Below are positions 1-64,000 of a DNA stretch of 64,000 nt, one piece after another (position 1 is the stretch's first letter; each line of letters starts with the position of its first letter). This DNA comes from Coffea arabica (lineage: Eukaryota; Streptophyta; Magnoliopsida; Gentianales; Rubiaceae). Location: contig NC_092312.1 of NCBI RefSeq assembly GCF_036785885.1, positions 18,928,001 through 18,992,000 on the forward strand, read 5' to 3'. Below the pieces are notes generated by a model that had not been told where the DNA came from, did not search any database, and was given only the letters and a program-made list of their open reading frames with translations. The position numbers and the translations under genes are program-made.

Positions 1-110
1 AAAACATAAGATGGTACAAGATGATTAATCCAATCTTGTGTCATCCCGTGAACCAAATAGACCTTATAGGATAAACTTCCAAGTTCCAAACAGATCCACT
101 TCATAATCAT

Positions 111-606
111 GGGAGGAAACGTTACAACAGGCCCTAAACTATTCACTTTACATGGTTTCATCCCACAACTATAAATTGTTGTAAATCAGCCCTTGAATTA
201 ATAAAAAACTTAATTTACGGACTTTCATCAATTTTAGGCTTTAAATATAATGGAATTGGGGGTAAAATTGACCAAGCAAAAAAAAACCTAATGCGCAATT
301 TAATTAAATTAAGTCAACTAATAACATAGAGTTTAATCATTAATGTTTCTTTCTCTTCTTTCATCTTCCACCTTCTCTAACCCTAATTTGATGAAATAAT
401 CAATCAATGAGATCTTTTAGACTATTTTCATGGGTTGATTTTTTTGTTTGGTCGGTTTTGCCCCTAATTTCATCACCTCTAAAAATTGATGACAGTTCTT
501 AAACTAAACATTTTTTTTGTTCAAGGGCTTATGTATGACAATTTGTAATTAAGAGGCCAAAATCATACAAAGACAATAGTTTAGGAGCTATTCGAAAAGT
601 TTCCTC
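111..606. mobile_element. short non-autonomous TIR element (MITE-like)
   Basis: The left end reads GGGAGGAAACGTTACAACAG and is followed by CCCTAAACTATTCACTTT. The right end, read in reverse complement, is a close imperfect match (GAGGAAACTTTTCGAATAG, then CTCCTAAACTATTGTCTTT). The terminal inverted repeats are about 40 bp on a roughly 495-bp element with no coding capacity. The flanks share TAATCAT (one copy left, an overlapping pair right), which may be a target-site duplication, but its exact ends are ambiguous. The length and long TIRs suggest a Mutator-like MITE; this is an inference. Confidence 0.6.
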
Positions 607-2434
607 TAATCATAATCATAGGGATAAGGGTAGAAACTTTCTTGCAAGGTTTTTTTTTTTAGGGTTTTAGCATAAACTAATGAATTTTTTTAGGGCCAAC
701 ACAAAAAAGTGAAATGGTGGCTTATATTTACCAACTATGGGTTCCTTTGATTCATGAGATGATATAGCATTAGATTATTAATCTTATGTCATCCCGTGTT
801 TAGTTGCATTTTATATATAAAATTGTACATCCTACGCAACTGAATTAATCCACCATATTAGGGATAAAATAATCTCATAAGAGAGGGTGTATGAATTGCC
901 CCCAGATAAGTAAGAGGTGTGATGATAACAATTGGGACTTATCTTTACTAATAGAACTAGTTTTGTATCCATTTATTGAATGGGAATTGTTTAAAAATAA
1001 TAAATTATTTAGTGTAGTTCATAAAAATATTTGCATAAAATACAAACTTATTGTATAATCTATTATAACCTTTCTTAAATACATTATTATGTCCACATTG
1101 TTATTCAAAAATATTCTTATAATGTAAATTTAAACATCTAATTCAGTGATTAATAATTCAAAAATGCAAAAAAAAAAAAAAAAAGCATTCGACGATATGA
1201 TAACATTCAAAAACTTGAAAATAGGCAAGATCAAATCTTAGCTGATCTTCTGTAAACAAAAGAATAGCCAACCCGTTACCAAAATATCAATTTTGGTACT
1301 TAATATAAATGACTTAAAGGTTAATATGAAAATAAAAGAAGTCGAATGAAGTATTAATAAAAGATCAGAATTCAGAATTAATTAAGTCATAGGAACACAG
1401 TAACCTTCTAAATTTGTTCACGGCTAATAGAAGCAAAACGAAAACATAAGATGTATTTTGCTCTTAAGTCAAAAACATAAAAAATCTAAATAGTTTGATG
1501 TATATTACATGACGTGAACTGCTGTATGACAATGAACTTGATGCCTTGCCATTTATATAATCAGTGACACCTTCTTGTTCTTTAGAAGCTTTCTACCAAA
1601 GTGTAAAAAAAACATTGAAAACTGCACAAAATTTTTTTAATACCAGAAACCTAGAAAATAAAAAAAAAGTACATTGTTGAAGACAATTAATAAATTGTCA
1701 AAGGCAATTAAAAAATCATGTGAAAACACATAGTTTAAAAGATCACTTTTAAATCACTAACCAAAAAGCAATATATGTTATACTTGAATTGAAGAGTGAA
1801 TCCATAAATTGAAATAACAAATTAATTACAAAAACCTTGCCAGAAATAAAAACCAAACTGTAACTTTTGAAAACTTATTTAGAAAATTCAAATTCAATGA
1901 CCTAACTATGAAGAAGGTGTAGGAAATTGCATTGAAGGGAATAAAAACGAAGTTCCAAATCCGGTCCTTGCATTGAAGTAAAAAAAAAAACTTTCCAAAA
2001 AAATTGGTGGAAAAGTGTAAACATTTTCACTGCTTGATAAAGTGATGAATAATAGATCGATAACCATATATATGAGTAAAAATGTAGAGTATCCATGATA
2101 GCGATAATCTAATAAAGATAATCTAATATTTGAATTGATATTTTGAACTTTTGAGTTGAATATGAGACAAATAAAAACATAATTCAAAATTATTTATACT
2201 AATTCCCAGGAAATTTAGACTTGACGATTAGGGTTAAGGAAAAAAAATGTGAAGGAATGGAAGAGATAATTATGGAAGGATTATCTAGAATTGTAAATGC
2301 AAGAGAAAAAAGAGGGATGGAATAACGTAGATTATTATGGGGCTAACTCATAAAGCTCGTTGCACCTACTTGTCCTGTTGTTAATCCATGTAGGAAAGAG
2401 ACAAAATAAAAAGATAAGGATGAGAATACGACTT

Positions 2435-2436
<2 letters not shown>

Positions 2437-2464
<28 letters not shown>
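2437..2464. repeat. (TA)n microsatellite
   Basis: An uninterrupted TA dinucleotide run of about 28 bp. It is followed within 60 bp by the degenerate tandem repeat at 2519. Confidence 0.9.
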
Positions 2465-2467
<3 letters not shown>

Positions 2468-2518
2468 ATAATATTTTTTTTAACAACTACATAAACCTAC
2501 TCCCTCACTATAATATTA

Positions 2519-2861
2519 TCTAAATTTTTGACTAATTTTCCCCTATTAATCACATAGTAAATTTTTGGATGAATTTGTCCCTACTGATTAAAAATTATAT
2601 TTTGGACTAATTTGCCATATTAATGATATACCATAATTTTAGACTGATTTACCCATGCCACTAACAAAACTAAACTTTTTGCTTATTTCAGACAAAACCA
2701 TAATTTCGGACAAAGTTGCCCCTTGTAATAAAAAAATTATGTTTTGAACTAATTTGACTATTTTAATGAAATAACTAAAATTTGGACTAATTTACCCCTA
2801 TTATTAATAAATTAAAATTTTGACTAATTTGGCCCCGCTAAAATTTTAGACTGTGTTACCT
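2519..2861. repeat. degenerate ~38-bp tandem repeat, about nine units
   Basis: Units share the pattern (A/T)AAATTTTGGACTAATTT followed by a pyrimidine-rich GCCCCTATTAAT-like block. About nine divergent copies run head to tail with variable spacing of 34-42 bp. The G-ACTAATTTNCCCC core recurs near 2530, 2570, 2612, 2640, 2700, 2745, 2783 and 2822. No unit encodes anything recognisable. Confidence 0.65.
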
Positions 2862-3017
2862 TCGTATCTTCTTGGTCAAATTTAATTCATAAAATGTTAG
2901 ACATGTAGATTGAGACACGTGAACCCATTGATAAGATCGATCTCTTCACATAATAAAAAACTCATATGTTGATCCGAATACGGACCACATGAAGCTCCCA
3001 TTTATGTGGTGCTTACT

Positions 3018-3018
<1 letters not shown>

Positions 3019-3074
<56 letters not shown>

Positions 3075-3075
3075 A
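3019..3075. repeat. compound (TA)n(TG)n microsatellite
   Basis: A run of TA dinucleotides passes directly into about twelve GT dinucleotides. It is a compound simple sequence repeat with no gene nearby. Confidence 0.9.
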
Positions 3076-5095
3076 TGCATACATGTATATAAACTTTTTA
3101 CAAGTTGAGTTTGGGTTTATCAAAACCTAAACACCCTTAATTATAGGTTTGTTAAAAAGGGTATTTTGGTTTATAAGTAAGTAATCTTACTTCATCCTAT
3201 TTCCAACCAAACACATGATAAGGTTATTTTCTAATATATCCAGTCTAATATAAAGCCAACCAAATGCTCGATAACAAGATTACTCGTTAGAGAATGACTC
3301 AATTTATGATGAATAATCTAAAAATAAGTAATCCCCTCTCGTCCACTCCATGAACCAAATGCACTCTAAATCTAAGGATTTTGATTAATTTATAGAAGCA
3401 AATAATTGCATAATGTTCAAATGTTGTGCGAAATTAGACGAAAATATAGAAACAATTTTATATAGATCCATTGCGATTACATAAACATAGGTAGAAGAGC
3501 TTTCAACATAGTTTTCTTTTTCTTCTTGTTTTGGTCAGAATTTTAGCTTAGACTCATCAATTTTTTTAGAGATAAAAAAAATTGACAGTAAAGCGTTAGC
3601 TTATATTTACGAGGCAAGTCTAAGGATTTTAACTAACTAAATCGAAATAATTGCATCATGTTAAAATCTTGTGCCAAGTAGATGAAACTGTTAAAACAAC
3701 TTTACCCATTAAATATTGATGATGGTTTATTAGTGGTCAAAGTTACATTTTTTGAAATTACAAATCCTTAGTTCAGATCTTAATCTTACTCTATATTAGT
3801 TTTCTTAGTATTCATCCTACCAGAGTTATTAGTTGATACCTTATGTATTGATTCCACAATTGTGGGTTATTTGTAAGTGGTAATCACAAAAATAAAATAA
3901 AATACTTGACTTGTATTGTGCTGTAGCTTTTGTTCAAATTCTTAACACTAAAAAGTTACGAATTAATCCTGAAATTGTAAATAACATTAGGTACCAACCA
4001 AAATCTTGACATAATTTCAATAAGGATTACATGGCAATAATTGAATGCTGATTTTATGGTTTAGATGCCAACACTACAAATTCGCTTGATAAAATTGAAA
4101 TCTAAAATCTGAGATTAAGAAATTTTTTTGTTTAAAAAGAAAAAAATTTTAAAAGTTTTTGCTTCTAAAAAGAAAAAAAATTATTTTAAATGCGAGAAAA
4201 TGTATTTATTAAGAAAAATTACATTTAACTATTAATTGAGCTCACAAATACCCTAAGATATAGTGATAAAGAAAAGATTTATAAGGATAAACTTGACACC
4301 TTGCAAATCTGGACATTCTACGATGAAGTTGAAAAGAGTTTTCCTGAAATTGTTTTTGTGCAAAGTGATTCCAAAAAAAAAAAGTTACAATGAGTATTTC
4401 AAGGAGAAAGAGCTTTCTCACTTAAATGATCGGTACCAAACTTGGAATAGAATGAATAAGTTGAAAAGATGTTTCTTTTCAGGCCATTCATGCATACCAA
4501 ACACGGGTTAAATGATAAGTGAATAATCTATTAATTATATTTTGGAGTAAGTTTTGTTTAGAAAATTCATTGTCATTTTATTAATTCAAATGTTTTATTT
4601 TTTGTTAAATTACTGAATCGTTAAGCACTAAATTTGATACACTTGATTATATATCATATTAAGTGAAAACTGAATAACCTATCACGTATTTTTTGGAGCA
4701 ATTTTTGCTTAAAAAATTTATTACCATTTAATTAATTTAAATGTTATAATATTTTGTTATCAAATACATCTACATATATTAAAATCTGAACCATTAAATT
4801 TAAATGATGAATTGAATTATTAAACAGGCTGTTTCATACCGTTAAACTTCTTACACTATTTCCTAATCACGTGGTACGTGAGCTCCTCACCAACAACTCC
4901 AAATTGTCTTTTTTTTTTTTTTAAAACCAACAAACAATTAAGAATTATCAATTACAGTCATCCTTGATAAAGGCAAGCTATGTCGTCCAAAACGGAGGCT
5001 CCAAATTGTAATTTTAGGCAAGAATGACAAAAAGGATTTTGGTGTTTTTGCTTTGCTTTCCACCTTAGACATAGCATGATGTATATTTTTTGAGA

Positions 5096-5841
5096 GGGAT
5101 AATATCAAAAACCTCCCTTAAAGTTTGTCTTAATATCACTTGACACCTCTGAGGTTTTAAAAATATCACTTACCTTCTATTGTAATTGTAAAAAGACTAT
5201 ATTAACCCTCACTTGATACATAATTCACATATCAAATAAATGCACCTCAAAAAAAAAAAAAAGAAACAAAAGTCACTTTCTTCCCTTTTCCTTTTTTCCA
5301 ACATTCTCTCTTACTCATTTTTTGGATGACTATTCAATATTTTATTTATAAATTATAATAAATTAAATTTTATTTATCTTTTACTTTTTGTGATTACGAT
5401 AAAGTGGGATATAAATTATTTACTTATTTTGAGTTAATTCTTATAATGATCAGTACAATTTAAAGGCATGGACGCTAGTTGAGAAGAAGTTGAAAAAAAA
5501 AATACAAAGTTAATAAGAAATCAATTTTGAATATATAGAATTAAATTGGTAGAAGTGTATATTTTGTAAATATCTTTTTTATTTTCAAATTTACATTTTT
5601 ATGAGCTATAGCGTTATGATGCATAATACTAATAGAGATTGTTTTATAAGTAATAGATTTTTTTAAAGTGAACAAAGTGATTAGAAATTATTTTATTTAG
5701 CAAGCATGAGGATAATTTAGAATCTTTAAAAAATTTGTTATACAACTAACAAAAATAAGGAATGTAAAAGATATTTTTAAAACTTTAAAGATGCCAAATG
5801 ATATTAAAAGAAACCTTATGGGAGGTTTCTAATATCAACCC
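5096..5841. mobile_element. non-autonomous TIR element, GGGATAATnTCA family (copy 1)
   Basis: The left end is GGGATAATATCAAAAACCTC and the right end in reverse complement is GGGTTGATATTAGAAACCTC. This is the same terminal sequence family as the elements at 29784 and 52398. The 746-bp interior is AT-rich and non-coding. It is the most diverged of the three copies. Superfamily assignment is open; no clear target duplication is visible. Confidence 0.6.
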
Positions 5842-6432
5842 TTTCTGACAAAGGGACCATTGTTGGATACTGTTGAAAGGCAGGGGAATAAATTATGAAA
5901 AATTCTCCGGTCCATTTTGAATACTATTTTTTAAACTTTTATCCTGAGATAAAAATAATAGTTAAAATTTTAAATACTTTAATGATATTTAATCTTAAGA
6001 TCAATAGCACCTCTTTCACCGTCCAATTCTAAATTTCGATATGACACCCAAAAGAAACTTTAAAATTTCCCCGTAACTATGTGCCAAATAAGCCTCACAT
6101 TTTTTCCATAACCATCACACGCACGAAAGATTTTTTATCGAACCGACACCACGTCAATTGACATGTCCATCCAGAAACAACATATTTATTGACGCGATAA
6201 CCACACCACCAGGGCCTACTTCATTAGCAAATGGGTGCTGCGACTGCAAAAATCTCACTTAGCAATCTACCACTGAAGTTTTGGACTTCACAAGATCAAT
6301 TAGTGCTTCCAGTACAGCCAAAGCTAAGCTTCCAAGTTTAAATACAAAACGGATTTCATTAACTTCTACTCCGTAAACAAGAAAAAACCTTTGAGAGCAA
6401 TCTCATATTCGCCTCCTACCATTATCAGCAAT

Positions 6433-9400
6433 CTACTTCTTCACCTCTTCGTATTCTGCTTCAGTGGCCTGGTCACCACCCTGAGAACCTCCAGAGGCAG
6501 AACCACCTGATTGACCTGAACCAGACATGTGTTCTCCAATCTTTGAAACAGCTTTGTTTGCAGCATCAAGCTTTGCTTTGATCTCATCGGCGTTGTCATT
6601 TTGCAATGCAGCTCTCAAATCTGACACCGCTGCCTGAATTTCAGACACCACTTCAGCTGGAACTTTGTCCTTGTACTCACTCACGCTCTTCTCTATGCTA
6701 TATATGGCGGTGTCTGCCTGGTTTTTAAGATCAATTAATGCCTTCCTTTCTTGATCCTTTTGCGCATGCACCTCAGCTTCCCTGACCATCTTCTCAATTT
6801 CAGCCTCTGATAAACCACCAGATGAACGGATGGTGATCTGCTGTTCTTTACCAGTGCTCTTGTCCTTGGCGGACACCGTGACAATGCCGTTTGCATCAAT
6901 ATCAAATGTGACCTCTATCTGAGGCATGCCCCTCGGTGCAGGTGGGATACCCACAAGTTCAAACTCCCCAAGAAGCTTATTGTCCGATGCCATCTCTCGC
7001 TCTCCTTGCAGTACTTTAATACCCACTTGGGTTTGGTTGTCAGCAGCAGTTGAAAACACCTGAATGACAAAGGCAACACTGCAGTCAAAAACCAGAAAGC
7101 CACGTCTAGCTGCATCATGACCCAGTGCTGGTCTAAACAACCATACAAGGTGCAATAATTGTGCAATGATAACAAGACATCTAAAACATAATAAGACAAT
7201 TATACATCTTCAACAAACTATTAACATCATTCACAATAATTTTCTAACTGATAGAACCCAAAAAAAAAACCTCAACTCACCGAGCTTTTCTTTGTAGGAA
7301 TAGTTGTGTTCCTGTTGATCAATCTAGTAAAGACACCACCTAATGTCTCGATACCAAGTGAAAGGGGAGTGACATCCAGAAGCAGGAGCTCCTTAACATC
7401 ACCACGAAGTATTCCACCCTGGATTGCAGCTCCCATGGCTACTGCCTCATCAGGATTCACACCTTTGCTTGGGCTCTTACCAAAAATCTCTGCTACCACT
7501 TCCTGTACCTTCGGTACCCGAGTCATTCCTCCAACTAGTAGTACCTCATCAACCTCGTTACTAGACACACCAGCATCCTTTATACAATTCTTGCAAGGTT
7601 GTCGGGTCCTTTCAATCAAGTGATTAACTAAAGTCTCAAACTTTGATCTCGTCAATGTGATGTTCAAATGCTTTGCCCCAGACGCGTCAGCTGTAATAAA
7701 TGGCAAATTAATTTCAGTCTGGGTGGTTGATGAAAGCTCTATTTTAGCTTTCTCAGCTGCTTCTCGGAGCCTTTGCAGGGCAAGCCTATCTTTTGTCAGG
7801 TCAATTCCTTCATTTCCCTTGAACTCACTAACCAAAAATTCCAACAGAGCGTTGTCAAAGTCCTCTCCTCCCAAAAAGGTGTCACCATTGGTTGCTTTGA
7901 CCTGCTCACAGAATAGAGTCATTTGGAACAGATTCAGCAGATTAAAAAGCTGAAGAGAATTTTAGCAGAAAAAGCTAATATTTACCTCAAATACACCATT
8001 TGCTATCTCCAAGATGGAAATATCAAATGTGCCACCCCCAAGATCAAAGACCGCAACAAGACCCTCTTTGTTGTTGGAACCATAAGAAAGTGCAGCAGCA
8101 GTCGGCTCATTGATAATTCTTTGGACATCAAGACCAGCAATTCGCCCAGCATCCTTTGTAGCCTGTCTTTGAGCATCATTAAAATAAGCTGGAACTGTAA
8201 TCACAGCTTTGTCAATTGTCTTGCCCAGGTAGGCCTCTGCAGTTTCCTTCATCTTAGTCAGAACAAAGGCTCCAACTTGGCTAGGAGAGTACTGCTGCCC
8301 ATTAGCTTCAACCCAGGCATCTCCATTTGGAGCCCTAACAATCTTGTATGGAACCATCTTCATTTCCTTCTGTACTTGTAGATCATCAAATCGTCTCCCA
8401 ATCAAACGCTTGGTCCCAAAGAGTGTGTTGTTAGGGTTGGTGACTGCTTGACGCTTGGCTGGTGTACCAACGAGTAACTCTCCTTTCTGGTTAAAAGCAA
8501 CCACTGATGGTGTAGTTCGAGATCCTTCAGAATTCTCAATCACTTTGGGATTCTGCATAATGAATGAAAGCATCAGCAACCATCAAAACATAGCCTCCAC
8601 GAGGACTAAGAATTAAAGCTTCAAGTAGTATAAAAATTACCTTGCCCTCCATAACAGCTACACAAGAGTTTGTTGTACCCAAATCAATACCAATTACTTC
8701 ATTTCCTAGGGGTTTCGAGCTAAAAAAGATGAAACAAAATGCAAGTTTAGAAGATGTGATTCAAAGGAGCACATATATAGACTTGGTTAAAGCAACTACC
8801 TAAACGGTCTGGTGAGACTTGCCCAATTGGAGCTTGAATTGGCTGAAATCCATGCTGACTTGGTGTTGCCAACCAACTGCCAATGCCACCAAAAATTTCA
8901 AGCTTAAAACCAACTCAACAACCCACATGGATACAAAATGCCACGCCAATCACAAAAAGAATAAATGTATGCAGAAATTAGCATCAGTAAAAGCATAGTT
9001 TTTTTTTCTTCGTCTGTTAAAACATAGTTTCCTCAAAAGCCAGACCAAACTTGTGTGGTCCAACACACAAATGCTTTATAGAGTTCCACGGCAATGCTGG
9101 CAAGTTGTGTGAACATGTCAATACTAGAATGTTCCTCACAAGAAATCACAAAAATCACGTTTTGTTCTTCAACCCAAGGCAAAAGTGGAGATTTTAAGTT
9201 CCAACTGTCCATATGCACAAAAACCACCCCGTGCACACAACTACTAACACCACTGTGGAGGTATGTTGCGGAGAATTTTGAGGGCAGAATACAGAAAAAA
9301 GACAATTATTGCACTACTTAAACACAACATGGCATAAATCAATTTTAAGGATTCCCAACATAGCTCGTTTATCAATCCAAGTCTTAATTACATTCTTGAC

Positions 9401-9908
9401 AACTCCATAGGAAAAATATCCAACCTTGACAGACTTCACCCCGGAGGAACTTTCCGCTATCAGTAAGCACATGAACACATATTCATTTCAACCAACCGAA
9501 ATGGTTAAAACCACACAAAAGCTATAACCTTACCATAACCTTGAGGCATAATAGATTTAGGAAGGACGAGAGATTAACTAACTTGAAAGAACCAAATGAA
9601 AATCTCAGCTGGTGCACAAACGGCAACAGACAGGAAACTGGAAGGCAGTAACACATCAAAAACTACATGTAATACCCAAAATTGACCACAGGAACACAAC
9701 AAGGAAAAAACCCCTAATAAAACATGAAATCAAACACAAAAAGTAACAAATTTATGGGGGAAAAAGAAAAAGAAACTACAAGTAAAAAAAGTGACGATCG
9801 GAGAGAAGAAAAAGGTTGGGGGAAGAGAAATACAGATTTATAAGCAGAGATTGGAGCGGAAGCAAGTTCACGCCGACGAAGGGATCTAAGCAAGACAGCG
9901 GTAGCCAT
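6433..9908 (-). CDS. mtHSC70: mitochondrial heat shock protein 70 (DnaK-type chaperone)
   Basis: The gene has six exons: 9908-9834, 8876-8800, 8719-8641, 8552-7986, 7901-7281 and 7059-6433. Together they give 682 codons (681 aa), the family's usual length, with GT-AG introns throughout. The N-terminus [19 protein letters not shown] is an arginine-rich, acid-free presequence typical of matrix import. All three HSP70 signatures are present: IDLGTTNS (residues 62-69), [14 protein letters not shown], and [15 protein letters not shown]. The interdomain [12 protein letters not shown] is intact, and the C-terminus is glycine/serine-rich and ends EAEYEEVKK, as in plant mitochondrial HSP70s. By family knowledge it is the matrix ATPase that drives TIM23 import and folds imported proteins. 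The start is fixed by the presequence. A heat-shock-like element and a telo-box lie upstream. Confidence 0.96.
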
Positions 9909-10021
9909 TGAGAAGATATTGATCAGAACCCCAGGCCCTGCTTTTCTTTTCTTTTTTTTTTCTTTTCGTTTCTCTAGCTGTTCTCTGTTTTCCGTTTCTA
10001 TACCCCAGGAGGAGAGGGTTC

Positions 10022-10036
10022 TAGGGTTTAGGGTTT
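10022..10036 (-). promoter_or_regulatory. double telo-box (AAACCCTAAACCCTA)
   Basis: On the minus strand the 5' leader region of the HSP70 gene contains AAACCCTAAACCCTA, two overlapping copies of the plant telo-box AAACCCTA. Telo-boxes are known near the start sites of plant genes for translation and mitochondrial proteins and are bound by Myb/TRB-type factors. It lies 114-128 bp upstream of the ATG. Its role in this gene is inferred from position. Confidence 0.6.
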
Positions 10037-10206
10037 ATGAAGTGGAGAAGAAAATGAGGACGACAGCAGGAGCGGAGGCGGATAAAGAAAAACACTAACA
10101 AGCGGGGAGGATACTGTTTTGTTCACTGATGAAAAAAAAAAGTAAATAGAAAATAATGGGTTAAGTGGTGGTGCGTACGTATGGGGTTGTACTCCGCGGT
10201 ACAACG

Positions 10207-10220
10207 AGAAGGTTCTAGAT
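10207..10220. promoter_or_regulatory. heat-shock-element-like motif upstream of mtHSP70
   Basis: The sequence aGAAggTTCtaGAt contains two perfect and one partial alternating nGAAn units, the recognition pattern of heat-shock factors. It lies about 300 bp upstream of the HSP70 start codon, beyond the telo-box, so within a plausible promoter. One perfect GAAnnTTC match can occur by chance; the third partial unit and its location make it more convincing. Confidence 0.5.
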
Positions 10221-10910
10221 GCGTGTCGCCGGTAACCTTCACCCATGCATTTCCCAGCTTTGCCGATAAGCCACGATGTCGTTTTGACTTGGCGGTATAT
10301 TTTGTTGGTGTTTTTATCAAGTTAGACTTCTTCGGTGGTTTTATGATGTAACAGCTGAACGATGTAATAGAATAGAGGTGTAAATTTTATAACTCTTTGT
10401 AAATTTCTTGTACTTGCAATAGAGGCGTACTATTCATGTGATTTTCATATATAATAATTATGTGTCTGTTGTTAAGTTTTACAAGTAGTTCACGTGGAGT
10501 TACGTCTTATTCAAAAAATGTTACATCATTCAAAACAGTTATTATTAACAACCGTTGCTCCGTTTTGTAATAAATTTTTAATAGTGTCACTTTTTTTAAT
10601 TTTCTGTGACATTTGTCAACCCATTTCAAAATTTTGATTAAAATACACTGAAATTAATTTTTTTCCCCTTAACATTGCACCTTTCCTTTTTTTTTGTTTT
10701 GACAAAAAGTTACCCTTCTCTAAATTAGGAAATATTAGTGATAACTTTCAAAGTTTAGGAATACGGTCAAAAACCTAGTAGTATTACAAAAAAACGATGA
10801 AAGGATAAGGTGAGAAAAAAAAGGAGGTCTGCCTTCTATAATTGGGTGTTTGTCCTTTTCAAAAAGAAAAAATATATAATTGGGTATTTGTCAAGCATTA
10901 CCCAATCTCT

Positions 10911-11254
10911 TTTTTTTTTCGACAATAGGCATTTAACGGAAAAAAAACTAAACTACACTCAGGACAAACCAAAGAAAGTCTCACTCAACTTAAGGGGAGA
11001 TCCACAGAACTTCACCATCCAGGCAATTACTGACTGGAGGGAAGTTCTGAGAACCTTAAGTCTTACTACTCACTCATACTAAGTTTCGACGTGGGACAAC
11101 TCCTAAGAGGAGCACTCATCCTTTTTATCAAGAGCACACTCTCACAAGACCTCGCAAAGCTTTTTGTTTTTTTCGACAATAGGCATTTAACAGGGAAAAA
11201 GTTAAACTACACTCAAGACACATCAAAGAGACGCTCACTCAACCTAAGGGGGAT
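10911..11254 (+). repeat. pair of ~90-bp direct repeats, 253 bp apart
   Basis: The segment near 10911-11005 and the one near 11164-11254 share TTTTTTTCGACAATAGGCAT followed by TTAAC(G/A)GG, and further on CTAAACTACACTCA and CACTCAAC(T/C)TAAGGGG. They diverge by small changes. The spacer contains an inverted-looking ACTTCACCATCC/GGAGGGAAGTT stem. This may be the remnant of a small mobile element or a local duplication; no coding sequence is apparent. Confidence 0.6.
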
Positions 11255-12666
11255 TACCCAATCTCTCTTCAGTTGAAGCTTTTCATCCCGCTTCTTCCTT
11301 TTCTTTTCATAATTCCTTTTGCACAGCAACAAGGTTTTCATTTCTTTTTGTTGCCTTCTTAATTTTTTTTTTGGTAGGCAGGGAAAAATATTTGTTCCAG
11401 TGGATTCGCTGAAAGTTGACAGCATTCCAGAAATAAAGAAGAAAAGGAATAGCAGCTCCTGTAATACACGCACATTTTTAGACATAAATAAATCAGGTCA
11501 TATGCAATCGTGGGAAGTTTTAGACCGCCTGGATTGGGAGATCCTCGTGTCCTCCTCATCATCACTAGCACACTTAATAATAACATACATTTCCACCCAA
11601 TTATGCGATTAAGCCGCGAGGGGAAGTGCCTAAAAGAATAAATGATGCAGCAACCAAAGTATGAGATGGAGATGGGGAATTGAATCATCCCATTAACAAA
11701 ATGGAACCTGGGAAAGTTTCTTGAAATCATGTACTCCCATCCTCAAGTATTACAGCTCCAGCAGAGCAGAGAAAAGGAAAAGGGCAATTGCTTACAAAAT
11801 TTTTTTCTGGTCATATATCAAAGCGAAAACACATTCTATCACCATTCAATACAAACCAAAGACAGTACTAGTGTTTAGAAGATAGTCAACTTCAAATGTC
11901 AGCGAACCTGGCTGTCAGTACATTCTCATTAACTCCATTTTGGGAGTTGCCTGTTATGTTAGTAAGTTACAAAGATACTCCTAAAACACCATAAAAGGGA
12001 CGGTAATGCAAAGAGAATCAGCCAGCAAAACTGCCAAACCCATGCGTAGCAACTACCATGCTGCTTGCTGCATCACAAGAACATCATGAGAAATTTTTTC
12101 TCATCAACTTCTTTGGTATTCTTTCTCTGTCTGTCTTCTACATTTACCATCTTATAAAGGATCCTGGAGAACAATGCTAAGATCTTCAAACTACTTAATA
12201 TCCAGAATGAATAAGAAAAAATAACAACAGCAAAACTTCAAGAGGTGGTTCTAAACTCGTATAAGCTAAAATTCTAAATTGAGTTAAAATCTACTTCCCC
12301 TGCAATGCTGTATCTTTCCAGAAACTAAAAGAAAAGAATCTCTATACAAACATCCACAACCTCCAGAAGATGGGAGCTGCCTTCAACTGAAAACAAGATC
12401 TCCCTCCAGGCTAAAAATAGGATCAGGGTGCAGATTTCTGTTATTAACATGCACCAACAATTCAGTAACTTGCTCAAAGCAATTTGCTGAAAGGAGAAAT
12501 ACAGCGCCTTGAACCAGCAACCAGCTCAAAGTAGAAGGGAGTAAAATTTTTCCTGAAAGAGAAATCAATCAATTTAATTAGAACAAAAGAAATTCACCTA
12601 AGAAAGAATTAGTCAAGTGACCACTGGAGTGGCAACTCTAAAATGACACTGCCTTACACTTCGATG

Positions 12667-15600
12667 TCAAAACAGCCGAAGGTAGCCTCCTCTTTCTGTT
12701 CTTTCACCAACTGATGTGGTTCTTCTAAGGAAGGATTTCCTGTTGAGAGACCAACTTCTCCTCATGGCCCGTCTCCTCCGCCACGCCATTATGCGACTGT
12801 AAAGGGCAGGGAAAATGAAACAGAGGAGAACAAGCCCTAGCATAGCCACACACAGCAACATCACATTACGGAACCCATCTTTCAACTCTGGTCTACTTTG
12901 TGCAGTCCAGGGTACCCCTCCCACATTCATCCCGAACACTAATATTTAACATCCACAAACGTTGGTTAGTGTTAGGTGCTGGAATATACAAAGATAATAG
13001 TACACCAAATTTCAATAGCACTGCATACAAGAAAAATCAAAGTCTGTATGAATGTCTGACCTCCAGTTATTACTGATAAAGGAAGAAATATGATGGAGAG
13101 GAATGAAAGATAGTATAATTTCCTGTTTATCTGCTCAGCCTGCCAGCTGTCCAGACCTTGTTGAATTGCACTGACACGATTGGCTATGAAGCCAACATTC
13201 TCCTTTAGTCTCCTAAGGCGTCCAACAAGCTCTTCAAGGGAATTAATGTCTTCATTAGCAAACCAATCTTTTGAAGCACACTTTTCCTTGACACGTGGAA
13301 AAACTTGCTGCCCATGTGCAATTACCTGCAGATCCAGTAAAGAAAATGGAAACCATAAGACACATAAAAACAATTGGTCTTTAGATGCCAAGTTACTCTC
13401 ATAAAAATAAAAGACATCCAATGCTTAGTTGAATTAATCCCATAAGCAAATTGTTACAAGTAAACAGCAGTTAAATTTGAATTTCTAAGGAAATATGGCA
13501 ACAAAATTGATCTGAAATTGGAAATCTAGATTAGACAAGCCTTAGAATGCTCTTGGCAAGATCTCAGCCACAGGCACTTAAATCATGTCTACTCCACTTG
13601 CTTAAATAGCATTTATAACCATAAACTAGGTAAGCTGTAGGACCTCCCTATGACCACAAAGGAATAATTCCCCTGTAAGTCTGCAGTCTCATTGTCAGAT
13701 TGATCTTTATTCGTTTTCCATCAGTTAGAAATGCATGCTTCTTACAAGGAGGGACTTGAACTTTGTTGTTAAAATAGCCTTATACTCCCAATTACACTTT
13801 CAATAATATTGGGCTTATTATAGAGGCAACCACTGATTTATAAGGAATAAAACATTCATGCATTTGTGAAAGAGGAAAACAGCTAATATAATGATAAAAT
13901 AATTTCCAAAATTAGTTACTTCAATCTCGACCAACAGGCTTCATTTGTCATTAATTTAGCAGATCCAAGCTCAAGAAGCTAAGTTAAGCTTTGCTCAAAT
14001 TTTGATCCCTCTTAATCGTAAAAGAGGAAGCTTTTTTTCTTATAAGCTTGACAAATTTTACAAGAAATCTTGATTTTTTCCTGCATGCTCTCATCTTTCC
14101 ATTCTAGTTTTCATGTTTTAATTAAACTCTGAGATTCTCAAAGCATGAACTAAATTCGATCCTACCTGCAGGAGACGCTGCAAATCAACATGCATTTTCG
14201 GGAATCTTCTGTCATCAAGCATTTGTTTCTTCAGAGCAAAACCACCTGCATTTTATTGAAGGATGGCTGAGTAGACCTATCATGAAAATTAGGATTAATA
14301 GAATCAACATATCATCAACAAAATTTCTAATCTATGAACAAAGTTTTGCTTCAAGCTCCTCTTTTATCTTAGATTCACCTATTACCACAAAGACCTAGCA
14401 ACAGGTATTAAAGATCCTTAGCATTGTCAATTTGGGCATCAATCCATAGATATAGATAAAAAGCATTAGCATTAGGAAAGCAAAGCTTGAGCCACTCAAG
14501 ATAAGAAATTGTATTTACATTCATGGAATAGTCACAACTTCAGAATAATTTTCTAACTACCAATTGCCAAAAAACTTAGCCAAACATTCTACTTCCAACA
14601 GATTGTTAGCTGTTTAAGTTGGAAAAAAAATAGAGTTAGGTCCAACTTGAAAAACAAATTGGTAGTACCTTAAAAAGTTCACAGTAGAAACCAAAGAATC
14701 TGTCAAGTATATATGTGAGATTTAGTACTAACATTTATGCCAGCCTTATTATGGTGGTAAAATAGACAACAATTCTGACATGCTGTGATTCTGACAACTA
14801 GAAATTAGAAAATAAACAAAGAAATTTAAAAAAAAAAAAAAGCAATTATATCAGTTGAACGGAATAATAATTTTCTGAATCTTCTAATAAATTCCAGTTT
14901 TGAGTGTCTGCTGGGATAGTTATCTAGATTCAGAAGATAAAACCCGCAGCAAGCAAGAAGTTCATCCTGAATACTGGCAAGGAAGTCTAAAAGTTTCTCC
15001 CCATCAAGAACTGAGGTACCATTCAACAGAGGTATCCGTAAGTCAGAATGATGATCACAATTTGCTACTGAATCATAAGTCAACAACAACAGATTAGTAG
15101 GTGGCATAATGCGCATGGAAACTCTTAGTATCATGGCCTTGCACATCGTATAAGTTTTATGTGTAACATACCTCTGTCCAATTCAAGCTCCAATGAATCC
15201 AACTCGATCTCAAGATTTGTCACAACATCTTGAAGATGATCCACATGTGTATCAACAATGTGAACAACAAGGTTTGAAACAGATTTGGGCACAGGATTAT
15301 CAGCTTCCTCAGAGTGATTCATTGTCAGTAGAAAATCAAGAACATGCTCCCCGATCACAATCCCATTCCTCTGTTTTTGTTCACCTCTTGTATAATTAGG
15401 ACTCTCCAATGCAGGAATCTCGGAGAGAAGAGATTCATTCGTTGGTGAAAAACCTAATCTTGGAACACGCCCTAATGACACAGTAATAACTGAATTTTGC
15501 GTAACTCTTGCAGCAATCCTAAATGTAAATTTGCTGGAGGAAGGTCCAGGTGAATTAACCCTAAATACTAGAGCTCCATCAACATGCCCACAAAATGGTC

Positions 15601-15928
15601 CATTGCTAACAAGTGAGAGAATGTCCTGGAGCTTTAGAGGTGGGCAAAGTACATCAATAAGGTACTGTGCAGATTGAGAAAGTTTTTGATTTCCCTTAGG
15701 AAGCTCCACATGGAACCAACAGAATTCCTTTCCTCTACCCTCTGCAAGATCCCATTCCTTGTTATAGTAATTCCCTTCGCCATCAAAGATGTAAGCTTTC
15801 TGCCTCACTGCACCCGGATAACGTAAGCTGTAGAAATGATTATTTCTAACAGGCATATCTGGCGATGGCTCCCTATCCAATTCGTCTGCCTCCATATCTG
15901 CATTTAGCCCTCCCCCAGTAAGCTCCAT
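12667..15928 (-). CDS. CorA-like magnesium transporter family protein
   Basis: There are four coding exons, 15928-15172, 14245-14166, 13325-13061 and 12938-12667, giving 458 codons (457 aa), all with GT-AG introns. The long N-terminal half (about residues 1-300) is soluble and resembles the plant CorA-like group typified by Arabidopsis At2g42950. A helical stretch follows, then the C-terminal pore region. The first membrane segment is LSFLSIIFLPLSVITG, followed directly by FGMN (residues 369-372), the GMN signature of CorA/Mrs2/Alr1 channels. A second segment is VMLLCVAMLGLVLLCFIF, and the tail is strongly basic (RRRRAMRRSW). Family knowledge makes it a likely divalent-cation, probably Mg2+, channel; specificity and membrane are not shown. 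The phenylalanine in place of the usual tyrosine before GMN is a mild departure. A 5'UTR intron lies at 16004-16410. Confidence 0.9.
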
Positions 15929-15975
15929 ATATTTCGTCGACCACTGACAAATGGGGATACGAAAGCTCCAATGTG

Positions 15976-16613
15976 CTAAGCACTCGTATAACTTGACGCC
16001 CTTCTGCAGTTTAAAGTAAAAATACGAATCAAAATGTCACTTCTATCGTATATTCCCCCAGCCTATTCAAAATCTAAAATCTAACTTACGTGAATCTAAC
16101 ACACCCACTTATAATCAAATCAAGAATTTCATTAACCGCTGAAAATTGAAACTCTATGATTAAATGCATCTTTTAGGGTCTATCCACCCTCAAATCAGCT
16201 ACCTTTTTTTTTTTTTTTTTTTTTTTTATCGATAAGCATGTAAAATAAGAACAATTCAACTATTTTAAAGCAAGCCCTTCATTCTTCACCTAGAAAAATG
16301 CTCAATTGATCTAAGCACCCAAGTCCTGAAATGACAACCAAGATTAAGAACACATTAAAAGAAAAAGGTAAAAGTTAAACAATAAGCACGAAAAGAGCCC
16401 ATAAACTTACGACTCTTGAGATGGGATTCTAATCTGCAATTGCCAAATGCTGTCTTTCTTCGGATAGACGATAATGTCAATTGGGCAAACGTCAAAAGAA
16501 AAAGCCAAGACAAGGAGGATGACACAGCAGAATAAATCCAATAAAGAATGACAAGAAATGTTCAACGCTTTGTGGTTCATGGGGGGTTTCCCTGAAACTT
16601 CATCGTTCCACAT
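15976..16613 (-). other. 5'UTR exons, UTR intron and spliced upstream ORF of the CorA-like gene
   Basis: A good donor (GTC then GTAAGT) ends a leader exon at 16411, and an acceptor (AAACTGCAG) starts the next exon at 16003, just upstream of the CorA ATG at 15928. After this splicing, an ATG at 16613 opens a 76-codon frame (67 codons in the leader exon) that stops at 15976 before the main ATG and in another frame. It is therefore an upstream ORF rather than an N-terminal extension. Transcription of 16613 itself is inferred. Confidence 0.45.
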
Positions 16614-17898
16614 AACTGTGGATAAAAATTTGAATTGTGTTATATTTAATAGTAAATAGCTGGATGATATAAAGCATCCCCACTGGCCAGTATTATTAAA
16701 TATTGGATAATCATTTCATCTTCTCTTAACAAATAAGAAGAGCCCTCTTCATTAAGTTAATTTCCCTGTGCTTCTACCTTTTTTATTTATTTGGCATACG
16801 GTTCAGTTGGTTGTTGACCAAGGGAATCAGTTAGTTAAAGTGATTTTCGCCCCTTTTCTTTTTTTTTTTTTTTTTGTTTGGTCTGAGATAATTTCATCTC
16901 ATTTCATTTTTTTAACTCAAAAAATACATCATTTATCCTAAAATACTTTTAAAAAAAATTAAAATTAATAATAATTATTATTTTTTTTAAGAGTAAGTAG
17001 AAGGTTCCAATTCAACACATCTCGCTTGCACTCAAAGAAAAATACTTACCCTTATGTGCATCCATTTTTACAATTTTTAGAATCTATAATCCTTCACAAC
17101 TTTTGATGGAAAATATATTTCGAGTTCCGTTATTGCCCAAATTTTCTCTCTTCGGCCTTTCTTGTTGGATGAAGAGCCCTACCTACTCAGATGGTGGCGC
17201 ATGTCTTTCAGATTTCAAGTGCTTTTGAAGTGACGATGATGACCAAAAAAGAAAAAGAAAAAGAAAAAAAAAGTCCTAAAATTATTGGGCCTGCATAATT
17301 TCTTTTGAAAGGGTTGGTGCCCAATAACTTGGTACTATATTTTTCGGAAGGCTCTGCGGGCCAATGACCGCATAGTTATTGGCCCATAAACCTAGCCAAT
17401 GAGTCAGACGTGACGTTAGTCACTGTTGGTTAGTTATGGGCTGAAGTCGGTGTTTAGTAGGACTGGATCAATGGATCAATGTGGAGTATGAGGAGTTGTC
17501 CATCTCACACTTACCGTATGACCTGCACTATTAACCACTCAAAGTCCACAGGGAAAAAGAAAAAAAAAAATCTAGAGCAATTTGTGACAAAATTACTATT
17601 CTTTAATTCCTGGTTAGTTATGCATTCATCTGTCACAATTACTATTGTCAGAAAACAAGAAAAATTGGAAAACTATAGCAATTCCTTCCCTAAAACCAAA
17701 ATCGAAAAAAAGATATTATGAGCAGGAAATGTGAGTTGATTCCATCACTTCGTAATTTGTACGGTAATAAAATACGACTCAAAGTCGTGGCAAATTTATT
17801 TGCTTCTAATTAATAAACCATTGATGGCTGAACATAGTTATTGAATAGTTATTAAATTTGATCTAATTTAGCAGTTGAACTATTTGACCCAGTGATTT

Positions 17899-18185
17899 GG
17901 GCAGGATCAAATTCCTAGTTTGACCGAACAGGGAATGGCTTCGGTCAGACCTAGTGTAATTTGCTTGACTCAGCAGTTTAACCAAGAATTGAGAGATTGG
18001 AAGAGTTCTCCATTGGGCGGGATCAATCAAATTCGGCCTTGACTTAGCTAAATTGATTCAATCAAATCTAAGGCAATTCGCTTAGCTTAGCGATTTAACC
18101 GAGAATTAAGAACTCGGATGAGCTCTTCGCGGCTTGATCAATCTTAAACTAGGCATTGGGCGGGATCGATCAAATTCTCCATGAC
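17899..18185. repeat. degenerate ~120-140 bp tandem repeat, 2.2 units
   Basis: Units begin GGGC(A/G)GGATCAA near 17899, 18015 and 18158. They share TTTAACC(A/G)AGAATT(G/A)AGA and a following GAG(T/C)TCT block. The first two units are full length (about 116 and 143 bp); the third is cut after about 28 bp. Confidence 0.6.
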
Positions 18186-18529
18186 TGGAATAGAGGATTC
18201 CCTTGATTTTTCTTGCGAAGGTGCATATTCAAAGTCGTCGTGCGATATTCCCTCTTTTCTTCTCGATTCATGCAGAAGTCTTACAAAAGGCTGTAGCCGA
18301 AATCTATACCGCTGGACCAAAAGTGAGGATGGTAGGAAAAAAGATTCAGGAATTGGGCATCAGTTCACTGACTCGGGCGGATGATGCAATTGGACGTTGA
18401 AAGTTGCAGCCGGACAGCCGAATTCTCCCTGTAGCTATTCACATTTGCCACTTGTATGATAAGCATTGCCAGTTCAACTTAGCAGTAATCACATTAGAAA
18501 AATGAAAAGCAAACAAAAATTGATAGAGA

Positions 18530-18680
18530 CCCCTCGGGTTGGCTCCGCTGGTGTCGGGGGTGTCTCCTTAGGTCATGGTACAGTGTGATCGCGATTCGAT
18601 CCCTGTTTATCGTCTCGTGTCTTCTGGGAGGTAGGGGCACAAGCGAAGTGGAAATAGTAGGGCCCGAAAATATAATCCCA
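18530..18680 (+). mobile_element. tRNA-derived SINE-like element
   Basis: The sequence TGGCTCCGCTGGTG (from 18540) resembles an RNA polymerase III A box. GATTCGATCCC at 18593-18603 resembles a B box. They are about 42 bp apart, as in tRNA genes and tRNA-derived plant SINEs. No cloverleaf with paired acceptor stems can be drawn, so it is not a tRNA gene. The 3' end is not clear and no target duplication was confirmed. Confidence 0.5.
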
Positions 18681-19196
18681 AACTAACATATAAGAGTCGT
18701 TAATAATGACAGTACATGCAGACAAGTCCATACTACTACTGTACCTGTTCCTCGATCGGGTTCATGCAGATAATTATGAAGCCTTGGTTGGTTTCGTGAT
18801 AGCTACTCGCTGCGTGCTACAAAGACATACCTACTTCCATTTTCACGCAAATAAAAAAAATGGAAGTCGAAGTAGCTAGAGCATCAATTGTTCTTTCTAA
18901 TTTTCTCATATATTTTACTCTATTAATACTAGTTTTGGTGTTAAGAAATCGAAGTCGAAGTAGTTACAGCATGCATTGTTCTTTCTTAATTTCCTGATAC
19001 ATTCCTCTACTAATACTAGTTTTAGTGTTATGTTTAGTGCTCCAACTAGAACATTTGACTAATAGCTTACCATATTTGTTGATAAAGATGCACGTTAAAT
19101 TTGGATACAATTAATAAGTTGATAAACCAATTACCCTTATAAAAAAAATAAATGAATTTATAATAAGGACAAACACAAAAACAAAGCAAACTATCT

Positions 19197-19471
19197 TAGG
19201 CCTTGTTTGATAACGTAATTCAGTACTTAAATTTAATATATTCAGACGCGTTTAATAACAAAAAATTGAACATCTAAATTAATCATGTGCCACTGAATTT
19301 CCTGGTCAAAACTTGCTTTCAAAAATAAATGATAAACTATTCACTTACCACTGAATTAAATATACACTTAAATATATTTGATTTAATACTTAACGATTCA
19401 ATAATAATTTAATTGATTCAAACTTTAGATTTTAATTTTTAAATTTCAATTTTATCAAACGCAACCTTAAT
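19197..19471. mobile_element. MITE, GTTTGATAA terminal family (copy 1)
   Basis: The left end AGGCCTTGTTTGATAA and right end TTATCAAACGCAACCTTA are inverted repeats bounding about 275 bp of non-coding AT-rich sequence. Internal blocks such as AATTCAGTACTTAAAT and CACTGAATT(T/A) recur in the related elements at 24029 and 24273. It resembles the hAT-type MITEs that are abundant in eudicot genomes. Confidence 0.7.
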
Positions 19472-20189
19472 CAGACTTGCAAAGTCGTACTCGGGGATGG
19501 CTTCATCAAATTTGGGCCTAATTCCAAAACTAAGAATCTTGTGTTTGCCGGTCTAAAAGATGCACATACCATTTTTTTTTTCTTTTTTTCAAGCCCAAAG
19601 GACTTTTGATATTTGGACAAACCTAAATTCCGTGAAAATCCATAAAAGCCGGCAACTTTTGAGGGTCTCACAGAAGACTTATCTACTCTACCCCAAAGCC
19701 CGATGTAGGATATCAACCTCCACAATGAGCCTGCCCCGAAGGGCGAGACCTAACTAGACCCGATACTAAGAAAGGTGCACATACCATTTGATTTACTAAG
19801 AAAGGTGGCAAGACGTGGGGGTAGATGCCGGAATAGAGAATCTCATCTCCCCAACGATGAAATGTCAGGAGTAATGCTTGTCAGTGTCAGAAGGTCTCAA
19901 ATCCTAAACCCTAAAAAGTATAAAAAGGGGCGTTGGCTTGTGAATATGAGCAGCAGTAACGGTAATGGTCCCCTATGGGCACCATGACTAGGTGGCTAAA
20001 TTTGGAATTTCACCTTAACATATTAGTATAGTACAGATTGAGTTGGGTTAGTGGAACATTGGTCTTGTTGCCTTACTACGTGGAAGCAATTGGAGGCTGG
20101 TGAAGTTGCATGTCATTTAGTGTTTTTTGTCCTGGCAATCTCTTCTTCCCACCTATGTTTAAAACTATGTAGCCCATCTATTTTTTGTA

Positions 20190-20997
20190 TAGATGTATCA
20201 AAATGGGTGATTTGGACGAATTTGGATTGATTAAAATGAGTAATTAGTATAAATAAGTCAATCCATTTATACTCATTTAATTAGATGGGTATAAATGGAT
20301 AAGTTAAAAAATAAATTGGGTAATCTAATTATCCATTTATAATCCATTTATTTTAATTTTTGTAAACTCATTTAAATTCGTTTTTGCAAACTAACTTATC
20401 AATTTATACTACCCTTTGCACCCATCATTAGTTTTAAATATTTACGTATAATGTTCAACAAGCCAATTATCAATTTTTTTCCATCCGTACTCTATGTCAC
20501 AAAATTACATACTATTTAATAATTGAACAATAAAAATATAAAAATTTGAATTAAGTACTATAAAAGTTAACAGAAAAACTTAATCAAAAAATTTGAACTC
20601 CTAGCATTTTTTTTGTATGTAAATTTAAATTTTTATTTTAAAAAAAAAGTAGGAAAAGAGGCTAAAACTTGCCATAAATTGGTAATGCTAAAAAATGATC
20701 AAGTTAACAAACTAAGATAAAATAAAATGATAAGATAAAACCAACAAATAATAATAATAATGAAACAAAATTAGTTAACATCGTGACAAAATGAAGAATT
20801 TGAAAACAAAATGGGTGGGAGAAGACAATACTAAATAGATTAATTGGATTTGAAGGGTTATCCAATAATATTGATTTATAAATGGATATTATTGGGTAAC
20901 CTATTTATACCCATATGCAAAAATTGAAAATATTCATATCCATTTATTCATGAGCAGGTATAGATAAATTTAGTTAAATGGATTTGTTTGTCACCTA
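20190..20997. mobile_element. hAT-like non-autonomous element
   Basis: The left end TAGATGTATCAAAATGGGTG resembles the TAG(G)GTGTCAAAATGGGT ends of plant hAT elements. The right end in reverse complement reads TAGGTGACAAACAAATCC. Subterminal regions carry many ATTTATACCCAT / ATGGGTATAAAT motifs in both orientations. The interior (about 808 bp total) is AT-rich and non-coding. A clean 8-bp target duplication is not visible. Confidence 0.5.
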
Positions 20998-22146
20998 TAA
21001 TTTTGCAATAGCTATTAACATTAGTTTTCTATCATGCAACCATCTACTTTTGCTAAGGTAAATAGTGCTTTTGTCTACGGCTCTTCGTTTGAGCTTTGCA
21101 TCCTGTAATAATCAACTTTTGATAACGCACAAACTACTACAAATCAATGTACCTAAGTATTCTGAACTCCACTCTTCCATCATCAAATTCATTCACATCC
21201 ACTCTTAACTCCGTACGCACAACTAACACTGTTATAAAAAACTGGGCACCCTCATGGATCTCATGAGACACGAACAAACTAGTATGCATAAACAAGGGAG
21301 TTAATTTATCACGTAGTATTGTACGTATGATGGACGTTCCCTTCTTCCTTTGTAAGAAAATTTCTTCAACAACAAATCAATAGCTCAAGACAAATTATCT
21401 GTGCATAATTAGGATGACCCAAAAAAAAAAAAGAAAAGAAAGAAAGAGCATCTGTTTTACAGCTGCGTGGCATTTACCGTAGCCCTTATATTCTTGGGTA
21501 AGAAAAAAGACGATTGATATTACACTTTTCTAAACCAACAAATAACAGAAGCCAATTTTCTTGCATTAGAAAAACGACAACTGCCACTAGATATTCCAAT
21601 CTTCCGTATCAATAATGCTCTATAGTTTGAGCAGTTAATGAACATTTGCTTTTTCTCCAAAAAATAAAAAATAAAATAAAATAATGCTCTATAGTTTGAA
21701 TCCAGGAGAAAGTTTCCCAAGAAATAACTAGCTAGGGAAACCACAAGTACTCTTGACAGTTTACTAATTGAATGGTTGCTTTCATCTTGAAAACGAAGTA
21801 CTACTACTAGTTAATAATTGCATCACATATTCTCGTAGATATGGGAATTCGGTGACTTTTCTTTTGTTTCCTTATTATTGGTATTATTATTGTGAGACAG
21901 CTGATACATGTAACTACGTTCTAAAACAGACCGTGAGAAATATAAAATACTTCTTCTTTCTTTTTTTCTTTTTTTTTTCTCTTGCTTTTATTAAAATTAA
22001 CTATGTTGCTTGGACCCATGCTTATTAGTATGAGATTAAGGCTTCATGAGGACAGCACGACAAAAGGTTGCTAGTGTTTATTAATGATGACAAGGTCCGA
22101 TTGTGTATTTGTTGGGAACCCGATATCAGGGTTGGAACTGGAATAT

Positions 22147-22298
22147 TAAGGCCATGCTTGGATTGCTTGTTTCCATCGGAAAATATTATCGTTTTTCGTG
22201 ATCATATTTTCCTATCACCTTTTTCTCTCACGTATATCAAATCGTTACAGTAATTTTTCCATGAAAAATGACGAAAAATACAATCCAAACACAACCTA
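22147..22298. mobile_element. short MITE with TAA target duplication (PIF/Harbinger-like)
   Basis: The terminal repeats GGCCATGCTTGGATTG and CAATCCAAACACAACC bound a roughly 146-bp core and are flanked by TAA on both sides, the target size of PIF/Harbinger elements. A related terminal sequence (CAATCCAAACGGGGCCTTA) occurs near 40410-40428, inside intron 4 of the DHH-like gene. Confidence 0.6.
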
Positions 22299-23116
22299 AA
22301 TTTTGGGAATGTTTGGATAGCAAATTATTATTTCAAATAATATTTTGCTTGTATCATAAATATATTTTTCAACTCACCTTTTAATATTTTTAATTATTTT
22401 TTGATCTCACATACATCGCATCATAAAAAAAAAGTGTTATAATGATTATTTCAAGTAATATTTCAAATAAGTACATCACATCATCATGTGTTAATTAATG
22501 CCCAAACTGTTCATGGTATTCATTCCTTAATTATTTATTTTTCCACCACTGGACAACTTACAATCTGATTACATTTATGATTGACTGGATAAACATTGTT
22601 GACCGGCACGTGCCTAATGGAGCCTAGGACCAAGCCGTCAATGTCAATTGCTCATGTCCCATGACTGGTCTAACCATTATGTCCTCCCCGGCCTCCGCCC
22701 TTTATTTTGTTTATTTTAATTTTTTTAATTTATTTTTGATGAAAAAAGGTTCGTGCTTAGATACCTTCGAGATTCAGTGGAGATGTGAAACTTGGGAATT
22801 TAGTGCGAGGGCCAAATGCAATTTTGCCCCCAATGATAAATTTCCAGTTTCTTTTCTATCCATGATAGTAAAAACAATCAGGTAATTGCCTCGGGAAGTA
22901 TATGCACAAGTCGCATTATCTCTCCAATTATCAATTTAGGAAAAAGGAATTGTCCCTACAAGCGAGTTGATGGATAATGATTAAGAAATTATTATGGAGA
23001 AAAGACGAACCCAACCCAACGGCATCCAAAAGTCAAGCCATGATAAATAACGGTTTAGTTGAATTGTTATTTGCGTGATACAATTAACCAATCATTCGGC
23101 ACGGCACTCTTATCTA

Positions 23117-23824
23117 TGGATGGCAATGGGGCGGGGCTCCTTTCCCATCCCCTGGTTCGTTGTCAAATAACTCCCCCCGTCCCTCGTCCATTGCCTCCCG
23201 TCCCGTTTCCCCCGCTGTCCCCATGGTCCCCCGCGTAAAAAGAAATTAATTTATCATAAAATATTCATTTACAATAATTCACTGAAATTTTTATTAGGTT
23301 ACACTTGATTGTCTCTTTATGTATATCTGACTTTTCAGTTACCGGCCCATCTCCTGACCGAAATATATCATTTGAAGTTATTTCAGCAATATACATATAT
23401 CCATGGCTATCTTTTTTTTTTATATATAATACTAAAATCTTAAACCATTTAATTACCGTAAAATGAGTATTAGTGCATAAGATGCCAGAAATTTATATTC
23501 AAAGCCATAACATAGCTTTACAGTAACATAGAGCTTTTCCCATCAAGTAATAGCATTCACAGGTCTCCTGAACTAATTGGCTAAAGATGACCCCCATCAT
23601 AATAAGTTATATCCATGACTATCTAAAAAGATTGAACAACTCAAAAAATTATGCACACAAAAGCCTAGTACATGAAGCAAAAAAAAAAAAAAAACAGAAG
23701 CAAGTCTATACGAAAAGCAAAAACTCCTCGTATGTCCAAGCATTTTTGAGAACTAACAGGAGAGAGGAATAATTCCCAAACACTAATCAAAAATACCTTG
23801 AACAGTTAGGAGTTTTGTTACTTT

Positions 23825-23855
<31 letters not shown>

Positions 23856-24002
23856 TTTATGCGAGGGATGGGACAGGTGTATGTTGCCCCATCTCTCGCC
23901 CCGTTTTAAGGTGGGGGTAAATATTTTGCCCCTGCCCCTGCCCCTGCCCCCGCCCCCGCCCCAATTGTATCCCCGCGGGCATCCACCCCCATTATCATCC
24001 CT
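23117..24002. mobile_element. hAT-like element with GC-rich ends
   Basis: The left end GGATGGCAATGGGGCGGGGC and the right end in reverse complement (GGATGATAATGGGGGTGGATG) form imperfect inverted repeats around about 886 bp. Both ends are unusually G+C-rich for this window. At 23860-23990 there is a run of GCCCCT/GCCCCCGC units, while the middle is AT-rich. This organisation matches the plant hAT-type elements beginning 'GGATGGCAATGGGGCGGG'. No transposase is encoded. Confidence 0.55.
23827..23855. repeat. (TA)n microsatellite
   Basis: A perfect TA run of about 29 bp inside the hAT-like element at 23117-24002. Confidence 0.9.
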
Positions 24003-24028
24003 ACTCTTACCTCCTCTTTAATAATTCA

Positions 24029-24246
24029 ATTCAACTTGCGTTTGATAAAATTGAAATTTAAAATATGAATTTATTAAATTATTAAATTATTAAATTTGAT
24101 ACATTTATGTATATATCACATTAAGTAATAAGTAAATAATTTATTACTTATTTATGGGAGCAAGTTTTGTCTAGAAAATTCAGTGCTACTTAATTAATTC
24201 AAATATTCAATTTTAAATACTGAGTTGAGTTATCAAACAGGGCTTT
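24029..24246. mobile_element. MITE, GTTTGATAA terminal family (copy 2)
   Basis: The left end AACTTGCGTTTGATAA and right end TTATCAAACAGGGCTT bound about 218 bp that is similar to the MITE at 19197 in inverse orientation (for example GGGAGCAAGTTTTGTCTAGA matches the complement of the other copies). It lies 26 bp from copy 3. Confidence 0.65.
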
Positions 24247-24272
24247 AAATATAATGGTTCAATGTTAACATG

Positions 24273-24492
24273 TTAAGACGGGTTTGATAATAAAAAATAA
24301 AACATCTGAATTAATTAAATGACACTAAATTTTCTAAACAAAATTCGTTAAAAAATTAAGTGACAAGCCATTCGCTTATCACTAAATATAATATACATTC
24401 AAATGATATTAGATTTAGTACTTAATTATTCAATTATTTAATAGAATCAGATTTTACATCTTAAACTCCATTTTTATCAAATGTGCCCTTAG
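24273..24492. mobile_element. MITE, GTTTGATAA terminal family (copy 3)
   Basis: The left end TAAGACGGGTTTGATAA and right end TTATCAAATGTGCCCTTA bound about 220 bp related to copies 1 and 2. It has the same orientation as copy 1 and the opposite orientation to its neighbour, so the two adjacent MITEs could form a long hairpin. Confidence 0.65.
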
Positions 24493-26584
24493 CGATTTCT
24501 TGATAAGACGTAGCTTAACCAATAGTTTCAACTTTCAAGAAGAAACAAGAGTTGCACTTTTTGTGGTTTAGGGAGGCAAAGGTTTGCCAAGAAATACTAC
24601 AAATGCAAGAATTGTACTTACCAAAAAAATAAATGAAAGAATTATCGGCTTCCCAACATTAAGGAGGAGGACATATACCATCACCTAATTAAACTGGAAG
24701 AAGAGAGAGTCGGGAAGACGCTGGGAAATCACTCAAAAAAGTCAATCTATAAACAGTATTAATTGTACAAGAAAAAAAAAATTATTTGGATGATTTATTT
24801 GAGATAATTACTATTGTGATGTGATATATGTGAGATAAAAAGATAATTAAGTTTATGAAGTAAGTTATTTTATCTGAAATCAAATCAATCCAAACATACC
24901 CATAATTAATGTCATCGAAGTAGTAACGAAGACATGTATGGTGCAAAACACCCCAGGGAAGCCTTATTGAAGGAGTAGAAGAAATGAAAGGCGCTGATAA
25001 AGGTTGGGTCACATGAAGATGGCGTGACACCCCAATCAGAATCTTGATCGCAGATTCTGGATCTTCTGCTGAAAGTCTTGGTCAACTTTATTATTGGGGT
25101 CTCCTCTCTCGCTCTCTCTCTGAATTATCTCCACTTCGAAAAAAAAAAAAATTACCACAAAAGGATATCTTCACTCTTCAGTTGTTTCTGACGCCCGTGA
25201 TTTTGTTGTAGGAGCATTTCGTGATAGAAGTCAATGGAAATACCACAAGGCATTTCTCCGACCCACTCTCTTTATTAATGGTGCTAGCTGGGCGAGCTGT
25301 CGGCTTTGAATATTATTTTCCGCCCAGTTTTGTCCAACGTTCAATCCCTCCATCTCCATGTCATACTCAAACCTAAACCAGCCTAGACTGGTAGTAGTAT
25401 TATTGAAGCTCAAAATGTGCAGGAACATTCCCTGGATCAATTTTGATGAGTATTTGATACTGTACTTTTGTGATGCAGATTTGTGGTTTGAGAGACATAT
25501 GGTGATCCTGTTCTGCATGCTAGTAATGAAGAAGAGTACAGCAGACATAAGCAATGTTGTGGGGGTAAGAATCCAGTTACCCTTCAACAATCACATCGCC
25601 ACCAACTTCATTAATGAAATGTCACGAGACAGTCGCCACTCACGAATCCCTTTTATGGCTTAGTAACGCAAGTTGTTTGTACTATAAGGAGTCAAGACTG
25701 AGGACTGCAGCTAGCAGCATTGGAGCATCGGAATAAGCATAAAGAGATATTGATTTATCTCCATTCCAAATTGAAGTAGTATGTTCATAACACGTACATC
25801 CGTATAAACAGAAGGATTAATGCAAAGAGAGAATACTTTTTTAGTTTTAATCATATAGCTTGCACAAACAAAACACAGGTTTTGCTTTCTCTACTCCCAA
25901 TGGAACCCGGCAAAATGTTCTGTTCTTCATTAGTTCATTTACCTCCAAGGGACAGTAAACATATTGGTCGGATAATTGGTTTTCACGAGTTAGAGCCCAT
26001 ATGCGATTGATCTAATTAGTGAGGTAAACGAGTCGTGTCGAGTTTTGATCTAATCGAATCAAATCTCAGCATAGTTTTATGAAAGTCGAACTCGATGAAC
26101 TCTCAATGTAAAATTTGAACTCGAGATCGATTCAAAATTAAGTTGAGCTTGAACTTAAAAAATAAAAAAAAATAACTATTTTATTTTTAAAATAAATAAA
26201 ATAATAATTTTTATTATAAATAATAAAATATTAGAAATATATATGTAATATTACTATTAAAATAAAAAATATATATATAATCGAGACGGCTTGCAAGTTA
26301 ATGAGATGAATATCTTTGAGTTCGAGTGTGACTCGAGTTCGAATTCAAATTGTCGTGAGCGATTCTATTCTTTTACAACTCTACATCCAATATTTCACCA
26401 TATGTTCTAAGCGCAAAACCAGAAACCCACCACATGATGCTAGCAATTCGTAACTTGCACAAGATTGATCAAGTTTCAGGCTCTAGTTCCATGTGTACTA
26501 TTTGAGTAACGTGACATGGTAAAAAGCAGATTCTTTTCAACTTAACCTTGGATGAAAAATTATTGTGTTTTTTTTCTTTACGCA

Positions 26585-26750
26585 CTCGAGTGAAGATGGC
26601 AACCATGAGCTCGAGTACTTAATTTCAACGGCGCTTGATAATTAAGGACCCACGCGCCTTACTCCATCACTCGAGTCAAGATGACAAACATGACCTCGAG
26701 TGCTTAATTTCGACAGCACTTGATAATTAAAGACCCACGTACATTCTTAA
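26585..26750. repeat. tandem duplication of an ~85-bp unit
   Basis: Two units start CTCGAGT(G/C)AAGATG at 26585 and 26670. They share (G/A)CTCGAGT(A/G)CTTAATTTC and GCACTTGATAATTAA(G/A)GACCCACG-like blocks. Divergence is modest, which indicates a fairly recent duplication. Confidence 0.75.
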
Positions 26751-27159
26751 GAGACGTCTTGAGCTAGAGCTGTTACTTGCTGATTCTATTCAGATGTTAG
26801 CGACATTTCAATATTTGAAAACTAGCTCAGGTTAATGGTGGGAAGATTCAACATATCCACAGCAGCTGTAAATTGTGAATATAGAAAGTGTCTGCATCTC
26901 ACAGATGCAATCAAAAAATTTTTTTTTTTTTTTTTTATAAATGAGGGAGGAATGGATTGGAGGGTTCGGAGAGAAAGAGTTTATGTGAAAGATCCCATGT
27001 TTGAACTCTTCCATTTATACTATAAAAAAAAAAGAAAGAAAAAAATCTCTTATATAAACAATTCATATGGATTTGTGGTTCAAGAATAGTGAGTGTAGGT
27101 GAGAGGTCCTAGATTCGAACTCTCCTACTTACATTATAAAAAAAGGAAAAAAAAATTTA

Positions 27160-27515
27160 ATATAAAGAATTCACATCTATTAGTAGCTAAACTAGGGAAA
27201 TTTTATCTCCATCTGCACCAAATTGCTTAAATTCGGAATTTTTCACTTATATTCCCTCTTTCGAATCATCCAATCCATCCCTCCCCACCCTACACCAATT
27301 ACATGACAAGTATTAAAAATTAATTATATTAATAATTTTTTTAATATATACAATTCATATCTCTTACTAGGGAAATTTTATCTCTATCTGCACCAAATTG
27401 CTCGAATTTGATATCTCTCATTTACCTTCTTTTCCTCAAACCACACAACCCATTCTTCTCACACCCTGCACCAATTACATTCCAAGTGCTAAAATTTAAT
27501 TATATTAATGCTCCA
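27160..27515. repeat. tandem duplication of an ~175-bp unit upstream of the OPT gene
   Basis: The two units share ACTAGGGAAATTTTATCTC (from 27191 and 27366), TGCACCAAATTGCT and CACCAATTACAT. The second copy ends about 330 bp before the OPT start codon, so this tandem pair may lie in or near the OPT promoter. No coding sequence is apparent in it. Confidence 0.7.
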
Positions 27516-27845
27516 ATTGGTTGCATGGCTGGTGAGAAATATCCCTAAGAGTCGGACATTAAATATCTCGTCTTAATATTCAAGATGGCTGAATTAAGAA
27601 TTCTTTTGTCGTACGTACCAATGAACAAATGGCCAAAGATTTAATAATCTGTACATCCTCCCACTAGAGCTGTATAATCTTGTCCTCCTTTTCTTACCTC
27701 CCTGTATCCACGCCCTTGTATTTACCACCCCGTACCACATGCATGATATACATTAAATAGGGGTGAGGTGGTAAAGAAAAAACCCATCCCTTCTTTCCAG
27801 TCCCGAATCCTCCTCCTCACATTTCTGTAGTTCGATCTCCCACCC

Positions 27846-30800
27846 ATGGGAACTTTGGAGGTGGAATCACTAAACACCACCACCACCACCGACGACCACC
27901 ACCAAAAATATGAAGACGAGGATGACTCGCCCATTGAAGAAGTCCGGCTAACCGTGAGCAACTATGACGACCCGACCCTACCCGTATGGACCTTCCGGAT
28001 GTGGTTGTTGGGCCTGCTATCATGTGCCCTGCTATCGTTTCTCAACCAGTTCTTCTCTTACAGGACAGAGCCGCTGATCATATCCCAGATTACGGTCCAG
28101 GTGGCCAGTCTGCCTATTGGACACTTCATGGCGGCAGTCTTACCGGAAAAAAAGTTCCGTTTACCGGGGTTTGGGCAGAGGTTGTTCTCGTTCAACCCGG
28201 GGCCATTTAACATGAAGGAGCATGTCCTCATCACCATCTTTGCTAATGCTGGTGCCGCTTTTGGGAATGGTTCAGCTTATGCGGTTGGCATTATCAATAT
28301 TATCATAGCCTTTTACAAGAGGAAGATATCCTTTTTGGCTGGTTGGCTACTCATTATCACCACGCAGGTAACCTGTACTCGCCTCTCCATATATGTCTGT
28401 CTCGTATCATGTATATGGTGTAGAAATCTTTTTCTTGATTTCTCAGCCAAAATCTTGTCCCAACTGCCGACAACTTAATTGGTTCGGACAAACTAACTTG
28501 TCTGACTCGAATTTGAACATAGACAATTTGCTAATCTTCCCAAAAATTTTTTTTTTTTGATTTCATGCAAAAGTTATCTTCTTTTCTTCTTCTTCTTTTT
28601 GGGATTTCCTTTCCTGCTTTTGTGTCTTAGTTTTAAGTATCTCGACTCGAGTGAAGCAATTTGACACCTAACACATGCTTTCAGAATCCATTTTTCTTCT
28701 CAGTTTCTACATACGAATTGGTGATTAATTGATTAGGTAAGATATCATTTACTAAATCTAATAAATCTAATGATGTGGGATGGAATCCGCAGGTACTAGG
28801 ATATGGGTGGGCTGGACTGCTGAGGAAATATGTGGTGGAGCCAGCCCACATGTGGTGGCCCAACACCCTCGTGCAAGTTTCACTGTTCCGGTAAGTTGTA
28901 TTTTCCGCTCCGCCCCGCCCCGCTTTCGCGGCTCCTGTCCGGCTGCGCTGCAACTGTTGAATTATTAATTGATTGCTCCATCATTCCCTACCTTAGTCCT
29001 GAGACCTGCCCTGAAGCTTTTAATAATCACTTTTTGCCCGCCCCAACCAAATTGGACTTTCCTTCGTTCCATCAATCAGCAAGAAGAAAAGCTGCCAAGA
29101 AGCACGATGAATTCTTTTCATTTTTGTGCTCTTTCTCCACCAAAAAGAAGTCGGCAACCTTAATTACAAAATCATGCATTGAGGAAGTCGTTATTAAACA
29201 GGCTTGAATTCTTTGAAGTTTTTGAGTAACACCAAGTTGCTTGTTTGAAGATCAAGGTATATCACTAGGACTCACTTGACCTAATAATATTTACCTAACA
29301 TATATCATTTTAGCATTTGTCTAGTCATACCTTCGTACCATTTATTTATTTATTTAACACTCTCCAGTGCTTCTTTTTGTTGTAATATGATGAAATGAAA
29401 AGTGATCGAAAATATTTAAAGAAATTAGTTGAAAAATATACTATTTATAATAAATGACATCACTATTGTTAGATCAAATCACTATTGTTAGTTATTACTT
29501 ACTAAGTAGTAATAATGAATGGTTTACAAGGACTTGTAGATTGCTATTTTTTTTTTTTTGAAACTTTTATAGAATGATGTATTATAGTAATTTTATGTGT
29601 ATGAGATAGATAAAAATGTAATTAAGAAAAATCTAAAATTTTTTTAAGGAAAAATTACAAACCAAACAAGGATATGACCCTAGTCTAGCGAAATGCAGGC
29701 CGACATGTTGGATTGCACGCCTGACACAGTAGTAGTGTCTCTCATCCAATAATGCGATTTGGAAAAAGGCCTTTTTTTTTTTTGGGATAATTTCAGAAAC
29801 CTCCCCTGAGGTTTCTGACGCTTTTACTGACATCCCCTGAGGTTCTCAAAATTTCACTTACCTCCCTTGATAAAAAATTGGGCCCCTTTTCTGACGTCAT
29901 CAGGGCCAAAATTACAGATATATTCCAAGTAGTTGGGGTTAATTACTACCGTTTAGTTACATAATGGCATCTGATATGATTAATTAAGCTTAACAACAAT
30001 AATAGAAACTTGATTCCTGATACATGATTATTGTATTATTTCTTATGCAAATATAACATTTAATTATTTAAATTTGATTTTATTTTTACAATTTATAAAG
30101 TTTTTATCACTTATATAATATTTTTAAAACCCTAATACATCTAAATTTGATTTTATTTTTCAAATTTATAAGATTTTTATTTAAAAAAATGGGATACGGA
30201 TAAGATATCCGGTTGGTTCGATTTGCATAGGTGCATATGAGAATATCCGAATACTCCTGAAACCCGCAAGCGGGATTCTGTGTTTTTTCTATTTCAAGGT
30301 TAGCTCGCATGCGGGTTAATGTTATATTTGAGCGCGAGAAGAAAAAATTGGTAATTAGGCTCTTTGGGCATTATAAGTAAATATTTAAATTAATGGCAGT
30401 TTTATTACACCAATATTATTGTATTATCATTATTATGATTATTGTATTATTTCTTATGCAAATATAACATTTAATTATTTAAATTTGATTTTATTTTTAC
30501 AATTTATAAAATTTTTATCACTTATATAATATTTTTAAAACCCTAATACATCTAAATTTGAATCTAATTTTCTACAAGTCATACTTATAAATGCGAAATC
30601 TAACAAAAAAGTTAAATACAATTTTTGCAGGTCAAATTTAACAAATGCGAGCTATTTGCAAAATTTTAAATATTTGCAACATTTTTTAAAACAAAAATTA
30701 GAAGCTTTCTGCAAATAATTCCCTACCTCTCAAAAAATACCAAAATAAAAAAGATAAGAGCTCGCATTTGCTTCCTAGAAATAATTCCCTAGCTCTTAAA

Positions 30801-33800
30801 AAAGGAAAAAAAAAATTGAGAAGAGCTCGCATTCGTGGAATGCGAGCTCAATAACCAGAGCTCGCATTCCACGAATGCGAGCTCTTGTAAGCTCGCATTT
30901 GTGAAATGCGAGCTCATTGAGCTCGTATTTCACAAATGCGAAGACCCCCCTGACGGAAATTAAACCCAAAATCACCCCTTTTGTAGAATTTTTTTAAAAT
31001 TCATCACAAAGTTGGAAATTTCTCAATAGAAATACAACTTGTCTGGATTCCTTTCACTCTCTGATATCACTACGGTTGCTTTGCGATTACAGCGGCAAAA
31101 CCTGTTTTTAATGGAGAAAGATGTAGGTGAATTCCATGATTCTCCCCTATGGCTTGAAGAGGCCATGGTTGCAGCTAAAACTTTTTACTCAGAGCTCTAA
31201 TTGTAGCACAGCAAATGCACTTGTTATCACTCCAAATTAGTAGCAAAGAATGTTAATAGTTTGAAACCTCAGAGGTAGTTAAGTTGCTTTGCTTTATATG
31301 CTATTGCTATTGAAACAGCAAACCTTCTGGCCGTTGCAATTTGCAGCTAGCCGTTGCAAAATCTGCCAAATAACTGTTGCATGGCACATCTGGTGCATGC
31401 AATTTTTTGTATTGCACTTACCCCCCCTCAACTTTACTAATTAGTCCAAATCATTTATTCTTCTTTGAATCTTCTACTAATACAACTTCTGCAAAGGGTA
31501 GCTATGGAATAAAAATACCTTCTCACACATGAAAATAATATTTTAATCTGATTTGGACTGGATTGTTACCACAAAATCAAAAGCAAGGGAGGTAAGTGAA
31601 ATTTTGAGAACCTCAGGGGATGTCAGTGAAAGTGTCAGAAACCTCAGGGGAGGTTTCTGCAATTATCCCTTTTTTTTTTTCCAAACGGCAACATTTGGAA
31701 AAAGGCCTTTGGATTATGAGATTTTGACGTGACGGTCTCATCGGCCGTCACGTGCGACTCCCAGCCGCATGTTCCCATTTTACAGCTAAGCTGCTCATGT
31801 CATCTCATCTGGTTTCCCAACTCGCACATGCGATGATGCGACCCTTTACGTTTAGACGTCAACTAAAAAGTCAAAAGTAAGTAAAAGCTGGGATATCTAC
31901 TAATTGTAAGAAAGAAACAAAAAAAGAGGAGTTGGGCATCGGACAACTTGACGTATAAACTTTGAAATTGGAGCTTTAGAATTAGAGGTTCGAATAGCTC
32001 TTACTTGACTTTCTTTTAGAGTGAGTTATCCAATGGTAAGGACGGACAATGCTATAATATGTATCGTATTGTATTTGTACTATAAGAAGTTTCTCATCAG
32101 GAATATATCATCAGGAAACTGCTAAAAAGTTTCGGTTCTATATAGTTAACCACATCTAGTTGATCCCTTGTTGAAGTGATGGGTCTGTGCCGAATGTATC
32201 GATGCTGCAAGGGGCAGGATTTCAGTAAGTTTGGAGTTTAGTATTGGAGGGTGCGTGCATGCAAGGACAGCATAAACTGCACAAGACTCCAAATTTTTGT
32301 AAAGATTGGCACTCAATTCAACGTTCTTGCTGTATTGACAACTTTGGTTGCTCAGTCAGAGAATTTTGTTTTGTTTATTAGAAATTCAGAAGACCTTCCC
32401 TCCACTTAACATCATCAACTACAGTACAAGAGGTTAATAAAAATTAGCAGTTCTATTCTATGAGCTTTCCAGTTTCAGCATTTGAACTTCCCATCTGTTG
32501 ACAGAAATGAAAAACTTTGAATCAATCCCATCTGTCTAGGGCTCTGTAGTGCCCAGAGAACCATATCTCTTTGCTGATTGCACCAAATTGTCTGGATGAT
32601 TTAAGAGGTGCAGCGTACTATGAGCTAGCTGAGAGGCATCTATGGCTGGCCACAAGCCTACAGCACGAGAAACCACAATACATCACATAATAATTGTTGC
32701 AACGAGTAGTTCTTATCGCCAAATTAACATCATCATTTCTGCGCTAGCGGGAAAACGGATAAGCAAATATGCTGGGCATTTACAGCAATTACAGGGAGTA
32801 GTACAAACCAAATATTCACCTCATCGTAAACCGCATCCGAGATTGTTCAAGCACTAGTTGTTGACAGATACCACAAATTAACTCATTTTATAACCGGCAA
32901 TGTATCTCCCTATTTTCATTTTGTCTTGACTGCGTCTCAACAACATTTTCACAATCTACACAATTCAATTCTTTTTCTGAAACAAGTTAAATAACATTCA
33001 TTTTTCTTTTGCAGGGCCTTGCATGAAAAAGATGAGCAGCGCGTGACGAGGGCAAAATTCTTCCTAGTTGCACTGATCTGCAGCTTTTCTTGGTACCTGT
33101 TCCCGGGATACCTCTTCACAACACTCTCCAGCATCTCATGGGTCTGTTGGGTATTCTCCAAGTCAGTCACTGCCCAGCAAATAGGTTCTGGCATGAGGGG
33201 CCTTGGTATAGGAGCATTAACACTGGATTGGTCTGTTGTTGCATCCTTCCTGTTCAGCCCCCTAATTAGCCCTTTCTTTTCCATTGTCAACGTTCTCGTG
33301 GGGTATGTGTTGATACTCTACATATTCATCCCCGTTGCCTACTGGGGCCTTGACTTGTACAGTGCTAAAAGATTTCCCATTTTCTCATCACACTTGTTCA
33401 CAGCCAAAGGTCAAAAGTATGACATAGTAGCGATAGTAAATGACAACTTTGAGCTCGATTTGAACAAGTATGAGGAGCAAGGAAGGATACATCTGAGCAT
33501 GTTCTTTGCTCTAACTTATGGTTTTGGTTTTGCCACTATCGCATCCACTCTTACACATGTGGGCTTCTTTTATGGAAGGTAATACTAAGCCTGAACCCCT
33601 CTTTTATTTTCCTTTCATTAACACCCTTTTCCTAGTCTAATATATCAATATACCACTTGCAAAGAAGATTCATTTAGATACATTTTCCATTCTTTCAAAA
33701 ATGACTTTCCGAGCCTTTAACTGTTTCTTTGTCTAAACTTGTTTTTGCCTTATCTTCAAGAGCAACTTTAAATTTTTGGAGTTCTGGTTTCAAAAGATTT

Positions 33801-36218
33801 TTAATCAGAATGGTGAAACTATAGTGGCGAATTTCAAATTCATACCACCTTTTACCTAAGTATCTTATTTTGGCATTGACGCAGAATCCAATAAATATGA
33901 AATGGTACAACTCACTCTTTTGATTAAAATTTTGCAGCAAATATTCCTTTAGAACAGAGAATTCAATGTGTTGAAAACATTTCATTCAAATTGATTTGTT
34001 ACTATATTGTTATTTCAACAATGTTGGGAAAATACTGAAACTTAACCATACATACTGCAGGGAAATTTATGAAAGATTCCGTGCTTCGTACAAAGAAAAG
34101 GAGGATATACACACAAGACTAATGAGAAGATACAAGGACATACCTTCATGGTGGTTTCACGTCTTGCTCGTTATAACAATATTAGTCTCGCTAATACTCT
34201 GCATTTTCTTGAACAAACAAGTTCAGATGCCATGGTGGGGTCTCCTCTTTGCCAGTGTCTTGGCCTTTGTCTTCACACTTCCAATCAGCATCATAACTGC
34301 CACCACAAACCAGGTAATATAAAAGAAAAAAAATCTTGGTTTGCTTTACAGATCATTGTATCCTGCTGACATTGTAGAGATTGATTTGCAGACTCCAGGC
34401 CTGAACATAATCACAGAGTACATAATGGGTATAATATATCCAGGAAGACCGATTGCCAATGTTTGCTTTAAAGTTTATGGTTACATGAGCATGGCCCAGG
34501 CAGTCTCATTCCTCAGCGATTTCAAGCTGGGCCACTACATGAAGATTCCCCCGCGATCAATGTTTCTAGTCCAGGTAGATTACATTTACATTCTTAGCAA
34601 GAATGCTACAATTAAAGCTCTATCATCCAAATGAAAGCACATCATGATCATAGCTAGAGTACTTTTGCAATGCCATATGATTAACAAACTGAGGACTCTG
34701 TTTCTCCATAGTGTAGTTAGTCCCAATGAACATCTTGAGGTCTACTAAGTACTTTTGACATGCTCTTGTAACTAATACAGACCTAGAGAAGCTTTCAGTT
34801 CACTTAGATGCATAGGTCACTTTTGCCCCCATAATTTACTTTGAAGTACCACCCCTTAAAGTTTATAAAGTTATAGCGATCTCCCATGTAATTCTGTCGC
34901 TATGTTTTATTGACAGTCATCTCCCTTTCTGACACTGTTCATAATTCTGAGCAAAGAGCCTGATATTTGCTCACATGTAAGCCTAAGGGGGTCTATGTTT
35001 ATGAGGTTACTGACTTTCTGTATTCAAACCCTAATTATCAATATGCCAATACTTAACAGAGGGTATTGTAATCTTCCAAATATGCCTACGGTATAATAAA
35101 GTCTATGGGATGCAACTGCTACTAAAGACATGCCTGGAAACTTCATGTATGTCAATCTTCTTTTTGGCATTAATGATGCCTGTCAAAGGGCATACTTAAT
35201 TTAATTAAGATGTCAATGACTTTTGGAACTAATAAACCTTATTCAAAACTAGGACTAAGGGCAGAGATCATTTCATCTCAAAGATGCTTAAAGGAAATAA
35301 ACCTTTTTAAGGATTTTGAACCCAAACAGACGGGTGGCACAAAGAAAATTGATAAGACTACCAATGAAAATAGCATCTATAAATCACACAAATACGGCAT
35401 GTATAAACAAAGAAAGTGCTGCTTTGCTTTAATGAAAAAACAAAATGTACACTAGGATCAGAAGTAATAATTACACAGCTAGTCATCTCAGAAAACATAC
35501 TAGAACAAGGAATTCTGTAGCAAAACTGTTCAAATTTTCTTTTGAATCATACTTAAGGTGGTATTAACATCAGGATATCTTATTTCCTCTTGGGTGAATC
35601 CAGTTCATAGGAACAATTGTAGCAGGCACCATCAACGTATCTGTGGCGTGGTGGCTGCTGCACTCCATTAAGAACATCTGCCAGGATGACCTCCTTCCAC
35701 AAGATAGTCCATGGACATGCCCTGGAGACCGGGTGTTCTTTGATGCATCTGTCATATGGGGTTTGGTTGGACCTAAAAGGATTTTTGGAACTCTAGGAAA
35801 CTACACTGAAATGAATTGGTTTTTTCTTGGAGGGGCCCTGGGACCTATTATAGTTTGGCTCTTCCACAAGGCATTTCCAAAGCAGTCTTGGATTCCTCTA
35901 ATTAACCTCCCAGTCCTTTTGGGAGCAACAGGTGCCATGCCCCCAGCAACACCATTAAATTACAATGCCTGGATCATAGTCGGAACCATTTTCAACTTTT
36001 TTGTCTTCCGTTACCGAAAGCAGTGGTGGCAAAGGTACAATTACATTCTTTCAGCAGCTCTGGATGCTGGTGTAGCTTTCATGGCTGTGCTGCTATACTT
36101 CACAGTGGGAATGGAGAATAGAGAAGTTACTTGGTGGGGCACAAAGGGGGAACAGTGTGATTTGGCAACATGTCCAACAGCCAAAGGCATAACTGTTGAT
36201 GGTTGTCCAGTGCGCTAA
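27846..36218 (+). CDS. oligopeptide transporter (OPT family) protein
   Basis: There are six exons: 27846-28367, 28793-28890, 33015-33578, 34061-34313, 34392-34574 and 35604-36218. They give 745 codons (744 aa), normal for plant OPTs, with all junctions in phase and GT-AG. After an acidic cytosolic N-terminus, the [20 protein letters not shown] block is the conserved start of plant PT-clade OPTs. The family NPG motif is intact ([14 protein letters not shown]), as is the C-terminal KIPPR segment, and the last exon has the WW and CPGDR blocks. Repeated hydrophobic segments fit a polytopic plasma-membrane carrier. Family members move peptides, glutathione-type compounds or metal chelates by proton coupling; which substrate applies here is not evident. 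Intron 2 (4.1 kb) contains a TIR transposon. A broken copy of exon 6 lies 1.2 kb downstream. Confidence 0.95.
30026..30561 (+). repeat. direct repeat of ~124 bp inside the intronic TIR element
   Basis: 30026-30149 and 30437-30561 are almost identical. Both begin GATTATTGTATTATTTCTTA and end CCTAATACATCTAAATTTGA. The near identity implies that the duplication is young or maintained. The unit is AT-rich and non-coding. Confidence 0.85.
30823..30941. repeat. cluster of four nested palindromes (AGCTCGCATT)
   Basis: 30823-30849 is a 27-bp palindrome with arms GAGCTCGCATTC around GTG. 30857-30885 repeats it in inverse orientation, so that the two pair perfectly over 27 bp. A third (about 30890-30914, CTCGCATTTGTGAAATGCGAG) and a fourth (about 30918-30941) form a second inverted pair. 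The cluster could fold as individual hairpins or as two larger stems. It sits in the middle of the TIR element in OPT intron 2. Confidence 0.85.
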
Positions 36219-36867
36219 TGGATAAATGATTACAAACATCATCGCTGCTTGTGGTCTCGAAAATTTGCAGAACACACTACGTGGATGGTTGGATTCTTCA
36301 TTTACAAAGAAGACCTTAGATATCTAATATTTTGTACACAAGCTATTTATTCAACACTCTGATGTTAAACATCCTCCAAGAAATGTCAAAGGCCACATCA
36401 ATTCTTATTTAGTAGGAGAATTATGTTATTCAGTTGCTTTGACTTTAAGATGTCATATTCTTTTGGTCAACACTCTGCAATCAAAATAGAATCTGCAACA
36501 TCTATGTCAAAAGTTTCTAAGAGACAATTGTTGACATAGGGTTAGGCATGCATTTTCAATTGCCATTCAACTAAGACATTTCACAAACAATTGATGTGAC
36601 TTATTGAACTACGGTATATATGTCAAAGTAGGGGAGCAGCTACACCACATTTCCATTGCCCTGTTAACATGGAGATTTGATCAATGACTGAAATTCATTC
36701 TCTAACAAATAAAAGCTCTAACAGGACTATAAAATCAATCTTTAAAAAGCAATTTAAATGACATAGTAACAGATAGGAAGAGATTGAGGTAAAGAGAACA
36801 AATTAGAATTGTCAATTCCTTCTCAATGCAGCAAGACTAAAAGCAAGGAGACTTTTTCTGCTAGCAG
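36219..36867. other. OPT 3' untranslated and downstream region
   Basis: This stretch follows the OPT stop codon. It should contain the 3'UTR and polyadenylation region. A diverged copy of 36219-36430 recurs downstream of the pseudo-exon (about 37860-38108), which defines the right part of the duplicated OPT segment. No gene is seen. Confidence 0.6.
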
Positions 36868-37154
36868 AAGGCAAAAGATTATGTTTATGTGCACCAGTAG
36901 ACAGCTAACAAAATTTACTTTCCCAACATCTCCAGTATGAGAGTATATGTGAGGAAAAAGACTATGATGCAGATAACTTCCATAATTTCTAGGGAAGATC
37001 CATCAATTTTGTCAGAAAAATAACAGATATCAAATTAATCAAGATTTGCATTACAAATACTGTTGACAATAAAATGCAGCAATCAAATACTGAAGGAAGA
37101 TAGCTTTGTTTTCACCATGCATTCCCCATACAACCCTCTGCCCAGGCGAACATG
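36868..37154 (-). pseudogene. fragment of DHH-like gene: intron 5 and 3' end of exon 5
   Basis: The plus-strand sequence from CTGCTAGCAGAAG onward matches intron 5 and exon 5 of the intact gene (39477-39783) with many substitutions and small indels. The exon-5 remnant retains the complement of GGGCAGAGG(G/C)TTGTATGGGG. It breaks off inside exon 5, where the OPT-derived sequence begins. No function is expected. Confidence 0.75.
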
Positions 37155-38108
37155 CAAGAACAAGGAGTTCTGTAGCAAAAGCTGTTTCGTTGGCAGTGAA
37201 AATCATATTTTACAGAAATATTACCATCAGGTTTTATAATTCTTTCTTGGGTGGATCCAGTTCATAGGAACAATTATAGCAGCACTATCAACATATCTGT
37301 GGCATGGTGGCAGCTGCACCCCATTGAGAACATCTGCCAGGATGACCTCCTTCCACCAGATAGTCCATGGACATACCCTGGAGATAGGGCGTTCTTTGAT
37401 GCATCTGTCATAGAGGGTTTGGTTGGACCTAAAAGGATTTTTGGAACTCTAGGAAACTACACTGAAATGAATTGGTTTTTTCTTCGAGGGGCCCTGGGAT
37501 CTACTATAGTTTGGCTCTTCCACAAGGCATTTCCAAAGCATTCTTGGATTCCTCTAATTAACCTTCCAGTCCTTCTGGGAGGAGGAGGTGCCATCCCACC
37601 AGCAACACGATTAAATTACAATGCCTAGATCATAGTAGGGATCATTTTCAACTATTTTGTCTTCCATTACCGAAAGCAGTGGTGGCAAAGGTACAATTAC
37701 ATTCTTTCAGCAGCTCTGGATGCTGGTATAGATTTCATGGGCATGCTGCTATACTTCACACTCGGAATGGACAATAAAGGAGTGACTTGGTGGGGTACAA
37801 ATGGGGAATACTGTGAATTGGCAGCATGTCCAACAGCCAAAGGCCTCAATTGAAGGTTGTCCAGTGCACTAATGCATAAGTGATTATACACATCATCTGC
37901 ATTTGTAGCCTCATTGGATTTTTCATTAACACAGAGGACTTTAGGTATCTTACATTTAGTACACAACTATTTCTTCAACATTCTGATGCTAAACCTCCAA
38001 GAAATCTCAAAGCCCATAGCAATCCCAATTAAGTAGGAAAAATATGTCAATCAGCTGCTTTGATGTATTATGATATCCTATTCTTATGCAACTTCTATGC
38101 CAAAAATC
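37155..38108 (+). pseudogene. broken duplicate of the last OPT exon
   Basis: 37155-38108 copies the end of OPT intron 5, exon 6 and the 3' flank (35501-36430). The acceptor GGATCCAG and following TTCATAGGAACAATT survive. A one-base deletion at about 37285 shifts the frame early. A TGG-to-TAG change at 37626-37628 stops the frame that would otherwise remain open, and the terminal block near 37850 has lost bases. Long stretches stay very similar ([22 protein letters not shown]), so the duplication is not ancient. Because intron sequence is included, it arose at the DNA level and not by retroposition. Confidence 0.88.
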
Positions 38109-38640
38109 CTTTTGGTCCAAGAAAAGCTTTGGAAATGTTGAAAAGCTCTAAAGCAAAACCTTTTGGTCCAAGAAAATCAAGAAAGTAACACTCTTTTAAG
38201 TCCTTCAATGCAAACATCTTCCACACTATATGAAAGAAACTGATTAGTGAAATATATTACTGCTAAACATGCTAGCCTTTTTTTTTTTTCATTTTTTTTG
38301 GGACAATAAAATCAACTTGGAGGAAATGTGAATATAGTAGTATTAGTCTTACCAGAAGGGAATGGTGGAATAGAAAGGCAAACTGAGGCAAGGGAGATTG
38401 AGGCGGGAGTGGTAGAGGTGTGCAAAGAGTGAGGAGAAGGATAGCTGTAGAAGATGACGACATGTGGGGTTTTGGCCTACGATGTAGAACTCCGACATGG
38501 TAGCACTGGTGGTCGTGGGGGACAGTGGAAGGAAGAACAATGAGAGAGCCATTGGGCTAAGCTTCATGAGGAAATGTCCTTGCCGGTTGCTGGTTCGACT
38601 AATTGTACAGCCATTTCCTTCCAACAATGTCATTCAACTT
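38109..38640 (-). pseudogene. broken duplicate of DHH-like gene exons 1 and 2
   Basis: On the minus strand, 38633 to 38349 contains a copy of exon 1: MALSLFFLPLSPTTTSATM, then SLFAHLYHSRLNLPCLSLPF. It is much changed and shortened in the middle. 38230 to 38109 contains a copy of exon 2 with an extra T in the CACTCTTTTAAG block that shifts the frame, and an internal partial repeat of CCTTTTGGTCCAAGAAAA. Exons 3 and 4 are absent. It lies about 80 bp beyond the stop of the intact gene. Confidence 0.82.
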
Positions 38641-38717
38641 CTTTAAGCCTAGTTTGGGATTTGGAAAATAAATATTTATATTACAGGATGAAAATTCATC
38701 TCTGTACGTTAATGCGC

Positions 38718-41700
38718 TCAGGATGAGCATGATGAGAGCCATTTGTTATATTCATCCATCCGGATGATGAAGGAGCTGGAACCTGGAGAGCCACCTCCAC
38801 CACAAGCCTTCATATTTGAAAATACAAAGAAGCTTCAGAGGAGTATTTCACAAGACAACCAGCAGTCTAAGTTTTTTACAATCACCAAGCACACCTTAGA
38901 AATTTCGGAAGTATCAGTATTGACATCCATGCTCCTCAAACACATTTTAAGATTGTTTCGTTGCATGTAAACAACAGCTCCTATAGACCTGAATCAACAC
39001 CAAAGATCCAGATCAGAATAGAGAACAAGAATTGATAGTGTATGTGCACACTACAATTACACCACCATTCCTTAACTAGTCCTGCTAGACAAGGTTTTTT
39101 CCTATGATAAAATTAAACACCGTAAGGAATAGTTTTCAAACCACAGGGCAGTTTCATAAACCAGGAATACTTCAAAAACCTCAATACTAGCGTGATATAC
39201 CAGAAAACGACTAACAAAGTAAATCAAACACTCTGCATTTAGCTTGTTAGACCAGAAACAATAAAAATGAATGAAAAGAAGACTTTACTAAGATACTACC
39301 TTAGTCCAGCCACAGCACTTCTTCTGCTAAGTTCCTTGCCAACCTCATCAATTAAATCTGAACTACCATAAAGTCTGACCCCCTAAAAAAAATAAAGGAG
39401 TTAAAAAGTGTACATAAATTACCAGAAAACAAATCAAATAAATAAATCTACAAACATTTCTGAAGAGCGATTTTCTCTGCTAGCAGAAGTTAGAAAATTG
39501 TGCTCATGCTCACAGAGTAAAAATCCAGCGACATGCACTTTTCCAAAATCTCCACTATGAAAGTATATGTGAAGAACATGGCTATGATGCAGGTAATTGT
39601 GCTTTATTATAATTCTTAGGTAAGATCCATCATTTTTGTCAGACAAATAACAAATATCATATTTCATCAAGACTCTTATTCCAAAGCTTTTGAGGCAAAA
39701 AAGAAGCAATCATGATCCTGAAGGATGATAACTTTATTTTTACCAGGCATTCCCCATACAAGCCTCTGCCCAACCGAACTTTGAAAACCTTATCCAACAA
39801 TTTGTTTGCAGCAATCTGTCGAGTAGACACAGAGGAGATGCCTCCAGCAATTATATCCATGGCACTCATCTCCATCAACTGTCACAGAAAGAGAATTGGT
39901 ATGACTAAGTTAAACTTTTGAAGAAAAATTTAAACCTGCTGAATTTGATGCATAAAGGAACACACAATGCAGAAAGCATATACTTCAATCCTGATTAGTT
40001 TGAAATAAATTGAATTGAAATAATTTTAATTTTTTTAAAAGATTATTTTTCCCTATGTTCCAGTAAATTAACACTTGATCTTTTCATTTCCTTCCTTTTC
40101 CTTCTTCAATCCAAACAAAAATTTAGTATTCCTTTCTTTTCCTCTCATACTTAATCCAAACAAGATAGATGGAAACCACTTTCCATTAATACCCTTTCCT
40201 TTCCTTTCCTTTCCTTTCCCTTCCATTCCTTCAAACCAAACGGTGCCTTAATGAAAGGAAGATGCACATGGCTACCAAGAGAAAGGTTATGGCACTTATT
40301 TTTCTGGATTTTTTGTAGAAAAATTACTGTAGCGATTTGGTATATGTGATAAAAAGGTGATAGGGAAATGTGTTCACGGAAAATGTAGTAATTTTTCTGA
40401 GGAAAATCGCAATCCAAACGGGGCCTTAGATTTCTTCTTTTGACAGAAATGATGAGAAACCCACATAAAATCAGACAAAAACCAACTTGTTCTCAATGTA
40501 ATACAAAAAATTAGCAGACTTGAGTATCTGAAGGCTCCCGCTAAGTCCTATTCACCACTAGGCAATGACCTCAAAAGCCAGTGTCAGTGTGTAACCCCCC
40601 AAATAAGATTAACTTTGAACTCTGAGCTACCCAGAGAATGGGAAACCAACAATAATTGCAAACTTTACAACAATTTGAGTCACTTCTAAGTCAAACCTGC
40701 TTATACATCTGTGGATTAGTGATGCAGTTGAGCTTCGAGCGCCATTCACGAATACCAACATTAAATGTTTCGCTGTCTGGCAAACTCCATCTACGAAGAT
40801 CTCCATCTTCAATGTACTTGAGAACCAATTCCACACGCTCTCGGTCTTTAGGATCTGTCAGACCTATACTGTTCTCCTATTATTTTATCCAAACTACTGT
40901 GTCAAAAAATCTACGTAAAAAGACAAGTATATAAACATAATACTGCAAAGCAGTAATACTTACATCATCCGAGACAATTTCTGAAAGCTTAGAAGAGAAA
41001 TATTCATAGACAGCAAAGGAGCTACTCTTCTCAAGATTGACATGTAACGCAAGGTTCTCATTCAAATTTTCCTTAGGAGCAGGAATCTTCGCCAACGTCG
41101 ACTTACGATGATCAAATCCTATTACCCTAATTAAAACAACAATTAGACTCAACTTATATTTTCAGGAAATTTCTTCGCAAAAAAGAACTCGAATTGAAAG
41201 AAAAGGAAAACAGAAAAAAAGACATACTTGCAAGATGTTTGCTTGAAAAGCTCTAAAGCAAAACCTTTTGGGCCAAGAAAATCAAGAAAGTAGCACTCTT
41301 TAAGTCCTTGAATGCACACATCTTCCACCCTGTATATAAAAAAATGATTACTGAAAAATACAAGACATATTAACCAATTTTTCTTTTTTTTTTTTTTTTT
41401 TTTTGCGTTCGAGTTGTTTGGCATAAAAAAGTCAACATGGAGGGAGTGCGAGTATAGTAGTATTAGTTTTACCGGAAGGGAATGGCGGACGAGGAAGGCA
41501 GAATGAGGCAAGGCAGATTGAGGCGGGAGTGGTAGAGATGTGCGAAGAGTGCGGAGAAGGCACCGGAGAAGGAAGGATAGTTATAGAGGACGAGGACGTT
41601 TGGGGTTTTGGCTTCGGAGGCCTTGGATAGGGCTTCAAGAGCTGCGTCCGATCGAAAACTCCGGCATGGTACCACTGGTGGAGGTGGTGGTGGTGGTAGA

Positions 41701-41741
41701 GAACAGAATCTCCACTTTCGGCAGAATACTGAAAGAGCCAT
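38718..41741 (-). CDS. DHH/DHHA1-like phosphoesterase-superfamily protein, function unknown
   Basis: There are eight exons: 41741-41473, 41329-41228, 41126-40964, 40876-40697, 39878-39744, 39382-39300, 38988-38895 and 38807-38718. They give 372 codons (371 aa), all GT-AG and in phase. The N-terminus has a seven-proline run and may be a targeting peptide. NVLVLYNYPSFSGAF occupies the position of the first phosphoesterase motif but lacks its aspartates. VIGFDHRKS looks like the DHH motif with the second histidine replaced. The C-terminal GAVVYMQRNNLKMCLRSMD followed by CGGGGSPGSSSF resembles the DHHA1 substrate-binding end with its glycine-rich turn. Metal-binding residues seem incomplete, so activity is uncertain. 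A damaged tandem copy follows. Assignment rests on motif resemblance only. Confidence 0.75.
40193..40221. repeat. (TTTCC)n microsatellite in intron of DHH-like gene
   Basis: CCTTT/TTTCC pentamers repeat about five to six times inside intron 4 of the DHH-like gene, within a longer pyrimidine-rich tract. Confidence 0.8.
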
Positions 41742-42765
41742 TTTGGCGAAACTGGAGGAGCAAATGTCCTTGCCGGTTGCCGGTTGCCGGTTCGACTAAT
41801 AATGCCAGCGTTGCCAAAGAATAAAATAGATAGATAAATAAATAAATAATGCATGTGTAATTAACTCTTCCAAACGACTTCGTTCCACTTTCTTTGGAGT
41901 TTGGAGGGGGTGAAAAAGCAAAAGTAAAACACTCAACCACAAGAGGGAGCGAGTCTCCTCCTCCTTGCACTTACAGTCGAGACTTCTTCTCTTCTTCCTT
42001 TTTCCTCTTCGCCGGTTTCTTCAGCACCGGCGACAATACCGCCAACGCTGATTACTCCCAATTACCGCCCCCGGGCGCCAAATTTATTTATTCCTTTTTA
42101 GTTTTCATACAGCATTCTCAGCTGGTAATTTCGTTACTGTTACTGCAATTGACTTTTGATTTACGGCGTCGTATCATTATGCTGGTGAAAGGCTCTACAA
42201 AATATACGATTGCCACTCCGATTTTCTTTTGAAGCGAAATAATTGAACAATTTGCTCTTCTGTGTCCGCCATTCACTTCGATCCAAGGTCCTGAGCACTT
42301 GATCCTGCCGCAGTATTCATTCTTTTCTTTTATTTTCCAGTAAGTATTGCGAAATTCATTTTGTTTTGATAAATTATCCTTTTTCCCCCCCTTCTCCCAG
42401 GTTTTAGGGCTCTTTTTGTTTGGTTTTTTAGGTAGGACGTACTTGACAGTATCAATTGTGTAATTCTTTCAATTGTAATAGCATTAAACCCCTAGTCTAT
42501 TATTTTTTCCAAAATTTTGGATTTTTTTAATCTGGTATGGTTCTCATTTTTGGCGATTACAATCCGATTTGGGTGCGAGAAACTGGAACTTAGGATTTTG
42601 TAAGGAGTATGAATAAGGTTAATGTACTTGACCTTTGATGTTAAGCTTGTTACTGCATTCTCTTAATTTAGTTTCGGGTTAGTTGCATCTCATTTGGGTA
42701 TTCTTTTGTTCGTTTTGTTATTGGGTAATTTTTCCCTGATGTTGCTTGCTTTTGGTTTTGAAGGA
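41742..42765. promoter_or_regulatory. divergent promoter and leaders of DHH-like gene and SYP81
   Basis: The two genes start in opposite directions with 1024 bp between the ATGs. On the SYP81 side, a donor TTTTCCA followed by GTAAGTATTG at 42340 and an acceptor TTTTGAAG ending at 42763 indicate a 5'UTR intron of 424 bp. The shared non-transcribed core is therefore at most about 500 bp. The short spacing suggests a bidirectional promoter. No obvious TATA box is seen at either side. Confidence 0.5.
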
Positions 42766-45700
42766 ATGGCGAAAGCTAGAGATAGAACTGAAGATTTCAG
42801 GGATGCTGTCCGTCGTTCGGCTGTTTCATTGGGTTTCACTGAGGTTCATTAAATCTTTGCGATCCACTTCCATCTTTGTCTGTCTTGTTATCGATGCTTA
42901 CACAGAAATTGAACTTCTGTAATCGTTATTTGTTTATCCAGATGTAGGAAGAATTTCAGCTCGAATGCTTATTGCTTACAATCACATAGCCCCTGTCATC
43001 TATTGATGCTGCATTCTTCCAGTGCAAGTTTTTGTTTTTGTTATTCTATGTTGACATGTCAAGATGTCATGGAACCACTTTGAAAGTAGCAATCTTTGTG
43101 GTCTAGATAGACAATTGTTTTGCTTCATAAATTTTGTGGGCCTTATCTCTTACATAAAATTTGCCAAAGAGAAAATATAGATGCAAAGGCTTTAACTTTG
43201 GTGGCTGGAAATGTACTTTCGAACAGTGATGGTTTGCCTGCAAGTTTGTGACGCATTGTTCTGTTACAGTTTAATAAAATCCTATAAGAATTAATTTGAC
43301 TGAAACTATCTAAATATAGCTGTCAATTTTCTTTTTATTTCTCTAACCATGCATTGTCAGTCCAGCATCTTTTCTTTTATTATTTGGAATTCAGACTATA
43401 AACCTTACACTAGTATTTGGATGCTTTTTCTGATTTGTTCATAGTCAAGGTTGTCTTTATGTGACGTTGGATTCTTGTTGACAGGCCAAAACAGCAGCTA
43501 TTTTGTCATCTTTTATTATGCACAAACCTCGGGAAAGGACTTCATTTATGAAAGCTGCATTGAAAACGGTAATGAATTGTTAACTACAAATACTTCATTT
43601 CTTCTGCTTTATTTTGTAATTGTGTCTTGCCTATGATGTATTTGAGGTAGAAATACATATAAAATCTTTGTGTCTGCTTCCTGTTTATGTAACTAGTTTT
43701 CTAAATTATTGTCTAGCTTGGAAGCATTGAAGCACTGGAACACTTCTTAATGAAGCATAAGAAGGATTATTTAGATCAGCACCGCATCACTGAACAAGAG
43801 AGAGATAGCATTGAACATGAAGTAAGTTTTTTGAACACCATTCATTTGGCGTGCTTTAGTTTTAGTAGTTTTGAAATGGAAAGGTTTCAAATGTAGTTAA
43901 TACATTCCAGTTTTACTGAATGATTTTGCTTAGTACTTTATGGTCTTTTTGTAGTAATAATAGTTTTGCTTAAATAAAAGTTATGCATGGCAGTAATGCT
44001 ACTTTTTGATCTATGGGTGGTTTGTTGAAATAATGGAACTATGTGGATAGACATGGAGATTCTATTGGAATGTTTCCAGAATTAGCACCTATTGTAGGTG
44101 CATTCTTTTTCTTTCGAGTTTCAGATCCTAAATTATCCAATGGTTCTTGGGATGGTGGAGGATTGTCCTTGTAAATGATCTTGCATTTTTGGATCTTAAA
44201 TTGAATGGGGTTTGTGGGAATTGAATCTCATTTGAGGCCTACTAAATTGTGATAACTTGAAGTTCTGTAACTTCTAAAGAGTGTCTTATGTACAGATAGA
44301 AGTTCTTAGTCCTAGAAAGTTGGTCTGTGCTTCCATGACACTTTAAAGTAAAAGGTATATGAATATATTCAAAGACCTTTTATCGAATGTGCTTATATTG
44401 TATCAACTGAGCTAATTGGAGCAGTGTAGATTGATGAAATGTTGTTGTATGATCCCCAGTGAATAGTTTTTCTAACACATTTGCTTTTGCAGGTTACTGT
44501 TTTCATTAAAGCATGCAAAGAGCAAATAGATGTTCTTAAGAATAGTATAAATGATGAAGAAACAAATTCAAGGGGCTGGCTTGGTATCAAGGGTGACAAT
44601 TTGAACGCTGACACAATCGCACACAAACATGGAGTGGTATGCACACAACTTTTGCTGTTCTGTCTGGTTAGAGATCGAAGCATTTCTTTTTGGAGCCCAT
44701 TTTATTCCCTTTTATTGTCCTGTTTGCTGGGTGTGGGTTGATGGTGCATAATCTATTCTCTGAGATGAAATACAAGTAATTTGGGGGGCTGGTTATGAAC
44801 CACGATGACAATGAAAGTAATTGTTCAAACTGAAGATGTTTTAAAACCTGTGTCCAAAGTGGTGAGAATTGTCTGTATCCAATCTCTTATCATGCATCAC
44901 TGTACACCTTTGTATGCACAGTTTTGAAAAGGACAAATCCTGCATCTCCTGAAGAAGGATTGAAATAGAAAAGCTGCTTCAGTTTTTGTAGTTCTGTAAT
45001 GTTGTATGTTGAAGATAAAGTTGTGCTGGTCAAATGTGTATGTGAAGTACATGACATATAAGGCTTTAGATACATGAGAAGCTTATATTTAATCTTTCAG
45101 GTGTGTTGTTTTAGTTTCTGTGCTCCATGGAGTCCTCATTTGACTTTCTGCATCCTTTCCATTCCATTGCATAGGTTTTGATTCTAAGTGAAAAGCTTCA
45201 TTCAGTTACATCACATTTTGACAAGCTGAGAGCTGTACGCTTCCAAGATGCTATTAATCGAGTAACCCCAAGAAGAAAGCGGAGGCAAGCTGGCACAGAA
45301 GAAGTAAAAGAAGTTGCCAGATCAAGTAATGTTGGACCGAGAGAGACATATGACAAAGAGGTCAGGGAGTCTGAAGAAGCTCAACCAGGTCCTATTAGGG
45401 TTCAAGAGCAACTTTTGGATGATGAAACACGTGCCCTCCAGGTTATACCCATACCGACTGGGGATGAAAATTTGGAGTCTATTTTTATTTTTTACCAGGA
45501 ATGTCTCTAAGATGGATAACTTAGCATTTGCTTTGTTGCATGCATATTGGTGCAGGTTGAGTTGTCCAGCCTTCTGGATGCGGCACAAGAAACTGAGAAA
45601 AAAATGGTTGAAATGTCTGCCTTGAATCACCTGATGTCTACTCATGTCTTGCAACAAGCTCAACAAATAGAGCTTTTGTATGAGCAGGTGAGATCTTCCC

Positions 45701-46499
45701 AGTCCTAATGGAAGTATCAATAGCATAGCATATCCTGCATTTTGCTCTTTTCATGCCATTTCGGCAAGTCATTAGGCAAATATCTGTTAATACTGGATTA
45801 TGTTGGCGGATAGTATACTCATGAATTTGTTGGGAGAAAGAGACTATGGATAACATGTTACAACTAGTGGAGTAACGCATACTTGACTGAACGAATCCTA
45901 GGAGTAACGCATAATTGACATAATTGCAGTTTTTATAAGCCACTGAAAGAAGATAAGCTGGATTATGCTGGGAGAGGAGAGGTTTATTGGTAGCTTAATC
46001 GGGAGAGTTATGTCTTCTGGTTGTGTGTGCTCAAGACTGAATGTGGATAAGCTATGTATGCCACGTGAAGCATCACCATTTAGTCTGAGTTCAACATGTC
46101 ATGTTAAGAATTTGTCTACTTTTTTGCAGACAAAGTATTCATAAGACCGATTAACTTGAAATTTCCATACTGCTCATTCTTGGATTATCTTCTGGATTAT
46201 AGATCTGTCTACTAATTGATTTAAATTTGTGTCAGATGTTTTTCTCTGTCAGCTAAAAAATGCATATGCTGAAAGTGTTTTTGGACAGCATTTTCAGCTG
46301 CAAAAGAGAAAAAAAAACTTTGTACTTACACTTTTCCTTTGCTGTTAACAAACAGGCAGTAGAAGCTACAAAAAATGTTGAGCTGGGTAACAAGGAGCTC
46401 TCTCAAGCCATTCAGCGCAATAGCAGTAGTAGAACATTTCTCTTGCTTTTTCTATTTGTACTTACTTTCTCCATCCTTTTTCTGGATTGGTATAATTAA
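42766..46499 (+). CDS. SYP81: syntaxin of plants 81, ER Qa-SNARE (Ufe1/syntaxin-18 type)
   Basis: There are seven exons: 42766-42843, 43485-43568, 43717-43821, 44493-44636, 45175-45441, 45556-45687 and 46356-46499. They give 318 codons (317 aa); all introns are phase 0 and GT-AG. The N-terminus MAKARDRTEDFRDAVRRSA followed by the AKTAAILSSFIMHKPRERTSF block is characteristic of the SYP81/syntaxin-18 family. Exon 6 and the start of exon 7 carry the SNARE coiled coil (HVLQQAQQIELLYEQ, then NVELGNKELSQAI). The C-terminus is a tail anchor of about 18 hydrophobic residues ending FLDWYN. By family knowledge it acts on the ER membrane in Golgi-to-ER retrograde fusion with SEC20, USE1 and SEC22 partners. 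The start codon is supported by the leader intron just upstream. Confidence 0.95.
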
Positions 46500-47024
46500 T
46501 TTGGGACATCTTCTACTATTCGTCCATAGTGTATTATTGGGTTTCCTGAGATGTTGAGGTGGCTTTCATGCATGCCTTGGCTCTCATTATTTCTTCATTA
46601 TGCTTTTGCATCAGGCCTTTCGATACTTGTGCGCGCCAAATGAATTGTTTACTGGTGTCTTACTTGATTTGATTGATCTAAACATGGTGGACGCGTTACC
46701 AACGCATGTAAATGTTCTAGAGCAAGGGGAATCGATGATACAGCTGCTCCTGCAACTTTAAATACTTTATTGTACGGAATATATAGATTTTAAGTGTCTT
46801 GAAAAGAGTTTCGAGCACAAGATAATAAGGAAAACAAATGCAAAATCTATTGCAATCTTGAGAATGATGTTACAGTAAATAAAAATTTGTCTCCAAGCTT
46901 GTGAGGATCAAAGAAAGTTTGGATGCTATTCTCGACGGACAAGAAAATTGATTGGGACACTGCATGTCTACGGGATCAATAATGTGTTTCTGTAAGGTCT
47001 GCGTTACCTATGCTGGGACTGTAT

Positions 47025-47054
47025 CCCCCCCCCCCCCAAAAAAAAAAAAAAAAT
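47025..47054. repeat. C13-A17 homopolymer junction
   Basis: Thirteen C residues are followed directly by about 17 A residues in the 750-bp space between the convergent SYP81 and O-fucosyltransferase genes. A similar C23-A9 junction occurs at 57403. Homopolymer length is sensitive to sequencing error. Confidence 0.8.
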
Positions 47055-47249
47055 TCTGTTTCGTGCACAGCAGGCTTCCCAGATTCTACCCTCGAGGGTG
47101 GAGACTGCTCTTCGCCTCTACACTGTCGGGTGTTCTATGGAACCACTTTGTGTCAAATATATTGCATAACCATCTTTGCACCAAAACCGCTCTGCTTGGC
47201 GGTTCGGGAAGCAATCTGCTTTTTCTTTGCTTGTATCCCTCTGTTTTGT

Positions 47250-50200
47250 TTAATCTTCACAAACACAACCAGGCAAAGGATTGGCATAGAAGTTCTCTTC
47301 GAGTTTTGGAGATTCTTTAACTTCTCTGTAGTAGGGTCCTCCAATTCTGCTCTCGTGTAATCTCTTAACTTCGGATGAGAATTCATCCCAAGACATCAGT
47401 CCTTTGTCCAGTTTATCAATAAGCGTGACGAAGTTCCGCCTGCAACATTTAAGACGCGTCATAGGCAGTAAAATATGGACTAAATCTTTCATGTACGGAT
47501 CGTGCAAATTGTTTTGTTAGAATGGAAGGATCAGTAAAACCAACAAAGAATACTCACTTGTCAGGGTTGATTGTTTTCCGAAAGCCTTCAAAAATGCGAT
47601 GACCACGCACTGCTTTTGCCATATTCCCGTCATAGGTGTAAACAAAGACATCACTCTCCAGGGCAACAGTATAGTCTATTGCAGCAAGCTTGTTGTGGCG
47701 TCGCCCAAATGGTTGCAACTCTTGCTCGGTAGCCAAGGTGGAATGAGAATAAGTATTCGGGTAGTGCTTCTTGAACTGAGTAAGTTTGTCACCGTATATT
47801 TCTCCGGCAACTATGTAGATTTTAGTGCTGGAGGGATATCCCAAAGCCTGAAGAAAAACGGCAGCTTCCCTCGGTGTCATGGGACACCCTCCTTCAAGTC
47901 GCCGCAGCGTGCCGTTTATCTGTTTCTCTTTCCAGCGCCTGGTTTTATACCTTAAACGCCGAAGCTCCTCGGATTCTGTTCTATTGAGGTTGTGGGTGCA
48001 ACCAGTGAAGGCAAGCATGTCCTTTTCGTATCTGTCAAGAAATTGCCTGCTTAGGATACTTTCCAATGCCATCAGCTATGACATTAACAAATGCTTACTG
48101 TAAACATTCTTTTAACCTGCCTTAAATGAAGTGCAATGTATCGATCACCATCTTCCCTTAGTCTGCTTATTAACTTCTTTCCTAGTTCTTCTATCTCTTC
48201 CGCAAATCGAAGTGCTTCAAACATTGTATAACAGCGAAGCCTCTGGATTGAACTCGGCACGCCATTGTTAGCAAGACGGGAATCGGAGAGTGGAAATTCT
48301 ATCACCCCTTTCTTCTTTAATAACGACAGGATTTCTCCCCTATAGTATCTCGGCTGCAACATCGTGAAACCACCAATGTTTTTAGTGCTCAAAAAATTGA
48401 AATAAAAGAAAAAATTAGTAAAATTAGAGGAGGAAGAGATCAGAAGAATTACATGCCTTTGACCAGGAAACGGGGGCTTTGACTATAGGCTTCACCTTGG
48501 CGATGCTTGGTGGAAGAGACTCTAGCACTTCAATATCATCTTTGAGAGCTTCCATGAAGTGCTTCCAGTTGAAAATATCTTTAAATTCACTGTGGCAATA
48601 AGCTTTATAAACAGCGAGATCCTTTTTTTTCTCCCCAAATTCAGAAAGTGATTGTAGCAAAATCCTCACCTTGGATCTTTCCAAAAGGAGGTATGATCTA
48701 AGGAAGGAAGAACCAACGTTGCATTTAGTAATTTTGCGATGGCAACCATATCACTTATCTGTACATGTTTCTTGGATTCAGAGATGGATAGCATAAATTT
48801 CGCAAAAATAGTATTAGCAGCACATTTTCCTGCGGGTATGATTGCTTACGGCTTACCCCTGTAGTCATTTGATTTAGTCCACCATTTGCATGAACTAGAA
48901 CGTAACCATTTGTGGCAGTTTCGCCTGAGGGAAAGTTAAGCTACAATCAAAGATGGAGAAAAAATTCCAGTCGTCAAGATGGGAAAACGATGAATTGTTA
49001 CAGACCGAGTTTACGTTTCGATCTTCCGATGCATTTAGAAAACCTGCCACTTCTAGGCTTCTTCCAAATATCAGGTATCTGAGATGAAAAACCAAGAAAA
49101 TCTGAGGTTACTATCTTGTGGTATCATCTTTGCTACTGATACACTGTTTGACTATCCCTTTTTTCTTTTTGGAATAGGTTTGACCCTAAACACTAAGACA
49201 TTTTTTTTTTGGGGCATTAAAGGGTATGCTAGGGGAGAATTAGATAAGCGTCTTTCACTATTTGTGTATAATCATGGTAGATTGCAGAAATGTGCTTCAA
49301 TGACCTTGACTCCCAAAGAGGAATTGGAAGAAGTGCCCCAAACCACAGCGATATATGCTAGAGATATTGGACGAAATAAGCTTGTCCAACAGAAAAGAAC
49401 ATCTGATGATAGGTGAGTTTCTTGGTCTAGAAGAAGAAAATAAAATGATCATAAAGCATAAAAGCCACCGTAAGACGTAATAACTTAAGGTGAGGTAGGA
49501 AGAAGGTGAGGGGTAAAAGGTGGTTTCAACTTTCACCTATACATGCCAGAATCAGTCATATCTTTTAGGGATCTGCACAAATGTACCAAACAAGTGAGAG
49601 TAAAAGGTTTGCTTCCCACAAGTGGAAAACGCAAGGAACCCCTCTAATCCCAAATAGAAGCATGTCTAGGAGATGCATTTTGTCTTGTCATAAATAAGAA
49701 GTTTTATGTACTTCAATGATACTGGCAAGATTAAATAAAGGTACAATAAATGGGAAAAAAAAAGATTTATCTTCCTTTTTTCTTTTTCTTTTTTGTAAGA
49801 AGGGGAGGGGGGGGGGCAGGGGTGGTTGAATTTGATAGGGGGAATTGTGAAGAATATTATATATATTTTAGCTAAAAGAAGCATATAAGCACCACCTGTT
49901 CATGCAAGTGTTGAAAAATCTTCGGTGATGCAACGGCAGAGGAGGCTTCCAAAGGCTGTTGACGTCTCAAAAAAGGATAAGAATTCGTTTTAGCATCAAC
50001 TGTAGGATTAAAGCTGCTCATCAGCATTATCTTTAAAAAGATGGTGGAAAGCACAAATAATATCAAGGCTCCGAAAAAGCAAAGGGTCACACTCCACCGT
50101 GGCCATAAACATTTCAATGTCATTGAATTCATTCTCCTTCGCGGAGATCTGTTATGCTCCGAGCGTTGCAGGCTGTGACTGGCCGATGAACCATCGTTTT

Positions 50201-50306
50201 CCGCGTACTCTACGTAATCCAATGCTCTTCTTCTCGTCTTATGGACGGTGACCGGCAGCAAAGAAGCGCCGCCGGTGTTAGCCTTTTCTTGATCCCCGGT
50301 GAACAT
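47250..50306 (-). CDS. O-fucosyltransferase family protein (plant GDP-fucose type)
   Basis: There are eight exons: 50306-49896, 49078-49006, 48924-48857, 48758-48670, 48589-48457, 48353-48121, 48031-47558 and 47439-47250. They give 557 codons (556 aa). The N-terminus is cytosolic and basic, and residues about 71-95 form a signal anchor, so it is a type II Golgi-like protein. Family landmarks are present: [39 protein letters not shown], the [14 protein letters not shown] block with its key arginine (residue 336), SHSTLAT, and [19 protein letters not shown] ending [12 protein letters not shown]. The ending LPGCVCED is also typical. Family members transfer sugar, probably fucose or rhamnose, to wall or protein acceptors; the exact substrate is unknown. 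Two introns (48456-48354 and 48120-48032) fit only GC donors. Confidence 0.92.
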
Positions 50307-51676
50307 TAATTTGATTGTTACTGTGAAGAAACTGAAAAAAAAAAATAGTTTGAGGGAAATGATTAGAGCGGAAAAAAGAAAAACAGGAGAGTGTTCTCAA
50401 GGTTCATGAGAGGCATTTTTCTACAACACCATACATGTTTCTTGCTGGTTCTTCCCACTTCCATATATGGTTGGTTTTTTTTTTTTTTAGCATTCCAAGT
50501 TACTGGCTCCGAAATATAAGGTGAAACATCAGCTCTATCTCAAATAGTTATGCGTTCCTAATAACATGAAAGAACAAATAATGATATCCAGCACACCATA
50601 TATATAGTATAGCATAGAACACATTTCATCTTTGCTTATGTTTTGTCAAGAACGAAAAGAAATATATATATATTTTTGGCTAGAACTCTGATTTATATAG
50701 CTGTCAACTCATGAAAGGATTAGGGATTAGAACCAACACCATTTATATTGAGTTTTGAGGGTACGTATAACAACAACTGCTTGATCTGATAATTGAAGCT
50801 AATTGATTTAAATTTATTTGTATATTCATTTTTTTTTTACTTTTGAGTTAGAAATCATTTTTACAACAAGTGTAAGGTAAGTCCTTTAACGTTTGTACCC
50901 AAAATTGTTCCAAGACATTTCAAATGGGGTGCTTAGATATCATTATAATTTGCTTTCCAAATTCTTAGGTACACTTTGGATATGGACTAATATTCTGAGT
51001 GAGGATAGGTCATTTTGGCTTCTCGACTTTAAAATTTGCCTATTTGGTCGCTAAAGAATTCATTTGGTTTTTGGATGGTCAAATCGATCAACCATATTGA
51101 AGATTTTGTTTCTACATGGTAACTACTATTTTTATAAGTTGACAGACCCACCAAGCGCGTCAAATTTTCAAAATGCGTATTTGTAGTGTAGGTTAGGTAT
51201 TTCTATCTCTCTTACACTTTTAACCCACCAAGTGTCAATATAGCATTTGCAGGTACACAATATGTACATCCTCCTCGAACTCTCATTTTTGCTCGACGAA
51301 AATATCAAGAGATGACATCGAAACAAGCGGAAATGTAACTAAGAATAATTATCTACTTCCCCACATCCATTTGCTATTTTGAACATTTAACTATCAATTG
51401 TTTTTGCATCATATCTAAGTATATGTGTTTGTGCCTAGCTAATGTGATAAATGGAATGGTGGTATTTAACTTCCCATGAATGGTATTTAATTATATCTGG
51501 GTGAAAAAAGTATTATAGGGTCTGAAACTACTTAATTTAATTAGGAGGGATTAACTGCTTGCGATGTATTTCTTGCGGCATTCAATTGTAAATTATTCGC
51601 ACCCAATTAAGCGCGAGATCTAATTTTTTTTTTTCTAATCATGTTTTTTCCTTTGGAAGTTATGGTATTAATTAGA
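50307..51676. other. upstream region of O-fucosyltransferase gene and intergenic sequence
   Basis: This region contains the leader and promoter of the minus-strand O-fucosyltransferase gene near 50307-50700. After that comes AT-rich sequence with no recognisable gene. A segment near 51000-51240 (TCATTTTGGCTTCTCGAC..) resembles old repeat sequence, but I could not define its ends. Confidence 0.4.
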
Positions 51677-54058
51677 GGGAAAAATGCACTTTTCATCCTC
51701 AAATGCTGGGTTGATGACTGATTTCGTCCTCAAAGTTTCATCAAGAATACATTTCATCCTCAAAGTTCTTGAATTTTGGCCACTTAGGGACAATTGACAG
51801 AATAACACTCAATTTGGACGGAAAGTTGCACGCGAGAAGCATGTTCTATTAGAACCAACCAAAAAGGGATAAAATCCGTTCAGAAGTGCAGATATTAGTG
51901 GTATAACTTCTGAATTCTAATTTTTGTATCTTTACGTTATTTTGTTTATGGTCCATATTCAGTAGGAGCCATGTCAAGGACCACTTGGAATGCATTTTTG
52001 ACAAGCCTATGCCTCTTCTTTTTTGATGGTTTTAGTTGGTTATATTAATTTGGTTACAATATCCAGTTTGGTTGCTACTTTGGATTGTTAAAATTTAAGG
52101 CAAAACTCTACCAAAATTTTCCTTCTTACCTTATTGACATGTAAATCAGCATGAAGATAAAAATAGTTGGTGATTTTTTTTTTATAATGCCTATTTTAGC
52201 TTGGAACTCAAATCATACCCATAAATAACTGGTAGTTTTTTCAAATAATGGACGAAAACAACGAACGTCTGATAGTTTATGGGAAATAAAAGAAGCCCAC
52301 AAAGAATCCTATGCATAGCTAGCATTTTTTTCATTTCTAGAGAAGGTAAAAAAAGAAGTTATAAAGAGGTGATAATTTTTGGACAAGATAAAAGAAAGGA
52401 ATAATTTCAGAAACCTCCCCTGAGGTTTTTGACAATTTCACTCATCTCCCTTAGTTTTGAATAATTACATTAACCTCCATTCATGCAGTAAAATTACTAT
52501 AATATCCTTCACTTATAGATAATTTTTAAAAAAGTCTACAACTAAAACTAATCTTTCATTTTAAAACAACGGTTACCACACAAAACAAACTCTTATTCTC
52601 TCTCTTCGATGCTCTCTCTTACCTTTTCTCTCCTGTATTTCATAGTCCACTTTTTTTCCATAGTTGCCATCTATACAACCATCTAATACATCCCGAATCC
52701 TCATTATTATGGAAATAGATCCTTTTTTTTTGTTTTCCTTTTTTGTAACTATTATTGAATTGACATTGCTAAATAATAGGTTGTCAAAGCATATTTGTTA
52801 TCAAACTAAATGAAGATGAAAAGAATGGCGGTGATACAAATTACAAACAAGAAAATAAAAAAGATGGCTAAAAAAGAAACATAGATTGAGGAAGATTACA
52901 CTATTATACCAATTGTGTAAAAAAAAAAAGAATTTTGGGATATAAGAACTATAATCAAATTTGCCTAAAGACATAGAATGTGGTCTCTAATGTTGCTTTT
53001 GGTTGCTCCTTATTGGTATTCTTGGTGGATTAGATTATTTTAACATCAACAAGCTTGCATCCATTTTGATTGAATTTGAATAATGACATTGGTCAATTTA
53101 GATGCAAAATTTGGGTAAAAAAATTGAGGAAAAAGATTAGGTTGAATGGAATGGTTAATTGTCATAATTGATTTGTACAGGAAGCTTTAGAGCTGCAAAG
53201 TTGGGCTTTCGAAATTATGAGAATACGAGGATTAAGTTAAGGTGGCTTATTGACTTCGTTAGGGTGGTAGTTATGCCGATTGCAATAGTTGCAATGTGGA
53301 AGAAATTCATGAGCGAGTTTCCCCCCCTTCTAACTAATAAAGAGGTATTTTAGGGGTTTTAGGACAAATTTAGCATAGTGGATTTATATATTGTTACTAA
53401 AATACTAATAGTAGAGAAGGTAAGTGTAATCTTTTAAATTAGAGAGGACCTACCTACAATAGTCAAAACCCTCCCCTGAGATTTCTGAAATTATCCCTAA
53501 AATTAAAGTTATAAACAACTGGTAGTTTCTATACAAGATAAAGAAACAATAACCTACCAATTTTTTATGGATTTCCTCTATTTTTGCAAATAGAGTTTCC
53601 TCTATTATATTTTCTTATAGGTAAAAAATAAAATAAAATTTAAACTAAATGGACTAGGTTAATTTAATGCGTTTCGATAGATACTCAAATCCAAGTCATC
53701 TATAACCCATGAATAAGTGGATGTCGACCATTTATGTCAACCTTTTTCCTAGAAATGACTGGATTTAGAATGGTAAGGGTGGTTAGAAATTTTTTTAGAA
53801 TTACAATAAGAAGAGGAGCGGAGAGGACATAAATGAAGCAAGAACAGGTTTTATCCTTTTTTTGTTGAATGCAAAGTTGGTTCTAACGGGGTATGCTTCT
53901 TACGCGTTGCTTTCCATCCAAATTAAGTGTTATTCTGTCAATTGTCCCTAATTGGCCAAAATTCAGAAACTTTGAGGATGAAATGTATTCTTAGTGAAAC
54001 TTTGAGGGCGAAATTGGTTATCAACCCAACCTTTGAGGATGAAAAGTGCATTTTTTTC
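51677..54058. mobile_element. non-autonomous TIR element with 9-bp target duplication (Mutator-like)
   Basis: The left end GGGAAAAATGCACTTTTCAT and the right end in reverse complement (GAAAAAAATGCACTTTTCAT) start inverted repeats of about 190 bp (51677-51865 and 53870-54058). Both ends are flanked by TTAATTAGA (51668-51676 and 54059-54067), a perfect 9-bp target duplication, the size typical of Mutator-like elements. The 2382-bp element has no transposase and contains another TIR element at 52398-53498, so it is the older host of a nested insertion. Confidence 0.85.
52398..53498. mobile_element. non-autonomous TIR element, GGGATAATnTCA family (copy 3), nested
   Basis: The left end GGAATAATTTCAGAAACCTC and right end in reverse complement (AGGGATAATTTCAGAAATCTC) match the terminal family seen at 5096 and 29784. 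The element is about 1.1 kb and lies inside the Mutator-like element 51677-54058. The interior is non-coding as far as I can see. No target duplication is clear. Confidence 0.72.
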
Positions 54059-54067
54059 TTAATTAGA

Positions 54068-56358
54068 TGCCATCAATGACAAAAGGACATATTACATTCA
54101 AATTAATGGCAAGACTGCATTAAGGCCTGCCTGCTCTTAGCCAATTTTTAAGACGCGCTTTCAGCTTGTGATTTTAGAAAATCAGTTTTGTGATGTTAAT
54201 TATGATGTGCTAAAAAAAAAAACCTCCATATACTTACTTTTTGGATGCTGGTTTTGAGTTTATAAAAATTAACATTTACAAGAAGCGTAATCAGCTAAGT
54301 ACGCCCTAAACACAAAATGACAAGTCATTTTCCTTTAATTTTAGTCCTACACATTCTAAATTTGAAAATGTAAACTTTTCCTTTATTTATTTTTTTTTGT
54401 TCAAGTCTTGAGGATTAATTCTAGATACGTCAGAAAGACGAGGGACCATTTACCAATTTGCCGTAACATTAGGACTTATGTGGCATGCTTATCGATGGAC
54501 TATTCCACGTGTAACTGCCGGCCAGTTGTTCTAGCCACATTTGTACTTGCTATATGATCGGTTTTCTTACTCCTCCATATTAACATCAAAAAATCGAATT
54601 TTTATGAATGATCAAAGTGTCAATATCTTCATAATTGCTCGAAGAATGGTCCGAAAAGAATTGGCTATCTGCGGATTAGAGTCTGAATCTGAAGTATGAA
54701 CTACTACTATTCATCTCTTCGTTAATGCACTTTGTTTATTCTGGGATTAGTTTTCAACTTTCCTGTTACTACCATTGGTTACAACCAATATCTTCGAGAG
54801 GTAGCAATTAATTTGGTGAACAATGACAGTAGTTGTAGCCTCTGTAGGAGTAAGGGGCCAAGAGGGGTCACCTTTTCATGATCTCACCACAACTATGTGT
54901 ACAAATCAACCAAGACACATCAGTATATTTTAGACCGCCTTTGTAAGTCATTTCTGAAATTTGTCGCCCATTATCATCTTCTTTTTTATTTTTGTTACCA
55001 TATATTGAGAAAAATGATTTGTTTGGTGGTCTACAATCTGCATTTGGGTGTCAGAAGATTGCCGGCCCAATTGATATTCTGCTGCGTAACAGATGGGAAT
55101 CTCCCTTCTGGAATTTCTGGTAAAGGTTTTAACTGCAGCTGCGCCTGATTTTTGATGGGCTATTAAACTAGTTTAAACCATTGCTGGATCAGAGAGAGCT
55201 AAATAATCCATATGGAATTGGAAGTGATTTCACCAACTTATTTGATTCTACGCAACTACCATGCAGAGTTGCATGTGTTGAAATTTTCAAGTTTTGAGAA
55301 AGCCCTAGTAGTTTACTAAGTTAGAGCCTTCACATTCAATCTCTAATGCGGATTTTATTTTGCTTAGAAAGATCATACAAGTGTTTATTAAATGATTTGG
55401 TTGCTAATGCATTCTGGAAAAAGTAGTCTTTGCTCTTAAAGAATATTACATCCATGGAAGGTTTAATATCAATATCCATGGTGTCACTCTGCTGAGGCAC
55501 TTTTTAGAATGAATTGCTCTATATGAACAAATTTGACTGATCTCCAGGAACATGGAGAAATGCAGTCAGGCACCTAGCAATTTTTCACTTGCTAAATCAT
55601 TCTCCTTGTGCTTCAGTGGTCATATGTCGATATTGATTGTTTATGGGATATATATTCTTATTTCTTAGTTGGATGTTTGACATATTCTCTCGTTGTTCAG
55701 TTACTTGAATAAGCAGACTTCGGTAGTTCATGAAACTTAAGCTTGGAAGTTGGACGAATTGAACTAAAAATATGTGGGCTATCAAGTACAAGGAGTGATG
55801 GTGACCCCGTAAAATTGCATCAGTTGAGACAGAACATGGTCAATCATAGCCATGAAAAGACTGTGTTGAGCTTGTTTGTTATTCTGGAGTTAGATAACAC
55901 GCAGTCTTCCGGATGGATAAATATCCCCCTATTCATAGTGAAGCAAGCTTAAATACCAAGATGCTAAGCATCATACTCATTAGAAGTTCAGAAGCAGCAA
56001 CACTTACAGATTCTTTGCTTTCAAGATCTTATTCAAATTATTACTTTACATGCATATTTGCTTTCCTTGGGAGATTAATTCTAAATCTGTTTCATAGAGT
56101 GTAATGAAAATCTCAAACTGATAACTATCTTTCTTATAAATTATTCTATCACAAGTATCACTGTTAAAGCTTGCTTTTTATGATGGGGCAGATTGTTGAT
56201 GAAGGATGGACTGATACGCCTCACAACTCTAACCCTGCTCTTTAATTCAGCTTCAGCCTGTTTTAGTTTACATGTTAGATTAGTACAAACAATTTCATTA
56301 ATTAGCTAATCACAACAAAAAATCATCTGAATATACATTGTACGTTTTTGAGTGATAC
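54068..56358. other. intergenic region and 3' flank of the truncated MADS copy
   Basis: No gene is recognised. From about 55970 to 56260 the sequence is similar to 59610-59900, the 3' flank of the other MADS copy; shared blocks include TTCAAGATCTTATT and CAGC(T/C)TCAGCCTGTT. This shows that the tandem duplication extends past the stop codons. A short frame near 54990-55110 reads plausibly as protein but resembles nothing I know. Confidence 0.45.
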
Positions 56359-57078
56359 TTACCCAAGTGTTATTAGATCGGCTGGTGGACCATTCCTCTG
56401 TGAATGAGGTTGGCTTAGCCGGAGATCAATTGGTGCATGTAAATCATTCATATTGCTATTGCTAACCTCATGTGTAGTGTTGGTGCCCCTGCCTGCTTCA
56501 TTTGTGCATCCTTGTCTATGAATCTGGATAAAAAACTCCACTTTTATTTAACAGATGATGAACATTTTTTTTTTTTTTTGGATAAACAGAAAAGGAAGGT
56601 AATGTTATCTCTCATCATCTTTAGAGTTCTAACCTTCTTCTGCAATTCTGTATTTTCTTGATGAATGAGGTTAATATTCTTGTACAATTCAACATTTTCT
56701 TGATAAAGAAGGTCTCCCTGCAATAAAGTCTTTCAAATTACAACATCAGTTTAAATTTCAGTATAGCTACCGCATGAAAAAGAGATTTGTTTCCAAGGGG
56801 ACCTTCTGGTGTAATTCTTTGATCTCATCAGTTAGTAGTATCTCCTCCTGAAACAAATAACTTTATGTTCATAAAGACTCTAAAAGGAAAAGGATTATGT
56901 TCAAAACCATTTATATGTTTGGCTTAGAAAATCTATTTATTGCAAACCAGAGTTCTGTGAGGTAGAAAGAATGTTTGGCTTTCTAGTGCTCACGCTTTTC
57001 AAACTCACTTGCAGATGATTTTGTAGATTTTGCAGATCTTCAATGCCCAACCTGGATAATTCCTCTCCTAAAAGGTTC
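56359..57078 (-). pseudogene. 5'-truncated tandem copy of AGL17-like MADS-box gene (K-box and C-terminal exons)
   Basis: Four exons homologous to the copy at 59943 are visible: K-box 57078-56979 (100 bp), 56847-56803, 56717-56634 and 56523-56359. Every exon frame is open, giving LLGEELSRLGIEDLQNLQNH, LLTDEIKELHQK, YQENVELYKNINLIHQENTE and a C-terminal LRLSQPHSQRNG. The K-box exon keeps the canonical 100-bp length, but the following donor GT is CC, so normal splicing is lost. A GTGAGC at 56993-56988 could serve as an in-phase cryptic donor. Exon 5 has one extra codon compared with the other copy. I find no MADS-domain exon, I-region or exon 3 in the 2.9 kb upstream. It is probably a pseudogene, though transcription with a different start cannot be excluded. 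Confidence 0.65.
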
Positions 57079-57402
57079 CTGCAATTGTGTTGGCAATTAA
57101 GCTGCGTACCATGTTGTTTACGGATATGCACCGCAGTCGCTTCCCAAGCACAATGTGTCGACAAGCGGACAGACTATCAATCTGTAAATATCTTTGGATT
57201 TTCCTCCATTTCATTTAAAGTTGAACCAAAGATAGGAGATTTGGGAATTATCAAATGATACGTAGCAGTGCGATACGATCAAAACATAGTATTTTAGTAA
57301 TTAATGAAAGATACCTCGTGGCCAAGTATAAACTTATAAACATATTCTCCACCCAAAATCATAATTTCTACATTTCAAAGGAAAATTTAGCGGCTTTTTG
57401 TT

Positions 57403-57434
57403 CCCCCCCCCCCCCCCCCCCCCCCAAAAAAAAA
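57403..57434. repeat. C23-A9 homopolymer junction
   Basis: Twenty-three C residues are followed by about nine A residues. This pure run is unusual in an AT-rich genome and is prone to sequencing error. It resembles the run at 47025. Confidence 0.8.
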
Positions 57435-59942
57435 CACAATAGAAAAGCCATTATCAAGATGTCCCTCTGTTTTTCTTGTACTCCCTTGTCTTTGCTTTCC
57501 AAACATGAACTGAATAATGAAAATAGCGTTAGTATCCTTAGCCCTCTAGTCTTAAGTTTAAGGTCTCAAGTTCGTTCGCTAATGGCTTTGCCAGTTGCGC
57601 CCCTCCTGCGTTAAGACAAGAACTGGGGAGTATAGTATTGACTTTTTATACATGATGATGGGTGTCATGTAATCAAGAAATGCGACATAAAATTATAATT
57701 AAATGCATAAAATATTAGTTGGATAATGTATCGACTCTTTGACGTGTGTAAATCAAAGAATGCAACTGCAATAAAAAGAATCTTCTGTAGGATTGGATTG
57801 GTGCTCCATCCTTTTTTTTCTCAAAGTACCAAAAAATGGTTCTTCAGTTCTTGTATATATACATGCCGTCATAGGCGGTGAGTAATGGCTAATCTAGAAG
57901 CAACGACGATATCGATTTCGTAGTAAAATATTCTTCAAGTCTCCTCTTTGGCCCTTTTGGTCTTTGCAGTTTGCACCCGGAGAATTGATGAATGGAGGGG
58001 AATGGTTTTCCTTTTTCAATCAACAGAAACATGATGACGTACGTCAAAGTTTTCTTCTTCTTTTTTTTTAATGTTTCTAAATCTCACTTTATTAAATTGA
58101 GGTAATACTTCCCGGAAAGCAAAGAGAGAATCACAGAGCGAGAGCAGAAGATTCTTCTTTTCATTCAATTATACTTTTCCTTGGCATTCCGTTTATGTGA
58201 CAAAATTCTTGAACTAGCTCCACGGTCTTGTAAAAGTAACAAATTAACATCAGTAACTTCTAATTAAACCACTCATTTTGTAAAAGAAATTATAAGAAAA
58301 ACAAAAGGTGATTTCAAAAAAATATTTTAGAAAATGGACCTCATCAAGATAAATTGGCAAGCCAGTTGGAAAATTCAGCGTCTCTATTCCCAGATCTTGA
58401 TCAAGTTGCTCATTTATAAGGCCAGTTGCAGGTGGATTCTGCTCTCTTAAATGTGTTTTCTTGATATATGGTCAAGTGCCCATTTCCTGTGTTTACTGAA
58501 TTTTCCCATCAGCAGATAGATGTAATAGGCCGTGATTCCAATATATAAAATATGGGCACCTTCTTAAAATGTGCAAGAGTAGAGTATGGAAATGAAGTGA
58601 ATATTGTACATAAATTGGACCAATCATTCGTCTCACACTACATTGATGATTGATTAGGATGTTACAATGGTTGGCTCATTGAGTCTACACGTGCATGTTG
58701 TTTGATTGTGCCCCAAGTCACTGTTGAAGCTTCCTACGATGAAACACTTGTCTATCAACATATGGAAAAGGGTACCTGTTTCTTAACCTTCTTCAATTAC
58801 CATCACTACTGCAACGGGTGAATGGGGCTTTATCTTTTTTTTTTTTTTGTCCTTTTCACATTTTCTTTTTGTGTGAACATGCAAGGGATGAATTTGATGG
58901 AATTTGCAAGTTTTGGTAAGTCCTCATGTATAACTTTGAGCCATCTAGATGGTATCTTGCTTGTTCACAATAATGAGTCTAGTGTTGATTTAGAAAAGGT
59001 AGCCTTGACACCAGAACACTTTTCTTGAGCTTTGGAGGTGCGAGGCAATTGTAATTTCTTGCTAGACATATTGTTTTCAATTGCAGGACCTGATGAAGTC
59101 ACTGAATACTTCTTTTATTGTGAAACAGATCATTTAGGCAGCTTGCAGAATGCCTTTCTAGTAGAATCTCCTGGTGCTTTGGTATCACCTGTCAAAAAAG
59201 ATATTGTGTTCCTCTAGTTTCATATATAAATGCCTTCTTTTTGGTTATTCTTGTGAGTGACCTCAAACTTGGTGACTGTGCAAATCCATGTTAGCTGTAC
59301 AAGAGCATTGAGACTGGAAGCTTGTCTAGAGACATCTTTGCCATTCATCATTTTCGGTGAAGTTAATTTTTTGTTCAATCCTTCCTGCAAATGAAATAGA
59401 TCCGAAGCTGGAATCGTAACATGGGGTTTCTAAAGTACAGAAACTCATTGTCACCCTGTAAAACTCTGTCTGCAGGTCTAGCATTTACAGGATTAATCAT
59501 AGCCACAGAAACATTTCACAACGCTGTTAATTTTGAGTTTGGTACAACTTTTACTCTTGACAATACCAACCAAGAGAAGAAAAAAAATCACTTACATGAC
59601 CTACCGCAGGTACCACAACTTACAAGCATTAATAATCAAAATGTTTAGTTACAGCAAACCTCGGACATCCTTCAAGATCTTATTTCAATGCTTACTTAAA
59701 ATCCATGTGTTTTGCACTGTAACTAGATTTACAACAACTTGAAGTCTGTACCACAGATTGGAATGAAACCTGAAACTCAGGGCTATCATGCGTAATGTAA
59801 TTCATCACAAATGTCAGTCACTAGGAGTGATAGTCTTCATCACTCTTTGCTCCCTAGTACAGCTCCAGCCTGTTATAGGTCAGATGTATTATTAAAAATA
59901 GGAAAATCACCTTAATATCACATAAATCTTGTGAGGAAAAAA
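57435..59942. other. spacer between the two MADS copies
   Basis: No gene is confirmed. Open stretches on the plus strand at 58822-59028 and 59032-59217 are separated by sequence with a good donor (TTTTG then GTAAGT, 58917) and acceptor (TTTCAATTGCAG, 59087), as if two exons were present; their predicted protein resembles no family I know. The right end (59610-59942) is the 3' flank of the next MADS copy. Confidence 0.35.
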
Positions 59943-61973
59943 TTACCCAAGCTTCATGGGATTTTTTGGTGCTTCATTCCTCTGTGCATGCGGCTGGCTT
60001 AGCTGGAGATTCATTGGTACATGTAAATCATTCATGTTGCTGGTCACATTTGTTGTACATATGCTCCCGTGTGATTTATTTATGTTCTCTTGTTCTTGAA
60101 CCTGGATCCAAAACTCATTTATGGTCAGCCGGCTAAGAGATATTTCTCAGTGGACAGATGAAAAGCCAGCATTCTCTCTTGCTCTCTCTTTCCTTTCATT
60201 TGTTTGGGCTTATCTAAAGTTACCTTCTTCTGCAGTTGTATGTTCTCTTGATGAATGAGGTTAACCTTGTTGTACAACTCAATATTTTCTTCATGAAGAT
60301 GATTCCCCTGCAATGGAGATAGCAAAGTACTATCAACACATGTTTTAGCTTAAGAAACTATAAAATAGCAGTAATTGCTCACAACCTTCCGATGTAATTG
60401 CTTGATTTCATCAGTTAGAACCTGCTCCTGAAGAAATTAAGCTATGGTCAGGGTGATAGTAGATTAGGTATTCTCCAGGATCATTGATATACTTGATCTG
60501 GAATTATTGGATATTGCAAAGAATTGCCTTAGAAGATGAAAGGATCTACCTTTTTTACGCGGACTCCTTTCAAACTGACCTCCAGTTGATTCTCGAGCTG
60601 TACTAGATCATTGACGCTCAACCCAAATAATTCTTCTCCTAGAAGCTTCCTGCTCTTACATGGACACTACATAAGGTATTTGTTTTGTTCTTACCTAGAC
60701 AGCCTCAATACCCTTTTAAAAAGCATATAAGAACCGCAATGGTACATTTTCTACCATTTCCTCTACATATCTCTTATCTCCAGATTGAGAACATAAATAA
60801 TCATCTCTGTAGTGATGCATCTCAACTGAAAAAGTTAAGAAAGAAATAAATAACAGGTAGGTGTGATCCTTTATGGAAAAAAAAGTTGATTTTGAAGTCA
60901 GATATTTCATTTCTGAATCAGGACTTTGACTTTCTTGAATAGATTTTTTTCCTCAATAAATTGCCATTAAAGCAGCCTTTCATTTTCCTTGTCCTACCTT
61001 ATAAAAAGTTACTGCCTCTCCTGACTGGCAGCCAAAAATTTTGTCCTGTCCCAAATGATAAATATAGATGATATTCACTAGAAATATATTATCTGTCTAA
61101 AGAAGCACTCCTTTAAAGAAATTCGTGCAAGGAAATATCAGCAAGCTTTCATCAAGTTGGTTCACATTAGATTAGGACATCTAGAATGTGCTCATGACCT
61201 ACAGTTTATGCAATCTCTAATTGAGTACATAAGATTGTCACCTATCAGCCCTTTTTTCAGAGAAATGCTGCTTCTGTCTGAAAAGAATCACGTTTACTTA
61301 GATAGAACAGCCTAAGAGAGTGCATAGCTCATGTCCACAACTAAGTCCATGGTTTAAGGTTCAGATATCTCCTTAAAGAAAAATGCAGAAAATTGTGACA
61401 GTCATAATTAACAAACATGGTTCTTCATTTCAATCCTGTGTAATAACAGTAGAAGAAAGGTGATAATAATAACTCACACAACTAGGGTCTCTGTCTGAAG
61501 TCAAGAGAGTACTATATTACAGATAGAAAGGCAAAGAAAGTAAAAACGCCAAGTATTCCAGACTGATTAAACCTAGAGCTTTTTTGTGTAAACTTTGCAT
61601 TACTTATGAGATTGAGAAAATTTTCAAGTGATCGCATGAGAAAAAAGTTTATTGGGATATAAACTTACACTTCATAAGCAATCAATCTCATTAAATTAAG
61701 TCAACTTGGGTTGGACACCTTACGTTCTTTAACAGCTGTATTAGCAATTTGCCTGTATTTTGCAATTCAGTCAAGTATTCCTATATCTCTAGCCACTCAG
61801 TGCCTTCCTTTTCTGGTTGTCTATCACATCTCTCTATGGATAAATGTACTTGGATATGAATTTCATGCAAGGAGTAAAAACCACCTTTGAGGTTGCCTTC
61901 TATAATCTTACCTGTGGGTATCTTGCAAGTAATGCAGCTGCTGCCTCAAACTTGCTACTTCCCTTTGCCAAAA
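59943..61973 (-). CDS. AGL17-like MIKC MADS-box transcription factor, 3' exons (5' end not in view)
   Basis: Five exons are readable: 61973-61912 (62 bp), 60649-60550 (100 bp), 60427-60386 (42 bp), 60307-60224 and 60101-59943. They give 148 C-terminal residues and a stop. Exon lengths 62, 100 and 42 bp are the canonical MIKC values, and the phases agree. The protein runs [20 protein letters not shown], then [45 protein letters not shown] and [11 protein letters not shown], ending MKLG. This is the K domain and C-terminal LQLSQP motif typical of the AGL17/ANR1 clade, whose members act in root and flowering regulation. The MADS and I exons should lie further upstream on the minus strand, beyond 64000 or unrecognised; a long intron is common in this clade. 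Confidence 0.85.
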
Positions 61974-64000
61974 CTGTCAAACAATGTAATGAAGTGTTTA
62001 CCCGGTTTAAGATTAAAAATTCAAGGCATAGTTTTAAATTTAGTTCCCTTTGCTTTTACAACGAAGCGGGAGGTACGCGAACTGCCAAATATACCACAAT
62101 TATATCTAAAAAACAAAAGGCAAATGCATGTTATGAGTTAAATGCACTTATTATTCATCAGCAACAACAGGACATAGTTCAGCATTGTAAAATGTTATCA
62201 AGCAGGTCCATTTTTGTCCTTTGCAAGTTATCTAGATGTTTCATTTCTTTGAAAATTGAGAACTCACTAGATTAAATGTTACTGAGTAATACGAACTACA
62301 CCTTTAGGATCTGTCTAGTTTCAGAATACTAATCCATTCCGACAAATTGTGAAAAAACAGAAATATGTAATCATCATAACAATGACCAATCAATGTCATT
62401 AATGGCAGTTAGCTGCCCTGTATTAAGATGAATTATCTGGGTAATGGATGTTCTACTGGAAGATGAAAGTCACAAAGTATGCTTGTTGGAGCATATCACA
62501 GGCAATGTCACTTGCGCAGATGAAATTGTGCAGGAGCTCTTGCACTTGATATTTATCACATGACCGAATAGCTTCTTCCCTCAATAGATACTGTAAGTAC
62601 ATAAATAATTTTTTGTTAGTCTCACTGCCAGTATGAACTTGAAGTTTGGTAACAGATTCAACAAGGAGTTGCCTACCTAAACCTACAAGTTATATAGCAT
62701 GAACTTAGAGGTGTGACTGGAGGCGTTGGTATGCATAAATACAGAACTGACTGCTGTGGCTTAGAGGAGGAGAAGGAGCCAATTTGGAAGCTGATTCTGA
62801 CTTGGGATGACCTGCAGAATGGAATTAATCATTATCTCGTAAGTAAATGCCTTTGGGGGTTGGCTTAAAAGTAGTAAAACGCTTTTGAAGGGATGATATG
62901 TCAGGTACAAGGATCCAACTTTGACTGGAACATATCTGTGGAAAGAAGTTGGGTTGTGAATTTCTTCTAGACCATACAACATCTTGAATGTGGAATTAAG
63001 GATTCAGAATCTGGCAGACGAGGATTTTTACTTTTTAGGCATCTAAGCGATGCAATCACAGTCATGCTAGAGTTCTTTAACTGGATTTTGAAGTCGGCTT
63101 ATGCTAGCATATCTTGTGCACAAACATTGCCATATTCAGCGCAGCAAGTCTCACACTCATTCCTTTGCGGACACCTGCACATCTATTGTCAATCTTAAAA
63201 CAAAACTGAGCAACATTATCATGAGGACGACTGGTTTTCTCTGAGTTAAAAGGTCGAGGTTGGATCTATCCTGTTACTGGGACCAGCATCTGATAGAGAA
63301 CATTCGTAACATGCTTGTGGAATACATGATGGTTCTACCTGCTGTCACCCTTACGACTATCTGTAATGTAAAGGAGACTACTTACATATATAGGTTCAAC
63401 CGGTTCAACCTGCCGTACCAAACTCCGGCTCTCCCTTACAAACGGGTTCTACCTGCTGTCTACGTTATACTTACATTACCAAAATGTACCAAAATGAGCT
63501 GTGGGCATATAAATTCATATCTTCCTGTACCTTCTGGAGCAATGATTTTGGCTTTTGACTGAAAACAACTGGGAAATGGGTGAAGAAAAGGTAAAGGTTT
63601 GCTTGTCTAGAGAACGGGAAAACGACGTCTCAGTCGTTGGTTTGACTCCAGCATAGCTAACTAATTCAGATTTTGGAGTGATGGTACCTGTCCAATTCTG
63701 GAATTGAGTCTTAATCTTTCTAATTATTGGATTTCCTTAATGCAATTATTGCACTTTGCTTGATTTACGGCAAATACTGAATATATTGTACGTGCATTCT
63801 TGGCTCAGTTGAAAAATGCTGAGGAAGGTTTGAATACTGGCTCAAAATGCAGAATCCACACTGCGATTACCTTGTTCAAATTTCACGTCAAGTGCTGAGA
63901 GCTGAAGAATGGACAACTTTCCTCTTTACATATGGTGATCAGAAGTAGTAAAATGTGTTTATTGTCATGATACATACAAATGCTCCTCATGACGTAATCA
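61974..64000. other. probable long intron of the AGL17-like gene
   Basis: I searched this stretch by eye on the minus strand for the MADS domain and I-region exons and found neither. It is therefore probably intron sequence upstream of exon 3. A minus-strand open stretch (62595-62461) preceded by an acceptor-like CTTACAG reads YLLREEAIRSCDKYQVQELL; it matches nothing I recognise. The 16-mer GGTTCTACCTGCTGTC occurs twice (63331 and 63446). Confidence 0.45.

Follow-up and report, generated by a model that had tools for sequence, protein, structure and literature searches.

A decayed block of interleaved OPT and 'DHH-like' gene pieces in Coffea arabica and its possible stepwise origin

Between two intact genes of Coffea arabica, an OPT gene and a gene referred to here as 'DHH-like', self-comparison of the analysed DNA and base-level alignments reveal a block in which pieces of both neighbours are interleaved. 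The DNA (hereafter the window) comprises 64,000 nucleotides of contig NC_092312.1. According to BLAST self-comparison and alignments, the block extends from 36850 to about 38610 and consists of three pieces, each in direct orientation to its parent (Table 1). The reading tentatively preferred here, held with a confidence that stops slightly short of even, is that the block is a fragmented pseudogene which arose at the DNA level from two adjacent genes through stepwise duplication and deletion; it is most likely non-functional. An earlier note on this DNA had described interleaved OPT and 'DHH-like' pieces in this order and in direct orientation, and they are indeed present, with matches of 213, 1017 and 289 bits; its statement that two adjacent genes were the donors of a decayed product is likewise borne out by the alignments, the frameshifts and an in-frame TAG.

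Arrangement of the Block

The left piece consists mostly of intron 5 of the 'DHH-like' gene, the share of exon 5 being about 36 bp (39744-39779) according to a hand-made exon model. The exon content previously proposed is corrected in that exon 5 contributes only these 36 bp or so and that the right piece reaches the 5′ UTR beyond exon 1. The middle piece was extended to 38107 (36515 in the parent) over a 30-bp gap; its ends were set by hand, 38089-38107 is less certain, and the extension was not clear in a second alignment with other scores. The right piece was stretched by alignment to about 38126-38610 from two BLAST matches, 38138-38476 against 41243-41612 (76.6%, 289 bits) and 38531-38595 against 41720-41785 (80.3%, 58 bits), and its homology 5′ of the 'DHH-like' start codon stops after about 45-60 bp. 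When low-complexity sequence is masked, all four BLAST matches survive, the 289-bit match then spanning 319 columns, and the best score between the block and 20 windows shuffled in 3-mers was 35.6 bits. Similarity confined to low-complexity sequence, which had been named as an outcome that would undermine the observation, is therefore rejected, since the matches persist under masking and lie above the shuffle scores.

Table 1. Positions in the window of the block, its parents and its junctions.
Feature	Position	Strand	Basis or remark
OPT intron 5 end, last exon (~35600-36218) and 3′ flank; parent of middle piece	35494-36515	+	Pfam OPT and alignments
Junction 0, OPT 3′ flank against 'DHH-like' intron 5 (39469)	36840-36850		Clear homology ends; not base-resolved
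Left piece, 'DHH-like' intron 5 and part of exon 5	36850-37151	-	Copy of 39469-39779; 76.3%, 312 columns, 213 bits
Junction 1, 'DHH-like' 39779 to OPT 35494	37148-37151		AAC common to both donors (by eye)
Middle piece, OPT intron 5 end, exon 6 and 3′ flank	37149-38107	+	37149-38088 against 35494-36465; 83.4%, 976 columns, 1017 bits
Junction 2, leaves OPT near 36515	38103-38125		18-bp filler 38108-38125
Right piece, 'DHH-like' exon 2, intron 1, exon 1 and 5′ UTR	38126-38610	-	Copy of ~41229-41800
Junction 3, right-piece end against 3′ flank of intact 'DHH-like' gene	38596-38690		Not base-resolved
Intact 'DHH-like' gene; parent of both outer pieces	38690-41800	-	Open frame; GT...AG at modelled introns
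'DHH-like' exons as modelled	41473-41741, 41228-41329, 40964-41126, 40697-40876, 39744-39878, 39300-39382	-	Last exon uncertain

Absent between the pieces are the rest of 'DHH-like' exon 5, intron 4, exon 4, intron 3, exon 3 and intron 2, and the block also lacks all 'DHH-like' sequence 3′ of 39469, that is, exon 6 and the 3′ end. The earlier claim that only the exon 3-4 region had been replaced is contradicted by this larger gap and by the missing 3′ end. Because its 3′ end is missing, the copy cannot be read as a complete one that received a patch, and a 3′ truncation is also needed. Non-allelic repair that put an OPT segment in place of the middle of a tandem 'DHH-like' copy would explain why the outer pieces follow the order of one such copy, and three events (duplication, patch and 3′ truncation) would be enough; the loss of exon 6 and of the 3′ end makes the patch alone insufficient, and no sequence feature demands a replacement step. 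Such a history is considered rather improbable.

Capture of gene fragments by Pack-MULE or Helitron elements typically yields chimeric fragments with introns, and Helitrons are marked by TC...CTRR ends and a 3′ hairpin. Capture by a transposon of either type would in this respect suit the chimeric, intron-bearing block. No terminal inverted repeats above chance were found around the block: the best score between 36466-36849 and 38596-38760 was 9 in either orientation, and for a similar pair of flanks the same inverted-repeat score of 9 was equalled in 212 of 500 single-base shuffles of the left flank. Both donors, moreover, are immediate neighbours of the block, and capture by a transposon is very improbable. 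In 38596-38717, neither gene was matched above the shuffles, apart from the segment's own overlap with the searched range.

Donor Genes and Genomic Setting

Three reading frames of the OPT gene match the Pfam OPT family, with E values of 2.4e-40, 1.4e-42 and 1.6e-27, the first of which belongs to the frame 35598-36215 in the last exon. The identity of the other donor is less clear. Its hand-made exon model yields 310 residues ahead of the uncertain last exon, and this spliced protein, with the last exon omitted, matched no DHH family in either Pfam or NCBIfam when E values as high as 1 were allowed; NCBIfam returned nothing, the sole Pfam match was SelB_WH1 (E = 0.027, below its cut-off), and the search against the PDB gave one chain at E = 0.67. 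When four of its exon frames were searched one by one with a limit of E = 0.1, no family was named by Pfam. The label 'DHH', which was taken over from the earlier note, therefore finds no support in Pfam or NCBIfam and is kept only as a name. Farther to the right, this gene is followed by an O-FucT frame (Pfam E = 7.5e-38), and near 42.7 kb there is what we take, from its sequence, to be a syntaxin-81-like gene, whose short frames drew no Pfam name. No Rfam match at the gathering score was found across the window.

Several repeats occur elsewhere in the window. A 1.9-kb stretch between OPT coding frames (29784-31669) is bounded by 86-bp inverted repeats that are 96.5% alike, with weaker copies of these repeats near 5092-5177 and 52390-52484, and it looks like a non-autonomous DNA transposon. 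Within it, a 138-bp direct repeat (30024-30161 and 30435-30572) is 97.1% identical and, judged by this identity, would be much younger than the pseudogene block. Inverted related copies of a MITE-like sequence, 78.7% alike, are located at 22147-22280 and 40297-40428, the latter within intron 4 of the 'DHH-like' model, which belongs to the sequence absent from the block. Another inverted repeat joins 51662-51859 and 53876-54073 (199 columns, 85.4% identical).

Decay and Divergence of the Copies

Introns 5 and 1 of the 'DHH-like' gene and the end of OPT intron 5 are retained in the block and align to their parents, and a processed pseudogene (retrocopy) is rejected on the strength of this intron sequence. 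The proposal that the process acted on DNA is thereby upheld for the copies of both genes. Disabling changes in the OPT copy are two deletions, of 1 bp near 37282 and of 2 bp near 37847, and an in-frame TAG at 37626-37628; with introns kept, a frameshift, a stop codon and missing exons, the block has the features of a duplicated (non-processed) pseudogene. Differences between the OPT copy and OPT exon 6 are spread evenly over the codon positions (17 of 204, 18 of 206 and 19 of 206), as would be the case with a drifting copy and a constrained parent; this neutral pattern refers to the OPT copy only and not to the 'DHH-like' exons.

The noncoding Kimura two-parameter (K2P) divergence from the parents is 0.268 for intron 5 in the left piece (95% interval 0.201-0.350, 265 sites), 0.213 for the middle piece (0.159-0.275, 309 sites) and 0.214 for intron 1 and the 5′ UTR in the right piece (0.141-0.298, 173 sites). 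Noncoding values of 0.21-0.27 indicate that the block is old. The intervals are wide and all three pairwise differences between pieces include zero, which leaves room for a common age as well as for moderate differences in age. An assembly artefact is scarcely credible, because the noncoding parts differ from the donors by these K2P values and by indels, whereas local genes joined in error would have yielded pieces almost identical to their donors; misjoined diverged copies from elsewhere could still show such values.

The exons are less diverged than the noncoding parts. OPT exon 6 and its copy differ by a K2P of 0.094 (0.068-0.120), less than half of the noncoding values; for the 'DHH-like' gene, exon 2 gives 0.064 (6 differences in 98 sites) and exon 1 gives 0.183. 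Such low exon values would fit a history in which change took place mostly in the copies, yet they are on the low side, and the exons with low K2P may have undergone partial gene conversion. At fourfold sites, the divergence between OPT exon 6 (35600-36218) and its copy (about 37257-37875) is 0.117 (102 sites), again below the noncoding divergence, which seems to reflect either low synonymous change in the parent or partial conversion of exon 6.

Junctions and the Templated Filler

Alignment of the block to its donors with mapping of the breakpoints, which had been suggested as a check, placed two of the junctions within a few bases: junction 1 near 37150 and junction 2 near 38103-38125. The donors share 3 bp at junction 1 and about 5 bp at junction 2, as counted by eye. 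The 18-bp filler at junction 2 recurs exactly at 38159-38176, about 50 bp away, and differs by one mismatch from 41264-41281 in the intact gene, at a G/T site where 41272 contrasts with 38116 and 38167; with up to 3 mismatches, three matches occur in the window against 0.18 expected, and three were reached in 0 of 100 shuffles. Two sources fit this region, since the donors resemble each other there: 38104-38125 aligns to 'DHH-like' exon 2 with a score of 16, and 38100-38120 aligns to inverted OPT exon 6 (35767-35788) with one gap and a score of 18, each reached in 0 of 200 shuffles, although these segments were picked after the repeats were known and the shuffle counts flatter both sources. 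Inspection by eye shows that inverted OPT exon 6 35767-35788 resembles 'DHH-like' exon 2 41260-41281 along some 13 bases, interrupted by one gap and one mismatch; both stretches encode Gly-Pro-Lys, and the resemblance falls where junction 2 lies.

Whichever donor was used, the filler looks templated. Its identity to the block's own copy of exon 2, compared with one mismatch from the intact gene, weakly suggests that it may be of later origin. Filler copied from near the junction, as expected of polymerase-theta end joining, was found at junction 2 only, where its source is ambiguous with inverted OPT exon 6. As for the template switching invoked in the earlier note, the filler speaks for templated synthesis at this one junction, and the divergence of the pieces does not separate the models.

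Origin of the Block

Let the ancestral order be A B C D E F G H, where B stands for the OPT piece, E and G for the 'DHH-like' pieces, D for the 'DHH-like' 3′ end and F for the middle of that gene. The window now shows A B C E B G D E F G H, an arrangement that contains C|E, E|B, B|G and G|D as its four new joints. Tandem duplication is marked by joints that run right to left, as E|B and G|D do, and deletion by joints that run left to right, as C|E and B|G do. In a search over tandem duplications and deletions, using hand-defined block borders and strings of up to 16 blocks, no solution was obtained at one, two or three steps and six were obtained at four steps, all six consisting of two duplications and two deletions. 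The joint 39779|35494 leads, without inversion, from a position farther downstream in the parents back to one farther upstream, as a tandem duplication does. A tandem 'DHH-like' copy patched with OPT sequence by template switching or non-allelic repair, as originally proposed, is thus possible and is not required, because the four-step alternative, with two overlapping tandem duplications and two deletions, gives the same order.

We infer the number and order of the events, and the enzyme involved, as follows. The first step would have been a tandem duplication spanning OPT intron 5 to 'DHH-like' exon 5, which created the junction 39779|35494 and left an OPT last exon on its own; the 'DHH-like' gene would next have been duplicated in tandem, which placed its 5′ end ahead of the intact copy; two deletions would then have stripped the redundant rest, and one of them would have been repaired with the 18-bp templated filler in the style of polymerase-theta end joining. 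This sequence of events uses common events only and agrees with the direct orientation of all pieces, which tandem duplication and deletion must keep. Against it stands the need for four events within one 1.8-kb interval, compared with one for a templated insertion, and the similar divergence of the pieces fits a single episode at least as well.

The main competitor, possible and clearly less probable, is a single event in which repair of a break between the OPT and 'DHH-like' genes copied three nearby templates serially, passing from 'DHH-like' intron 5 to the OPT last exon and then to the 'DHH-like' 5′ end, either by serial template switching (FoSTeS/MMBIR) or by synthesis-dependent strand annealing. 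Under this single event, the three pieces would be of one age, with which their similar divergence agrees within wide intervals, and every jump is shorter than 5 kb; the shared bases at junctions 1 and 2 also agree with it, although they are too short to be distinctive. The filler is a further point in its favour, but may stem from a later deletion. Free switching should sometimes invert a piece, whereas the three long pieces are all direct. Similar divergence slightly favours one episode and orientation slightly favours stepwise duplication and deletion, and the weights given here to the stepwise, one-event and patched-copy histories are a matter of judgement.

In the available text of PMC4056370, templated bases at breakpoints are a prediction of replication-based models, which makes the filler a mark in favour of one event and counts against stepwise duplication and deletion. 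The accessible part of PMC12426944 describes small templated insertions as a hallmark of plant and metazoan microhomology-mediated end joining, names polymerase theta, and gives templated insertions of up to about 35% in A. thaliana. According to sections of PMC7935947, fragmented and single-exon pseudogenes are the most abundant in five plant species, and tandem and proximal pseudogenes are in excess over functional loci, which counts for the stepwise history; in the same sections, tandem and proximal pseudogenes are not found to be tied to fragmentation, and fragments are tied to break-filler copying and dispersed copies, which counts against it, the discussion of plant gene fragments copied as break filler being also a point for a single event.

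Possible Role and Significance

Most likely the block does nothing. A regulatory role for the block, in which a leftward transcript from the retained 'DHH-like' 5′ end would run antisense through the OPT copy and seed small RNAs against the intact OPT gene, is highly doubtful. Exact identity between the OPT copy and OPT persists in seven runs of 21-70 nt, which would suffice for small RNAs to be seeded, and covers 123 of 920 21-mer positions; the 'DHH-like' pieces have 12 21-mer positions in common with their parent.

Taken alone, the locus changes little. It illustrates that an interleaved chimeric pseudogene beside intact genes can arise without a transposon or a retrocopy, and it gives reason for caution, as an interleaved order need not imply template switching. 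Should it represent a single templated insertion, it would be a datable natural case of serial template switching in the plant germ line; together with syntenic relatives, it would provide a usable test case of stepwise duplication against one-step templated insertion.

Comparison with Known Systems

The locus is a fragmented duplicated pseudogene block of a kind common in plants, ordinary genomic debris in which the interleaving of pieces from two neighbours is a minor twist. No title among those listed in literature searches refers to this locus. It resembles the tandem and proximal non-processed pseudogenes of plants, as far as the available sections of PMC7935947 describe them, in being made of partial copies beside the parent, with introns kept and disabling changes; it differs from that class in that two different neighbours are interleaved, and the paper, in those sections, ties strong fragmentation to dispersed copies. 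The short filler at junction 2, which copies nearby sequence, is like polymerase-theta end joining as presented in the accessible part of PMC12426944; that process explains one junction, and the long pieces of 0.3-1.0 kb exceed the small insertions described there. With FoSTeS/MMBIR, and with the filler of synthesis-dependent strand annealing as treated in parts of PMC7935947, the block shares the joining of several nearby templates in one place, and it differs from these in that none of its long pieces is inverted and a single event is only a candidate history.
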